Positions 1 to 51,441 of a DNA stretch of 51,441 nucleotides are shown piece after piece. Where the stretch lies: positions 1 through 51,441 of the forward strand of contig CAJYJO010000032.1 in NCBI GenBank assembly GCA_913774845.1. The letters run 5' to 3'. The notes beneath the pieces were generated by a model. The model was not told where the DNA came from and made no database searches. It saw only the letters and a list, made by a program, of their open reading frames with translations. This DNA is from an uncultured Microbacterium sp. GTDB taxonomy: Bacteria > Actinomycetota > Actinomycetes > Actinomycetales > Microbacteriaceae. Numbering within the stretch: the stretch's first letter is position 1; each line of letters starts with the position of its first letter. A program made the position numbers and the translations under genes.

Positions 1-401
1 AATGGGCCCGCACCCAAGCGGAGACCTACGAAGCCACGGGGGGCCAGGAGTCCGCCGACATGCGGGGCGTACCCATCATCGTCCTCACCACCGTCGGTGC
101 CAAAACGGGCGGCCTGCGCAAGACCGCCCTCATGCGCGTCGAGCACGACGGGAAGTACGCGGTCGTGGCATCCAAGGGCGGGGCTCCCGAGCATCCCGCC
201 TGGTACTACAACCTCGTGAAGAACCCCCGCGTCGCCCTGCAGGACGGCGGCGTGAAGAAGGAGTACGACGCGCACCAGGCCGAGGGCGCGGAGCGCGAGG
301 AGTGGTGGGGCTACGCGACCGCGGTCTGGCCCGACTACGACGAGTACCAGAAGAAGACCGACCGCCGCATCGAGCTGTTCGTGCTGGAGCCGGTCGACTG
401 A
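1..401 (+). CDS. Deazaflavin (F420)-dependent nitroreductase family protein, 5' partial
   Basis: The reading frame is open from position 3 and runs in from outside the window, so the N-terminus is missing; about 132 codons are visible. The protein shows the family core [12 protein letters not shown], then [26 protein letters not shown] in outline (small split-barrel fold) and the usual ELFVLEP-like end. Known members (Ddn of Mycobacterium, DUF385 family, about 140-150 residues) bind deazaflavin F420 and reduce nitro compounds or quinones. The substrate here cannot be told. An internal ATG at 60 would give a protein lacking the conserved segment YEATGGQES, so it is not the real start. The family is sure; the function is general. 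Confidence 0.88.
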
Positions 402-426
402 CACATCGCCTCACCTGTCTCGGCGG

Positions 427-652
427 AGGTCCCTGAGCCCGTCGAAGGGACCGGGCGTCGTGCGGGGTCCGGTGGCTTCGACAGGCTCAGCCACCTCGGG
501 AGCGAGCCCAGCCATCCGGCTCGGGGGAGGTTTCTGAGCCCGTCGTAGGGGCGGGCGTCGTGCGGGGTCCGGTGGCTTCGACAGGCTCAGCCACCTCGGG
601 AGCGAGCCCAGCCACCTGGCTCGGAGGTCCCTGAGCCCGTCGAAGGGACCGG
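427..652. repeat. REP-like intergenic repeat cluster
   Basis: A 62-bp direct repeat (453-514 and 553-614, exactly 100 bp apart) alternates with a shorter module containing CTGAGCCCGTCGAAG (near 433, 536 degenerate, 631). Each long copy carries GGTGGCT-N11-AGCCACC, a 7-bp hairpin whose loop reads TCGACAGGCTC. The two modules are reverse complements of each other with one mismatch (CTTCGACAGGCTCAG versus CTTCGACGGGCTCAG), as in bipartite REP/BIME elements. This fills most of the 440 bp between the first two genes. Confidence 0.75.
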
Positions 653-829
653 ATGCCGCGGGTGAAAACCTCACACGAACCCCGCCGCCGCGTGAGAGAA
701 ACGTTCGCCGGGGGTAACGCCGGGGCGAGGGCAGGGGAAACCTCGGCTGCTTAGCGTCGGGGCATGGCCCGCTCGAACCCCGCAACCGGAACGAAACACG
801 CCGCTGACGCCTCGGCAAAGTCCGCCGCG

Positions 830-835
830 TACGGT
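830..835 (+). promoter_or_regulatory. Candidate -10 box for leaderless nirB transcript
   Basis: TACGGT lies exactly 6 nt before the ATG at 842, the spacing expected when transcription starts at the start codon. A second box, TAGCGT (752-757), lies exactly 6 nt before the in-frame ATG at 764, so two promoters or two starts are possible. No convincing Shine-Dalgarno precedes either ATG. Confidence 0.5.
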
Positions 836-841
836 GACGGC

Positions 842-3421
842 ATGCTCCACCCCGCGTCCTCCGGCACCGTCGTCGTGGTCGGCGCGGGCATGGTGGCCCA
901 CCGCTTCGTCGAGAGCCTCACCAGCCGCGACACCGACGGCCGTTGGTCGATCACCGTGCTCGGCGACGAGGCCCGCGGCCCCTACGACCGGGTCGGTCTC
1001 AGCGGTGTCTTCAGCGGGAAGACCCACGACGACCTCCTGCTCGACCCGGCGGTCCTCGATCACGACCGTGTACGGGTGCACACCGACGCCCGCGTCACGA
1101 AGATCGACCGCGCCGCCCGCACTGTCACCACGGCCGGCGGCTCGACCCACTCCTACGACCGCCTCGTGCTCGCCACCGGCTCCTACGCCGCACGCCTCGC
1201 GCTCGACGGCTTCGACCACCGGGGCTGCTTCGTCTACCGCACGCTCGACGACGTCGCCGGCATGCGGGCGTGGATCGCGCAGCGTTCGGCGCAGCTCGGT
1301 CGTCCCCTCCGCGGTGCGGTCGTCGGCGGCGGCCTGCTCGGACTCGAGGCGGCCGGCGCGCTGCAGGCCGAGGGTGTCTCGCCCTTCGTGCTGCAGTCGA
1401 ACGAGCGCCTCATGTCGGCGCAGCTCGACCTGGGCGGCGCGAAGGCGCTGCAGCGGCTCATCGAGGCGCGCGGCATCGAGGTGCGCACGCAGTCGGTGAC
1501 GACCCGGGTGGATGCCGACAAGACCGGCGCCGTGTGCGGCCTGGAGCTTCGCGACGGCACGTGGGAGGCCGTCGACATCGTCGTGTTCACGGTCGGCGTG
1601 CGCCCCCGCGATGAGCTCGCCCGCACCGCGGATCTCGCGGTCGACACCCGCGGCGGTGTTGTCATCGACGCGGGGTGCGACACGTCCGACCCGGCGATCC
1701 TCGCGATCGGCGAGGTCGCCAGCTTCGACGGCCAGGTCATCGGCCTCGTCGCCCCGGGCTACGCCATGGCCGAGGTCGCAGCGACCCGCCTGCTGGGTGG
1801 CGAAGCCGCGTTCGACGGCTTCGACACCTCGGCGAAACTCAAGCTCTCGGGCGTCGAGGTCGCGAGCTTCGGCGACGCGTTCGCCGAGACGCCGAACGCC
1901 CTCGACGTCACGTACGCCGATCCGATCTCGGGCGTCTACAAGAAGCTCGTGCTGAGCGACGACGCGCGGACACTGCTCGGCGGCATCCTGGTCGGCGACG
2001 CCTCGGCCTACACGTCCCTCCGTCCGCTGGTCGGTCGCGCGCTCGGCGGCGACCCCGCCGCATACCTCATGCCGTCCGACCTCGCGCCCGCCCCGCAGGG
2101 CGATCTGCCGGGGGATGCCATCGTCTGCTCCTGCAACGGCGTCACCGCCGACACGGTCCGGGGTGCGGTCACCGAGCACGACTGCGCGGATGCCGCCGAG
2201 GTCAAGGCGTGCACGAAGGCCGGGGCCGCTTGCGGCTCGTGCTTCACGCTGGTGAAGAAGCTCGTGGCGACCGAGCTCGCGGCATCCGGAAAAGAGGTCT
2301 CGAACGGCCTGTGCGAGCACTTCGCCTTCACCCGCGCGCAGCTCTTCGACGCCGTCCGCATCTCGGAGCTCAAGACCTTCACGTCGATCGTCGAGCGCTT
2401 CGGCACCGGCCGCGGGTGCGACATCTGCAAGCCGGCGCTGGCGAGCATCCTGGCGAGCCTGTACTCGGAGCATGTGCTGGACGGCGAGCTCGCGACGATG
2501 CAGGACACCAACGACCACGTCATGGCCAACATCCAGCGCGACGGCACCTACAGCGTCGTCCCGCGCATCGCGGGCGGCGAGATCACCCCCGACGGTCTCG
2601 TCGTGATCGGCGAGGTCGCCCGCGACTTCGGGCTCTACACGAAGATCACCGGCGGCCAGCGCATCGACATGTTCGGCGCCCGCCTCGAGCAGCTGCCCGC
2701 GATCTGGAAGCGTCTCGTCGACGCCGGATTCGAGTCGGGACAGGCGTACGGCAAGTCCCTCCGCACGGTGAAATCGTGCGTCGGACAGACGTGGTGCCGC
2801 TACGGCGTGCAGGACTCCGTCGGCATGGCCGTGCAGCTCGAACTCCGCTATCGGGGCCTGCGCTCGCCGCACAAGATCAAGTTCGGCGTCTCGGGCTGCG
2901 CGCGCGAGTGCGCCGAGGCTCGCGGCAAAGACGTCGGCGTCATCGCCACCGAGGCCGGCTGGAACATGTACGTCGGCGGCAACGGCGGCTTCACCCCGCG
3001 TCACGCGGTGTTGTTCGCCGAGGGGCTCGACGACGACGGACTGCTCCAGGCGATCGACCGCTTCCTGATGTTCTACATCCGCACCGCCGACCGGCTGCAG
3101 CGCACGGCTCCGTGGGTGGAGGACTACGAGGGCGGCCTCGAGGCGCTGAAGGGCGTCGTGTTCGACGACACGCTCGGCATCGCCGAAGACCTCGACCGCG
3201 CCATGGCCGCGCACATCGACAACTACGAGGACGAGTGGGCCGCGACCCTCGCCGACCCCGAGAAGCTCAAGCGCTTCCAGAGCTTCGTCAACGCCCCCGA
3301 GGTCGCCGACCCCTCGCTCGCCTATGTCGCCGAGCGCGGCCAGGCCCGACCCGCCACCGACGAGGAGCGCGCCTCGGGCGCGGTCTTCATCGGCGGCACG
3401 ACCCTGGCGGTGCGCTCATGA
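842..3421 (+). CDS. nirB: Assimilatory nitrite reductase NAD(P)H, large subunit
   Basis: Reduces nitrite to ammonium in the cytoplasm with NirD. From the ATG at 842 it has 859 residues, close to the usual 850. Order: FAD/NAD(P)H reductase domain (VVVVGAGMVAHRF at the N-terminus, about 8-320); BFD-type [2Fe-2S] region beginning CSC at 429-431 and ending CGSC; a second Cys pair CDIC; then the siroheme/[4Fe-4S] module with Cys 646 and 652 (SCVGQTWC) and Cys 686 and 690 (GCARECAE). The in-frame ATG at 764 would add 26 residues, but GC at third codon positions falls to about three quarters in 764-841 against nearly 100% after it, and homologues begin about eight residues before the FAD motif, so 842 is preferred. 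It overlaps nirD by ATGA. Confidence 0.95.
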   Translation: MLHPASSGTVVVVGAGMVAHRFVESLTSRDTDGRWSITVLGDEARGPYDRVGLSGVFSGKTHDDLLLDPAVLDHDRVRVHTDARVTKIDRAARTVTTAGGSTHSYDRLVLATGSYAARLALDGFDHRGCFVYRTLDDVAGMRAWIAQRSAQLGRPLRGAVVGGGLLGLEAAGALQAEGVSPFVLQSNERLMSAQLDLGGAKALQRLIEARGIEVRTQSVTTRVDADKTGAVCGLELRDGTWEAVDIVVFTVGVRPRDELARTADLAVDTRGGVVIDAGCDTSDPAILAIGEVASFDGQVIGLVAPGYAMAEVAATRLLGGEAAFDGFDTSAKLKLSGVEVASFGDAFAETPNALDVTYADPISGVYKKLVLSDDARTLLGGILVGDASAYTSLRPLVGRALGGDPAAYLMPSDLAPAPQGDLPGDAIVCSCNGVTADTVRGAVTEHDCADAAEVKACTKAGAACGSCFTLVKKLVATELAASGKEVSNGLCEHFAFTRAQLFDAVRISELKTFTSIVERFGTGRGCDICKPALASILASLYSEHVLDGELATMQDTNDHVMANIQRDGTYSVVPRIAGGEITPDGLVVIGEVARDFGLYTKITGGQRIDMFGARLEQLPAIWKRLVDAGFESGQAYGKSLRTVKSCVGQTWCRYGVQDSVGMAVQLELRYRGLRSPHKIKFGVSGCARECAEARGKDVGVIATEAGWNMYVGGNGGFTPRHAVLFAEGLDDDGLLQAIDRFLMFYIRTADRLQRTAPWVEDYEGGLEALKGVVFDDTLGIAEDLDRAMAAHIDNYEDEWAATLADPEKLKRFQSFVNAPEVADPSLAYVAERGQARPATDEERASGAVFIGGTTLAVRS

Positions 3422-3810
3422 CGATCCTGGATGCCACGACCCCCGACGCCGCGACCACGGCGACGCCCGGGTGGACCCGCGTGTGCCGCGTCGACGACCT
3501 GCTCGTGGAGCGCGGGGCGGCGGCGCTCATCGGCGACCGGCAGATCGCCCTGTTCCGCACCTACGACGGCCGCTTCTACGCCACCGACCAGATCGACCCG
3601 TTCAGTGGAGCCGCGATCCTGTCGCGCGGCATCGTCGGCGACCGCGGGGGAGTGCCGACCGTGGCCTCGCCGATGTACAAGCAGGTGTTCGACTTGCGCA
3701 CCGGCGCGTGCCTCGACACCCAGGGAAAAGAGCCGCTGTCGGTGCGCGTGCACCCCGTGAGCGTCCGCGACGGCGACGTGTTCGTCCGCATCGAAGGAGA
3801 CCACCGATGA
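3418..3810 (+). CDS. nirD: Nitrite reductase small subunit
   Basis: 130 residues, Rieske-like beta fold. The segment QIDPFSGAAILSRGIVGDRG followed by VASPMYKQVFDLRTG is diagnostic of NirD. As in characterised NirD proteins, the Cys/His ligands of true Rieske proteins are absent, so it should not bind a [2Fe-2S] cluster by itself; it is the partner subunit of NirB. The ATG overlaps the nirB stop (ATGA, 3418-3421), and its own stop overlaps the next start, implying coupled translation. Confidence 0.93.
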   Translation: MTILDATTPDAATTATPGWTRVCRVDDLLVERGAAALIGDRQIALFRTYDGRFYATDQIDPFSGAAILSRGIVGDRGGVPTVASPMYKQVFDLRTGACLDTQGKEPLSVRVHPVSVRDGDVFVRIEGDHR

Positions 3811-5042
3811 TCGCTCTCGCAGGACTCGACCTCACCGACCGGCTCGTCGTCTGCGTCGGCGGCGGCTCCGTCGCCGAACGCCGCATCGCGCGGCTGCGGG
3901 CCGCCGGTGCCCGGGTGCGGCTCATAGCCCCCGTCGCGACCGCGCAGCTGACCGCGCTCGCCGCGGAAGGTGCGATCGAGTGGCACGCCCGGGCCTTCGA
4001 GCCCACCGATCTGGACGGTGCCTGGTTCTGTCACACGGCCACGGGCTCGGCATCCGTCGACGCGGCCGTCGTGGACGCCGCCGAGGCCCGCCGCGTGTGG
4101 TGCGTCAACGCCGGACACGGGGGCAAGGGCACCGCGCGTCTGGCCGCCGAGACCACCAGCGGCGACGTCATGGTCGGCGTGGTCTCGACCGCCGGCGCCG
4201 ACCCGCGCCGCACCGTCGCCGTGCGCGACGCCATCGCCCAGCGCCTCACTGAGGGCGCTCTTCCGCTCCGCCGCCGACGTCGCCCGCTCGTGGGGAGTGT
4301 GGCGCTCGTCGGCGGCGGTCCCGGCCCGATCGACCTCATGACGGTGCGCGCCCGCGCTCTGCTCGCCGAGGCCGACGTCGTCGTGCACGACCGGCTCGGG
4401 CCCACCGGCGTCCTCGCCGAGCTCGGCGACGACGTCGAACTCATCGACGTCGGCAAACGCCCGCAGCACCACCCCGTGCCGCAGGACGAGATCAACGCGA
4501 TTCTGGTCGACCGCGCCGCGAAGGGCCTGCGGGTCGTGCGGCTGAAGGGCGGAGACCCCTTCGTCTACGGTCGCGGCGGCGAAGAGGTCCTCGCGTGCCG
4601 GGCCGCCGGCATCCCGGTCGAGGTCGTTCCGGGCATCTCCAGCGCCATCGCCGTGCCGTCCGCGGCGGGGGTTCCCGTCACGCACCGTGGTGTGGCCGGT
4701 ACCCTGCACGTTGTGAACGGTCAGGACACCCCGAGCGAGGCGACCCTCGCCGCGCTGCGCGACGACAGCGCCACGGTGGTCGCGCTGATGGGCGTGAGCG
4801 CCCTGCCGCGCTTTGTCGCCGCGGCCCGCGCGGCCGGTGCCCCCGACACCCGACCGGTCGCCTTCGTCGAGAACGGCCACACCCCCGCCCAGCGCACGAT
4901 CCGCACGACCCTCGGTGCGGCGATCCAGGATGCCGAGGCCCACCGCCTCGCCAACCCCGCGGTCCTCGTGTTCGGCGAGGTGGCCCGCGCCGACCTGCTC
5001 CTTCCCGCCGCGGTCGCGGCGCACGGGGAGGGCATCGGGTGA
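3807..5042 (+). CDS. cobA: Siroheme synthase: precorrin-2 dehydrogenase fused to uroporphyrinogen-III C-methyltransferase
   Basis: 411 residues. The N-terminal half (1-150) has a Rossmann motif VVCVGGGSVAERR and resembles the dehydrogenase/ferrochelatase domain of CysG, with a shortened linker and helical part. The C-terminal half (about 165-400) is a SAM-dependent tetrapyrrole methylase with VGGGPGPIDLMTVRA, LKGGDPFVYGRGGEE and PVTHRG, converting uroporphyrinogen III to precorrin-2. Together these make sirohydrochlorin from uroporphyrinogen III, the cofactor route for NirB. E. coli CysG is about 457 residues; the 45-residue deficit and the separate chelatase two genes downstream suggest the N-terminal domain mainly does the dehydrogenation. 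Overlaps both neighbours by 4 bp. Confidence 0.93.
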   Translation: MIALAGLDLTDRLVVCVGGGSVAERRIARLRAAGARVRLIAPVATAQLTALAAEGAIEWHARAFEPTDLDGAWFCHTATGSASVDAAVVDAAEARRVWCVNAGHGGKGTARLAAETTSGDVMVGVVSTAGADPRRTVAVRDAIAQRLTEGALPLRRRRRPLVGSVALVGGGPGPIDLMTVRARALLAEADVVVHDRLGPTGVLAELGDDVELIDVGKRPQHHPVPQDEINAILVDRAAKGLRVVRLKGGDPFVYGRGGEEVLACRAAGIPVEVVPGISSAIAVPSAAGVPVTHRGVAGTLHVVNGQDTPSEATLAALRDDSATVVALMGVSALPRFVAAARAAGAPDTRPVAFVENGHTPAQRTIRTTLGAAIQDAEAHRLANPAVLVFGEVARADLLLPAAVAAHGEGIG

Positions 5043-6178
5043 CAGCCCCCGCGCGGACGATCAGCACGGTGCTCCTCGGATGCACCGTGCTGCTCCCCGT
5101 CGACCGCCGGTCGGGGGAGCTGTCGGCCGCGCTCGAGCGTCACGGTGCCCGCGTGCGCATCGCCCCGGCGCTGACGATCATTCCCCACGTCGACGACGAG
5201 GAGCTCATCGCGAGCACGCGCCGTCTCGTCGCCGATCCGCCCGACGTGGTCGTGGCCACGACCGGCGTCGGCTTCCGCGGGTGGATGGAGACCGCCGACG
5301 AAGCGGGACTGCACGACGAACTCAGCGCGGTGCTGCAGCGCGCCCGGATCGTCGCGCGCGGACCGAAGGCGCGCGGAGCGATCCAGCAGGCCGGGTTCGA
5401 GGCCGACTGGGTCGCCGAGAGCGAGACGTCGGCGGAGCTGCGCGACTTCCTGGTCGCCGAGGGCATCGACGGGCTGCACGTGGCCGTGCAGCACCACGGG
5501 TCCGGGGCCGACGGTCTCGACGAGGCCTTCGAGGCAGCTGCAGCGCGCGTGACGAGTCTCACGATCTACCGGTGGGGCCCGCCGCCGGACCCGGAGGTCG
5601 TCGCGGCCTCCACGCGCCAGGTCGCCCGCGGCGAGATCGACGCCGTGCTGTTCACCTCGGCCCCCGCGGCACGCGAGTGGGTCCTCGCCGCGGAACGCGC
5701 CGACGCGCTCGCCGGCGTGGCATCCCGTGCCCGGGACGGGCGTCTCCTCGTCGCCGCCGTGGGCCCGATCACCGCGGGGCCCCTGCAGGACGTCGGCATC
5801 GACCCCCTCGTGCCCGACCGCGGCCGCCTCGGTGCACTCGTGCGCGCCGTCGTGACGCACTACGGCGGAGTCGACGCGACCTTCATCCCGACCACGGCCG
5901 GGCGGCTCGGCATCCGGTCCTCGGGGATCGTGCTCGACGGCGTCTTCACCGCCCTGCCGCGCACCGGCGTCGAGATCCTGCGCGCGCTCGCCCGTCAGCC
6001 CGGCGCCGTCGTCTCGCGCGCCGACCTGACCGCGGCACTGTCGACCGCCGACGCCAGCGGTCACGCCGTGGAGGTGGCCGTGGCGCGCACGCGGGATGCG
6101 CTGGGCGGCATCGATCTCATCCGCACCGTCTACAAGCGCGGATACCGCCTGGATGTGATCGACGAGGAGGACTCGTGA
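5039..6178 (+). CDS. hemD: Uroporphyrinogen-III synthase with C-terminal winged-helix domain
   Basis: 379 residues from a GTG overlapping the previous stop (GTGA). Residues about 10-275 form the bilobal HemD fold, which closes the linear tetrapyrrole hydroxymethylbilane to uroporphyrinogen III. Signs include the weakly conserved VVVATTGVGFRGWME and the later FTSAPAAREWV with a GPITAGPL-type segment. Residues about 296-379 form an OmpR-type winged helix (REPEAT-like wing ending LIRTVYKRGYRLDV). This fusion is known in actinobacterial nitrogen-assimilation clusters. It could be an enzyme, a DNA-binding regulator of the operon, or both. Position inside the siroheme operon supports involvement in cofactor supply. 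Confidence 0.9.
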   Translation: MTAPARTISTVLLGCTVLLPVDRRSGELSAALERHGARVRIAPALTIIPHVDDEELIASTRRLVADPPDVVVATTGVGFRGWMETADEAGLHDELSAVLQRARIVARGPKARGAIQQAGFEADWVAESETSAELRDFLVAEGIDGLHVAVQHHGSGADGLDEAFEAAAARVTSLTIYRWGPPPDPEVVAASTRQVARGEIDAVLFTSAPAAREWVLAAERADALAGVASRARDGRLLVAAVGPITAGPLQDVGIDPLVPDRGRLGALVRAVVTHYGGVDATFIPTTAGRLGIRSSGIVLDGVFTALPRTGVEILRALARQPGAVVSRADLTAALSTADASGHAVEVAVARTRDALGGIDLIRTVYKRGYRLDVIDEEDS

Positions 6179-7110
6179 CCGCTGTACTCATCGCCTGCGC
6201 CCACGGCACCCGGTTCGAGGAGGGCCGGGTCGTCGTGCGCGAGCTGCTCGACGTGCTGCGCGCGACCGCCCCCCACGGTATCGAGGTGCTCGAGGCGTAC
6301 GTCGACGTGCACGGGCCGTACGTGACCGACGTCGTGGCCGCCGCTCGCGAGCGCACCTCCGACATCGTGATCGTGCCGCTGCTGCTGTCGACCGGGTATC
6401 ACACCGAGGTCGACCTCGTGGAGGCGGCCGACGGTCTGCCCCTCGCCCCGGCGCTCGGACCGCACCCGGTGCTCGCGGAGATCCTCGCCGATCGTGTCCG
6501 CGCGACCGGCGCCGCCCCCGACGACACGGTCGTGCTCGCCGCGGCCGGCTCCACCCGCCCCGGCGCAGTCGTCGACGTGGAGCGCACGGCCGAGATGATG
6601 CGCGACGCGGGCATCACCGCGCCCATCGTGACCGCCTACGCCGCCGCGTCCGAGCCGCGGATCCCGGATGCCGTGCACACGGCGCGCGCGGCCGGGCACC
6701 GCACGGTCGCGGCGAGCTACGTGCTCGCCCCCGGGCACTTCTCACGCGTGATCGAGAAGGCCGAGGCCGACCTCACCTCGGAGCCGATCGGCGCCGACCC
6801 GCGGCTCGCCGAGATCGTCTGGGAGCGGTGGCGCGAGGCGCGCGCGGACGCGGCTGCCGCGGCGGTTGCGGCCGTCGGGGCGAGCGGCGGCGCGGGCGCT
6901 GTGTCCGTCGCGGGCCGGTCGGAGGTCCTCGGCGCCGGCGCGGCTGACCCGTCCGTGACCCCGACCCGGCGACGTGCCCTGCACCGGATCGCGCGGGTGA
7001 CCGCCCGCGTCCTGGGCGGAGCGCTCCTCGCGGCCCTGGTCGCCATCGTGCTCCTCGCCGCCGCGGGCCTCTCCTCGGACCGGGGAGTGCGCCGACGTCG
7101 CCGCGCCTGA
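6175..7110 (+). CDS. Sirohydrochlorin chelatase (CbiX/SirB family) with a membrane tail
   Basis: 311 residues from a GTG overlapping the hemD stop. ACAHGTRFEEG near the N-terminus holds the metal-binding His of the CbiX family, and STGYHTEVDL and YVLAPGHFSRVIE mark the paired half-domains. It should insert Fe2+ into sirohydrochlorin to give siroheme as the last step of the operon. Family members usually end near residue 240. Here about 70 residues follow: an Ala/Gly-rich linker, a basic stretch, a hydrophobic run at about 279-299, and an Arg-rich end. This looks like a tail anchor with the cytoplasmic enzyme in front. No internal stop or frameshift separates the two parts. Confidence 0.88.
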   Translation: MTAVLIACAHGTRFEEGRVVVRELLDVLRATAPHGIEVLEAYVDVHGPYVTDVVAAARERTSDIVIVPLLLSTGYHTEVDLVEAADGLPLAPALGPHPVLAEILADRVRATGAAPDDTVVLAAAGSTRPGAVVDVERTAEMMRDAGITAPIVTAYAAASEPRIPDAVHTARAAGHRTVAASYVLAPGHFSRVIEKAEADLTSEPIGADPRLAEIVWERWREARADAAAAAVAAVGASGGAGAVSVAGRSEVLGAGAADPSVTPTRRRALHRIARVTARVLGGALLAALVAIVLLAAAGLSSDRGVRRRRRA

Positions 7111-7133
7111 GAGGTCGGCCGAGGCGACGCGGG

Positions 7134-7139
7134 TAGGGT
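7134..7139 (+). promoter_or_regulatory. Candidate -10 box for the perM-like gene
   Basis: TAGGGT ends 11 nt before the ATG at 7151 and no Shine-Dalgarno is visible, so the leader would be only a few nucleotides long. Confidence 0.4.
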
Positions 7140-7150
7140 CTGACTCGCCC

Positions 7151-8683
7151 ATGCATCGCCTCCTCATCGCCCTCCTCGCCGCCCTCGACGCCGTGCTGGC
7201 CGCCGCGGGCGGCATCGCGGTGGTGCTCGCCCCGCTCACCCTGCTGTGGGTGTTCGGCCTGGGCGACCCCGACTGGTCGGCGCTGTGGCCCGCCTCCGCG
7301 GCCGTGTGGCACCTGGGCCATCTCGTGCCCCTGACGGTCACCCTGCCCGACACGTACCTCGCGGCGACCGGCATCGATCCGACGTTCGCGAGCTTCACCC
7401 TCTCGCTCGCCCCGCTCGCCTTCGCCGCCTTCACCGGCCTGTTCGCCGCCCGCTCGGGCGCACGCGCGGCCGAGGCGGGGGCGGCCCTGACCGGGTGGCT
7501 CTCCGGCTCACTGGTGTTCGCCGGCCTCGCGACCGTGGTCGCCCTCTCGTCGACCGCCGCGCTCGTGGCATCCGAGACCTGGGTGGAGATCCTCCTCCCG
7601 TCGCTGATCTTCCTCGTGCCCTCGTTCGTCGGCGCGGTCGTCGGCTCGTGGCGGGTCGGCGACGACGGTCCGATCGACGCCCTGCGCGCGCGACTGGACC
7701 GGCTTCCGCACGCGTGGGCCGAGGTCCCGGCGCTCGCGCTGCGCGGCGTCGCGCTCACCACGCTCGGACTCGTGGCGGTCGGCGCGGTCGTCGTCGTCGC
7801 GGGACTGATCGCCCGCTCCACCCAGGTCATCGGTCTGTACCAGGCGAGCAACGCCGACGGCATCGGCGCCACGGTCATCGCGCTCGGTCAGCTCGTCTAC
7901 CTGCCCACCCTCGTGCTCTGGGCCCTCGCCTTCGTCGCCGGCCCCGGCTTCGCCCTCGGCACCGACACGGCCGTGACCCCCGCGGCGACCCAGGTCGGAG
8001 CCCTCCCCGGCATCCCCGTGCTCGGCGCGGTGCCCGACTCCACGTCGTCGTGGCTCCTGCTCCTGGTGCTGCTGCCGATCGGGGTGGGCGCGCTCACCGG
8101 GTGGATTCTCCGGGGCCGGATGCCGCTGACCTCCGGTCACGATCCGCTCGCGCCGCGCCTGGTGCTGGGGATCGCGGTCGCCGTGCTCACCGGCGGCGTC
8201 GGAGCGCTCGCCGCGGTCGTCTCCAGCGGTGCGATCGGCCCCGGTCGTCTCGCCGAGACCGGACCGCAGCCGGGGCCCCTCGCCCTCGCCCTCGGGCTGG
8301 AGACGCTGCTGGGCCTGCTGATCCTGCTGCTCAGCCCGCGGTTCGGCGCCGAGCCCGCCGACCATCGGGCCGAGGTCGCGCGCGACACCCCGGAGTTCTC
8401 GTTCGCCGCGCGCACGCACCTGCCGTTCGACCGCGACGAGCACATGACCGGTCCCACCCCCACAGCGTCCGTCCCCGGCCGGGGGATCGCGTCCGAGGTC
8501 TGGCCGAGCACCTATCGCGATCCGGATGTCGTCCTCCCCGAGCCACCCGCGAAGCCCGCGCCGGCCGACGCCGCCGACAGCCCGGCGTCGAGCAGCGACG
8601 GCGCACCGACCGACGACGAGGTCCGCGCGCGCATCCGGGCCGCGTGGGCGGCATCCGGGGACGACACCCAGCCGCGACACTGA
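7151..8683 (+). CDS. DUF6350 / PerM-like integral membrane protein
   Basis: 510 residues with roughly eight to nine hydrophobic segments between residues 5 and 400, then a hydrophilic, Pro/Ala/Asp-rich cytoplasmic tail of about 110 residues. Immediately downstream lie purN and purH, the same order as perM-purN-purH (Rv0955-0957) in Mycobacterium tuberculosis, where PerM is a membrane protein needed for cell division under low magnesium. I recognise it by topology and synteny and cannot point to catalytic residues. A direct role in purine synthesis is unlikely; the link is positional. Confidence 0.82.
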
Positions 8684-8722
8684 GGGGGGCGACGCGCGCC
8701 CGCGCGGTCGGACGCACCTGCG

Positions 8723-8728
8723 TAGACT
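8723..8728 (+). promoter_or_regulatory. Leaderless -10 box for purN
   Basis: TAGACT is followed by exactly 6 nt and the GTG start at 8735; no Shine-Dalgarno is present. Confidence 0.6.
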
Positions 8729-8734
8729 GTCGGC

Positions 8735-9334
8735 GTGCTCACGGTCGCCGTCCTCATCTCCGGCACCGGCTCCAACCTCCGCGCCCTGCTCGAGGCGGCC
8801 TCCGCCCCCGACTTCCCGGCGCGCGTCGTGGCGGTCGGTGCCGATCGCGAGGCCGCCGGATTCGCCCACGCCGAGGAGTTCGGCATCCCGACCTTTCTCG
8901 TGCCCTTCTCGTCCTTCGCCTCGCGCGAGGAGTGGGGCGCCGAACTCGGCGAGCAGCTCGCCGTCTGGCAGCCCGACCTCGTCGTGCTGAGCGGCATGAT
9001 GCGCCTGCTGCCCGCCGACCTCGTGGCCGCATGGGAGCCGCGCATCATCAACACCCACCCCGCGTACCTGCCGGAGTTCCCCGGCGCCCACGGCGTGCGG
9101 GACGCGCTCGCCGCCGGAGTGACGCAGACCGGCGCGAGCGTGATCGTCGTCGACTCCGGCGTCGACACCGGCCCGATCCTCGCGCAGGAGCGCATCCCGG
9201 TGCTGCCCGGAGACGACGAAGAAGCGCTGCACGAACGCATCAAACCGGTGGAGCGACGGCTGCTCATCGACGTCGTGCGCCGCATCGCCGAGGGCGAGCT
9301 CGACCTCGCCGCCCCCACCGCACGAACCGCCTGA
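8735..9334 (+). CDS. purN: Phosphoribosylglycinamide formyltransferase 1
   Basis: 199 residues, the usual length. Transfers a formyl group from 10-formyl-THF to glycinamide ribonucleotide, third step of purine synthesis. The N-terminal [16 protein letters not shown] binds the phosphate. The catalytic Asn-x-His and its loop appear as [20 protein letters not shown], and [19 protein letters not shown] contains the catalytic Asp. The start is the GTG at 8735, directly before the first beta strand. It is followed after 62 bp by purH with its own ribosome binding site, so the pair is probably co-transcribed. Confidence 0.96.
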
Positions 9335-9396
9335 CCGCGCGGCGGGCCCTCGCCCGCTGCCTTCGCAACCCGACTCGAGACACAGGAGCCGCAGCC

Positions 9397-11007
9397 ATGG
9401 CCGGACCCCGCCACGACCCCGCCGACTACCGTCCCCGCGACGTCGTCCCCATCCGCCGTGCGCTCGTGTCGGTGAGCGACAAGACCGGTCTCGTCGAACT
9501 CGGCGAGGCGCTCGCCGCGGCCGGCGTCGAGATCGTCTCCACCGGAGGATCGGCCACGCTGCTGCGCGACGCCGGCTTCGACGTGACCGACGTCTCCGCC
9601 GTCACCGGCTTCCCCGAGTCGCTCGACGGCCGCGTGAAGACGCTGCACCCGAACGTGCACGCCGGCCTCCTCGCCGACCTGCGCCTCGCCTCGCACGAGA
9701 CGCAGCTCGACGAGCTCGGCATCCGTCCCTTCGAGCTCGTGGTCGTCAACCTCTACCCGTTCGTCGAGACCGTGGCATCCGGTGCCCAGGGCGACGACGT
9801 CGTCGAACAGATCGACATCGGCGGCCCCGCCATGGTGCGCGCGTCGGCGAAGAACCACGCCAACGTCGCGATCGTCGTCTCGCCCGAGTCGTACCCCGCG
9901 ATCATCGAGGCGCTGCAGTCCGACGGCGGCACCTCGCTCGTGCAGCGCCGCGAACTCGCCGCCCGCGCGTTCTCGCACACCGCCGCGTACGACACCGCCG
10001 TGTCGACGTGGTTCGCCGAGGGCACCCTGGGCGACGACATCGACCTGCCCGCGCACCTGACCATCCAGGCCGAGCGCCTCTCGACCCTGCGCTACGGCGA
10101 GAACTCGCACCAGCGTGCCGCGATCTACTCGCGCGTCGGCGGCCACGGCATCGCCCAGGCCACGCAGCTGCAGGGCAAGGAGATGTCGTACAACAACTAC
10201 GTCGACGCCGACGCCGCCCTGCGCGCCGCCTTCGACATGGTGAAGCCCGCCGTGGCGATCATCAAGCACGCGAACCCCTGCGGCATCGCGGTCACCGCCC
10301 CCAACGCCCTCGACCCGATCGCCTCGGCGCACCTGCGCGCGCACGAGTGCGACCCGGTGTCGGCGTTCGGCGGCGTGATCGCCGCCAACCGCACGGTGAC
10401 GCTCAAGATGGCGGAGAACCTCCGCGACATCTTCACCGAGGTCATCATCGCGCCCGACTTCGAGCCCGAGGCGCTCGAGGTGTTCAAGCTCAAGAAGAAC
10501 CTCCGCGTGCTGCGACTGCCCAACGACTGGCAGCAGGAGCGCATGGACGTGCGCCTGGTCTCGGGCGGCCTGCTGCTGCAGGACGCCGACCGTTTCCCCG
10601 ACGACATCGAGTCGGTCGCGAAGAACTGGGAGCTCGTCTCGGGCGAGCGCCCCGCCGACGCCGACATGGAGAGCCTCATCTTCGCGTGGAAGTCGTGCCG
10701 CGCGGTGAAGTCGAACGCGATCGTGCTCGCCCAGGGTTCGGCGACCGTCGGCATCGGCATGGGCCAGGTCAACCGCGTCGACTCGTGCCGCCTCGCCGTC
10801 GAGCGCGCCGGCAATCGTGCGCACGGCTCGATAGCGGCATCCGATGCCTTCTTCCCCTTCGCCGACGGCCCGCAGGTGCTGATCGACGCGGGTATCTCGG
10901 CGATCATCCAGCCCGGCGGTTCGGTGCGGGATGCCGAGGTCATCGACGCCGCGCGCGCCGCCGGCGTGACCATGTTCTTCACGGGCGAGCGCCACTTCTT
11001 CCACTGA
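9397..11007 (+). CDS. purH: Bifunctional AICAR formyltransferase / IMP cyclohydrolase
   Basis: 536 residues; catalyses the last two steps to IMP. Residues about 20-160 are the IMP cyclohydrolase (MGS-like) domain ([51 protein letters not shown]). The rest is the AICAR transformylase ([45 protein letters not shown]). CAGGAGCC 7 nt before the ATG at 9397 fixes the start; the frame upstream of it is a shadow of purN. Its substrate AICAR monophosphate (ZMP) links to the ZTP riboswitch at glyA 34 kb away. Confidence 0.97.
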
Positions 11008-11023
11008 GCCCCGGGTTCGGTTC

Positions 11024-11055
11024 GACGCCGTCGCAGCTTCGGTTGCGGCGGCGTC
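11024..11055 (+). terminator. Hairpin terminator after purH
   Basis: Arms of 14 nt (11024-11037 and 11042-11055) with one G-U pair and one mismatch close on a TTCG tetraloop 16 nt after the purH stop. No T-tract follows, as is common in high-GC actinobacteria. Confidence 0.6.
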
Positions 11056-11137
11056 GTCGCGTGTGCGGGGGCGCGGGGCGGTTGCGGGGCGGGAGTGCGT
11101 GGTGCGGCGGGGCATGCGCGCTGTCTGTGCCCGTGCC

Positions 11138-11202
11138 GAGAAACGCTGTCTCGAGTGAGGAACGCCGCGTGGGGGTGTGTTTCGCTCGCTGGGGCGTTTC
11201 TC
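11138..11202 (+). repeat. 65-bp palindromic element, copy 1
   Basis: Outer arms GAGAAACGC and GCGTTTCTC are perfect inverted repeats 65 bp end to end. Inside, CGAGTGAGGAACG near the left arm is followed on the right by a CGCTCG segment that can form an inner stem. It is the most diverged of the three copies in this 642-bp gap. Confidence 0.8.
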
Positions 11203-11250
11203 GCGTGGTCGGCGGGGTGCGCGAGGCGGGGGGTGCGCGCTGGATCTGTC

Positions 11251-11315
11251 GATAAACGCTGTCTCGAGTGAGGAACGGCGTGTGGTGGCGTGTTTCACTC
11301 GCCGGGGCGTTTCTC
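11251..11315 (+). repeat. 65-bp palindromic element, copy 2
   Basis: GATAAACGC at the left and GCGTTTCTC at the right, with inner CGAGTGAGG and TTCACTCGC. Nearly identical to copy 3, and the similarity continues about 20 bp beyond the right arm (CGTCGGGCTACGCGCG). Confidence 0.85.
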
Positions 11316-11394
11316 GCGTGGCGTCGGGCTACGCGCGGCGGGTGGTGAGGCGGGGTCCGCGCCACGAGGCGTTCGCATGGTCCGTGTCCGTGGC

Positions 11395-11459
11395 GATAAA
11401 CGCTGTCTCGAGTGAGGAACGGCGTGTGGTGGCGTGTTTCACTCGCCGGGGCGTTTCTC
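11395..11459 (+). repeat. 65-bp palindromic element, copy 3
   Basis: Identical in arms and interior to copy 2. A decayed fragment (CTGTCTCGGGTGAGGAATGC, 11571-11590) follows. The rest of 11008-11649 is GC-rich with short direct repeats and no gene that I can support. Confidence 0.85.
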
Positions 11460-11649
11460 GCGTGGTCGTCGGGCTACGCGCGATGGGGTTGCGTGCGGGC
11501 TGTCGCGGCGGGCCTGCACGGCGGGCCCGCACGGCAGGCTGTCGCGGCGGAATGCGCGCGGCGCGTGGCCCTGTCTCGGGTGAGGAATGCCCAGCGCTCA
11601 TCGCGGAAACAGCGGTGGGCGAGGCCCAGGCAGGCACGTCGCGGACGAG

Positions 11650-12165
11650 TCAGGCGCTCATCGCGATGAGCTTCGCCACGGTGTTCGCATTGCGAGCGGT
11701 GCCGGTGACCCCGAGGCGCTTCTCGAACCAGCCGGCCTGCAGTTTGGAGCCGCCGATGCCCGCGGGATACCGCACGAACACCTCGCGCCCGTCGAGCACG
11801 GCCTCTTCCGGGATGCCGGCGGGCAGCTCCAGCGCGGCCGACGGCGCCGCGTCGAGGAACACCGTCTGCACCCACCGCCCGTCCGAACCGTCGGCGAACG
11901 GGTTGCGAGCGTGCGTGTCGGCCAGCTGCGCGTGCGAGCGGACGATCACGGGCAGGTCGAAACCGAACGCCCCGCGTACCGTGTCACGCACCAGGTCGGC
12001 GATCTCGTCGGGGGAGCGGCCGCCGTCATCGAGCACGAGGTTCCCCGCGACCTGAAGGGTCTGCACATCTCCCAGACCGGCGGATGCCAAGACCTCGCGA
12101 AGTGGAGGCATCTTCAGCGCCGTGGGACCGCCGACCCCGCGGATGAGGGCGACGGTCCGGGGCAT
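11650..12165 (-). CDS. DUF1697 family protein
   Basis: 171 residues, full family length. The N-terminus MPRTVALIRGVGGPTALKMP and then LASAGLGDVQTLQVAGNLVL match the DUF1697 pattern (start, Gly-rich turn, SGN-like motif here AGN), and RARNANTVAKL-like TARNANTVAKLIAM is the usual C-terminal signature. The family has a ferredoxin-like fold and no established activity. The ATG at 12165 is supported by TACCCT exactly 6 nt upstream; an open frame extends further but runs through repetitive sequence. Stands alone, leftward, ending beside the repeat field. Confidence 0.9.
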   Translation of the reverse strand: MPRTVALIRGVGGPTALKMPPLREVLASAGLGDVQTLQVAGNLVLDDGGRSPDEIADLVRDTVRGAFGFDLPVIVRSHAQLADTHARNPFADGSDGRWVQTVFLDAAPSAALELPAGIPEEAVLDGREVFVRYPAGIGGSKLQAGWFEKRLGVTGTARNANTVAKLIAMSA

Positions 12166-12171
12166 GTCACG

Positions 12172-12177
12172 AGGGTA
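12172..12177 (-). promoter_or_regulatory. Leaderless -10 box for the DUF1697 gene
   Basis: TACCCT on the minus strand, 6 nt, then ATG at 12165. Confidence 0.6.
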
Positions 12178-12277
12178 CGCCCGGCCGGGAATCTCCGCTG
12201 TCGTCCGCGACGGTTCTCGGAACCTCCACCCGCCCGGGCGGCACACAGCACCGCCGCCCGCCGCGGCGACGTATGGC

Positions 12278-12330
12278 ACTGCCGCCCGCCACGGCCGGCC
12301 GCGAGACTGCCGCCCGCCACGGCCGGCCGC
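12278..12330. repeat. Direct repeat of 25 bp
   Basis: The unit starting ACTGCCGCCCGCC and ending GGCCGGCCGC occurs at 12278-12302 and 12306-12330; a related, more diverged unit begins near 12250. It lies between two leftward genes. Confidence 0.7.
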
Positions 12331-12381
12331 CCCCGTCACGGCCGACGTCACATGCCCGACGCGTCGGCCTGAGCGGTGCGG

Positions 12382-13809
12382 TCAGGCGCTGTCGCGGCCG
12401 AGTGTCTCGAGCAGGCGCAGCCACACCTCGCTGACGGTGGGATACGACGGGACCGCGTGCCACAGGCGCTTCACCGGCACCTCGCCGACCACGGCGATCG
12501 TCGCCGAGTGCAGCAGCTCGGCGACGTCGGGCCCGACGAAGGTCGCACCGACGAGCACGCCCCGGTCGAGGTCGACGATCGCCCGCGCCTGGCCGACGTA
12601 CGCGTCGGACTGCTCGCTCGAGCCCGCGATGCTCGCGAGATCGTAGTCGAGCACCTTCACGGTGAGGCCCTTCTCCTCGGCCGCGGCCGCGGTGAGGCCG
12701 ACGGACGCCACCTCGGGATCGGTGAACGTCACCTGCGGCACGGCGTCGTGGTCGGCGGTCGCGACGTGCGCGCCCCACGGCGCGTCGTCGACCTCACCGC
12801 CCTGCGCGCGCACGGCGATGACGTCGCCCGCGGCACGCGCCTGGTATTTGCCCTGGTGGGTGAGGAGGGCACGGTGGTTCACGTCGCCGACGGCGTACAA
12901 CCACTCGGACCCGGGGACGCGCAGCGTGTCGTCGACGTCGATCCACGCGCCGACGTCGAGACCGACCGTGTCGAGGCCGAGGTCCTCCGTGCGAGGCGTG
13001 CGCCCGGTTGCCACGAGCACCTCGTCGGCGGTGACGGTCGTGCCGTCGGAGAGTTCGAGTACCTTGGCGCCCGAGTCGTCGCGGCGGGCGGCCGTGGCAT
13101 CCACTCCCGTCTTGACCGTCGCCCCGCGCTCGCGCAGCGATGCGGCGACGAGTTCGCCGGCGAAGGGCTCGTTGCCGCCGAGCAGGCCGGAGCGGGCGAT
13201 GATCGTGACCTCGGCGCCGAGGCTCTGGAATGCCGTCGCCATCTCGGCGCCCACGACGCCTCCGCCGAGGATCGCGATCGAGCGCGGGATCTGCTGCACG
13301 GCGGTGGCCTCGCGGCTGGTCCACGGCTCGATGTCGGCGAGGCCCGGGATGCCGGGTAGCAGCGCCGCGGAACCGGTGCAGATCGCGACCGCGTGGCGTG
13401 CGCGCAGGTCGGTGGTCGTGCCGTCTTCGGCGGTGACCTGCACCGCCTTCTCGCCCGTGAAGCGGCCGTGCCCGCGGACGAGGTCGATGCCGGCGCTCTG
13501 GAGCCACTCGACCTGCCCGGAGTCGTTGTAGTCGCTGGTCATGGTGTCGCGTCGGCGGAGCACCGCGGCGACGTCGAGGTCGCCGGTCACCGCCTGCTTC
13601 GCGCCGTCGACGTCGCGGGCCGCGCGCAGGGCGGCGCCGCTGCGCAGCAGCGCCTTGGACGGCATGCACGCCCAGTACGAGCACTCGCCGCCGACCAGCT
13701 CGGACTCGACGATGACGGCGGTCAGGCCTGCCTGCACCGCACGGTCGGCGACGTTCTCGCCGACGGGGCCGGCGCCGATGACGATGAGGTCGTATTCGCG
13801 TTCGCTCAT
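12382..13809 (-). CDS. FAD-dependent pyridine nucleotide-disulfide oxidoreductase (mercuric reductase/dihydrolipoamide dehydrogenase-like)
   Basis: 475 residues, class I flavin disulfide reductase. Visible: FAD motif LIVIGAGPVGENVA (8-21), redox-active disulfide GGECSYWACMPSK with Cys43 and Cys48, NAD(P) motif AILGGGVVGAEMA, second FAD motif LYAVGDVNHRALLTHQGKYQ, and the C-terminal dimerisation domain ending HAVPSYPTVSEVW, whose His would be the acid/base. The CxxxxC spacing fits mercuric reductase, LPD and similar enzymes, but the usual C-terminal Cys pair of MerA is absent, and no lipoylated partner is nearby. The substrate is therefore open; a quinone or disulfide reductase role is possible. 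Start by TAACGT 6 nt before the ATG. Confidence 0.9.
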   Translation of the reverse strand: MSEREYDLIVIGAGPVGENVADRAVQAGLTAVIVESELVGGECSYWACMPSKALLRSGAALRAARDVDGAKQAVTGDLDVAAVLRRRDTMTSDYNDSGQVEWLQSAGIDLVRGHGRFTGEKAVQVTAEDGTTTDLRARHAVAICTGSAALLPGIPGLADIEPWTSREATAVQQIPRSIAILGGGVVGAEMATAFQSLGAEVTIIARSGLLGGNEPFAGELVAASLRERGATVKTGVDATAARRDDSGAKVLELSDGTTVTADEVLVATGRTPRTEDLGLDTVGLDVGAWIDVDDTLRVPGSEWLYAVGDVNHRALLTHQGKYQARAAGDVIAVRAQGGEVDDAPWGAHVATADHDAVPQVTFTDPEVASVGLTAAAAEEKGLTVKVLDYDLASIAGSSEQSDAYVGQARAIVDLDRGVLVGATFVGPDVAELLHSATIAVVGEVPVKRLWHAVPSYPTVSEVWLRLLETLGRDSA

Positions 13810-13815
13810 GACGCC

Positions 13816-13821
13816 ACGTTA
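13816..13821 (-). promoter_or_regulatory. Leaderless -10 box for the flavin oxidoreductase
   Basis: TAACGT on the minus strand, exactly 6 nt before the ATG at 13809. Confidence 0.6.
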
Positions 13822-13870
13822 GCGACGGGTTCCGACATCGCGCGGGGGTTGCGCGCCGCGTGACGGGGCC

Positions 13871-13968
13871 GTTTGCAGCCGGAATTCCGCGCCCGAACGG
13901 AGAACGGCGCCCCGAACCGCCGTTTGCAGCGGGAATTCCGCGCCCCGAACGAAGAACCGCGCCCCGAA
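13871..13968. repeat. Tandem direct repeat with GAATTCCGCGCC core
   Basis: A unit of about 47 bp starting GTTTGCAGC and containing GGAATTCCGCGCC and CGCCCCGAA occurs at 13871-13916 and 13922-13968 with a few differences. It fills the left part of the 331-bp gap between the oxidoreductase and the lacI-type gene. GGAATTCC in each copy is itself a palindrome. Confidence 0.7.
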
Positions 13969-14061
13969 AGGCGGGACGCCCACGCGCCGCCGAGAACGCC
14001 ATGCCGACGAACGGCACGCGAATTCTTGGAGAGGCGCAGGCTGAGCAACGCCTGCAAGCTC

Positions 14062-14111
14062 TTGACGGCGCGGTCTGAACCGGTTTAGCGTTCAGTACTG
14101 AACCGGTTTAG
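14062..14111 (+). promoter_or_regulatory. Promoter with two LacI-type operators for the sugar operon
   Basis: -35 TTGACG (14062-14067), 18-bp spacer, -10 TAGCGT (14086-14091). Two near-palindromes CTGAACCGGTTTAG lie at 14075-14088, overlapping the -10, and at 14098-14111, where transcription would start. Centres are 23 bp apart, so two dimers would sit on about the same helix face. AACCGGTT with a central CG is the typical LacI-family operator core. The adjacent regulator gene is the obvious binder, giving autoregulation and control of the transporter. Confidence 0.85.
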
Positions 14112-14140
14112 ACCCAACGCGCGACACGACGAGGTGACGG

Positions 14141-15166
14141 ATGACGAACGACACGCGACCGACCATCGCCGACGTCGCGCGCCGCGCGGGTGTGAGCAAG
14201 GGCCTCGTCTCGTTCGCACTCAACGGTCGCGCCGGCGTCTCCGCCGACACGCGGGAACGCATCCTCTCGATCGCGGCCGAGATGGGCTGGAGCCCGAGCC
14301 TGCGCGCTCGCTCGCTCAGCGTCGGTCGCGCCTTCGCGTGCGGGCTGGTCATCGGCCGCAGCCCCGACGTCATCGCCGCCGACCCCTTCTTCCCCTCCTT
14401 CATCGCCGGGGTCGAAGACGAGTTCTCGGTTTCGGGGCAGGTGCTGGTGCTCGCCGCCGCCACCCCCGGACGTCAAGAGGACGACACCTACCGCGGCCTC
14501 GTCGCCGACCGTCGTGTCGACGGGGTGATCTTGTCCGACTTGCGCGCCGGCGATCCGCGCATCGACCTGGTCGCGGGACTCGGCATCGCGGCGGTCACCC
14601 TCGGCGTCCCCGACGTCGACAGTCCCTTCACCTCGGTGTCCATCGACGACGGGGCGGGCATCCGCCTCGCGGTCGACCACCTCGCCGACCTCGGGCACAC
14701 GGACATCGCGCACGTCGCGGGACCTACCGCGATGCTGCACGGTCGGCACCGCACGGCCGCGTTCGAGCGGGCCGCCGCCGCCCGTGGCATCCGGTCCCGA
14801 GTCGTGTCGACCGACTTCAGCGCCGCCGACGGGGCGCGCGCGACCACCGGGCTCCTGGATGCCGAGACCCCGCCGACCGCGATCGTCTACTCCAACGACA
14901 ACATGGCGATCGCCGGGCTCGGCGTCGCCCAGCGCCGCGGGCTGAACGTTCCGCGCGACCTGTCGATCACCGGGTTCGACGACGTCGAGCTCGGTCGGCA
15001 TCTGCACCCGGCGTTGACGAGCGTGTCCACCGACGCCCGCGGGTGGGGCGCCGCCGCCGCGCGAGCTCTTCTGATAGCCGTGGCCGGTGCCGCGCGCGAA
15101 GATCTCCGGCTCCCCGACCCCCGACTCATCGTGCGCGCCTCCACCGGCGCGCCGCCCACCACCTGA
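14141..15166 (+). CDS. LacI-family transcriptional regulator
   Basis: 341 residues. The N-terminal helix-turn-helix reads PTIADVARRAGVSKGLVSFA (about 7-26) with the hinge helix LRARSLSVGRA. The rest is a periplasmic-binding-protein-like sensor domain (GVILSDL, HVAGPTAMLHGRHRTAAFER, VPRDLSITGFDDVELG). It should repress the operon until a sugar binds. GAGGTG sits 7 nt before the ATG. Two CTGAACCGGTTTAG sites lie 30-66 bp upstream, and a substrate-binding protein gene follows after 41 bp, so it very likely controls itself and the importer. The sugar is not deducible from sequence. Confidence 0.94.
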   Translation: MTNDTRPTIADVARRAGVSKGLVSFALNGRAGVSADTRERILSIAAEMGWSPSLRARSLSVGRAFACGLVIGRSPDVIAADPFFPSFIAGVEDEFSVSGQVLVLAAATPGRQEDDTYRGLVADRRVDGVILSDLRAGDPRIDLVAGLGIAAVTLGVPDVDSPFTSVSIDDGAGIRLAVDHLADLGHTDIAHVAGPTAMLHGRHRTAAFERAAAARGIRSRVVSTDFSAADGARATTGLLDAETPPTAIVYSNDNMAIAGLGVAQRRGLNVPRDLSITGFDDVELGRHLHPALTSVSTDARGWGAAAARALLIAVAGAAREDLRLPDPRLIVRASTGAPPTT

Positions 15167-15207
15167 CGCACCCGCGGGACTCGCCCCGCACTCACAAGGA
15201 GGAAGAC

Positions 15208-16491
15208 ATGCGACGACGCATTCTCGCCACAGCAGCAGCCGCCACCGGCATCCTCGCCCTCTCCGCCTGCAGCGGGGGCGGCGGCGGAGGCGGGGGCATG
15301 GACGCCCGCGGCCCGATCACGATCTGGTACTCGAACAACGACGCCGAGATCGCCTGGGGCGAGCAGATGGTCGAGGCATGGAACGCGGCGAACCCCGATC
15401 AGCAGGTCACGGCGCAGGAGATCCCGGCCGGTTCGTCGAGCGAAGAGGTGATCGGCGCCGCCATCACCGCCGGCAACGCCCCCTGCCTGATCTTCAACAC
15501 CTCGCCCGCGGCCGTCCCCGGCTTCGAGCGCCAGGGCGGTCTCGTCAACCTCTCGGACTTCCCCGATGGCGAGCAGTACATCACCGACCGCAGCGGCGAC
15601 CTCGCGGAGCAGTACCGCTCCGACGACGGCGGCTTCTACCAGCTGCCGTGGAAGAGCAACCCGGTCATGATCTTCTACAACAAGGACCTGTTCGCCCAGG
15701 CCGGCCTCGACGCCGAGAACCCGAGGCTGTCCACCTACGACGAGTTCCTGCAGACCGCGCAGACCCTGAAGTCGGCCGGCGTCTCGCCCTATGCCATCAA
15801 CCCCGCACCGACCAGCGAGTTCTTCCAGTCGTGGTTCGACTTCTACCCGCTCTACGCGGCGCAGACCGGTGGTGCACAGCTCGTCGAGGACGGCCAGGCC
15901 ACCTTCGATGACGAGAACGGCGAGGCCGTCGCCGACTTCTGGCGCACCATCTACAGCGAGCAGCTCGCGGGCAACGAGCAGTACCAGGGCGACGCGTTCG
16001 CCGACGGTCAGGCCGCGATGGCGATCGTGGGGCCGTGGGCCATCTCGGTCTACAAGGACAAGGTGAACTGGGGCTCGGTCCCGGTGCCCACCGAGCAGGG
16101 CGTCGCCGCCGACGACACCTGGACCTTCAGCGACGCCAAGAACGTCGGCCTGTTCACCGCGTGCGAGAACAAGGCGACCGCGTGGGACGTGCTGAAGTTC
16201 GCCACCAGCGAGGAGCAGGACGGTACCTGGCTCCAGGAGACCGGTCAGATGCCCCTTCGCCAGAATCTCACCGACACCTACGCCGACTACTTCCAGGCGA
16301 ACCCCGCCTACCAGCAGTTCGGTGATCAGGCCGCCCGCACCGTCGAGGTGCCGAACGTGCAGAACTCGGTCGAGATCTGGCAGGCGTTCCGCGACGGCTA
16401 CTCGAAGGCGGTCATCTTCGGTGAGGGCGACGTGTCGACCTTCCTCTCGGATGCCAAGACCCAGATCGACCAGCTCGCGGCGGGGAACTGA
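15208..16491 (+). CDS. ABC sugar importer, solute-binding lipoprotein
   Basis: 427 residues. The signal peptide ends in the lipobox LSAC, so Cys21 would be lipidated, followed by a Gly-rich linker. The mature part is a family 1 extracellular binding protein (TIWYSNNDAEIAWGEQMVEAW, LPWKSNPVMIFYNKDLF, GDAFADGQAAMAIVGPWAI, TGQMPLRQN). A strong AAGGAGG lies 6 nt before the ATG at 15208. It is the first transport gene of the operon; both permeases follow directly. No ATPase gene is present, so it probably uses a shared MsiK/UgpC-type ATPase encoded elsewhere, as is usual in actinobacteria. Confidence 0.95.
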   Translation: MRRRILATAAAATGILALSACSGGGGGGGGMDARGPITIWYSNNDAEIAWGEQMVEAWNAANPDQQVTAQEIPAGSSSEEVIGAAITAGNAPCLIFNTSPAAVPGFERQGGLVNLSDFPDGEQYITDRSGDLAEQYRSDDGGFYQLPWKSNPVMIFYNKDLFAQAGLDAENPRLSTYDEFLQTAQTLKSAGVSPYAINPAPTSEFFQSWFDFYPLYAAQTGGAQLVEDGQATFDDENGEAVADFWRTIYSEQLAGNEQYQGDAFADGQAAMAIVGPWAISVYKDKVNWGSVPVPTEQGVAADDTWTFSDAKNVGLFTACENKATAWDVLKFATSEEQDGTWLQETGQMPLRQNLTDTYADYFQANPAYQQFGDQAARTVEVPNVQNSVEIWQAFRDGYSKAVIFGEGDVSTFLSDAKTQIDQLAAGN

Positions 16492-16492
16492 C

Positions 16493-17467
16493 ATGACCAC
16501 GTCCGTCGCCGGCACGGCCGGCCGCACCGGGGGAGACCCGGGGCGGCCGCGCCGCGCGGCGGGCGCGGAGGACATCGGCACGAAGCGGCGCCGCCCGTTC
16601 GGAGCGCAGCCGCTCGGCATCCTGTTCTCCGCCCCGTACCTGATCTTCATCGGGGTCGTCTTCGCGTACCCGATCGTCTTCGCGGTGTGGATGTCGTTCC
16701 ATGACTACTTCTTCACCGCCCCGGGCGCGCAGGTCGACCGACCCTTCGTCGGGCTCGACAACTACGTCACCGCCCTGACCGACCCGGCGGTCTGGCGCGC
16801 GTTCGGCAACGTCGGGATCTTCCTGCTCATCAACGTTCCGCTGACGGTGGTGCTGTCGATCCTGCTGGCCACGGCCCTGGACCGCGTGGTGCGCGCCCGC
16901 ACGTTCTTCCGCGTCGCGTTCTACGTGCCGTACGTCACGGCATCCGTCGCCGTCGTCGCCGTGTGGCTGTTCCTGTTCTCGAACACGGGCCTGGTCAACA
17001 ACGTGCTGGGTCCCCTCGCGCCGAACCCGTCGTGGCTCGTGAACTCGGCCCTCGCCATGCCCACGATCGCGCTGTTCGTCACCTGGAAGGGGCTGGGGTT
17101 CTACATCCTGCTCTACCTCGCGGCTCTGCAGAACGTGCAGCGCGAGCTGTACGAATCGGTGGCGGTGGACGGCGGCGGGCGCATCCGCCAGTTCTTCGCG
17201 GTCACCGTGCCCGGGGTGCGGCCGGCGACGTTCCTCGTCGTGCTGCTGTCGACGATCACCGGCGCGAACCTCTTCACCGAGCCCTACCTGCTCACGAGCG
17301 GCGGCGGACCCAACGGCGCGTCCACGTCGCCCGTGCTCCTCATCTACCAGAAGGGCATCGAGCAGCAGAACCCCGACGTGGCCGCGGCGATCGGTGTGGT
17401 GCTCATCATCTTCGTGCTCGTGATCGCGCTGCTGCAGCGCCGGTTCGTCGGAAGGGAGGAATCGTGA
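16493..17467 (+). CDS. ABC sugar importer permease (MalF type)
   Basis: 324 residues with a basic, disordered N-terminus of about 35 residues and six membrane segments. The cytoplasmic coupling loop is YESVAVDGGGRIRQFFAVTV, matching the EAA motif that docks the ATPase. It starts 1 nt after the binding-protein stop, and its stop overlaps the next GTG start. Forms the membrane channel with the following permease. Confidence 0.94.
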   Translation: MTTSVAGTAGRTGGDPGRPRRAAGAEDIGTKRRRPFGAQPLGILFSAPYLIFIGVVFAYPIVFAVWMSFHDYFFTAPGAQVDRPFVGLDNYVTALTDPAVWRAFGNVGIFLLINVPLTVVLSILLATALDRVVRARTFFRVAFYVPYVTASVAVVAVWLFLFSNTGLVNNVLGPLAPNPSWLVNSALAMPTIALFVTWKGLGFYILLYLAALQNVQRELYESVAVDGGGRIRQFFAVTVPGVRPATFLVVLLSTITGANLFTEPYLLTSGGGPNGASTSPVLLIYQKGIEQQNPDVAAAIGVVLIIFVLVIALLQRRFVGREES

Positions 17468-18291
17468 GAAGCAAGATCGTCACCTACGGCGTCCTCACCG
17501 TCGGCGCGCTCGCCTTCCTGTTCCCGTTTTGGTACATGATCGTCGGCTCGCTGCAGACCAATCCCGACACCTCGATCGCGGGCGCGTTCCCGCACCCGTC
17601 GAATCTGACGACCGAGAATTACACCGCGATCGACGGGCGGATCAACCTGCTGCAGGGCCTGGCCAACTCGGGCATCTTCACCGGCGGCGTGATCCTCGGC
17701 ACGATCGTCTTCGGAGTGCTCGCCGGCTATGCGCTCGCGGTGCTGAAGTGGCGCGGGCGGTCGGCGGTGTTCGCGCTCGTGCTGCTCGTGCAGGTGATCC
17801 CGTTCCAGCTGCTGATGATCCCGCTGTACGTCATGATCGCCCGCGACTACGGCCTGAGCGACAGCTACCTCGGGATGATCCTGCCGTTCTTCATCAATTC
17901 CACGGCCGTGGTCATCTTCCGCCAGTACTTCCTGCAGCTGCCCAAGGAGCTCTTCGACGCCGCCCGCATCGACGGCGCCAACGAATTCCGGCTGCTGTGG
18001 AGCGTCGCGCTGCCACTCGTGCGTCCCGCGCTGCTCACGGCGGTGCTGCTGACCTTCATCGGACCGTGGAACGAGTTCCTCTGGCCGTTCCTCATCACGA
18101 AGGAAGCGGCGATGCAGCCGCTGGCGGTGTCGCTGGCGAACTTCATCTCCAACATCGCGGCATCCACCACCAACCCCTTCGGCGCGATGATGGCCGGCGC
18201 CGTCGTGCTCGCCGCCCCCGCGGTGGCGCTGTTCCTGATCTTCCAGCGCTACTTCACCTCGAACGACCTCGGATCCGGAGTGAAAGGATGA
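17464..18291 (+). CDS. ABC sugar importer permease (MalG type)
   Basis: 275 residues from a GTG overlapping the previous stop (GTGA). Six membrane segments; EAA motif ELFDAARIDGANEFRLLWSV; conserved FIGPWNEFLWPFLIT typical of MalG-type permeases. Pairs with the preceding permease. The stop lies within the first codons of the GH130 gene, so all these genes are translationally linked. Confidence 0.94.
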   Translation: MRSKIVTYGVLTVGALAFLFPFWYMIVGSLQTNPDTSIAGAFPHPSNLTTENYTAIDGRINLLQGLANSGIFTGGVILGTIVFGVLAGYALAVLKWRGRSAVFALVLLVQVIPFQLLMIPLYVMIARDYGLSDSYLGMILPFFINSTAVVIFRQYFLQLPKELFDAARIDGANEFRLLWSVALPLVRPALLTAVLLTFIGPWNEFLWPFLITKEAAMQPLAVSLANFISNIAASTTNPFGAMMAGAVVLAAPAVALFLIFQRYFTSNDLGSGVKG

Positions 18292-18293
18292 CA

Positions 18294-19361
18294 ATGACCC
18301 CCGAATCCCCCGTCCCCTACCGCCTCACGCGTATCGGGGTGGTGATGACCCCCGAGCCCGGCAACGCCGACGAGGCCGAGGGCGTGCTCAACCCGGCATC
18401 CGGCCGCGGACCCGACGGCCGGCTGTACCTGCTGCCCCGCCTCGTCGCCGAGGGCAACGTCTCACGCGTGGGGCTGGCCCGCGTCGTCGTCGAGGACGGC
18501 GTGCCCGTCGCGGTCGAGCGCGAGGGCGTGGTGCTGCAGCCCGACCGCGGCTGGGAGCGCGGCGTCGGCAACGCCGGCACCGAGGATCCCCGCACCACGT
18601 GGGTCGAGGCGCTCGGCCTGCACGTCATGACGTACGTGGCGTACGGCCCACTCGGTCCGCGTACCGCGGTGGCCGTCTCGCAGGACCTCCGCGAATGGCG
18701 GCGCCTGGGACCGGTGCTCTTCCGGTACCAGGACGACCTCGACATGGATCTCAACCTCTTCCACAACAAGGACACGGTCTTCTTCCCCGAGCCGGTCACG
18801 GCGCCCGACGGCACCGAGGCCTTCGCGGTCCTGCACCGCCCCATGTGGGACATCGGCGAGACCAAGCCCGGTCAGGGCGTGCGGGTACCGGCCGGCGTCG
18901 ACGACGAGCGGCAGTCGATCTGGATCAGTTATGTGCCCGTGGCATCCGTCCGCGAAGACCTCGCGAATCTCGTGCTCTGGGAGCAGCACCGCTTCGTGGC
19001 GGGTCCGCAGTTCCCGTTCGAGGAGGTCAAGATCGGCGGTGGGCCGCCCCCGCTGCGCATCCCCGAGGGCTGGCTCGTGCTGCACCACGGCGTGACCGGC
19101 ATGATCGACAGCGCGTTCTCGCAGCAGCAGAAGGTCAACTACGCCGCGGGAGCCCTGATCCTGGATGCCGCCGATCCCAGCCGCGTGATCGCCCGCACGC
19201 CCGAACCGCTGCTGGCACCCGAGACCGACGACGAGCGCAGTGGCATCGTGCCGAACGTCGTGTTCCCCACCGCGATCGAGGAGATCGACGGACGCCACTT
19301 CGTCTTCTACGGCATGGCCGACAGCAAGATCGGCGTCGCGCTGCTGGAGCGTACCGACTGA
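18294..19361 (+). CDS. Glycoside hydrolase family 130 protein (likely beta-mannoside phosphorylase)
   Basis: 355 residues, no signal peptide, so it acts in the cytoplasm on what the importer delivers. The five-bladed propeller of GH130 is indicated by GVLNPASGRGPDGRLYLLPR, NAGTEDPRTTW, FHNKDTVFFPE and PFEEVKIGGGPPP. Characterised GH130 enzymes phosphorolyse beta-1,4- or beta-1,2-linked mannosides, while a subgroup hydrolyses. Here phosphorolysis to mannose-1-phosphate is likely but not proven. Two ATGs compete: 18288 sits 2 nt after AAAGG, 18294 sits at a proper distance from it, so 18294 is chosen. Context: LacI, importer, secreted glycosidase-like partner. Confidence 0.9.
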   Translation: MTPESPVPYRLTRIGVVMTPEPGNADEAEGVLNPASGRGPDGRLYLLPRLVAEGNVSRVGLARVVVEDGVPVAVEREGVVLQPDRGWERGVGNAGTEDPRTTWVEALGLHVMTYVAYGPLGPRTAVAVSQDLREWRRLGPVLFRYQDDLDMDLNLFHNKDTVFFPEPVTAPDGTEAFAVLHRPMWDIGETKPGQGVRVPAGVDDERQSIWISYVPVASVREDLANLVLWEQHRFVAGPQFPFEEVKIGGGPPPLRIPEGWLVLHHGVTGMIDSAFSQQQKVNYAAGALILDAADPSRVIARTPEPLLAPETDDERSGIVPNVVFPTAIEEIDGRHFVFYGMADSKIGVALLERTD

Positions 19362-19368
19362 CCGTCGC

Positions 19369-19433
19369 GCCGCGCCCGCGGTCCTCGCGGCCCGGGCGCG
19401 GCATCCCCTCTCCGAGTGCCGGTCCTTCCGGCA
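19369..19433 (+). terminator. Hairpins between GH130 and the secreted protein gene
   Basis: 9-bp arms GCCGCGCCC (19369-19377) and GGGCGCGGC (19394-19402), then TGCCGG-TCCTT-CCGGCA (19417-19433). No T-tract; they may reduce rather than end read-through, or stabilise the upstream message. Confidence 0.45.
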
Positions 19434-19465
19434 TCCGGTCACCCCGCCATCGAAAGGATCCCCCC

Positions 19466-21466
19466 ATGAACGCACGATGGAGTGCGCGCGGCCTCGCCGT
19501 CCTCGGTGCCGTCGCCCTGGCGGTCCCGTTGACCGCCGCCCCCGCCACGGCGGCTCTGACCGTCGCGTCGGCGCCCGCGGAGACGCTGACCACCCTCGAC
19601 CACCTCGACTTCCTGCTCGACGAGGCCACCCCGCCGGCCAACGTCGCGGGCCACTCGACGTACCGCCAGGCGCAGGAGCCGACGCTGCTCGCCCCGTGGA
19701 CCTACGCCGACGCCCGGGACGGCGGCACCTTCCAACGCGTCGGCGGCGGCCCGCTCGACCCGGCGACCGGCGATTGGGGCCAAGGCGCCTACAACGCCGA
19801 CGACAACACCCGAGCCGCGGTCGTCTACCTGCGCCATTGGGAGCAGACCGGTGACGCCGACAGCCGGCAGAAGGCGTACGAGCTGCTGCGCACCGTCGCG
19901 TACCACCAGACCACCGAGGGTCCCTCGGCCGGCAACGTCGTGCTGTGGATGCAGCCGGACGGCGACCTCAACCCCTCCGCCGAACCGATCGAGCTGCCCG
20001 ACCCCTCCGACTCCGGTCCCAGCTATTGGACGGCCCGCACCGTCTGGGCCCTCGGCGAGGGCTACGCCGCCTTCTCCGACGACGACCCCGATTTCGCCGC
20101 GTTCCTCAAGGACCGCCTCGCCCTGTCGCGCGGAGCGATCGAGCGCGACGTGCTGTCGAGGTACGGCCAATACACCGAGGCCGACGGCAAGAAGGTGCCC
20201 GCCTGGCTCATCGTCGACGGGGCGGATGCCACGGCCGAGGCCGTCCTCGGACTCGCCGCCGCCGTCGAGGCGGGCGACGACAGCTCGGCCACCGCGGCGC
20301 GTCAGCTCGCCGAGGGCGTGGCCGCCATGGCATCCGGGAGCACCCGCCAGTGGCCCTACGGAGCCGTGCTGCCGTGGGCGCAGTCGCCCGCGATGTGGCA
20401 CGCCTGGGGCTCGCAGATGCCCGCGGCGCTCGCCGTGGCCGGCGATCTGTTCGACGACGACGCCCTCGTCGAGCCGGCGATCGCGGATGCCACCGGCTTC
20501 ACGACGACGCTGCTCACCGCCGGGGGGCCCGACAACGGCTGGTACCCCAGCCCCACCGATCGCGTGCAGATCGCGTACGGCGCGGACTCGCGCGTGCAGT
20601 CGCTGCTTGCCCTGGCCGACACCACCGGGTCAGCGGCCTTCGCGGAGCTCGCGGGTCTGCAAGCGGCGTGGTTCTTCGGGGCCAACCATGCGGGGGCGCG
20701 GATGTACGACCCGGCGACGGGCGTCACCTTCGACGGTCTCCAGCCCGACGGCACGGTCAACCGCAACAGCGGCGCGGAGTCGACCATCCACGGTCTCCTC
20801 ACCGCGCTCGCCCTCGATGCGCACCCTGAGGTCGCCGCGCGCGCGACGGCGCTGACCTCGGTCGAGTCGCGCGTCGGCCTGGAGTACGTCGAGGCCGAGG
20901 ATGCCGTCCGCACCGACGGCACGGTGTTCACCCCCGAGTCGTCCTGGACGGGAGAAGCGAGCTGGTCGGGCGAGGGGCTGACGCTCACGACCCGTCGGAG
21001 CGCGACGTGGGACATCGGCGACTCGGACACGCGGCGCTGGGTCGAACCGGTCGTGCGCACGGCCCCGGGGGAGAAGAGCCAGTCCGCCTGGCGCGGCGGC
21101 GGTCTGCTGTCCGTCGCCGGCCCCGAGCAGGGCATCTCTCCCACGCCCGGAGCGCTGCTTCCGTACGCGCTGACGGCCCCGGTGTCGGGTTCGGACGTCC
21201 GCGTGGATGTCGTGCGCGGCGACCTCACCCTGGACGGACTCATCGTGCGTCCGTGGATCTCGCGCCTGGTGCTCGGCGGCGACGGTCGCGGCGAACTCGT
21301 GCACTCCAGCGCGATCGCCCCGCAGCGCACCACCATCGGCGCCGAGGGCGTCGACACGACGGTGAACGTCTACGACGACGCGGGTTCCCGGCTCCGCACC
21401 ATCTCGACGACGGGCGTGGTCTCGGTGGTCCTCCCCGCCGGCGGGTTCGCCATCGCCGAGGGCTGA
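19466..21466 (+). CDS. Secreted six-hairpin (alpha/alpha)-type glycosidase-like protein with C-terminal carbohydrate-binding-like domain
   Basis: 666 residues with a Sec signal peptide (about 1-30, ending AATAA-like). Residues about 45-470 are helical with motifs recalling (alpha/alpha)6 glycosidases: [36 protein letters not shown], and [17 protein letters not shown] near the end. Acidic residues in ADDN and GAES are candidate catalytic or sugar-binding groups. The remainder starts [10 protein letters not shown], like CBM6/35-type beta sandwiches. I know similar secreted actinobacterial proteins but no assigned family or activity. As last gene of the operon it probably releases or trims the oligosaccharide outside the cell. 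AAAGGA lies 9 nt before the ATG. Confidence 0.75.
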
Positions 21467-21579
21467 GTCGCTCGGCGCCGGTCGTGTCCCCGGCCCGGCC
21501 GGCGCCGGCGCATCCCCTCCGCACCGCCGTGTCCGATTTCCGCCAGCCGATGTCGGTGGTCGGTGGCAGGGTGGATGCC

Positions 21580-23229
21580 ATGACCCCCACCGCCGTCGAT
21601 GCTCCGGGCTTCTCCGAGCGCTACCGCGTCATCCAGTCGCGCGATCGACGCTTCGACGGGCAGTTCGTCACCGCGGTCCGCTCCACCGGCATCTATTGCC
21701 GCCCGAGCTGTCCCGCGCGCACGCCGAAAGAAGAGAACGTCACGTTCTACGCGACCTCCGCCGCGGCGCACGAGGCGGGCTACCGCGCCTGCAAGAGGTG
21801 TCTGCCCGAGGCCGCCCCCGGCTCTCCCCAATGGGACGTGCGCGGAGACGTCGTCGCCCGCGCCATGCGCCTCATCGCCGACGGCGTCGTCGACCGCGAG
21901 GGCGTCCCGGGCCTGTCCCGGCGGCTCGGCTACTCCGCCCGCCACCTCACGCGCCTCCTCGTCGCCGAGCTCGGCGCCGGGCCCCTCGCCCTCGCGCGGG
22001 CACACCGCGCCCATACCGCTCGTGCGCTGCTCGTCGGCACCGACCTGTCCTCGGCCGACGTGGCCTTCTCCGCCGGGTTCCACAGCATCCGTCAATTCAC
22101 CGAGACCATCGGCGAGGTGTTCGGCATGCCTCCGCGCGAGCTGCGGGCGCGTCGCTCGCGAGTGGCCGGAGCCCCGGCGTCCGCCGGTGAGATCGATCTG
22201 GCGCTCCCGGTGCGCGGCCCCGTCGACACGGTGGGGCTGTTCGGCTGGATGCGCGCGCACGCCATCCCCGGCGTCGAGGTCGGCGATGACCGCTCCTTCG
22301 CCCGCGTCGTGAGCCTGCCCGGCGGAGCGGCCTGGTTCGAGGTGCGCCTCGCCGACGACGGCCGCCTCCGGCTCCGCGCCCGTCTGGCAGCGCTCGCCGA
22401 CCTCGGAACGCTCATCGCGCGCGTGCGTCGGCTCTTCGATCTCGACGCCGATCCGCTGGCGATCGACGAGGCTCTCGCACGGCATCCCGAGCTGGCGCCC
22501 GCGGTCGCGGCGATCCCCGGCGTGCGCGTGCCGGGGGCGATCGACGCGGGGGAGATGCTGCTGCGCGCCATGATCGGTCAGCAGATCAGCGTCGCCTCCG
22601 CTCGCACCATGCAGGGTCGTCTCGCCGCGCAGCTCGGCGAGACGGTGGGGGTGGGCCCTCAGCCGATGACGCTCTTCCCGGGGCCCGCCGTCATCGCCGA
22701 GCGCGGGCTCGAGGTGCTGCGTGGGCCCGCCGCGCGCATGCGGGCGATCGTCGAGGCGGCCGCGGCCCTGGCCGAGGGCTCGCTCGAGCTGGGGCCGGGC
22801 GACGACGGCCCCGAGCAACGCGCACGACTGCTCTCGATGCGCGGCATCGGTCCCTGGACCGCCGACTACGTCCGCATGCGCGTGCTGGGCGACCCCGACG
22901 TGCTGCTCCCGGGAGACGTCGCCGCCCGAGCCGGGGCCGCGGCACTCGGGCTGCCGTCCGATCCTGTCGGCTTCACGGCGTGGTCGCAGAAGCTCGCGCC
23001 CTGGCGCAGCTACGCGATGGCGCACTACTGGTACGCCGCCCCGGTGACCCAGGCGTGGCGTTCCCCGGCCGAGACCGCCGCGGCGGCCTCCGTCGCATCC
23101 GGGCGGCCCGACGCGTCGAGCGAGCGGCCCCGCACGCCGGCGTCCCGTCGTCGACGCGCCCCGATCGACGTCGTATCGAGCGATGTCAGCGCCGAACTTC
23201 CCGAATCCGAAAGCGAGGACCGCTCATGA
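21580..23229 (+). CDS. alkA: Ada-like regulator fused to 3-methyladenine DNA glycosylase (AdaA-AlkA)
   Basis: 549 residues. Order: zinc domain with Cys40, Cys44, Cys71 and Cys74 (YCRPSC and CKRC), the counterpart of E. coli Ada 38/42/69/72, so Cys40 should accept methyl groups from phosphotriesters; an AraC-type helix-turn-helix (about 85-190, [20 protein letters not shown]); then the AlkA glycosylase domain with the helix-hairpin-helix [11 protein letters not shown] (about 420-430) and catalytic Asp446 in LLPGDVA, followed by [13 protein letters not shown]. It senses methylation, activates transcription and excises alkylated bases. A Ser/Arg-rich tail of about 45 residues is extra. Start at 21580 by the GGGTGG before it; an in-frame ATG exists at 21550. 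Confidence 0.94.
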
Positions 23230-23759
23230 CCACGGCCACCCTGCAGTTCGTCGACACCCCCGACGGCGCCTTCGCGATCCTCGCCGACCAATCGGACCTC
23301 GTCCTTGTGTCGGGATGGACGAGCGACCCCGACGCGGTGCTCGCCCGACTCGCACCCGCGCGCCGGCCACGCCAGGTCGTCGCGGGCGAGACCACGGCGT
23401 CCGAGGCGGTGCGCGCCTACTACGACGGCGACCCGACGGCGATCGACGAGGTCCGGGTCGCCCAGAGCGGGACCGCCCTGCAACTCGCCGGGTGGGAGGC
23501 CCTGCGCCGCATCGCTCCCGGCGCACCGCTCACCTACACCGGCTTCGCCGCCGCCCTGGGCTCTCCCTCGGCGGTGCGGGCGGCGGCATCCATCTGCGCT
23601 CGCAACGCGGTTGCGCTGTTCGTGCCGTGCCACCGCGTGCTGCGCGGCGACGGCACGATGGGCGGCTTCGCCTGGGGCGTCGGGGTGAAGCGGAGCCTGC
23701 TCGCCCGTGAAGCCACGAGCGCCACGACACTCTTGCCCCCAGCGTTCTCCCAGGGATAG
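23226..23759 (+). CDS. ogt: Methylated-DNA--protein-cysteine S-methyltransferase
   Basis: 177 residues, translationally coupled to the Ada-AlkA gene by ATGA. The suicide acceptor is Cys135 in [16 protein letters not shown]; the DNA-binding helix region is [20 protein letters not shown]. Removes methyl groups from O6-methylguanine by irreversible transfer to itself. In E. coli Ada this domain is part of the same polypeptide; here it is a separate gene next to an Ada half fused to AlkA, so the pair covers methylphosphotriester, N3-methyladenine and O6-methylguanine damage. Confidence 0.96.
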
Positions 23760-23762
23760 TCT
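23733..23762 (+). promoter_or_regulatory. Promoter of the leader ORF and ABC exporter operon
   Basis: TTGCCC (23733-23738), 18 bp, TAGTCT (23757-23762); the -10 overlaps the stop codon of the preceding gene. Transcription would start near 23769, leaving a 5' leader of about 230 nt before the first exporter gene. Confidence 0.55.
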
Positions 23763-23813
23763 GGAGGGCTGCCGTCCCCCCGGCGGAAGCTCTCAACGAT
23801 CAAGGAGGATGCC

Positions 23814-23888
23814 ATGGACCACGACGACGCCCCCGTCGCCCCGGTCGCCGCGCCCTCCGTCGCCGCGCGTCCCCGCCGACGTTCCTAG
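23814..23888 (+). CDS. 24-residue leader peptide ORF upstream of the ABC exporter
   Basis: ATG at 23814 preceded by an excellent AAGGAGG (23802-23808) at 5-nt spacing; stop TAG at 23886-23888. The peptide begins MDHDDAPVAPVAAPSV and ends ARPRRRS, acidic then basic. The ribosome binding site is better than that of the exporter genes, which argues that it is translated. Short hairpins follow (GCGC-TTCG-GCGC near 23902; GCGCC/GGCGC, 23964-23980). Leader peptides with attenuation precede some multidrug ABC exporters (for example bmrBCD of Bacillus). A degraded gene start is the alternative. Confidence 0.5.
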   Translation: MDHDDAPVAPVAAPSVAARPRRRS

Positions 23889-24002
23889 GCATCGCGTCCG
23901 CGCTTCGGCGCCCGCTCTCCGCCTTCACCGACGACACCCGTCGCGCCTTCGGCTCCCCTCTCCGCGCCCGATCCCGGCGCCCGCTTCGACCCCACGAGGA
24001 TC

Positions 24003-25862
24003 ATGACCAGCTCTCCGCCCTCAGCCCGCCTCTCCACGCCACGCGCTCTCGCGCGCCTGCTGCCCATCGCGCGTCCCGTGCTGCCGCGACTCATCGCCGG
24101 CGCCGTCACCGCGCTCGTCGCGAGCCTGCTTGCCCTGGCGATCCCCCTCGTGCTCGAGCAGATCGTCGCCGGCCCGATCGCGTCCCTCGACCCCGCCGCT
24201 CTCGTGTGGGGCTCGCTCGCGGTGCTCGGCCTCGGCCTCGCCGAAGCCGCGATGGTGTGGCTGCGCCGCTGGTTCGTCCTCGCGCCGGCGACCAAGGTCG
24301 AGTACGACCTGCGGCAGTCGTTCTACTCGCGTCTGCAGCGCCTGCCGGTCGCCTTCCACGACCGCTGGCAGTCGGGCCAGTTGCTCTCGCGCATGATGCA
24401 GGACATCAGCATGCTCCGCCGGTGGCTTGCCTTCGGCGTGATCCTGCTCGTCGTCAACCTCCTCACGATCGTGATCGGCGCTGTGCTGCTGTTCCGCTGG
24501 CACTGGCTGCTCGGGGCGCTGTTCCTCGCGACGTCGGCGCCGGTGATCTACGTCGGCTTCCGCTTCGAGAAGCGCTACGGCGCTCTGACGCGTCAGAGCC
24601 AGGACCAGGCGGGCGACCTCGCCACCTCCGTCGAGGAGAGCGTCCACGGCATCCGCGTTCTCAAGGCCTTCGGTCGCGGCGCGCACGCGCTGAAGAAGTT
24701 CACCCGTCAGGCCGAGTCACTGCGCGAGACCGAGATCGACAAGGCCCGGGCGATCGGATGGATCTGGTTCTGGCTCGTGCTGCTGCCCGACATCGCCTTC
24801 GCGGTATGCCTCGGCGCCGGCATCGTGCTCACCCAGCTCGGGCAGCTCCAGGTGGCCGAGCTCGTCGCCTTCTTCGCGATGGCGACTGTGCTGCGCTGGC
24901 CGATGGAGTCCATCGGCTTCCTCTTCTCGTTCCTCCTCGACGCCCGGACTGCGACCGACCGCATCTTCGAGGTGTTCGACGAGCAGAACACGATCGTCGA
25001 CCCCGAGAACCCGCGCACGATCGCCCAGCCGCGCGGCGAGCTCGCCTTCGAGGACGCGCACTTCCGATACCAGGATGCCGCTGACACCGAGCGCGACCTG
25101 CTCGACGGCGTCGACCTGGTGCTGCGTCCCGGCGAGACGATGGCCCTCGTCGGTCTGACCGGCTCGGGGAAGACCACTCTCACGACCCTTCCCGGTCGTC
25201 TCTACGACGTCACGGCCGGCCGCGTGCTCCTGGACGGCGTCGACGTGCGCGACCTGAGCCTGGCGGAGCTGCGCCGTCACGTCGGCATGGCGTTCGAGGA
25301 CGCCACGCTGTTCTCCCAGACCGTGCGCGACAACGTCCTGCTGGGTCGTGAGGACCTCGAACCCGGGTCGCCCGATGCGGAGGAGATCCTCCGCGAAGCG
25401 CTCCAGGTCGCCCAGGCGCACTTCGTGTACGACCTGCCCGACGGCCTCGACACCGTCATCGGGGAGGAGGGGCTCAGCCTTTCGGGCGGCCAGCGTCAGC
25501 GTCTCGCTCTCGCGCGCGCGGTGGCCGCGCGTCCGGCGGTGCTCGTGCTCGACGACCCGCTCTCCGCGCTCGACGTCGACACCGAAGCCCTCGTGGAAGA
25601 CGCGCTCCGCGAGGTGCTGAGCGAGACGACCGCGCTCGTCGTCGCGCACCGTCCGTCGACCGTCACCCTCGCCGACCGGGTCGCACTGCTGGAGGACGGC
25701 CGGATCACCGCGGTCGGCACCCATTCCGATCTGCTGCGCGACAGCGCGCACTACCGCTACGTCATCTCGAGCCTCGAAGAGGCCGAGCGGCAGGCGCGCA
25801 CGGGGGCGATCCCCGTCATCGCCGACGACGAGGCCCTCACCGAGAAGGAGGCGACCCGATGA
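24003..25862 (+). CDS. Heterodimeric ABC exporter subunit 1 (permease-ATPase fusion, degenerate Walker B)
   Basis: 619 residues: six membrane segments (about 15-310), then the ATPase domain. Walker [10 protein letters not shown] with Lys390, signature LSGGQ around 493-497, Walker [12 protein letters not shown] with Asp518 where the catalytic Glu normally stands, and H-loop VVAHRPST. The Glu-to-Asp change marks the degenerate half of an asymmetric exporter such as TM287/288 or BmrCD. The stop overlaps the start of the second subunit (ATGA). Substrate unknown: drugs, lipids and peptides are all possible. Confidence 0.93.
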
Positions 25863-27676
25863 CCACCGCGACCGTCTCCGGTACGAGCGGCGAAGACCGC
25901 TCCGACTACACCCGCGAAGAGAGCCGCGCGATCCGTCAGCGCTCGCTGCGCCTGCTCGCCTCGCTCGTGTCGCCCCTGCGCTGGCAGCTCGTGCTCGCGG
26001 CCGCCGTGCTCGTCGTGTCGACCGCGCTGCGCGTCGCCGGCCCGGCGCTCATTGCGTTCGGCATCGACAACGCCCTGCCCGCGGTCATCGAACGCAGCGA
26101 CTGGATGCCGACGATCGGCGTCGTCGGCATCTACCTGCTCGCGGGAATCGGTGGCGCGGTGCTGATCGGCTGGTACGTCGTCGTGGCGGCGCGATTGACG
26201 CAGGCGGTCATGCTCGACCTGCGCAAGCGCATCTTCCTGCACACGCAGAAGCTCAGCCTCGAGTTCCACGAGTCCTACACCTCGGGGCGCATCATCTCGC
26301 GGCAGACCAGTGACCTCGACACCATCCGCGAGCTGCTCGACGGCGGTCTGAACGAGCTCGTCTCGGGGGTGCTCTACGGTCTGTTCACCCTCGGCGCGCT
26401 CTTCCTCATCGACTGGCAGTCGGGGCTCATCCTGACCGTCATGGGCATCCCGATGTACCTGCTCATGCGGTGGTTCTACACGCGCTCGCAGATCATCTAC
26501 CGCGAGTCGCGCGTCATCAGCGCGCAGGTGATCGTGAAGTTCGTCGAGACCATGACCGGCGTCCGCGCGGTCAAGGCGTTCCGTAAGGAACCGCGCAACG
26601 ACGAGGAGTTCGGCGCGCTCGCCGGGGCCTACCGCGACGTGAACATGCGATCGATCAAGCTGTTCGGCACCTTCGAGCCCGGCATCATGGCGGTGGCCGC
26701 GGTGTCGGTCGCCGTCGTGCTGCTCTGGGGCGGCGGCCGTGTCATCGCCGGGCCGCTCGAGATCGGTGTGCTGACGGCGGCGGTACTGTACGTGCGCAAC
26801 TTCTTCTCACCGCTGCAGGAGGTCGCGTTCTTCCTGAACTCGTATCAGTCCGCCACGGCGGCGCTCGAGAAGGTGTCGGGCGTCCTCGAGGAGGAGCCGA
26901 CCGTCCCCGACCCCACCGACCCGGTCGACCTGTGGTCGGCGAAGGGCCACGTCCGTTTCGACGACGTCACGTTCGGCTACTCCGAGGACCGCGTCATCCT
27001 GCCGCACTTCTCCCTCGACCTGCCCGCGGGGCAGACGGTGGCGCTGGTGGGCACGACAGGGGCCGGCAAGTCGACGCTCGCGAAGCTCGTCTCGCGCTTC
27101 TACGACCCGTCGAAGGGTGCCGTCACCCTCGACGACGTCGACCTGCGCCGCCTGCACCCGAAGGATCTCCGCCGGGCCATCGTGATGGTCACCCAGGAGG
27201 CCTACCTGTTCAGCGGCACGGTCGCCGACAACATCGCACTCGGTAAGCCCGACGCGACGATGGACGAGATCCGCGCCGCCGCGCGAGCGGTGGGGGCCGA
27301 CGGCTTCATCCAGAAGCTGCCCGACGGGTACGACACCGACGTCAACAAGCGCGGCGGTCGCGTCTCGGCCGGACAGCGCCAGCTGATCTCGTTCGCGCGC
27401 GCGTTCCTCGCCGACCCGGCGGTGCTCATCCTCGACGAGGCGACCGCGTCGCTCGATATTCCGAGCGAACGCCTCATCCAGGAGGCGCTGCAGACGCTCC
27501 TCGCCGACCGCACCGCGATCATCATCGCCCACCGCCTGTCGACGGTGGCGATCGCCGATCGCGTGCTCGTCATGGAGCACGGCCGCATCATCGAGGACGA
27601 CACCCCCGCCGCCCTCATCGCAGGCACGGGCAAGTTCGCCCAGTTGCACGCCGCCTGGCGCGAGTCGCTGGTCTGA
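25859..27676 (+). CDS. Heterodimeric ABC exporter subunit 2 (catalytic Walker B)
   Basis: 605 residues: six membrane segments (about 45-335), ATPase domain with Walker [10 protein letters not shown] (Lys404), a deviant signature VSAGQ (about 502-506), canonical Walker [12 protein letters not shown] with Glu527, and H-loop IIAHRLST. The deviant signature pairs across the dimer with the deviant Walker B of subunit 1, so the two defects fall in the same ATP site while the other site is intact. A strong hairpin follows 4 nt after the stop. Confidence 0.94.
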
Positions 27677-27680
27677 CATC

Positions 27681-27718
27681 GGATGCCACGTCCCCCCCCG
27701 CGGGGGTGCGTGGCATCC
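27681..27718 (+). terminator. Terminator after the ABC exporter operon
   Basis: 10-bp arms GGATGCCACG (27681-27690) and CGTGGCATCC (27709-27718) around an inner C-run/G-run pairing. The arms are built on the genome's abundant GGATGCC word. Confidence 0.8.
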
Positions 27719-27775
27719 GTGCTTCTGCCGGCCGACCGAGCGCCGCCGCCCGGTCGGCAACGAATGAGGACGAGT

Positions 27776-27820
27776 GCAACAGATTCGGATGCGGTCGTGG
27801 CTTTGATCCGAATCCGTTGC
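27776..27820. repeat. AACAGATTCGGAT palindrome 1
   Basis: Arms GCAACAGATTCGGAT (27776-27790) and ATCCGAATCCGTTGC (27806-27820), one mismatch. A further inverted core CCGAATCTGTT lies at 27827. The 354-bp gap 27677-28030 holds only the terminator and these palindromes. Confidence 0.8.
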
Positions 27821-27932
27821 TACACGCCGAATCTGTTCGCATGCGTCGGGGCTGATCCCGGCCGCCGCGGAGCGGGGTGGGCGTGCTCCGCTTCGCGCGG
27901 CCGCAGGCCGCGCGGGCAACAGATCCGGAGTT

Positions 27933-27981
27933 GCGCAACAGATTCGGATCTGCAGACGGCATGCGTCCGAATCTGTTGCGC
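27933..27981. repeat. AACAGATTCGGAT palindrome 2
   Basis: Perfect 16-bp arms GCGCAACAGATTCGGA (27933-27948) and TCCGAATCTGTTGCGC (27966-27981), loop 17 nt. A third diverged core (GCAACAGATCCGGA) precedes it at 27916. The outer ends 27757-27792 and 27966-27998 are also imperfect inverted repeats of about 33 bp, enclosing the whole block. Confidence 0.85.
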
Positions 27982-28030
27982 TGATCCGCATTCATTGACC
28001 CACGCGAAACGGCGGGATGCCGCTTCCCGG

Positions 28031-28867
28031 TCATCTCGCGAGATGCAGCCCCTGAGCGATCACGGTCGTGATCGCGCGCTCCACGCCGGCCCAGTCCGTC
28101 ACCACGTCGCGATAGCTGAATCGCAGGACGGTGTAGCCGCGAGCGATCAGTTCGCGATCGTGGGCGAGGTCGCGGTGGCGGTCTTGAGGGGTCGAGTGAT
28201 AGGCGAAACCGTCGAGCTGGACGACGAGACGGTCACCGATCAGAACGTCGACGCGGTGCCCGGCGATGAGCACCTGCTGGCGCACCAATACGCCCCAGGG
28301 GGTCAGGCGCACCACGAAGATCGTCTCGAGTCCGGAGTCCGACTGTCCCGTTGCGGTAGAGGCCAGTCGCTTCGACGCGGGAGTCCGCCATGACATCTTC
28401 GCGACGGCATCGGGGTGCAGGCGTTCGTGGCGCAGAGCCGATTCCCACACGATCAGGGCCTGCTCGAACGGAAGACAGCTCGCGACGTGCTCGAGACAGT
28501 CGGGAACCGACTCGACGAGGTGGTGGGCGGGTAGCGGCACGAGAGGAGTCGACCAGTGCGTGACGACGTCGGCGCGCGGAGCCTGGCTGTCACGCTTCAC
28601 GGCGACGTGTAGCGACGCACCGACTCCCTCGGGGATCCACCAGCCACGCAACGAGGCGGCGCTGACACACGCGAGCCGGCCGGAAGCCCGGGCGGCACCG
28701 ACGAGAGCGGCGGGGGCGTTCTCCGTCGCAACCCAGTAGCGCTTGACCCGGCCGACCTCGCCCCGCGTGATGGTTGCGCGCAGCCGACTGGCCGGGATGC
28801 CGGCATCCAGGATCTGCTGACGGTGCACGATGCCGCCGCGCGCTCTCACCCACTCGGCGATGTCCAT
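28031..28867 (-). CDS. AbiEi-type antitoxin N-terminal domain plus DUF559 nuclease-like protein
   Basis: 278 residues. Residues 1-60 (WVRARGGIVHRQQILDAGIP, then SRLRATITRGEVGRVKRYW in outline) form the winged helix found in AbiEi-family antitoxins. The C-terminus (about 185-278) is DUF559, a Vsr-like restriction-endonuclease fold: HRVDVLIGDRLVVQLDG, with Asp and Gln/Asp as metal-site candidates, then HDRELIARGYTVLRFSYRDV. Such proteins are common in actinobacteria, often in many copies, and their role is unknown; there is no adjacent AbiEii toxin gene here. Palindromes of one family lie on both sides (27776-27981 and 28966-29048). CAGGGT lies 6 nt before the ATG. Confidence 0.87.
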   Translation of the reverse strand: MDIAEWVRARGGIVHRQQILDAGIPASRLRATITRGEVGRVKRYWVATENAPAALVGAARASGRLACVSAASLRGWWIPEGVGASLHVAVKRDSQAPRADVVTHWSTPLVPLPAHHLVESVPDCLEHVASCLPFEQALIVWESALRHERLHPDAVAKMSWRTPASKRLASTATGQSDSGLETIFVVRLTPWGVLVRQQVLIAGHRVDVLIGDRLVVQLDGFAYHSTPQDRHRDLAHDRELIARGYTVLRFSYRDVVTDWAGVERAITTVIAQGLHLAR

Positions 28868-28965
28868 GGGCCCACCCTGCTCCTCCGGGCGGAGGAGGAT
28901 GTGCCGAGCCGGGGCAGATGTGCAGGGGACAGCCGAAACGCATCGTGGGGAGGAGGGGTGGCTAC

Positions 28966-29048
28966 GCAACAGAATCGGATCGCTGCAACGGATGCGGACG
29001 AGGGGGGCGGAGCGGGCCGAATCTGTTGCATGGATCCGAATCTGCTGC
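28966..29048. repeat. AACAGATTCGGAT palindrome 3 (double)
   Basis: Two head-to-tail cores (GCAACAGAATCGGAT at 28966, CAACGGATGCGGA at 28986) face two inverted cores (CCGAATCTGTTG at 29017, GATCCGAATCTGCTG at 29033). The 35-bp arms match at about 27 positions. It lies about 100 bp upstream of the AbiEi/DUF559 start and downstream of the GNAT gene. Confidence 0.85.
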
Positions 29049-29078
29049 ACCGCAACGCCGCGCCCGCGCCCGCCGGGC

Positions 29079-29531
29079 CTACACCCGCACGCGGGCGACG
29101 ACCTCGCCGTACTCCGTCTCGCCGACGGGCTCGAAGCCCACGCGCTGGAAGAACGCCTCGGGACCGCCGACGCCGGGTTCATAAATGACGTCGACGTGGT
29201 CCATTCCGCGGCCGCGGGCCTCTTCGAGCACGGCGGCGATGGCGTAGCTGCCGACGCCGCGGCCTTGCTCGTCGGCGTCGACGTTGATGCGCCACAGGAC
29301 GGAACGGAAGTGCTCCTCGTGCGCGTCGGGGTCGAAGTTCGCGCTGACGAAGCCGACGACCTCGTCGCCGTCGAGCACGACGCGCTGCCACGAGGTTTGC
29401 GGATTGCTCACCGTGGCGGCGATGCCGTAGCTGATCGGAGCGAGGAACTGCTCCTGCCCGGGCTTGAGAGACAGGGTGTTCACGGCCACGATCGTGGCGG
29501 CGGACAGTTCGACGAGACGCAGGTCAGCCAT
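29079..29531 (-). CDS. GNAT-family N-acetyltransferase
   Basis: 150 residues, one GNAT domain. Acetyl-CoA pyrophosphate loop in [20 protein letters not shown] (Q-x-x-G-x-G/A form), beta-4 strand [13 protein letters not shown] before it, and the C-terminal [14 protein letters not shown]. Transfers acetyl to an amine; the acceptor is not predictable. TAGCCT stands exactly 6 nt before the ATG, suggesting a leaderless message. Confidence 0.92.
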
Positions 29532-29537
29532 GCGCCC

Positions 29538-29543
29538 AGGCTA
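29538..29543 (-). promoter_or_regulatory. Leaderless -10 box for the GNAT gene
   Basis: TAGCCT on the minus strand, 6 nt before the ATG at 29531. Confidence 0.6.
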
Positions 29544-29705
29544 TCGGGCCACCCCCGCCTCCCCAAGATCACATCCTCATGCATGCGTTCTGCGTCACCT
29601 CGGCGTCGACCGTCCGCCGCCGCGCGTGCACCGCGGGGCGGCGCCGGACGAGCCGTCCCGGACCGTCGAACTATCTCGACATCAAGAGACTTTGCCCGGG
29701 TGCGA

Positions 29706-29711
29706 TAGGCT
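29706..29711 (+). promoter_or_regulatory. Candidate -10 box for icd
   Basis: TAGGCT, with start of transcription expected near 29718 and a leader of about 32 nt that contains GGAGAG before the GTG at 29750. No clear -35 is visible. Confidence 0.45.
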
Positions 29712-29749
29712 TGCACGCAACCCTGGCCGCCTCTACGGAGAGATCTGAC

Positions 29750-31969
<2,220 letters not shown>

Positions 31970-31981
31970 GCCTGGAACCCG

Positions 31982-32020
31982 AAAGGGGCGGATGCCACCA
32001 CCCGGCATCCGCCCCTTTTT
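31982..32020 (+). terminator. Rho-independent terminator of icd
   Basis: 15-bp perfect arms (31982-31996 and 32004-32018), AAAGGGGCGGATGCC type, loop 7 nt, then a T run. The best intrinsic terminator in the window. Confidence 0.93.
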
Positions 32021-32044
32021 CTGTTGAGTGCCGCCGCGCAGGCG

Positions 32045-32110
32045 CGCGTGAGTCGCCAGTATTCGTCGCTGGGGGAGCCCCGGAAGCGACAGATCTCGGC
32101 GACTCACGCG
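32045..32110. repeat. 66-bp palindromic element
   Basis: Perfect 13-bp arms CGCGTGAGTCGCC (32045-32057) and GGCGACTCACGCG (32098-32110), with an inner GTCGCT/AGCGAC pair. It has nearly the length of the 65-bp elements but a different sequence, and sits between two convergent genes and two terminators. Confidence 0.75.
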
Positions 32111-32113
32111 AAG

Positions 32114-32143
32114 AGGGGCGGATGCCACCCGGCATCCGCCCCT
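32114..32143 (-). terminator. Terminator of the L,D-transpeptidase gene
   Basis: 13-bp perfect arms AGGGGCGGATGCC (32114-32126) and GGCATCCGCCCCT (32131-32143), loop 4 nt, 15 nt past the stop on the minus strand. Nearly the same stem as the icd terminator. Confidence 0.8.
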
Positions 32144-32158
32144 TTCGGGGATCCGGGC

Positions 32159-33559
32159 TCAGTAGTGGACCGAGACCTCGGTGCCGCGGTAGGCCCAGTC
32201 GTACAGCTCTTTGGCCTGGGGGATCGTCATGTTGATGCAGCCGTGGCTCATCGGCGTGCCGAAGTTGTTGTGCCAGTAGGTGCCGTGGAAGCCCTCGTCG
32301 CCGTTGAAGTACGCCACCCAGGGGACGTCCTTCGTGCAGTAGTCGTACCCGGGGACGCAGCCCATGTCTTGCATGGCCGTCTTCCAGCCGATGCGGAAGT
32401 TGCCCGTGTGGGTGGCGTGGTCGCCCGCGCCCGACGAGATCGTGTAGGTGCGGTACACCTCGCCGTTCTGCCAGAGCGTCGTGGTCTGCGTGCTGAGGTT
32501 GACGTCGATGCGCCGCTCGGTCTTGGTGGTGTCGAACGGGGTCTCGGTAACGGGGAGGGCGTAGCGGCCGTTGCCTTCGGCGAGCTGCGCGGCGAAGGCA
32601 ACGGCGACCCCGCTCGTGTCGCCGAGCGCGCGGCCGGTCTGCCCTTCGGTGATCGCCTTGATGACTTCTCCGCCGGTGTCGACGATCACGTCGGCGTTGA
32701 CCGCGCCGCGATCGACCTGCCCGGCGAGACCCGAGACGGCCTGCTGGATCGCGGACTGGTCGGCCGAGATCGCGAACTCGCCCTTGCCGTCGGGGGTGAC
32801 GGTGAGCCACGAGGCGGCGGTGGCGCGGTCGACGGCGACCGTGCGCTCGTCGCCGACGTAGAAGCCGATGCTGTCGAGGATGCCGTTGAGGTTCGCGACG
32901 GCGGCGCTCGCTTCGTCGGTGGTGACGGGAGCCTCGACGGGGACCAGGGCGGCCTGGACCGTCGTGGATGCCGTGCCCGAGTCGAACGCCGTCTGCAGCG
33001 CGGCGGTCACGGCGGCGACGTCGATGCCCTCACCGTCTTCGGACGGGGTGGTGACGTAGGCCTGCGACCCGGCGTCGTACGCGATGGTGGCATCGACCGG
33101 GGCGCGGTAGGTGCCGGGAGCCAGCTCGCGCAGAGCTGCGGCGGCCTCGGCGGCGTCGACCTGCACCTCGACGCCCGTGCCCTCGGGGAACCAGGACGCG
33201 GGCTTCCACATGGGGTTGTCGGCGAAGGCCTTGTCGGCCAGGGCTGCGGCGTCGACCGTGGCGCCCAACTCGGCGCCGGTCACGGTGACCTCGCCCGCAG
33301 GGCTGTCGACCGTCACGGTGGTCTGCGCCAGGCGGGAGTCGATCGCCTGCGCCGCGGCTCCGGCGGTCAGCCCGCCGATCTGGACGCCGGCGACGGAGGC
33401 GCCGGGCGCGATCAACACGAGCGACGCCGCGATCAGGGCCACCGCGGTCGCGCCCGCCGGGATGCCGATCCACAGGCCGGAGCGGTTCTTCCGCCGGGTC
33501 GGCTCGGTCGGTGCCCACGCGTACGTCGCGCCGTCGGTGCCGGGTGCGCCGTCGGTCAT
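32159..33559 (-). CDS. L,D-transpeptidase with peptidoglycan-binding repeats
   Basis: 466 residues: cytoplasmic Pro/Arg stretch (1-35), one membrane helix (about 36-60), two extracellular repeat blocks related to the PG_binding_4/VanW-associated domain (about 60-330), and a C-terminal YkuD catalytic domain with the motif MSHGCINM, nucleophile Cys441, plus upstream HGTYWHNNFG. Makes 3-3 (meso-DAP or equivalent) cross-links or attaches proteins to peptidoglycan, outside the membrane, insensitive to most penicillins. The ATG at 33559 follows a G-run Shine-Dalgarno; a TTG two codons upstream is an unlikely alternative. Confidence 0.94.
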   Translation of the reverse strand: MTDGAPGTDGATYAWAPTEPTRRKNRSGLWIGIPAGATAVALIAASLVLIAPGASVAGVQIGGLTAGAAAQAIDSRLAQTTVTVDSPAGEVTVTGAELGATVDAAALADKAFADNPMWKPASWFPEGTGVEVQVDAAEAAAALRELAPGTYRAPVDATIAYDAGSQAYVTTPSEDGEGIDVAAVTAALQTAFDSGTASTTVQAALVPVEAPVTTDEASAAVANLNGILDSIGFYVGDERTVAVDRATAASWLTVTPDGKGEFAISADQSAIQQAVSGLAGQVDRGAVNADVIVDTGGEVIKAITEGQTGRALGDTSGVAVAFAAQLAEGNGRYALPVTETPFDTTKTERRIDVNLSTQTTTLWQNGEVYRTYTISSGAGDHATHTGNFRIGWKTAMQDMGCVPGYDYCTKDVPWVAYFNGDEGFHGTYWHNNFGTPMSHGCINMTIPQAKELYDWAYRGTEVSVHY

Positions 33560-33670
33560 AGTCAAACCCCCCAGAAGTCAGTCTTCCCATGGTAAGGGGA
33601 GGGTGCCCGGCATGACCGGAGTGAACATCACGGTCTGATCACGTCGGCCTCGCTCAGTGGCCGGATGGGA

Positions 33671-35035
33671 TCAGACCGCGAACACCTTGCCCGGGTTCAG
33701 GATGCCGAGCGGGTCGAAGACCCGGGCGATGTCGCGCTGCAGCCGCCACTGGTCGTCGCCGAGTTCGTCGGCGAGCCAGCGCCGCTTGAGCACCCCGATG
33801 CCGTGCTCGCCGGTGAGGGTGCCCCCCAGCGCGAGCGCCGCGCGGAACAGCTCCTCCGCCGCCTCCCAGACGACCGGCGGGACCTCGGGTCCCTCGAAGA
33901 CGAAGTTGGGGTGGAGGTTGCCGTCACCGGCGTGGGCGACGGCCGGGATGACCAGGCCGAACTCGCGTTCGATGCGGGCGATCTGGTCGAACATGTCGGG
34001 CAGGGCGCTGCGCGGCACCGACACGTCCTCGATGAGCGTGGTGCCGAGGGTCTCCATCGCGGGATGCATCGCGCGACGCACGGCCAGGAGGGCCTCGCCC
34101 TCGGCGGCGTCCGCGGCCACGGCGACCGCGCCGCCCGCCTCGCGGAGCACCCCGGCGATCGCGCGGGCTTCGTCTGCGGCGACGGGGCCGTCGGTCTGGA
34201 TGGTCAGCTGCGCCGCGCCCGCGGGAGGGGCCGGCAGCGACAGCAGACGATGCGCGGCCGCGAGGCTCGTGGCATCCATCAACTCCATGATCGCGGGCTG
34301 CACTCCCGAGGCCGTCACCGCCGCGGAGGCCACGGCGGCGGCGCGGACACCGTCGAACAGTGCGGTGAGGGTGACCCGCTCGCCCTCGACGAGGCGGCGC
34401 AGTTTGAGGGTGGCGCCGACGACGACGCCGAGCGTCCCCTCCGAGCCGATGATGAGCGAGGTCAGATCGAGACCGGTCACGCCCTTCACGCTGCGATGCC
34501 CGAGGTGGAGCAGGCGCCCGTCGGCGAGGACGACGTCGACGCCGAGCACCGCGTCGCGCACGACGCCGTATTTCGCGCAGAGCAGCCCGCCGGCTCCGGT
34601 GGCGATGTTGCCCCCGACGGTCGAGATGGCCCGGCTGGCCGGATCGGGCGCCCACCAGACCCCGTGCGTCTCGAGCTGCGCGTTCAGCTCGGCGTTCAGG
34701 ATGCCGGGCTCCACCACCGCGAGCAGGTCGTCGGGCCGCACCTCGAGCACGCGGTCCATGCCGCGCAGCGAGAGGCTGATCTCGCCGCCGCCGGTGTTGG
34801 CTCCGCCGGCGAGACCCGTGCCGGCTCCGCGGGGGACGACGGGTGTGCGGGTGGCCGTCGCGATGCGCATCACGGTCTGGACGTCGTCGACGGATGCCGC
34901 GTGCACCACCGCCAGCGGGGTCGCCGCCGACGCGTGCCCGGACTTGTCGGCCCGTGCGGCCTCGAGTGCGGTGGGGGAGGTGTCGACGCGCTCGCCGAGT
35001 TCGGAGCGGAGCAGCGCGACGACGTCGGGGGTCAT
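33671..35035 (-). CDS. FAD-linked oxidase, GlcD/D-lactate dehydrogenase-like
   Basis: 454 residues. N-terminal FAD-binding type 4 domain (VPRGAGTGLAGGANTGGGEI, VGGNIATGAGGLLCAKYG, GLDLTSLIIGSEGTLGVV) and the C-terminal cap ending TGEHGIGVLKRRWL and DPLGILNPGKVF. Related enzymes oxidise glycolate, D-lactate or D-2-hydroxyglutarate with the flavin; VAHAGDGNLHPNFVF carries the metal or substrate His residues of the cap. No GlcE/GlcF or LutA partner is adjacent, so a stand-alone D-2-hydroxyacid dehydrogenase is favoured. Starts in the ATGA overlap with the small membrane gene upstream. Confidence 0.93.
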   Translation of the reverse strand: MTPDVVALLRSELGERVDTSPTALEAARADKSGHASAATPLAVVHAASVDDVQTVMRIATATRTPVVPRGAGTGLAGGANTGGGEISLSLRGMDRVLEVRPDDLLAVVEPGILNAELNAQLETHGVWWAPDPASRAISTVGGNIATGAGGLLCAKYGVVRDAVLGVDVVLADGRLLHLGHRSVKGVTGLDLTSLIIGSEGTLGVVVGATLKLRRLVEGERVTLTALFDGVRAAAVASAAVTASGVQPAIMELMDATSLAAAHRLLSLPAPPAGAAQLTIQTDGPVAADEARAIAGVLREAGGAVAVAADAAEGEALLAVRRAMHPAMETLGTTLIEDVSVPRSALPDMFDQIARIEREFGLVIPAVAHAGDGNLHPNFVFEGPEVPPVVWEAAEELFRAALALGGTLTGEHGIGVLKRRWLADELGDDQWRLQRDIARVFDPLGILNPGKVFAV

Positions 35036-35418
35036 GCCAGGCGCCGTCGGCCGTTCAGGGCGCCGAAGACGACGGCGACGACGGCGAAGCCGAGGCCGAT
35101 CCACGCCTGGCCCATGCTCCACCAGGCGACCGTGGCCGCGGCGTACACGAAGAGCTCGACCAGCGCTCGGATGAAGGGGTGCACCGCCAGCACGGCCCGC
35201 GGTGAGACGAACAGGGCCCAGACGAGGATCGCCAGGGCGGGGGCTCCGATACCGGCGACGATGTTCCACGGCAACGGCCAGGCGGTGAAGCCCCAGATGG
35301 CCAGCGTCACGAACGCGAAGACGCCGCAGACCACGCTGACGATCTCGACCGCCGTCGGGCGCGGCCGCATGCCGGGGGCGAGGGGGGCTTGCGCACGGAC
35401 GTTCGGGGATTCGGTCAC
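35032..35418 (-). CDS. YrdB/DUF2568 small membrane protein
   Basis: 128 residues from GTG, four hydrophobic segments (about 25-45, 50-72, 85-100, 103-122), with FIRALVELFVYAAATVAWWS matching DUF2568. No function is known for the family. Leaderless layout: TAAAAT then 6 nt then GTG. Translationally coupled to the FAD-linked oxidase, which may point to a role in the same membrane-linked oxidation, but this is only positional. Confidence 0.82.
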   Translation of the reverse strand: MTESPNVRAQAPLAPGMRPRPTAVEIVSVVCGVFAFVTLAIWGFTAWPLPWNIVAGIGAPALAILVWALFVSPRAVLAVHPFIRALVELFVYAAATVAWWSMGQAWIGLGFAVVAVVFGALNGRRRLA

Positions 35419-35424
35419 CGTCTC

Positions 35425-35430
35425 ATTTTA
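35425..35430 (-). promoter_or_regulatory. Leaderless -10 box for the DUF2568 gene
   Basis: TAAAAT on the minus strand, conspicuous in such GC-rich DNA, exactly 6 nt before the GTG at 35418. Confidence 0.65.
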
Positions 35431-35446
35431 CGGGGCTCTCGGATCC

Positions 35447-35491
35447 GCTTCTCGGTTCGTCCCGTCTCACGGGCGGGACGAACCGAGAAGC
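35447..35491 (-). terminator. Terminator of the large GH43 gene
   Basis: Perfect 18-bp arms (35447-35464 and 35474-35491) with a 9-nt loop, about 100 nt past the stop on the minus strand. No T-tract. Confidence 0.75.
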
Positions 35492-35592
35492 CGCGCTCTC
35501 GTCAGCGGGGAGCAGCGTCGACGAGCGCCGGCACTCGTTGCGCCGGCCCGCCCTCTCCCTGCGGGCAGGCCCCGGGGCGCCTTCCGTTCTTC

Positions 35593-38500
35593 TCAGACGC
35601 GGGTCCGGCGCCGACGCGTGACCCAGATTCCCGCGCCGAGGACGAGCAGCATCGCGCCGAGGAGCGCGACCCCGAGAGGCGCCTGCGCGCCCGTGGCGGC
35701 GAGCTGACCCGCGGCGACCACCGTGATCGGCATTCGAGCGATCTCCGCGTCTGCATCGTCTCGCACGATGATCGTGTGCGCGCCCAGGGGGAGGGAGAGA
35801 GGGATCGCAACGTCGAAGTGCACCGTTCCCGAGGCGTCGGCTGCCGGGATACCGGTGACCGTCATCGGATCGGAGTGCAGCTCCGCGGAGATCGATTCGC
35901 CGGGCGTCAGACCGGTCACGGTCACACGGACGGAGCCTCCGCGCTCCACGGTCGTGGAAGACACGGATGCCGTCGCCGCGGGCGCGGGTCCCGTGGTGGC
36001 GGGTGTGGTCGGCTCCGCTGTCCCCGTGGGCTGAGCGGTCGGCGTGGGCTGAGCGGTCGGCGTCGCCGTCGGGTCCGGCGTCGCGGTCGGTGTGGGCGTC
36101 GCCGTCGGGTCCGGCGTCGCTGTCGGCGTGGGCGGGGCGGTGGGAGAGGGGGTGGAGCCGCCGTCCTCGATGCCCGTCACGACGGTGCTCGAGCTCGCGA
36201 CGATCCCGTCTCGGTACCCGTCGAACGAGATGCGGACATCGCCCGAGACGTCAGCGGGGACGACGACGGATGCCGTGCCTCCCTCGAGCGTCGCCGTCGC
36301 GGTCCATGTCCCCGACGAGAACGTGACGGTCCCCGCGACCTCGCCGTCGTCGTCGGGGGAGACGCTCGCCCGCATCGTTCGCGTCGACGGATCGAACGCG
36401 CCCGTGGTAGCCGAGGCGACCGGCGTGATCCCGCTCCACGTGCGTGTGGCATCGAGCACCGTCCGCGGCACATTGACGAAGGCGCCGTGGCGACGGACGT
36501 CGGGGAGACCGTCGGTCGACACACGACCGGTGACGTTCGGCCCGTGCGCTTTGGTCGTGAACCAGCCGGGAGTCTGGGACAAGCGGTTCGTCCAGCTCGA
36601 GTCCGCGATCTGCGACTCGCTCGTCATGAAGGGGATGTATCCGTGCTCGGTGTTGAGGTCGCTGAGCAGGATCATCGCGTCGCCGGCGTCGTTCTGGTTG
36701 GGATCGCCCGGGTTGAGCTTCACCGACGCGGGGCCTTCGAACAGCAGCAGATCCTGGTCGATCTTCTGCCACCCGGTGGCGGGGTCGTTGGTCTCGGACG
36801 GGGTTCTGACGGTGGAGGTCAGCACCTTCGACTTCTCGAGGATGTTCGAGTGGCCGGCAGTCGCCTCTGCTCCCGGTTCCCCGTTCTTGGTGAGCCGGTA
36901 GTAGTCGTCGCCGATCTTGAAGACCGAGCTGTCGATGCGGTACGACCCGGTGTTCTGCCACGCCGTGGGCGGGGCGGTGAAGGTGCGGAAGTCGCGCGTG
37001 ATCGCCAGCAGCACCTGTTCGTAGCCGTTGCCGTCCGTCCCGGGTACGGGCTGGGTGTGCGCGGCGTCCTGATACATCCGCGAGGCGAAGAACACGACGT
37101 ACGACTGCAACCCCTCGTCCCAGAAGGCCTCGGGCGCCCAGGTCATTCCGGCGCGGTCGGAATTCACCGTGACTCCGCCATCGCCGTCGGGATTCGTGCG
37201 CTTCCAGTGCACCAGGTCGGTGGACTCCCAGGCCTCGATCTTGAGCGAGCCGTGCGTCGTGTAGTAGGCCCAGTCGCCACCGGAGCTGTTGAGATCGGTG
37301 GCGATCATGTAGTACTTGTCGCCGTCGTGCGAGCGGAACAGGTAGGGGTCTCGCAGGCCGAAGGTGTCGGCATCCGACGAGATGACCGCCTTCCCACCGT
37401 TTCGAACCTCGAAGGTGAAGAAATCGTTCTCGCGGGTGGACGAGATCCAGATCTGCTCCTGGTCGCGACCGTTCGTCGTCGCGAAGTTCGCCGAGGCGTA
37501 TCCCACGTCGGGAGCGGAGCGGGGAGCTTCCTTCACGGTCACGGTAATCGGCGAACCGGTTTCGGAGACGTCGCCCGTGCTGGCGGTGGCGGTGAGAGTC
37601 GCCGTGGCGTCGCCCTTGCCGTACGCGTTGCGCGTCAGGCGCCCGCCGCCGACGTAGGGGTCGGCCGATCCAACTGTCGGCGCGGTGTAGCGGGAGTCTG
37701 TCCCCGTGATCCGGGAGGGGTCGGACGAGCTCCACACGAGCCGGGAACCGTGCAGCGGCCCGGTCGTCACCAGCGGCAGGTTCTCGGTCGTCTCCGTCGC
37801 CACCAGGGCTGCGGCGGCCGCGAGGTCGGCACGCAGGTTGACGCGCACCTGATCGCCCGAGGCGGGGTCGACGGTCACAGGGATCGAGGCGGAGGCGCCG
37901 CCCACGACGGCGGTGGCGGTGATCGTTGCGCTCCCCTCGCGAACGCCGGTGACACGGCCGCCGGCATCGACGGTCGCAACGGTCGCGTCCGACGACGACC
38001 ACGTCGCGCGGGTACGCGTCGCGCCGTCGGGCGACGGCCACGCGGTCAGCGTCGAGGCCGCCCCCTGCGCGACGCTCAGTGCGCCGCCGGTGACACCGGC
38101 GCCGGCGATCGTGAATCCGGTGGGAACGATTACGTCGGAGACGGACGGGTAGACGGCGAGGTCATCGATCGAGCCGTCCCACCCGCCGTCCTGCGCGTAG
38201 AACGACTTGCCGATGTAGGCGAGGGTGCCGCCGAGGTCGGACAGCGTGGTCGTCACGCCGGTGTCGTACCCGATCAGCGCACCGTCCTGGAAGAGCGCCA
38301 GCGAACCGGGTCGCAGCACGACGCGGTAGTCGTGCCAGGCCGCGCCGTCGACGTCGACGCGTCCGATGCCCTGCTCGGCTCGCCAGGAACCCCGGGAGAT
38401 CACCGAGCGGACGTGGTCCTTCCACGCCGAGAACAGGAAGTATCGCTGGTCGTTCTGCCCGACGGCGAGCGAGAAGAAGTTCCCGGATGCCGCGCGCGAA

Positions 38501-41187
38501 CGGGCCGAGAAGTCGATCGTGACCTCGTCTCCCGCCGCGGCGAACACCTCGTCGGGGATGCGGGCGAAGTCCGACCCGCCGTGCAGTGCGAGCACGCGGT
38601 CTCCGCCGCGGTCGGCATCCTGCTCGACGGCCGCCCCACCCGAGAGAGTGAGGTCGTGACCGTTGCCGGTGACGTCTCGGCCGGTGCCGTCGGTGAAGTC
38701 GTACCGGGCGATCGCGGCGGCGGCCGGAATCGACACCAGGGAGAGCCGGGCGTCGTCGAGTGCGGAACGCGCGGCGTCGGCCGCGTCCTGCGTCGCGGCG
38801 GGATCGGCGAGCACCGCGGCGGTGCGGGCGAGTGCGGTGCGCAGGTCGGCCCACGAGCCGGGCGTGTAGTCGGACGCCGACAGCGAGGATGCGGCGTCTC
38901 GCTCGTCCGCGAGGGCCTGCGTGTCGGCGGGCGCGCTGAGCGGGAGGCTTCCCGTCGATGCCGCCGCTGCCGATTCGAGGGCGGCGCGCTCCGTCGCCGT
39001 CACGGGAAGGATCGAGCCGTGGCGCTTCTTGAGCGAGCCGAAGTCGACGTGCGGGGCCTGCGCCCAGTCCCCGATCGCCGGGCTGCCCGGGTCGGAGGTG
39101 AAGAACGGTACGTAGCCCTCGGGAACCGTGGAGTCGCCCCCGTTGGGGTGATCGGCCATCAGGCCGTAGGGCATCGCCTTTCCTTTGGCCTGGGGGACGT
39201 CGTCGGCGTTGTACGCGAAGAACTCGGGTCCCTCGAAGTTCCGTCGGTCGTACTTGTCATCCTGGAGGATGCCCTTCAGGGTGCCGACCTCGGACCACTG
39301 CCCGAGGACCGAATCGCTCTTCTCGACGGTGATCTGCGCGTCGGCGGAGGCGCGGTAGTAGGTGCCGTTCGCCTCGAACATCGTCGTGTCGATGATGCCG
39401 TCCGACGGGCGCTCGATCCATAGCTGCGGGTCGGTGAAGGTGACGAAGTCACGCGTCGTCGAGATGTAGATCCTGCTCTTGTCGCCACGGAAGGAGCCGG
39501 AGTCGTCCATCCGAGCGGTCGACCAGTACACGTAGTAGACACCGGCCTTCGCGTCCCAGATCGCTTCCGGTGCCCAGGCCATGCCGGCATCCGGGATCTT
39601 GGATGCCACGTCGGCCAGCCGCGGGGTCGACCACGTCACGAGGTCGTGGGACTCCCAGACGACGAGGCTCGTGCTCTGGTCGCGGTAGGCGCGGTCCGCG
39701 CCCCATCCGCCGCGATCGTGGATGTTGAGGTCGGTCGCGATGAGGTAGAACGTGTCGCCGTCGGGGGAGCGCACGAGGTAGGGATCGCGCACACCCTTGT
39801 CGCCGATGTCGGAGGTGAGCAGGGGCTGACCCGCGGGACGCGTGTCGGTCCAGGTGAGCCCGTCGGCGCTCGTAGCGAAGTACATCTGCTCGTCGGTGTG
39901 CGACTGCTCGTTGTTCGTGAAGTGCGCGAAAACGTAGTCGGTCGTCGTCAGGGGGGCGGGTGCCTGGACGACGCGGACGCGGAACTCGCGCGAGGTCTGG
40001 CCGACCGTCGCGGTCAGCGTGACCTCGCGGTCTCCGTCGGTCGGACGCGTCACGACACCTGCCGCGATGTCGCCGGCGGCGGCATCCGTGATCAGCGACG
40101 TGTCGGAGGACGACCACGTCACGGGAAGGCCGTAGACCGATCCGGTCGTGGGCAGCGTGAGGTCGGAGCGCACCTCGCTCAGCCCCGGGATGCGGAGGGC
40201 GTCGAGCTCGGCGGCGGCCTTGTCGTCGGCGCTGGGCTCGGGGGTGACGGTGACGTCGATGGTCCGGGATGCCGTCTCACCGGCGATCGTGGCTGTGGCG
40301 GTGAGCGTCCCGGTCACCGCGGGCTGGCCGTGGGCGGGCCGGGTGACCTGAGCGGAATGGCCGTCGGATGCGATCGTGACGGCCGAGGTCTGCGAGGTCC
40401 AGGTGACGAATCCGCCCGCCTGGTCGAGGTCGGCGGACGAGGAGTCGAGGGTCAGCGAGGAGGGGAGGCCGGCGAGGCGCTCGGCGGGCGCGTCGATGCC
40501 GTGGCCCCAGATCCGCACGTTGTCGACGGCTCCGGCGAAGGCGCCGTCTCCCGGGTAGAACGACTTGCCGAAGGATGACGATGATCCGTCTCCCAGGAGA
40601 TCGCTCACCCGGGCGGTGCTCTGCGTGCTCACGACGGGTGCCGCATCGTCGACCGAGAGCAGGAGATAGCCGTTCTGGAAGGACAGCGCGTAGTGGTGCC
40701 ACGTCGAGGCGTCGACCGCGGCCGAGACCTTCGTCTCGCCCTGCCACGACGACGTCGTGACCGCGGCGTAGGCCTCACCGCCGCGCAGCCGGACGAACAG
40801 GTACGTGTTCTGATCGTGCCCCAGGGCGTAGGTAAAGAAGTTGCCGTCCGAGCGGTCGGAACGCGCGTCGAACTCGACCGTGATGGCGTCCGAGACGCGG
40901 GCGTCACCGAAGACCGCTGCCGGAACGGTCGCCGAAGGGGAGCCACCCCCGAACGTCAGGGCCTCGTCGCCGTCGCGATCGCTCTGGGCGGCGATTCCGG
41001 CGCCGCCCGCCAGCTGAAGCGCGGGCGCTCCGGGTACGTCGTTGTCGGCGGTTCCGTCGTCGAAGGTGTACACCGCCGCGGGTGTCTCGGACGGCGAGGC
41101 GGAGGCCGTCGCGGGAAGAGAGACCGCGACGAGGGCGATCAAGACGCTCGCTGACACGTTGAGCCGCCAGGCGGGAGAGGTATTCAT
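35593..41187 (-). CDS. Cell-wall-anchored protein with two GH43 domains
   Basis: 1864 residues. Signal peptide 1-30; LamG-like sandwich about 38-245; two Ig-like (aBig) domains 245-411; GH43 propeller A about 414-725 (VRDPYLVRSPDG at 466, WAPEAIWD, NFEGPEFF); helical FIVAR-like 750-815; second LamG 824-1011; Big_2 1021-1104; aBig 1110-1220; GH43 propeller B about 1228-1570 (LRDPYLFRSHDG near 1279, FEGPASVKLNPGDP); small beta domain; Pro/Thr repeat linker 1678-1733; Ig-like 1740-1825; sorting signal LAATG at 1829, membrane helix, Arg tail. GH43 enzymes cleave arabinofuranosyl, xylosyl or galactofuranosyl side chains; the exact target is not given. LAxTG fits a class E sortase. The second half matches the divergent neighbour. 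Confidence 0.9.
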   Translation of the reverse strand: MNTSPAWRLNVSASVLIALVAVSLPATASASPSETPAAVYTFDDGTADNDVPGAPALQLAGGAGIAAQSDRDGDEALTFGGGSPSATVPAAVFGDARVSDAITVEFDARSDRSDGNFFTYALGHDQNTYLFVRLRGGEAYAAVTTSSWQGETKVSAAVDASTWHHYALSFQNGYLLLSVDDAAPVVSTQSTARVSDLLGDGSSSSFGKSFYPGDGAFAGAVDNVRIWGHGIDAPAERLAGLPSSLTLDSSSADLDQAGGFVTWTSQTSAVTIASDGHSAQVTRPAHGQPAVTGTLTATATIAGETASRTIDVTVTPEPSADDKAAAELDALRIPGLSEVRSDLTLPTTGSVYGLPVTWSSSDTSLITDAAAGDIAAGVVTRPTDGDREVTLTATVGQTSREFRVRVVQAPAPLTTTDYVFAHFTNNEQSHTDEQMYFATSADGLTWTDTRPAGQPLLTSDIGDKGVRDPYLVRSPDGDTFYLIATDLNIHDRGGWGADRAYRDQSTSLVVWESHDLVTWSTPRLADVASKIPDAGMAWAPEAIWDAKAGVYYVYWSTARMDDSGSFRGDKSRIYISTTRDFVTFTDPQLWIERPSDGIIDTTMFEANGTYYRASADAQITVEKSDSVLGQWSEVGTLKGILQDDKYDRRNFEGPEFFAYNADDVPQAKGKAMPYGLMADHPNGGDSTVPEGYVPFFTSDPGSPAIGDWAQAPHVDFGSLKKRHGSILPVTATERAALESAAAASTGSLPLSAPADTQALADERDAASSLSASDYTPGSWADLRTALARTAAVLADPAATQDAADAARSALDDARLSLVSIPAAAAIARYDFTDGTGRDVTGNGHDLTLSGGAAVEQDADRGGDRVLALHGGSDFARIPDEVFAAAGDEVTIDFSARSRAASGNFFSLAVGQNDQRYFLFSAWKDHVRSVISRGSWRAEQGIGRVDVDGAAWHDYRVVLRPGSLALFQDGALIGYDTGVTTTLSDLGGTLAYIGKSFYAQDGGWDGSIDDLAVYPSVSDVIVPTGFTIAGAGVTGGALSVAQGAASTLTAWPSPDGATRTRATWSSSDATVATVDAGGRVTGVREGSATITATAVVGGASASIPVTVDPASGDQVRVNLRADLAAAAALVATETTENLPLVTTGPLHGSRLVWSSSDPSRITGTDSRYTAPTVGSADPYVGGGRLTRNAYGKGDATATLTATASTGDVSETGSPITVTVKEAPRSAPDVGYASANFATTNGRDQEQIWISSTRENDFFTFEVRNGGKAVISSDADTFGLRDPYLFRSHDGDKYYMIATDLNSSGGDWAYYTTHGSLKIEAWESTDLVHWKRTNPDGDGGVTVNSDRAGMTWAPEAFWDEGLQSYVVFFASRMYQDAAHTQPVPGTDGNGYEQVLLAITRDFRTFTAPPTAWQNTGSYRIDSSVFKIGDDYYRLTKNGEPGAEATAGHSNILEKSKVLTSTVRTPSETNDPATGWQKIDQDLLLFEGPASVKLNPGDPNQNDAGDAMILLSDLNTEHGYIPFMTSESQIADSSWTNRLSQTPGWFTTKAHGPNVTGRVSTDGLPDVRRHGAFVNVPRTVLDATRTWSGITPVASATTGAFDPSTRTMRASVSPDDDGEVAGTVTFSSGTWTATATLEGGTASVVVPADVSGDVRISFDGYRDGIVASSSTVVTGIEDGGSTPSPTAPPTPTATPDPTATPTPTATPDPTATPTAQPTPTAQPTGTAEPTTPATTGPAPAATASVSSTTVERGGSVRVTVTGLTPGESISAELHSDPMTVTGIPAADASGTVHFDVAIPLSLPLGAHTIIVRDDADAEIARMPITVVAAGQLAATGAQAPLGVALLGAMLLVLGAGIWVTRRRRTRV

Positions 41188-41249
41188 CGGGTCTTCTCTG
41201 CTGTTGTGTCCACATTGACGCGGAGGGACGTCGATGTCCTCCTCGCGGG

Positions 41250-41279
41250 ATGTTAGCGCTCACTTCACCCAGGTCGCAA
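41250..41279 (-). promoter_or_regulatory. Promoter and LacI-type operator of the large GH43 gene
   Basis: On the minus strand TTGCGA (41279-41274), 18 bp, TAACAT (41255-41250). The near-palindrome GTTAGCGCTCAC (41252-41263, core AGCGCT) overlaps the -10 and spacer, a repressing position. It matches the general TGTTAGCGCTAACA type of LacI-family sites and differs from the AACCGGTT sites at 14075-14111. Confidence 0.65.
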
Positions 41280-41327
41280 GGAACGGAAGCAGACGTATGC
41301 AGGGGTTCGCACAACCCGAGTCCGCGG

Positions 41328-41355
41328 TTGACGGGCGATCGTCAGATGATATGTT
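41328..41355 (+). promoter_or_regulatory. Candidate promoter of the rightward GH43 gene
   Basis: TTGACG (41328-41333), 16 bp, TATGTT (41350-41355), which gives a leader of about 210 nt. I see nothing else certain in the 385-bp divergent gap besides the operator described at 41250. Confidence 0.45.
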
Positions 41356-41572
41356 CGGGCCACCCATCCGAAGTGGGCTCGACGTCGATCCGCGCAGCGC
41401 GGTGGATGTGCGCGCTCACATCGGCCGCACGCTGGACGCAAGGAAGCCCCATGGTGCCCCCTCCCTCACGCCCCGGTCTCACCCGGTGCCCGCTCGAGAG
41501 CGCCCGCGCATCGACATCCCGCAGCGTCCGCCGATCTGGTCGGACGACGCTGCCGATCGAGGAGGATCGCTC

Positions 41573-44539
41573 GTGAATGCCCTGACCAGAGGATCGATGG
41601 CGACCGCGATTCTGACCGTGCTCATCGCCGGAGTCGTCCCGGCGCCGGCATCAGCTGCCGACGACGGTCTCGTCGCCCGCTACGACTTCGATGACGCCGC
41701 CGATCGGGGGCGCGACTCATCCGGAAACGGCCACGACATCGACACCGGTGTCGGCAATCCCGCGTTCATCACGCCCGAGGGGCGGTCATCGACGGTGCTG
41801 AGTCTGTCGGGGGCGGCGAACACCTATGCACGCATCCCCGATGCGGCGTTCGGCGCGGTCGGTGACGATTTCACTCTGCAGTTCGATGCGACCTCGGCGA
41901 CGCCCTTCGATCAGGGGTACTTCAGCCTCGGTGTCGGCAGCGGCGATGACCGCTACCTCCTGGTGAAGCTGGGCGACGACGGCCGTGGCCGCGTCGCGAT
42001 CGCCACCGATCAGTGGCGTAACGAGCAGGGCTTCGCCTTCTCGACGACGCCCGGCTGGCACACCTACCGCCTCACGGTCCAGCCCGGTCTCATCGCGATG
42101 TACATCGACGGCGAACTCGCCGGCTACGACGAGGTCACCCTGAAGATGTCCGACCTCGGTGGCAGTACTGCCTACCTCGGCCGTTCGTTCTACTCCGCCG
42201 ACCGCAGTTTCGCCGGCGGCTTCGACGATGTCTCGCTCTGGGACGACGCGGAGACGCCGGTGTCGGTCACCTCTCTTGCGATCGCCGGCGATGGTCTGGC
42301 CGACGGCTCCCTCACGACAGCGGTCAACGGCACGGCCACGCTACGCGCCGAGGTGCGGCCCGCCGGAGCACCCGGCGCCGTGCGGTGGGCATCGTCGGCC
42401 CCCGACACGGTCTCGGTCGCCTCGGACGGCACCATCACCGCGCGCGCCGAGGGAGAGGCGGTCATCACTGCGACCTCGGTCTTCACGCCGTCGATCAGCG
42501 GCTCGGCGACCGTCCGCGTGGTGCCGCCCGGGCTGGAGGCCGCCGAAGCGGACCTCCGCGCCGCCCTCGCCGCGGTGGGGACCACTGCGACCGGCAACCT
42601 GCCTCTCGCCGTGCGCGGAAGCGTGTTCGGCTCCGACATCACCTGGGTCACGAGCGACGCCGACATCATCACCGCGACGTCGGCTCGGACGTCGGACGGT
42701 CCGGGGGCATCCGACCCCTATGGGGGCGGAGGCATCGTGACGCGACCGGCGTACGGCAGCGGTGACACGACGGCTACGGTGACGGCTACCGCGCGTCTGA
42801 ACGGTTTCACCGTGACCAGCGACCCCCTCACCGTCACGGTGAAGGAGAAGACGCGCACGGCACCGAACACCGCGTACGCCTCGGTCAACTTCAAGACCGA
42901 GAACGGGCGCGATCTCGAGCAGATCTGGGTGTCGTCCACGGAGAGCAACGACTTCTTCTCGTTCCGCACGCGCAATGGCGGGAAGCCGGTCATCCGTTCG
43001 GATGCCGACACCGGCGGCTTGCGCGACCCGTACGTTCTGCGTTCGCACGACGGAGACAAGTACTTCATGGTCGCCACCGACCTCGACACCGCGGGCGCCG
43101 ACTGGGACGGCTTCCAGACGAACGGGTCGATCAAGCTCGAGGTGTACGAGTCGCCCGACCTGGTGCACTGGACCCGCACGAATGGCGACGGGAACGGCGG
43201 AATCACCGTCAACACCCCGACGGCCGGCATGAGCTGGGCGCCGGAGGCGTTCTGGGATGAGAGCCTGCAGTCCTACGTCGTCTTCTTCTCGTCGCGCATC
43301 TACCAGGACGAGACCCGCACCACTCCCGTGCGGGGTGCCTACGGTGATCCGTACAACCAGGTGATGGCCGTCATCACGCGCGACTTCCGCACGTTCTCCT
43401 CCCCGCCCATGTCCTGGCAGAACACCGGCTTCTCCCGTATCGACTCCACGGTCTTCCAGATCGGCGACTATTTCTACCGCCTGACCAAGAACGAAGAGTC
43501 GCGCGCGGCGGGACCGTACCTGCCCGGGGGGAAGATGACGTTCCTCGAGCGGTCGAAGGTGCTGACCTCCCCCACGACGGAGGCCTCACCGGCGAACGAT
43601 CCGGCGCGCACCTGGCAGCTCATCGACGAGTCGCTCCTGCCCTTCGAGGGCGCCGAGTCCGTCAAGCTCAACCCCGGCGACCCGAACAACAACGCGGCAC
43701 AGGACGCGCTCGTGCTGCTCGCCGACGAGTTCAGTTACATCCCCTTCATGACGAGCGAGACACAGGTCCTCGAGTCGTCATGGGCCAACCGCCTTTCACA
43801 GACCCCGGGTTGGTTCGACTCGAAGCAGCCGGGGCCGGGCATCACCGGTCGCGTCTCGACCCTGGGTATGCCCGAGATCACGCGTCACGGGGCGTTCCTC
43901 GGCATTCCCGAAGCCGTGTCGACGGCTTTGAAGGGCTGGACCGGGATCGCCGCCGTCGGCTCGTCGACCGCCGCGACGTACGACCCGTCCACCCGGGAGC
44001 TGCGGGTCGCGATCACCGCCGAGGATGGGGGGACATTGGCGGGGAGCGTAACGGTGTCCTCCGCCCCGAGCGCTGAAGCGACGATGCGGACCGCATCGAC
44101 GTTCGCCGCCACGGCAACCGGGTGGTCGCAGACGGTGCGCCTGGCGGCGGACGGCACCGCGAGCGTCGTCATCCCCGACGCGATCCGAGGGAGCGTGATC
44201 GCCTCCTACGACGGATACACCGACGGTCTCGTCGCTCCTTCGCAGGCCACGCTGACGGGCATCAGCGGCGCCGTGACGCCCACTCCCACACCCACGCCCA
44301 CTCCCACTCCGAGCTCGGACGTGACCCCAGGGCCGGGCTCGACGGCCGGACCCGGGGCGACCGCCACCCCCGGCTCGTCGACGCCCGCAGCACAGACGGC
44401 CACGCCCACGGCCCGCGTGCTCTCCGCCACCGGTGTCGACTCTTCGGGCCTCGTCGGTCTTGCCCTGGCCGCGCTCGCGTGCCTCGGCCTCGGCCTCGGT
44501 GGGAGGGCGCTGCGCCGCCGGCGGCGCGACGCCGCATGA
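41573..44539 (+). CDS. Cell-wall-anchored GH43 protein
   Basis: 988 residues from the GTG at 41573, with GGAGGA 6 nt upstream; signal peptide ends about 30 (PASA). LamG about 33-225, Big_2 228-310, aBig 315-420, GH43 about 430-770 (LRDPYVLRSHDG near 483, WAPEAFWDE, FEGAESVKLNPGDP), beta domain, Thr/Pro linker, sorting signal LSATG at 950, helix, Arg-rich tail. This is the same order as the second half of the divergent 1864-residue protein, so they are paralogues. The Pro of the usual EGP around the acid catalyst is Ala here. Substrate likely a furanoside or xylan-type side chain. The frame continues upstream to 41234 without a good start. Confidence 0.9.
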   Translation: MNALTRGSMATAILTVLIAGVVPAPASAADDGLVARYDFDDAADRGRDSSGNGHDIDTGVGNPAFITPEGRSSTVLSLSGAANTYARIPDAAFGAVGDDFTLQFDATSATPFDQGYFSLGVGSGDDRYLLVKLGDDGRGRVAIATDQWRNEQGFAFSTTPGWHTYRLTVQPGLIAMYIDGELAGYDEVTLKMSDLGGSTAYLGRSFYSADRSFAGGFDDVSLWDDAETPVSVTSLAIAGDGLADGSLTTAVNGTATLRAEVRPAGAPGAVRWASSAPDTVSVASDGTITARAEGEAVITATSVFTPSISGSATVRVVPPGLEAAEADLRAALAAVGTTATGNLPLAVRGSVFGSDITWVTSDADIITATSARTSDGPGASDPYGGGGIVTRPAYGSGDTTATVTATARLNGFTVTSDPLTVTVKEKTRTAPNTAYASVNFKTENGRDLEQIWVSSTESNDFFSFRTRNGGKPVIRSDADTGGLRDPYVLRSHDGDKYFMVATDLDTAGADWDGFQTNGSIKLEVYESPDLVHWTRTNGDGNGGITVNTPTAGMSWAPEAFWDESLQSYVVFFSSRIYQDETRTTPVRGAYGDPYNQVMAVITRDFRTFSSPPMSWQNTGFSRIDSTVFQIGDYFYRLTKNEESRAAGPYLPGGKMTFLERSKVLTSPTTEASPANDPARTWQLIDESLLPFEGAESVKLNPGDPNNNAAQDALVLLADEFSYIPFMTSETQVLESSWANRLSQTPGWFDSKQPGPGITGRVSTLGMPEITRHGAFLGIPEAVSTALKGWTGIAAVGSSTAATYDPSTRELRVAITAEDGGTLAGSVTVSSAPSAEATMRTASTFAATATGWSQTVRLAADGTASVVIPDAIRGSVIASYDGYTDGLVAPSQATLTGISGAVTPTPTPTPTPTPSSDVTPGPGSTAGPGATATPGSSTPAAQTATPTARVLSATGVDSSGLVGLALAALACLGLGLGGRALRRRRRDAA

Positions 44540-44550
44540 TCTGAACCCCG

Positions 44551-44590
44551 AACGATCGTGCCCGCCCACATCAGGGCGGGCACGATCGTT
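44551..44590 (+). terminator. Terminator of the GH43 gene
   Basis: Perfect 17-bp arms (AACGATCGTGCCCGCCC, 44551-44567, and its complement 44574-44590), loop 6 nt, then TT. 12 nt after the stop. Confidence 0.85.
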
Positions 44591-44613
44591 TCCGCGTGTC
44601 CGCCGGCTATCGC

Positions 44614-44678
44614 CGAGGTGGGCACGATCACGCTCGGGCGTCTACCGTCCGTCGCTCCCCGACGTCCTGCCCACCTCG
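44614..44678. repeat. 65-bp palindromic element, other sequence family
   Basis: Perfect 11-bp arms CGAGGTGGGCA (44614-44624) and TGCCCACCTCG (44668-44678), 65 bp end to end. It shares GGGCACGATC with the preceding terminator but not the GATAAACGC arms. No gene seen in 44591-44820. Confidence 0.65.
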
Positions 44679-44835
44679 CTGTCGGGCGTGACCCGCGGAC
44701 GCCGAGCCCTCGGCATCCGCATCATCGGTCAGCTCCTCGCCTCAGCGACCGTCTCGCTTCGGACGGCGCAGCGCTGGTCCCTCACCGACTCTTCGCAGAA
44801 CTCGGGCATGCCGCGAGGGAAACGGGTAGTCTGGC

Positions 44836-44919
44836 ACCGTCGCGACTGGCGTTGAGGTGGGACACCACCGGGGAGCGACCGCTTGACGGTATTCGACCGC
44901 ACGCCTGGGTCGATGCGGT
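44836..44919 (+). ncRNA. ZTP (pfl) riboswitch upstream of glyA
   Basis: All parts of the pfl fold are visible. P1 pairs ACCGTC (44836-44841) with GACGGT (44885-44890). The conserved junction GCGACTGGCG follows. The P2 hairpin is GGTGG-GACA-CCACC (44856-44869), then GGGGAGCG. A short linker leads to P3, ACCGCA (44896-44901) with TGCGGT (44914-44919), whose loop holds CGCCTGGGT. TAGTCT (44827-44832) just upstream is a fitting -10. The RNA senses ZMP/ZTP, which accumulate when 10-formyl-THF is short, and should raise expression of glyA. GC-rich pairing downstream (CGCGG/CCGCG near 44925-44943) may be the expression platform; no U-tract is present. Confidence 0.93.
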
Positions 44920-44974
44920 ATCTTCGCGGGCTCGCCGAGTCCGCGGCATCCGGAACCATCGTCAAGGAGATCGC

Positions 44975-46249
44975 ATGACCGATCCGTACTTCAACGCCCC
45001 TCTGTCGGAGGTCGACCCCGAGATCGCCGAGGTGCTCGAGCGCGAGCTGAACCGCCAGCGCAGCTTCCTCGAGATGATCGCGTCGGAGAACTTCGTCCCC
45101 GTCTCGGTGCTGCAGTCGCAGGGCTCGGTACTGACCAACAAGTACGCCGAGGGCTACCCGGGTCGCCGCTACTACGGCGGCTGCGAAGAGGTCGACGTCG
45201 CCGAGTCGCTCGCGATCGAGCGGGCCAAGCAGCTGTTCGGTGCCGAGTACGCCAACGTCCAGCCGCACTCCGGAGCCTCGGCCAACGCCGCGGTGCTGCA
45301 CGCGATCGCGCGTCCCGGCGACACGCTGCTCGGCCTCGCCCTCGACCAGGGCGGTCACCTGACCCACGGCATGAAGATCAACTTCTCGGGCCGCCTCTAC
45401 GACATCGTCGCCTACGGCGTCGACCCCGAGACCTCGATCATCGACATGGACGAGGTGCGCCGCCTCGCCGTCGAGCACAAGCCGAAGGTCATCATCGCGG
45501 GCTGGTCTGCCTACCCCCGCCAGCTCGATTTCGCCGCCTTCCGCGCGATCGCCGACGAGGTCGGTGCGCTGCTGTGGGTCGACATGGCGCACTTCGCCGG
45601 TCTCGTCGCCGCGGGTGTGCACCCGAGCCCCATCCCGCACGCGCACGTCGTGTCGACCACCGTGCACAAGACGATCGGCGGCCCCCGCTCGGGCCTCATC
45701 CTCACCAACGACGAGGCGCTCGCCAAGAAGATCAACACCGCGGTCTTCCCGGGCCAGCAGGGCGGTCCGCTCATGCACGTCATCGCCGCGAAGGCGACGG
45801 CGTTCAAGCTCGCGATGACGCCCGAGTTCACGGAACGTCAGGAGCGCACCCTGCGCGGAGCGGCGATCCTCGCCGACCGCCTCACCCAGGACGACGTCAA
45901 GAACGCCGGCATCGCCGTGCGCTCGGGCGGCACCGACGTGCACCTCGTGCTCGTCGACCTGCGCGAGGCCGAGATCGACGGCAAGCAGGCCGAAGACCTC
46001 CTCCACGACATCCACATCACCGTGAACCGCAACGCGGTGCCGAACGACCCGCGTCCGCCGATGGTGACGTCGGGCCTGCGCATCGGCACCCCGGCGCTCG
46101 CGACCCGCGGCTTCGGCGACGCCGAGTTCACCGAGGTGGCCGACATCATCGCGCTCGCGCTGATCCCCGGCGCCGACGTCGAGGCCCTGCGCGCGCGCGT
46201 CGCGACGCTGGCCGACGCCTTCCCGCTGTACCCCGACCTGCAGCAGTGA
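44975..46249 (+). CDS. glyA: Serine hydroxymethyltransferase
   Basis: 424 residues. PLP enzyme converting serine and THF to glycine and 5,10-methylene-THF. The PLP lysine is Lys232 in [16 protein letters not shown]. Other conserved parts: [81 protein letters not shown] lies 8 nt before the ATG. A ZTP riboswitch lies 55-139 nt upstream. folD, the next folate enzyme, follows after a repeat-rich gap. Confidence 0.97.
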
Positions 46250-46287
46250 GCCGCGCCGGGGCGGGTCGCCTCCGCGGCGGTCCCGTC

Positions 46288-46363
46288 CCGGCATCCGGCT
46301 CCTTCGTCCGCGCCGGGTGCCCGGCATCCGGCTCCCTCGTCCGCGCCGGGTGCCCGGCGTCCG
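46288..46363. repeat. 33-bp tandem repeat
   Basis: Units at 46288-46320 and 46321-46353 (start CCGGCATCCGGCTCC, end GCGCCGGGTGC, one difference) and a partial third at 46354-46363. Period exactly 33 bp, between glyA and the 65-bp element. Confidence 0.85.
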
Positions 46364-46369
46364 GTTCTC

Positions 46370-46434
46370 GATAAACGCCCTGGCGAGTCAGACACGACGT
46401 CTCGCGTCGTTCCTCACTCGCCCGAGCGTTTATC
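46370..46434 (-). repeat. 65-bp palindromic element, copy 4 (inverted)
   Basis: Outer arms GATAAACGC and GCGTTTATC are perfect. Read on the minus strand it aligns base for base in length with the copies at 11251 and 11395, sharing GAGTGAGGAACG and ACTCGCC plus GGGCGTTT. Inner pairs GGCGAGT/ACTCGCC and ACGACG/CGTCGT let it fold as one long hairpin. Confidence 0.88.
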
Positions 46435-46439
46435 GCGGG

Positions 46440-46590
46440 GAGCGGGGAGCGGCGACAGCAGCAGCGGCGACAGCAGCGGCGACAGCAGCAGCGGCGACGA
46501 CCGGGGCCCGGCGGCGGCAACGGCGACCGGGGCCCCGCGACATGACACGACACGACACAACAGACACGACAGAACAGACACGAAACGAGG
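46440..46590 (+). other. Low-complexity leader of folD
   Basis: Simple runs of GCAGCAGCGGCGACA type (about 46453-46498), two GACCGGGGCCC units (near 46498 and 46525), then about 50 nt of ACGACAC/CAGACA-rich sequence with almost no G or T, which would be unstructured RNA, ending in GAGGG before the folD ATG. No riboswitch fold is recognised here. Confidence 0.6.
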
Positions 46591-46596
46591 GATGCC

Positions 46597-47481
46597 ATGA
46601 CGGCGACGATTCTCGACGGTAAGGCCGCCTCGGCGGCGATCAAGGCGGAGCTGACCGAGCGCGTGGCGGCGCTGCGGGCGAAGGGCATCGTCCCGGGCAT
46701 CGCGACCGTGCTCGTGGGCGCCGACCCGGCCTCGCAGCTGTACGTCGGCATGAAGCACAAGCAGTCCGAGGCGATCGGCATGAACTCGATCCAGGTGGAG
46801 CTTCCCGCCGAGGCGACGCAGGCCGAGGTCGAGGACGTCATCGATCGCCTCAACGCCGATCCGGCCTGCCACGGCTACATCGTGCAGCTGCCGCTGCCGA
46901 AGCACATCGACACCGACGCGATTCTCGAGCGCATCGACCCCGCCAAGGATGCCGACGGCCTGCACCCCACCAACCTCGGGCGTCTCGTGCTGAACGTGAA
47001 CGCGCCGATCCTCACGCCCCTGCCGTGCACGCCGCGCGGGGTCATCGAGCTGCTGCTGCGCAACGAGTACGACCTGAAGGGCAAGGAGGTCGTGGTCGTC
47101 GGACGCGGCGTCACCATCGGTCGCTCGATCGGCCTGCTGCTCACCCGCCGCGAGATCAACGCGACCGTGACCCTCACCCACACCGGCACCGCCGACCTCG
47201 CGACGCACCTGCGCGAGGCCGACGTCATCGTCGCCGCCGCGGGCGTGAAGCACATCGTGCGCGCCGAGGACGTCAAGCCGGGCGCCGCGGTGCTCGACGT
47301 GGGCGTGACGCGCGAGACCGACCCCGAGACCGGCACGTCCCGCGTCTACGGCGACGTGCACCCCGACGTCGCCGAGGTCGCCGGCTTCGTGTCGCCGAAC
47401 CCCGGCGGTGTGGGGCCGATGACGGTGGCCCTGCTGATGACGAACGTCGTCGAGGCCGCGGAGCGCGCAGCTGCCGTCTGA
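46597..47481 (+). CDS. folD: Methylene-THF dehydrogenase / methenyl-THF cyclohydrolase
   Basis: 294 residues. Converts 5,10-methylene-THF, the product of GlyA, into 10-formyl-THF, which PurN and PurH use. Catalytic motif [15 protein letters not shown] with Lys53 (Tyr49), substrate segments [13 protein letters not shown] and [17 protein letters not shown]-binding [18 protein letters not shown], and C-terminal [20 protein letters not shown] is 5 nt before the ATG. A separate 347-bp gap from glyA suggests it may have its own promoter. Confidence 0.97.
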
Positions 47482-47571
47482 CGGTGAACCACGGCGTGAC
47501 GCGCGTTGAACAGACGGAGCGTCGCACGCAATGGGGCAGCGCGAGCGCTCGCGACGTGGCACAGTTTTCTC

Positions 47572-48054
47572 ATGACTGAGTCCGTGCTGAACGACCTCCT
47601 CCGCCGCGTCACCGAGAGCGGTCTGCTCGAAGACGCCCAGATCGACGAAGACAGCGTCATCGGGTCCGGACACCTGGATGCCGCCGGCGTCGAGGTGGAG
47701 GTCGACCTCGACCCCGAGCTCGACGAAGACGAAACCCCCGACCTCGACGCGATCCTGAGCAACCTGAAGGACGTGCTCTCGGTCAGCGAGGAGCGTTGGC
47801 GCGCGATCGTCGAGGAGATCTCGAGCGACATCGAGGACGCCCTCGACGACGACGAGCTCGACGCCGACGTCGACCTGCGCACCGATCTCGAAGCGATCGG
47901 CGTGGGCGTGTTCGCCGACGCGATCATCGTCGTCTTCGCCGGTCAGGTCTCGTTCCCGGATGCTCTCGTGCACGTGCAGCTCACGCCCGAGCTCGAGGTC
48001 GAGGACATCGAGATCATCGGCGACGACGAGGACGACGAGGACGACGAGGACTGA
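47572..48054 (+). CDS. Acidic protein of unknown function
   Basis: 160 residues, very acidic; the last 17 residues are almost only Asp and Glu (a run near IIGDDEDDEDDED). No signal peptide, membrane segment or Cys. The centre (VDLRTDLEAIGVGVFADAIIVVFAGQVSFPDALVHVQL) appears to be alternating strands, like small actinobacterial proteins of unknown role. I do not recognise a family. Start at 47572, where similarity of codon use begins; the frame is open back to 47506 but that part is poor in coding character. Ends at a shared hairpin terminator. Confidence 0.75.
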   Translation: MTESVLNDLLRRVTESGLLEDAQIDEDSVIGSGHLDAAGVEVEVDLDPELDEDETPDLDAILSNLKDVLSVSEERWRAIVEEISSDIEDALDDDELDADVDLRTDLEAIGVGVFADAIIVVFAGQVSFPDALVHVQLTPELEVEDIEIIGDDEDDEDDED

Positions 48055-48063
48055 CTCCCGTTC

Positions 48064-48096
48064 GAAAGGGCCGCGCCGCACCGGCGCGGCCCTTTC
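48064..48096. terminator. Bidirectional hairpin terminator
   Basis: Perfect 14-bp arms GAAAGGGCCGCGCC (48064-48077) and GGCGCGGCCCTTTC (48083-48096), loop 5 nt, between two convergent genes; A/T-ended arms suit both strands. Confidence 0.88.
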
Positions 48097-48129
48097 CCGT
48101 TCTCAGACGGTGCCGCCGAGGGACGGTTC

Positions 48130-48864
48130 TCAGGCCGCGCCGCCGCCGAGGGACCCCTTCATCGACGTGATCCGCGCCTGCTCGTCGAAGCTGAAGGTGA
48201 CGGAACCGGAGGAATCGGTGACGACCGCGCCCGAGAAGGCCCCGTCGGTCCACGTCATGGTCCAGCCGGCCAGACGCGCCAGGTTCCACACCGCGCCGCG
48301 CGGATCGGCGGGCGTCGTGGTCGACATGATGCGCGGCATCCGGATCATCGCCTCGGCTACCGTCAGCGCCGGTAACGGGGCGTCGAGAAGGAGGACGGCC
48401 CGCGTCCCGGACTCGCCCGAGGGTGCGGAGTAGTACGCCGAGCGGCCGGTGATGTCGATGGCCGCTCCGGCGATCTCGTGCGAGACCTGCGCGATCCAGT
48501 CGGCGTCGCCCGGGGCGTCCGCCGGGAACGGCACCTCGGGCGAGGTGAGTTCGGCGATCCCGTGGGCCTGTCCGTACGCCCGGAGCTGCGCGGCCACGCC
48601 CTGATCGCCGCCTCCCGCGGGGTGCGCCCACCCCCACAGCACCGACCGGGGTCCGGGGGCGATCGACGCGATGAGGTGCGCGCCGCAGACGAAACGGCGG
48701 GCGGGGTCGACGGTCGACGAGAACGCGAACGTCCCCGTTTTCAGGTCGACGTCCCACCGGTGATCGCCGAGCTCCTCGGCCGCCTGGCCCAGGGCGTCCT
48801 GGCGCAGGGCGGTGAAAAACGAGGCGCGGTCGGCGAGAGCGCGGAGGGTCGGGAAAGTCGTCAT
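48130..48864 (-). CDS. DUF6882-like protein
   Basis: 244 residues, soluble, no catalytic motif seen. The central SVLWGWAHPA with a following helical segment (AQLRAYGQAHGIAELTSPEVPF) matches the pattern of DUF6882 proteins as I remember them; identification is by resemblance only. TAGCGT lies exactly 6 nt before the ATG, so the message is probably leaderless. It runs leftward just past the hpa genes, separated by only 22 bp from hpaI's stop, but is unlikely to be functionally linked. Confidence 0.75.
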   Translation of the reverse strand: MTTFPTLRALADRASFFTALRQDALGQAAEELGDHRWDVDLKTGTFAFSSTVDPARRFVCGAHLIASIAPGPRSVLWGWAHPAGGGDQGVAAQLRAYGQAHGIAELTSPEVPFPADAPGDADWIAQVSHEIAGAAIDITGRSAYYSAPSGESGTRAVLLLDAPLPALTVAEAMIRMPRIMSTTTPADPRGAVWNLARLAGWTMTWTDGAFSGAVVTDSSGSVTFSFDEQARITSMKGSLGGGAA

Positions 48865-48870
48865 CGCTCC

Positions 48871-48876
48871 ACGCTA
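48871..48876 (-). promoter_or_regulatory. Leaderless -10 box for the DUF6882-like gene
   Basis: TAGCGT on the minus strand, 6 nt before the ATG at 48864. Confidence 0.6.
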
Positions 48877-48886
48877 GTCCCGTCGC

Positions 48887-49687
48887 TCAGTAGCTGTCGC
48901 GGCGCTCGTCGCGACCGGTGACGAACCGGGCCGCGAGCGCCTCCGAGGCCCGGGCCAGAAGCGCGACGTCGGCGCCGACGGCGACGAAGTCCGCCCCGGC
49001 GTCGAGGTACGCCTCGGCCACCGCGGGGTCGAAGGCGTTCACGCCGGCCGGGGTCCCGGCATCCCGGCACGCGGTGAACACGGCGTGCACGGCCGCGACG
49101 ACGTCGGGGTGAGACTGCTGGCCGAGCAGACCCATGGATGCCGAGAGGTCGCTCGGTCCGACGAAGACGGCATCCACCCCCTCGACGGCGGCGATCTCGG
49201 CGGCGGCGGCGACGCCCGCGGTCGTCTCGATCTGGACGGTCAGCGACACGTGCGCGGCGGCGTCGGCGAGGTAGCCGTCGACGCGGTTCCAGCGCGCGCT
49301 GCGGGCCAGGGCGCTGCCGACCCCGCGGACACCCTCGGGCGGATAGCGGGTCGCGGCGACGGCAGCCCGCGCCTCGTCAGCGGAGGACACCATCGGCACG
49401 ATGAGGTTCTGCGCGCCGAGGTCGAGCACCTGCTTGATGATCACGGGGTCGTTCCACGGCACGCGGACGACCGGGGTCACGGGATACGCCGCGGTCACCT
49501 GCAGGAGCGTCAGCACGGTCTCGAGCGAGGTCGCCGAGTGCTCCATGTCGAGCAGGAGCCAGTCCAGGCCCGAGCCCGCGGCGATCTCGGCGGCGACGGG
49601 ACTGCCCGAGCACACCCACATGCCCGCGAGCGGACGATCGGATGCCGCGAGCGCGGCCCGGAAGGTCGGGATCAGACGAAGCGGCAC
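48887..49687 (-). CDS. hpaI: 4-hydroxy-2-oxoheptanedioate aldolase
   Basis: 266 residues from a GTG at 49687 that lies inside the end of hpaH (16-bp overlap). Class II pyruvate aldolase of the homoprotocatechuate pathway: cleaves 4-hydroxy-2-oxoheptane-1,7-dioate to pyruvate and succinic semialdehyde. Visible: LDWLLLDMEHS (general base His), PVVRVPWNDPVIIKQVLDLG, YPPEGVRGVGSALARSARWN, metal ligand Glu in VQIETTAGV and Asp in VGPSDLSASMG. Length and order match E. coli HpaI (262). The frame continues upstream, but that part is a shadow of hpaH. Confidence 0.95.
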   Translation of the reverse strand: MPLRLIPTFRAALAASDRPLAGMWVCSGSPVAAEIAAGSGLDWLLLDMEHSATSLETVLTLLQVTAAYPVTPVVRVPWNDPVIIKQVLDLGAQNLIVPMVSSADEARAAVAATRYPPEGVRGVGSALARSARWNRVDGYLADAAAHVSLTVQIETTAGVAAAAEIAAVEGVDAVFVGPSDLSASMGLLGQQSHPDVVAAVHAVFTACRDAGTPAGVNAFDPAVAEAYLDAGADFVAVGADVALLARASEALAARFVTGRDERRDSY

Positions 49688-50457
49688 GAGATCGTTCCCA
49701 TCGGTCCGTAGTCGCAGAGGACGTCGTCGCCCCGCGACACCCACATCGGGCGCGTGAACGATCCTGCCAGGATGATCTCGCCCGCTTCCAGGCGCGCGCC
49801 GTGCGGGGAGAACTTGTTGGCGAGCCACGCCACGCCCGTCGCCGGGTGGCCGAGGACACCCGCGGCGACGCCGGTCTCCTCGATCTCGCCGTTGCGGCTC
49901 AGCACGCCCGGAACCCAGCGCAGGTCGATCTCGTCCGGGCGCTTGTGCACGTCGCCGAGCACCATCGCGCCGTAGGCGGCGTTGTCGCTGATCGTGTCGA
50001 CGATCGTGCGTCCCTCGAGCTCGATGTGCGAGTTCAGCACCTCGAGGGCCGGGACGGCGTAGTCGATCGCGGCGAGGGCATCGTCGAGCGTGCAGTCGGG
50101 CCCCTCGAGCGGCGTCTTCAGGACGAACGCGAGCTCGACCTCGATACGGACGTTCGAGAAGTGCTCGACGGGGATCTCGTCGCCCGACCGGTAGACGGTG
50201 TCGTCGAACATCACGCCGTAGTCGGGCTCGGTGATCCCCGTCGCCCGCTGCATCGCCTTCGACGTCAGCCCGATCTTGCGCCCGACGAGCGTGCGACCCG
50301 CGGCCAGCTGCGTGTCGCGCCAGCGGCCCTGGATGCGGTACGAGTCGTCGACCGTGGCATCCGGGAACCTCGCCGTGATGCGCGGAATCACCGAGTGCGC
50401 GCGGTCGGCCTCGGCGAGCTCGGCCGCGATGGCGTCGATCTGTGCGTCGGTGAGCAT
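49672..50457 (-). CDS. hpaH: 2-oxo-hept-4-ene-1,7-dioate hydratase
   Basis: 261 residues. FAH-superfamily hydratase adding water to 2-oxohept-4-enedioate, the step before HpaI. Motifs: RTLVGRKIGLTSKAMQRATG, EPDYGVMFDDTVY, RIEVELAFVLKTPLEGPD (metal-binding Glu residues), VGVAAGVLGHPATGVAWLAN-like segment, and GDDVLCDYGPMGTIS. AAGGAGA lies 7 nt before the ATG at 50457. It could in principle act on the related catechol-pathway hydratase substrate (MhpD type), but hpaI and hpaD beside it fix the pathway. Confidence 0.93.
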   Translation of the reverse strand: MLTDAQIDAIAAELAEADRAHSVIPRITARFPDATVDDSYRIQGRWRDTQLAAGRTLVGRKIGLTSKAMQRATGITEPDYGVMFDDTVYRSGDEIPVEHFSNVRIEVELAFVLKTPLEGPDCTLDDALAAIDYAVPALEVLNSHIELEGRTIVDTISDNAAYGAMVLGDVHKRPDEIDLRWVPGVLSRNGEIEETGVAAGVLGHPATGVAWLANKFSPHGARLEAGEIILAGSFTRPMWVSRGDDVLCDYGPMGTISCRFV

Positions 50458-50559
50458 CTGTTCTCCTTGATCGGTCTCGCGTCCCCTCCTGCGGGGAGCG
50501 TCCCCGTTCGGCGGGGTCCAGGTCGCGAGGGGCGGGTCATGGGTGGGTCTGGAGGGAGT

Positions 50560-50637
50560 CCGTGTCCCACTTCTAGCGGCACATGTCCCGATTGTGGCCA
50601 GTGAGGACGCGCTCAAGCCGCCATAAGTGGGACACGG
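50560..50637. repeat. Inverted repeat between hpaH and hpaD
   Basis: 21-bp arms 50560-50580 (CCGTGTCCCACTTCTAGCGGC) given here only by its ends CCGTGTCCCACTT and GCGGC, and 50617-50637, matching at 19 of 21 positions; 36 nt between. Lies in the 237-bp gap separating hpaD from hpaH, too large for simple read-through. May be an operator, an attenuator or a dispersed palindrome. Confidence 0.75.
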
Positions 50638-50694
50638 TCGGCGGACGTGGGATGCGAGTGGGAGGGAGGGGGGTGTGAGGAGGGGAGCAGCCGG

Positions 50695-51441
50695 TCAGAG
50701 CTGATTGCCGAGCTTGAACTCGCCGGCGGAGGAGGGGTCGGATGCCGCGGTCCCGGCGCCGACCTCCTCGGGGGCGCGGGTGTAGCTGAAACCGTCGGCG
50801 CCGATCGTCACGGCCATCTCGCTGGAGTCCTCGCGGGCGCGGACCGGCTGCGGGATGCCGTCGAGGTCGAGCACGAGCGAACCCTCGGTGTACCAGGACG
50901 GGACGACGGGGTTGCCCCACCAGTCGCGGCGTTGGTTGTCGTGCACGTCCCACGTGATGACGGGGTTGTCGGGATCGCCGGTGTAGTAGTCCTGCGTGTA
51001 GATCTCGACGCGGTGGCCGTCGGGGTCGCGCAGGTACAGGTAGAACGCGTTCGAGACGCCGTGGCGGCCGGGGCCGCGCTCGATGGCATCCGATCGGCGG
51101 AGGGCACCGAGCTTGTCGCAGACGGCGAGGATGTTGTGCTTCTCGTGCGTCGCGAAGCACACATGGTGCATGCGCGGGCCGTCGCCGCCGGTCATGGCGG
51201 TGTCGTGCACGGTGGGCTTGCGGCGCATCCAGGCGGCGTAGACGGTGCCCTCTTCGTCCTGGATGTCCTCGGTCACGCGGAAGCCCAGCGCCTGCATGAA
51301 GTTCACCGCGCGCGGCACGTCGGGGGTGATCTGGTTGAAGTGGTCCAAGCGCACGAGCTCGCCGGGGGAGTGCAGGTCGTAGCGCCACGACAGGCGCTCC
51401 TGGTGCTCGGTGTCGAAGAAGAACTCGTACGGGAAGCCGAG
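50695..51441 (-). CDS. hpaD: 3,4-dihydroxyphenylacetate 2,3-dioxygenase, 5' partial
   Basis: The frame stays open to the right edge (…PYEFFFDTEHQERLSW…), so the N-terminal third is outside the window; 248 of about 360 residues are visible. Extradiol dioxygenase opening homoprotocatechuate. The three Fe(II) or Mn(II) ligands are present: His in VRLDHFNQITPDV, His in RMHHVCFATHEKHN, Glu in GHRVEIYTQDYYTGDP. GRHGVSNAFYLYLRDP and WDVHDNQRRDWWGNP are typical of the Brevibacterium/Arthrobacter enzyme, and the C-terminus ends FKLGNQL as there. A GTG at 51354 is internal. Confidence 0.95.
   Translation of the reverse strand, partial: LGFPYEFFFDTEHQERLSWRYDLHSPGELVRLDHFNQITPDVPRAVNFMQALGFRVTEDIQDEEGTVYAAWMRRKPTVHDTAMTGGDGPRMHHVCFATHEKHNILAVCDKLGALRRSDAIERGPGRHGVSNAFYLYLRDPDGHRVEIYTQDYYTGDPDNPVITWDVHDNQRRDWWGNPVVPSWYTEGSLVLDLDGIPQPVRAREDSSEMAVTIGADGFSYTRAPEEVGAGTAASDPSSAGEFKLGNQL

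What the first reader, a model, noticed from the sequence alone, without database searches (positions are those of the whole stretch)
27758..29048. AbiEi/DUF559 gene bracketed on both sides by one family of palindromes
About ten copies of the core AACAGATTCGGAT (either strand) occur in the window, all within 27776-27981 (downstream side) and 28966-29048 (upstream side) of this gene. I saw none elsewhere. AbiEi antitoxins bind inverted repeats upstream of their operon, and DUF559 is a Vsr-like nuclease fold. A DNA-binding domain plus nuclease flanked by its possible recognition sites resembles RAYT/REP or a homing/selfish arrangement, and could be an undescribed mobile or defence unit.
Basis: partly seen in the sequence, partly recalled or inferred. 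Interest (0 to 1): 0.8.

Follow-up and report, generated by a model that had tools for sequence, protein, structure and literature searches.

The report
Nuclease gene bracketed by matching palindromes
A bacterial gene that looks like a DNA-cutting enzyme sits between copies of its own private palindromic DNA array, copies of which are also scattered between other genes, and in related bacteria the array changes sequence together with the enzyme, so the two look like an undescribed enzyme-and-repeat partnership.

Summary
In the window, three arrays of the AACAGATTCGGAT half-site bracket an AbiEi-like plus Vsr/DUF559-like nuclease gene (two downstream, one upstream). Each array has two tandem half-sites 19 bp apart, then two inverted ones, around a 15-17 bp centre. 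Eight more palindromes of this family lie elsewhere in the genome. Of 80 named homologue loci, 76 had both flanks readable: 68 carry such an array on at least one side, 51 on both; control windows give 2 of 1,121. A free scan of spacings 12-29 bp picks 19 bp (87 flanks; next best 7). The half-site differs between clades and tracks the protein (Mantel r = 0.60). Genomes rich in one array family carry the matching gene. In three relatives the gene's slot is empty of gene and arrays, and one dispersed array is missing in two relatives. The predicted fold is AbiEi followed by a Vsr / I-Bth0305I-like nuclease with invariant active-site positions. I read this as a nuclease and its cognate arrays, arranged like RAYT and REPIN but with an unrelated enzyme. 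Binding, cleavage and mobilisation are inferred, not shown; a purely regulatory role remains possible.

The parts
28031..28867 (-). AbiEi-like plus Vsr/DUF559/MTES_1575-like nuclease gene, 278 aa (start codon chosen by alignment with homologues)
   Evidence: Pfam DUF559 3e-8 (above cut-off), MTES_1575 2.7e-9 (37.4 bits, just under the cut-off of 38.2); AlphaFold mean pLDDT 92; 140 of 149 genus genomes hold a homologue at E<=1e-20
28964..29048 (.). upstream four-half-site array: 28968+, 28987+, 29015-, 29034-
   Evidence: score 0.80; DNA hairpin z -5.2
27914..27996 (.). downstream array nearest the stop codon: 27918+, 27937+, 27965-, weak 27984-
   Evidence: score 0.77; DNA hairpin z -5.7
27757..27840 (.). 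second downstream array: weak 27759+, 27778+, 27806-, 27825-
   Evidence: DNA hairpin z -2.2
28919..28955 (-). box pair CTCCTCCCCAC (28945-28955) and CTGCACA (28919-28925), conserved between the upstream array and the start codon in homologues
   Evidence: first box in 86% of 63 regions (shuffles 11%); pair 24-30 nt apart in 52% (shuffles 0.4%) (motifs written after looking at the regions); function unknown
28247..28249 (-). codon of invariant D207, lined up by eye with the Vsr metal-binding aspartate
   Evidence: invariant in 76 of 76 aligned homologues; fold match to Vsr and I-Bth0305I

Best explanation
The gene and the arrays are one co-evolving pair: a site-specific DNA-binding nuclease and its cognate four-half-site palindromes. 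Shown by sequence: the bracketing, the fixed geometry, the clade-by-clade matching of gene and array, the dispersal to other intergenic places, presence/absence differences between relatives, and conserved nuclease active-site positions. Inferred: the AbiEi-like part (residues 1-173) binds one half-site per protomer. Four half-site cores about two helical turns apart (roughly 19, 22, 19 bp) suit four protomers on one face of the DNA. The Vsr-like domain then nicks or cuts at the array or at the hairpin it can form as single strand, and repair or replication of that DNA copies arrays in trans to intergenic places behind genes. The gene itself is not multiplied and keeps arrays on both sides. 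This is the logic of REPIN and RAYT with an unrelated enzyme. I put about 0.9 on cognate recognition of the arrays by the protein and about 0.5 on the full trans-dispersal mechanism.
Against: The innermost 7-9 bp of arrays in one genome are hardly more alike than shuffled (z -1.1 to 2.6 in six genomes); only the bases next to the half-sites are alike (untrimmed z 3.6 to 13.7). So there is no clear sign of recent copying to distant places. By upstream and downstream arrays share their centre in 4 of 52 loci (0.2% expected), a count that misses some loci with long shared words. No target-site duplication was found by eye. Copy number is low (2-13 sites per matching genome). Three arrays of G106 absent from its sister G042 are absent together with changed neighbouring sequence, so these are not clean empty sites. 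Eight of 76 loci with both flanks readable show no array, and 22 more distant homologues (27-37% identity), two of them from the same family, essentially lack 19-bp arrays. A second co-occurrence pattern (CGCGAAACTCGGA) is less clean: G020 7 sites, but 13 more in 7 other genomes, three of which have a gene bracketed by other sequences. An invariant Gln (Q217) stands where the DUF559 structure 3hrl has Glu, so activity is likely but unproven. Half-site similarity could follow protein similarity through shared ancestry alone.
Confidence: 0.5

Rival explanations
1. The protein is mainly a DNA-binding regulator: the upstream array is its operator, upstream and downstream arrays loop together to repress the gene, and dispersed arrays are further binding sites kept by selection.
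For: AbiEi represses its own promoter through inverted repeats (PMC3985639, passages), and the M. tuberculosis relative Rv2827c binds four inverted repeats upstream of its gene (PMC7319586, passages). The upstream array is at a fixed distance. Half-sites stay conserved while centres vary, as expected of selected binding sites.
Against: Downstream arrays are nearly as common as upstream ones (55 of 77 against 66 of 79). Dispersed arrays lie behind genes, rarely in divergent promoter regions (2 of 48). Nuclease active-site positions are invariant. Site occupancy differs between relatives.
Confidence: 0.27
2. Gene and arrays form one selfish cassette that moves as a unit by cutting and repair-driven copying, and solo arrays are what remains after loss of the gene.
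For: Unit of near-constant architecture. Gene plus arrays are absent as a block from the ABC|GNAT slot in G016, G063 and G007. Homologues of about 50% identity with different arrays occupy the same slot although both neighbours are 93-95% identical (L087, L089). Ten of 40 loci have flanks that share 20 or more exact bases.
Against: The three empty slots keep no solo array (by eye). Same-genome homologues differ widely (42-55% identity in 8 pairs from 6 genomes), so no recent gene duplication is seen. Words shared by the two flanks are direct in some loci and inverted in others, unlike fixed transposon ends. No integrase or transposase domain was found.
Confidence: 0.13
3. Ordinary intergenic terminator-like palindromes with no functional tie to the gene.
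For: Arrays fold as hairpins and often sit between convergent genes.
Against: Bracketing at a fixed distance, 19-bp tandem geometry, clade-matched sequence and genome-level co-occurrence. Spacers between half-sites are poorly mirrored, which a plain hairpin would not explain.
Confidence: 0.03

Closest known systems
REPINs and RAYTs (REP-associated tyrosine transposases)
   Same: Gene flanked on both sides by palindromic repeats, further copies dispersed in extragenic DNA, repeat sequence matched to its own gene, several distinct single-copy genes possible per genome (PMC3116915 and PMC2817692, passages).
   Different: Enzyme is AbiEi-like plus Vsr-like rather than an IS200/IS605-type tyrosine transposase. 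The unit is a ++-- array of four half-sites. 2-22 sites found per genome and family here, where REPs usually exceed 100 copies (PMC2817692, start of abstract).
AbiEi-type antitoxins and their operators (AbiE type IV toxin-antitoxin)
   Different: Fused nuclease; neighbours in the window are an ABC transporter and a GNAT, not a toxin gene; arrays also downstream and dispersed.
EDxHD homing endonucleases (I-Bth0305I) and Vsr
   Different: No intron or intein around the gene was seen; whole arrays lie on both sides of the gene and are absent from the empty slots looked at.
DUF559 / REase_MTES_1575 Pfam families
   Same: All 76 aligned homologues match both at E<=0.01.
   Different: No flanking-repeat association appeared in the lists of the eight paper searches.

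Membership tests
RAYT / REPIN | HUH single-tyrosine (IS200/IS605-like) transposase | tested here: not met
   Pfam finds DUF559, MTES_1575 and AbiEi_4 (and one weak PaaX-like hit in one member), no transposase; fold is AbiEi plus Vsr-like
RAYT / REPIN | gene bracketed by the palindromes on both sides | tested here: met
   51 of 76 loci on both sides, 68 of 76 on at least one
RAYT / REPIN | same palindromes dispersed in extragenic DNA and matched to the gene | tested here: met
   (45 of 48 sites outside called frames)
RAYT / REPIN | excision or insertion observed | not testable with these tools
   no read data; only presence/absence between species
AbiE type IV toxin-antitoxin | AbiEi-like N-terminal fold | tested here: met
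AbiE type IV toxin-antitoxin | bicistronic with an AbiEii (DUF1814) toxin | tested here: not met
   the two window neighbours scanned are an ABC transporter and a GNAT
EDxHD homing endonuclease | Vsr-like catalytic fold | tested here: met
EDxHD homing endonuclease | insertion splits the cleavage site, which is intact in the empty allele | tested here: inconclusive
   empty slots in G016, G063 and G007 hold no array, but the true cleavage site is unknown
Active PD-(D/E)XK / Vsr-type nuclease | catalytic residues in place | tested here: inconclusive
   E181, D207, D219, H224 invariant in 76 of 76, but invariant Q217 stands where 3hrl has Glu; no assay. The Vsr residue correspondence is recalled and lined up by eye

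The most novel reading that the evidence does not exclude
A new kind of bacterial repeat system: an AbiEi-Vsr fusion nuclease that recognises, spreads and polices its own family of four-site palindromic arrays, several independent versions per genome, evolving new specificities so fast that neighbouring species hold different enzyme-array pairs in the same slot. It would be a second, unrelated invention of the RAYT-REPIN arrangement.
Probability: 0.45. Interest if true: 0.88.

Novelty: new variant of a known kind. Interest (0 to 1): 0.8.

Why it matters
It gives an abundant family without known function (DUF559 / MTES_1575 with an AbiEi-like front) a concrete candidate DNA target that can be read from sequence alone, hence dozens of natural enzyme-site pairs of differing specificity that can be tested at once. 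If the arrays are mobilised, it is a RAYT-like system with an unrelated nuclease, which makes the open question of how short palindromes spread in bacterial genomes testable in a second, independent case. If they are not, it is a nuclease that keeps chromosomal binding sites behind genes, which did not turn up in the papers searched either.

Tried and rejected
Homing insertion: unlikely, because empty slots hold no array; the real cut site is unknown. Defence system: PADLOC gives only weak hits to PDC-S37, a homing-endonuclease model and AbiEi models. Phage or plasmid cargo: tblastn found 1 unannotated phage record and 5 plasmids, all below 60% identity. Known structured RNA: Rfam gives only matches far below the gathering scores. 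Terminator-only reading: rejected on geometry and covariation. Recent copying of whole arrays to distant places: not supported by array centres. Clean empty sites for three G106 arrays in G042: the arrays are absent, but neighbouring sequence differs too. Pattern B (CGCGAAACTCGGA) is a weaker co-occurrence test: G020 7 sites, but 13 more in 7 other genomes. At the ABC|GNAT slot, of 10 genomes searched, 4 hold the gene, 3 are empty, G012 and G017 have about 1.2 kb of other sequence without a nuclease match, and G009 was not resolved. At the cofC-cofD site I read G006, G016, G020 and G009 by eye; G007 has about 2 kb there with a partial palindrome that I did not assign, and G010, G012 and G017 were not read. 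The Mantel test by protein region ranks the middle part (residues 64-172, r 0.58) above the wHTH part (r 0.30); I do not build on this because ancestry is not controlled. Literature: eight searches listed no paper linking DUF559/AbiEi genes to flanking palindromes; several lists were capped at 12 or 20 rows, and the library lacks bioRxiv and most subscription papers. Of papers I saw only passages (PMC3116915, PMC3943268, PMC3985639, PMC3733652, PMC7319586, PMC2817692) or listings.

Full report
1. What is in the window. The 51,441-base window is contig 32 of a 3.37 Mb genome. Its nearest named relative by this protein is Microbacterium testaceum NBRC 12675 (91% identity). A 278-aa gene lies at 28031-28867 on the minus strand, between an ABC transporter (25859-27676, plus) and a GNAT acetyltransferase (29079-29531, minus). 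The half-site AACAGATTCGGAT occurs 9 times at up to 2 mismatches, all beside this gene, with 0.33 expected. The sites fall into three arrays, two downstream and one upstream. The upstream array has four half-sites at 28968+, 28987+, 29015- and 29034-, that is starts 19, 28 and 19 bases apart. Each downstream array has three clear half-sites in the same register and a weak fourth.

2. Not confined to this gene in the genome. The inner inverted pair (up to 3 mismatches) occurs at 11 places in the genome, 3 here and 8 elsewhere; the reversed control pattern gives 0. At least one dispersed copy shows the full four-site layout: on contig 50 all four half-sites are 19, 28 and 19 bases apart (L009 5817-5883).

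3. The arrangement is general. I took 40 homologue loci of the genus from the best protein matches (loci), the window, and the second homologue of the window genome. In the 40 of these 42 loci with 400 readable bases on both sides, the two flanks share an exact word of mean length 17.35; 30 of 40 reach 13 or more and 10 reach 20 or more. In 499 control placements in the same loci the mean is 10.6, 7.6% reach 13 and the longest is 17. The shared words differ from clade to clade. A scan over array geometries, blind to sequence, put a tandem spacing of 19 bp in all 15 best geometries (84 flanks); 64 of 82 flanks score 0.62 or more, where shuffled flanks reach 0.58 at the 99th percentile and 0.667 at most. 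I repeated this on 80 named loci from a separate collection, 76 of whose titles name Microbacteriaceae; several are the same genomes as in the first set, so the two sets are not independent. At a score of 0.6: upstream arrays 66 of 79, downstream 55 of 77, both 51 of 76, at least one 68 of 76, control windows 2 of 1,121. With a shorter half-site and a score of 0.65, 87 flanks pass at 19-bp spacing and at most 7 at any other spacing from 12 to 29 bp. Over 122 arrays, upstream ones end a median 108 bp before the start (quartiles 99-120) and downstream ones begin 20 bp after the stop (9-35). Mirror complementarity is highest 9-13 and 28-32 bases from the centre and low in the centre and in the linkers, the pattern of binding half-sites rather than of one plain hairpin, although single strands can fold. 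These profiles were made on arrays chosen by score, which inflates their peaks.

4. Array and gene match. Eight of 149 genus genomes have a best homologue of 56% identity or more. All eight hold the AACAGATTCGGAT palindrome, 57 sites in all, with a site beside the gene in each, on both sides in the window genome, G080 and G081. Of the other 141, seven hold 12 sites. The CTTCTGAAGGA palindrome gives 13, 9 and 9 sites in G106, G042 and G069, the three examined genomes whose gene it brackets, and 6 sites in 4 of the other 146. A third pattern, of G020, is less clean: 7 sites there and 13 in seven other genomes, of which G003, G059 and G130 have a gene bracketed by other sequences. Over 67 named loci half-site similarity follows protein identity (Mantel Spearman 0.60, p 0.001); below 55% identity the median motif similarity is 0.27-0.38, above 70% it is 0.90-0.93. 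Ancestry is not controlled in that test.

5. Presence, absence and replacement. At an intergenic site between two genes that I recognise from recall as cofC and cofD, the window genome has an array, G006 has a short gap without one, G016 has none, G020 has two arrays of its own gene's family and G009 an array of another family, not compared with its own gene (read by eye). At the ABC|GNAT slot G016, G063 and G007 have neither gene nor array. Of 120 loci (with overlap between the two sets), 38 have the gene in this slot by my identity filter; median identity to the window is 51% for the nuclease against 81% for the GNAT and 90% for the ABC part. In L087 and L089 the neighbours are 93-95% identical and the nuclease 48-50%. 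The gene thus diverges or is replaced far faster than its neighbours.

6. Where dispersed arrays sit. Of 48 fetched dispersed sites in seven genomes, a simple reading-frame caller puts 27 between convergent genes, 16 between tandem genes, 2 between divergent genes and 3 inside a called frame. Between two sister genomes (about 92-95% DNA identity) three arrays of G106 are absent from G042, with neighbouring sequence changed up to the array edge.

8. Reach. In the class-wide sample 38 of 246 genomes matched, and I examined 29 loci besides the window. The seven at 41-76% identity to my queries (five of the genus, two of another genus of the family) show arrays, six at 19 bp and one at 18 bp, some on one side only. 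The 22 at 27-37% identity, which include one locus of the genus and one more of the family, show none beyond one borderline flank, though some share long flank words. The window genome has a second homologue (28-29% identity) on contig 28 with a different bracketing repeat and 22 matches genome-wide, five of them around that gene, reversed control 0.

9. Reading. The gene and its arrays are a co-evolving pair; recognition of the array by the protein is the simplest account. Whether the nuclease spreads the arrays is open: occupancy differs between relatives and each matching genome carries its own family, but array centres show no recent copying to distant places and only a minority of loci share sequence between the two flanking arrays beyond the half-sites. 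AbiEi-family proteins are known to bind two or four inverted repeats before their own gene (PMC3985639, PMC7319586; passages), so the upstream array may well be an operator too. It is not a RAYT (wrong enzyme) and not an AbiE toxin-antitoxin pair as far as its neighbours show, and it is unlike a homing insertion, since empty slots lack the array. It works most like REPIN and RAYT.

Noticed in passing
G000 contig 28, about 32301-33761 (L058): A second, 28-29%-identity homologue in the same genome is bracketed by its own repeat (CGAAACTCCTGAGAAAC family), with 22 matches at up to 3 mismatches genome-wide, several as inverted pairs 63 bases apart.
   Followed up: partly
window 28919-28955 and the same region of 62 homologue loci: Between the upstream array and the start codon lies a conserved pair of boxes, CTCCTCC(C/A)CA and a TTGTCCACA-like box about 27 nt apart; the first is rare next to dispersed (3 of 46 sides) or downstream arrays (2 of 56). 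The second box resembles a DnaA box as recalled.
   Followed up: partly
ABC|GNAT slot, L087 (G006) and L089 (G020) against the window: Neighbouring proteins 93-95% identical while the nuclease between them is 48-50% identical and carries a different array family: fast divergence or allele replacement.
   Followed up: partly
L246, L247, L248 (G106) against L321-L323 (G042): Synteny between about 92-95% identical genomes breaks at the edge of arrays.
   Followed up: partly
L295, L296, L298, L303, L305: Distant homologues without 19-bp arrays whose two flanks nevertheless share words of 16-24 bases; possibly other repeat geometries.
   Followed up: no
window 27681-27718: GGATGCCACG...CGTGGCATCC hairpin behind the ABC transporter, present also in the empty slots of G016, G063 and G007: probably the native terminator, outside the array unit.
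   Followed up: no
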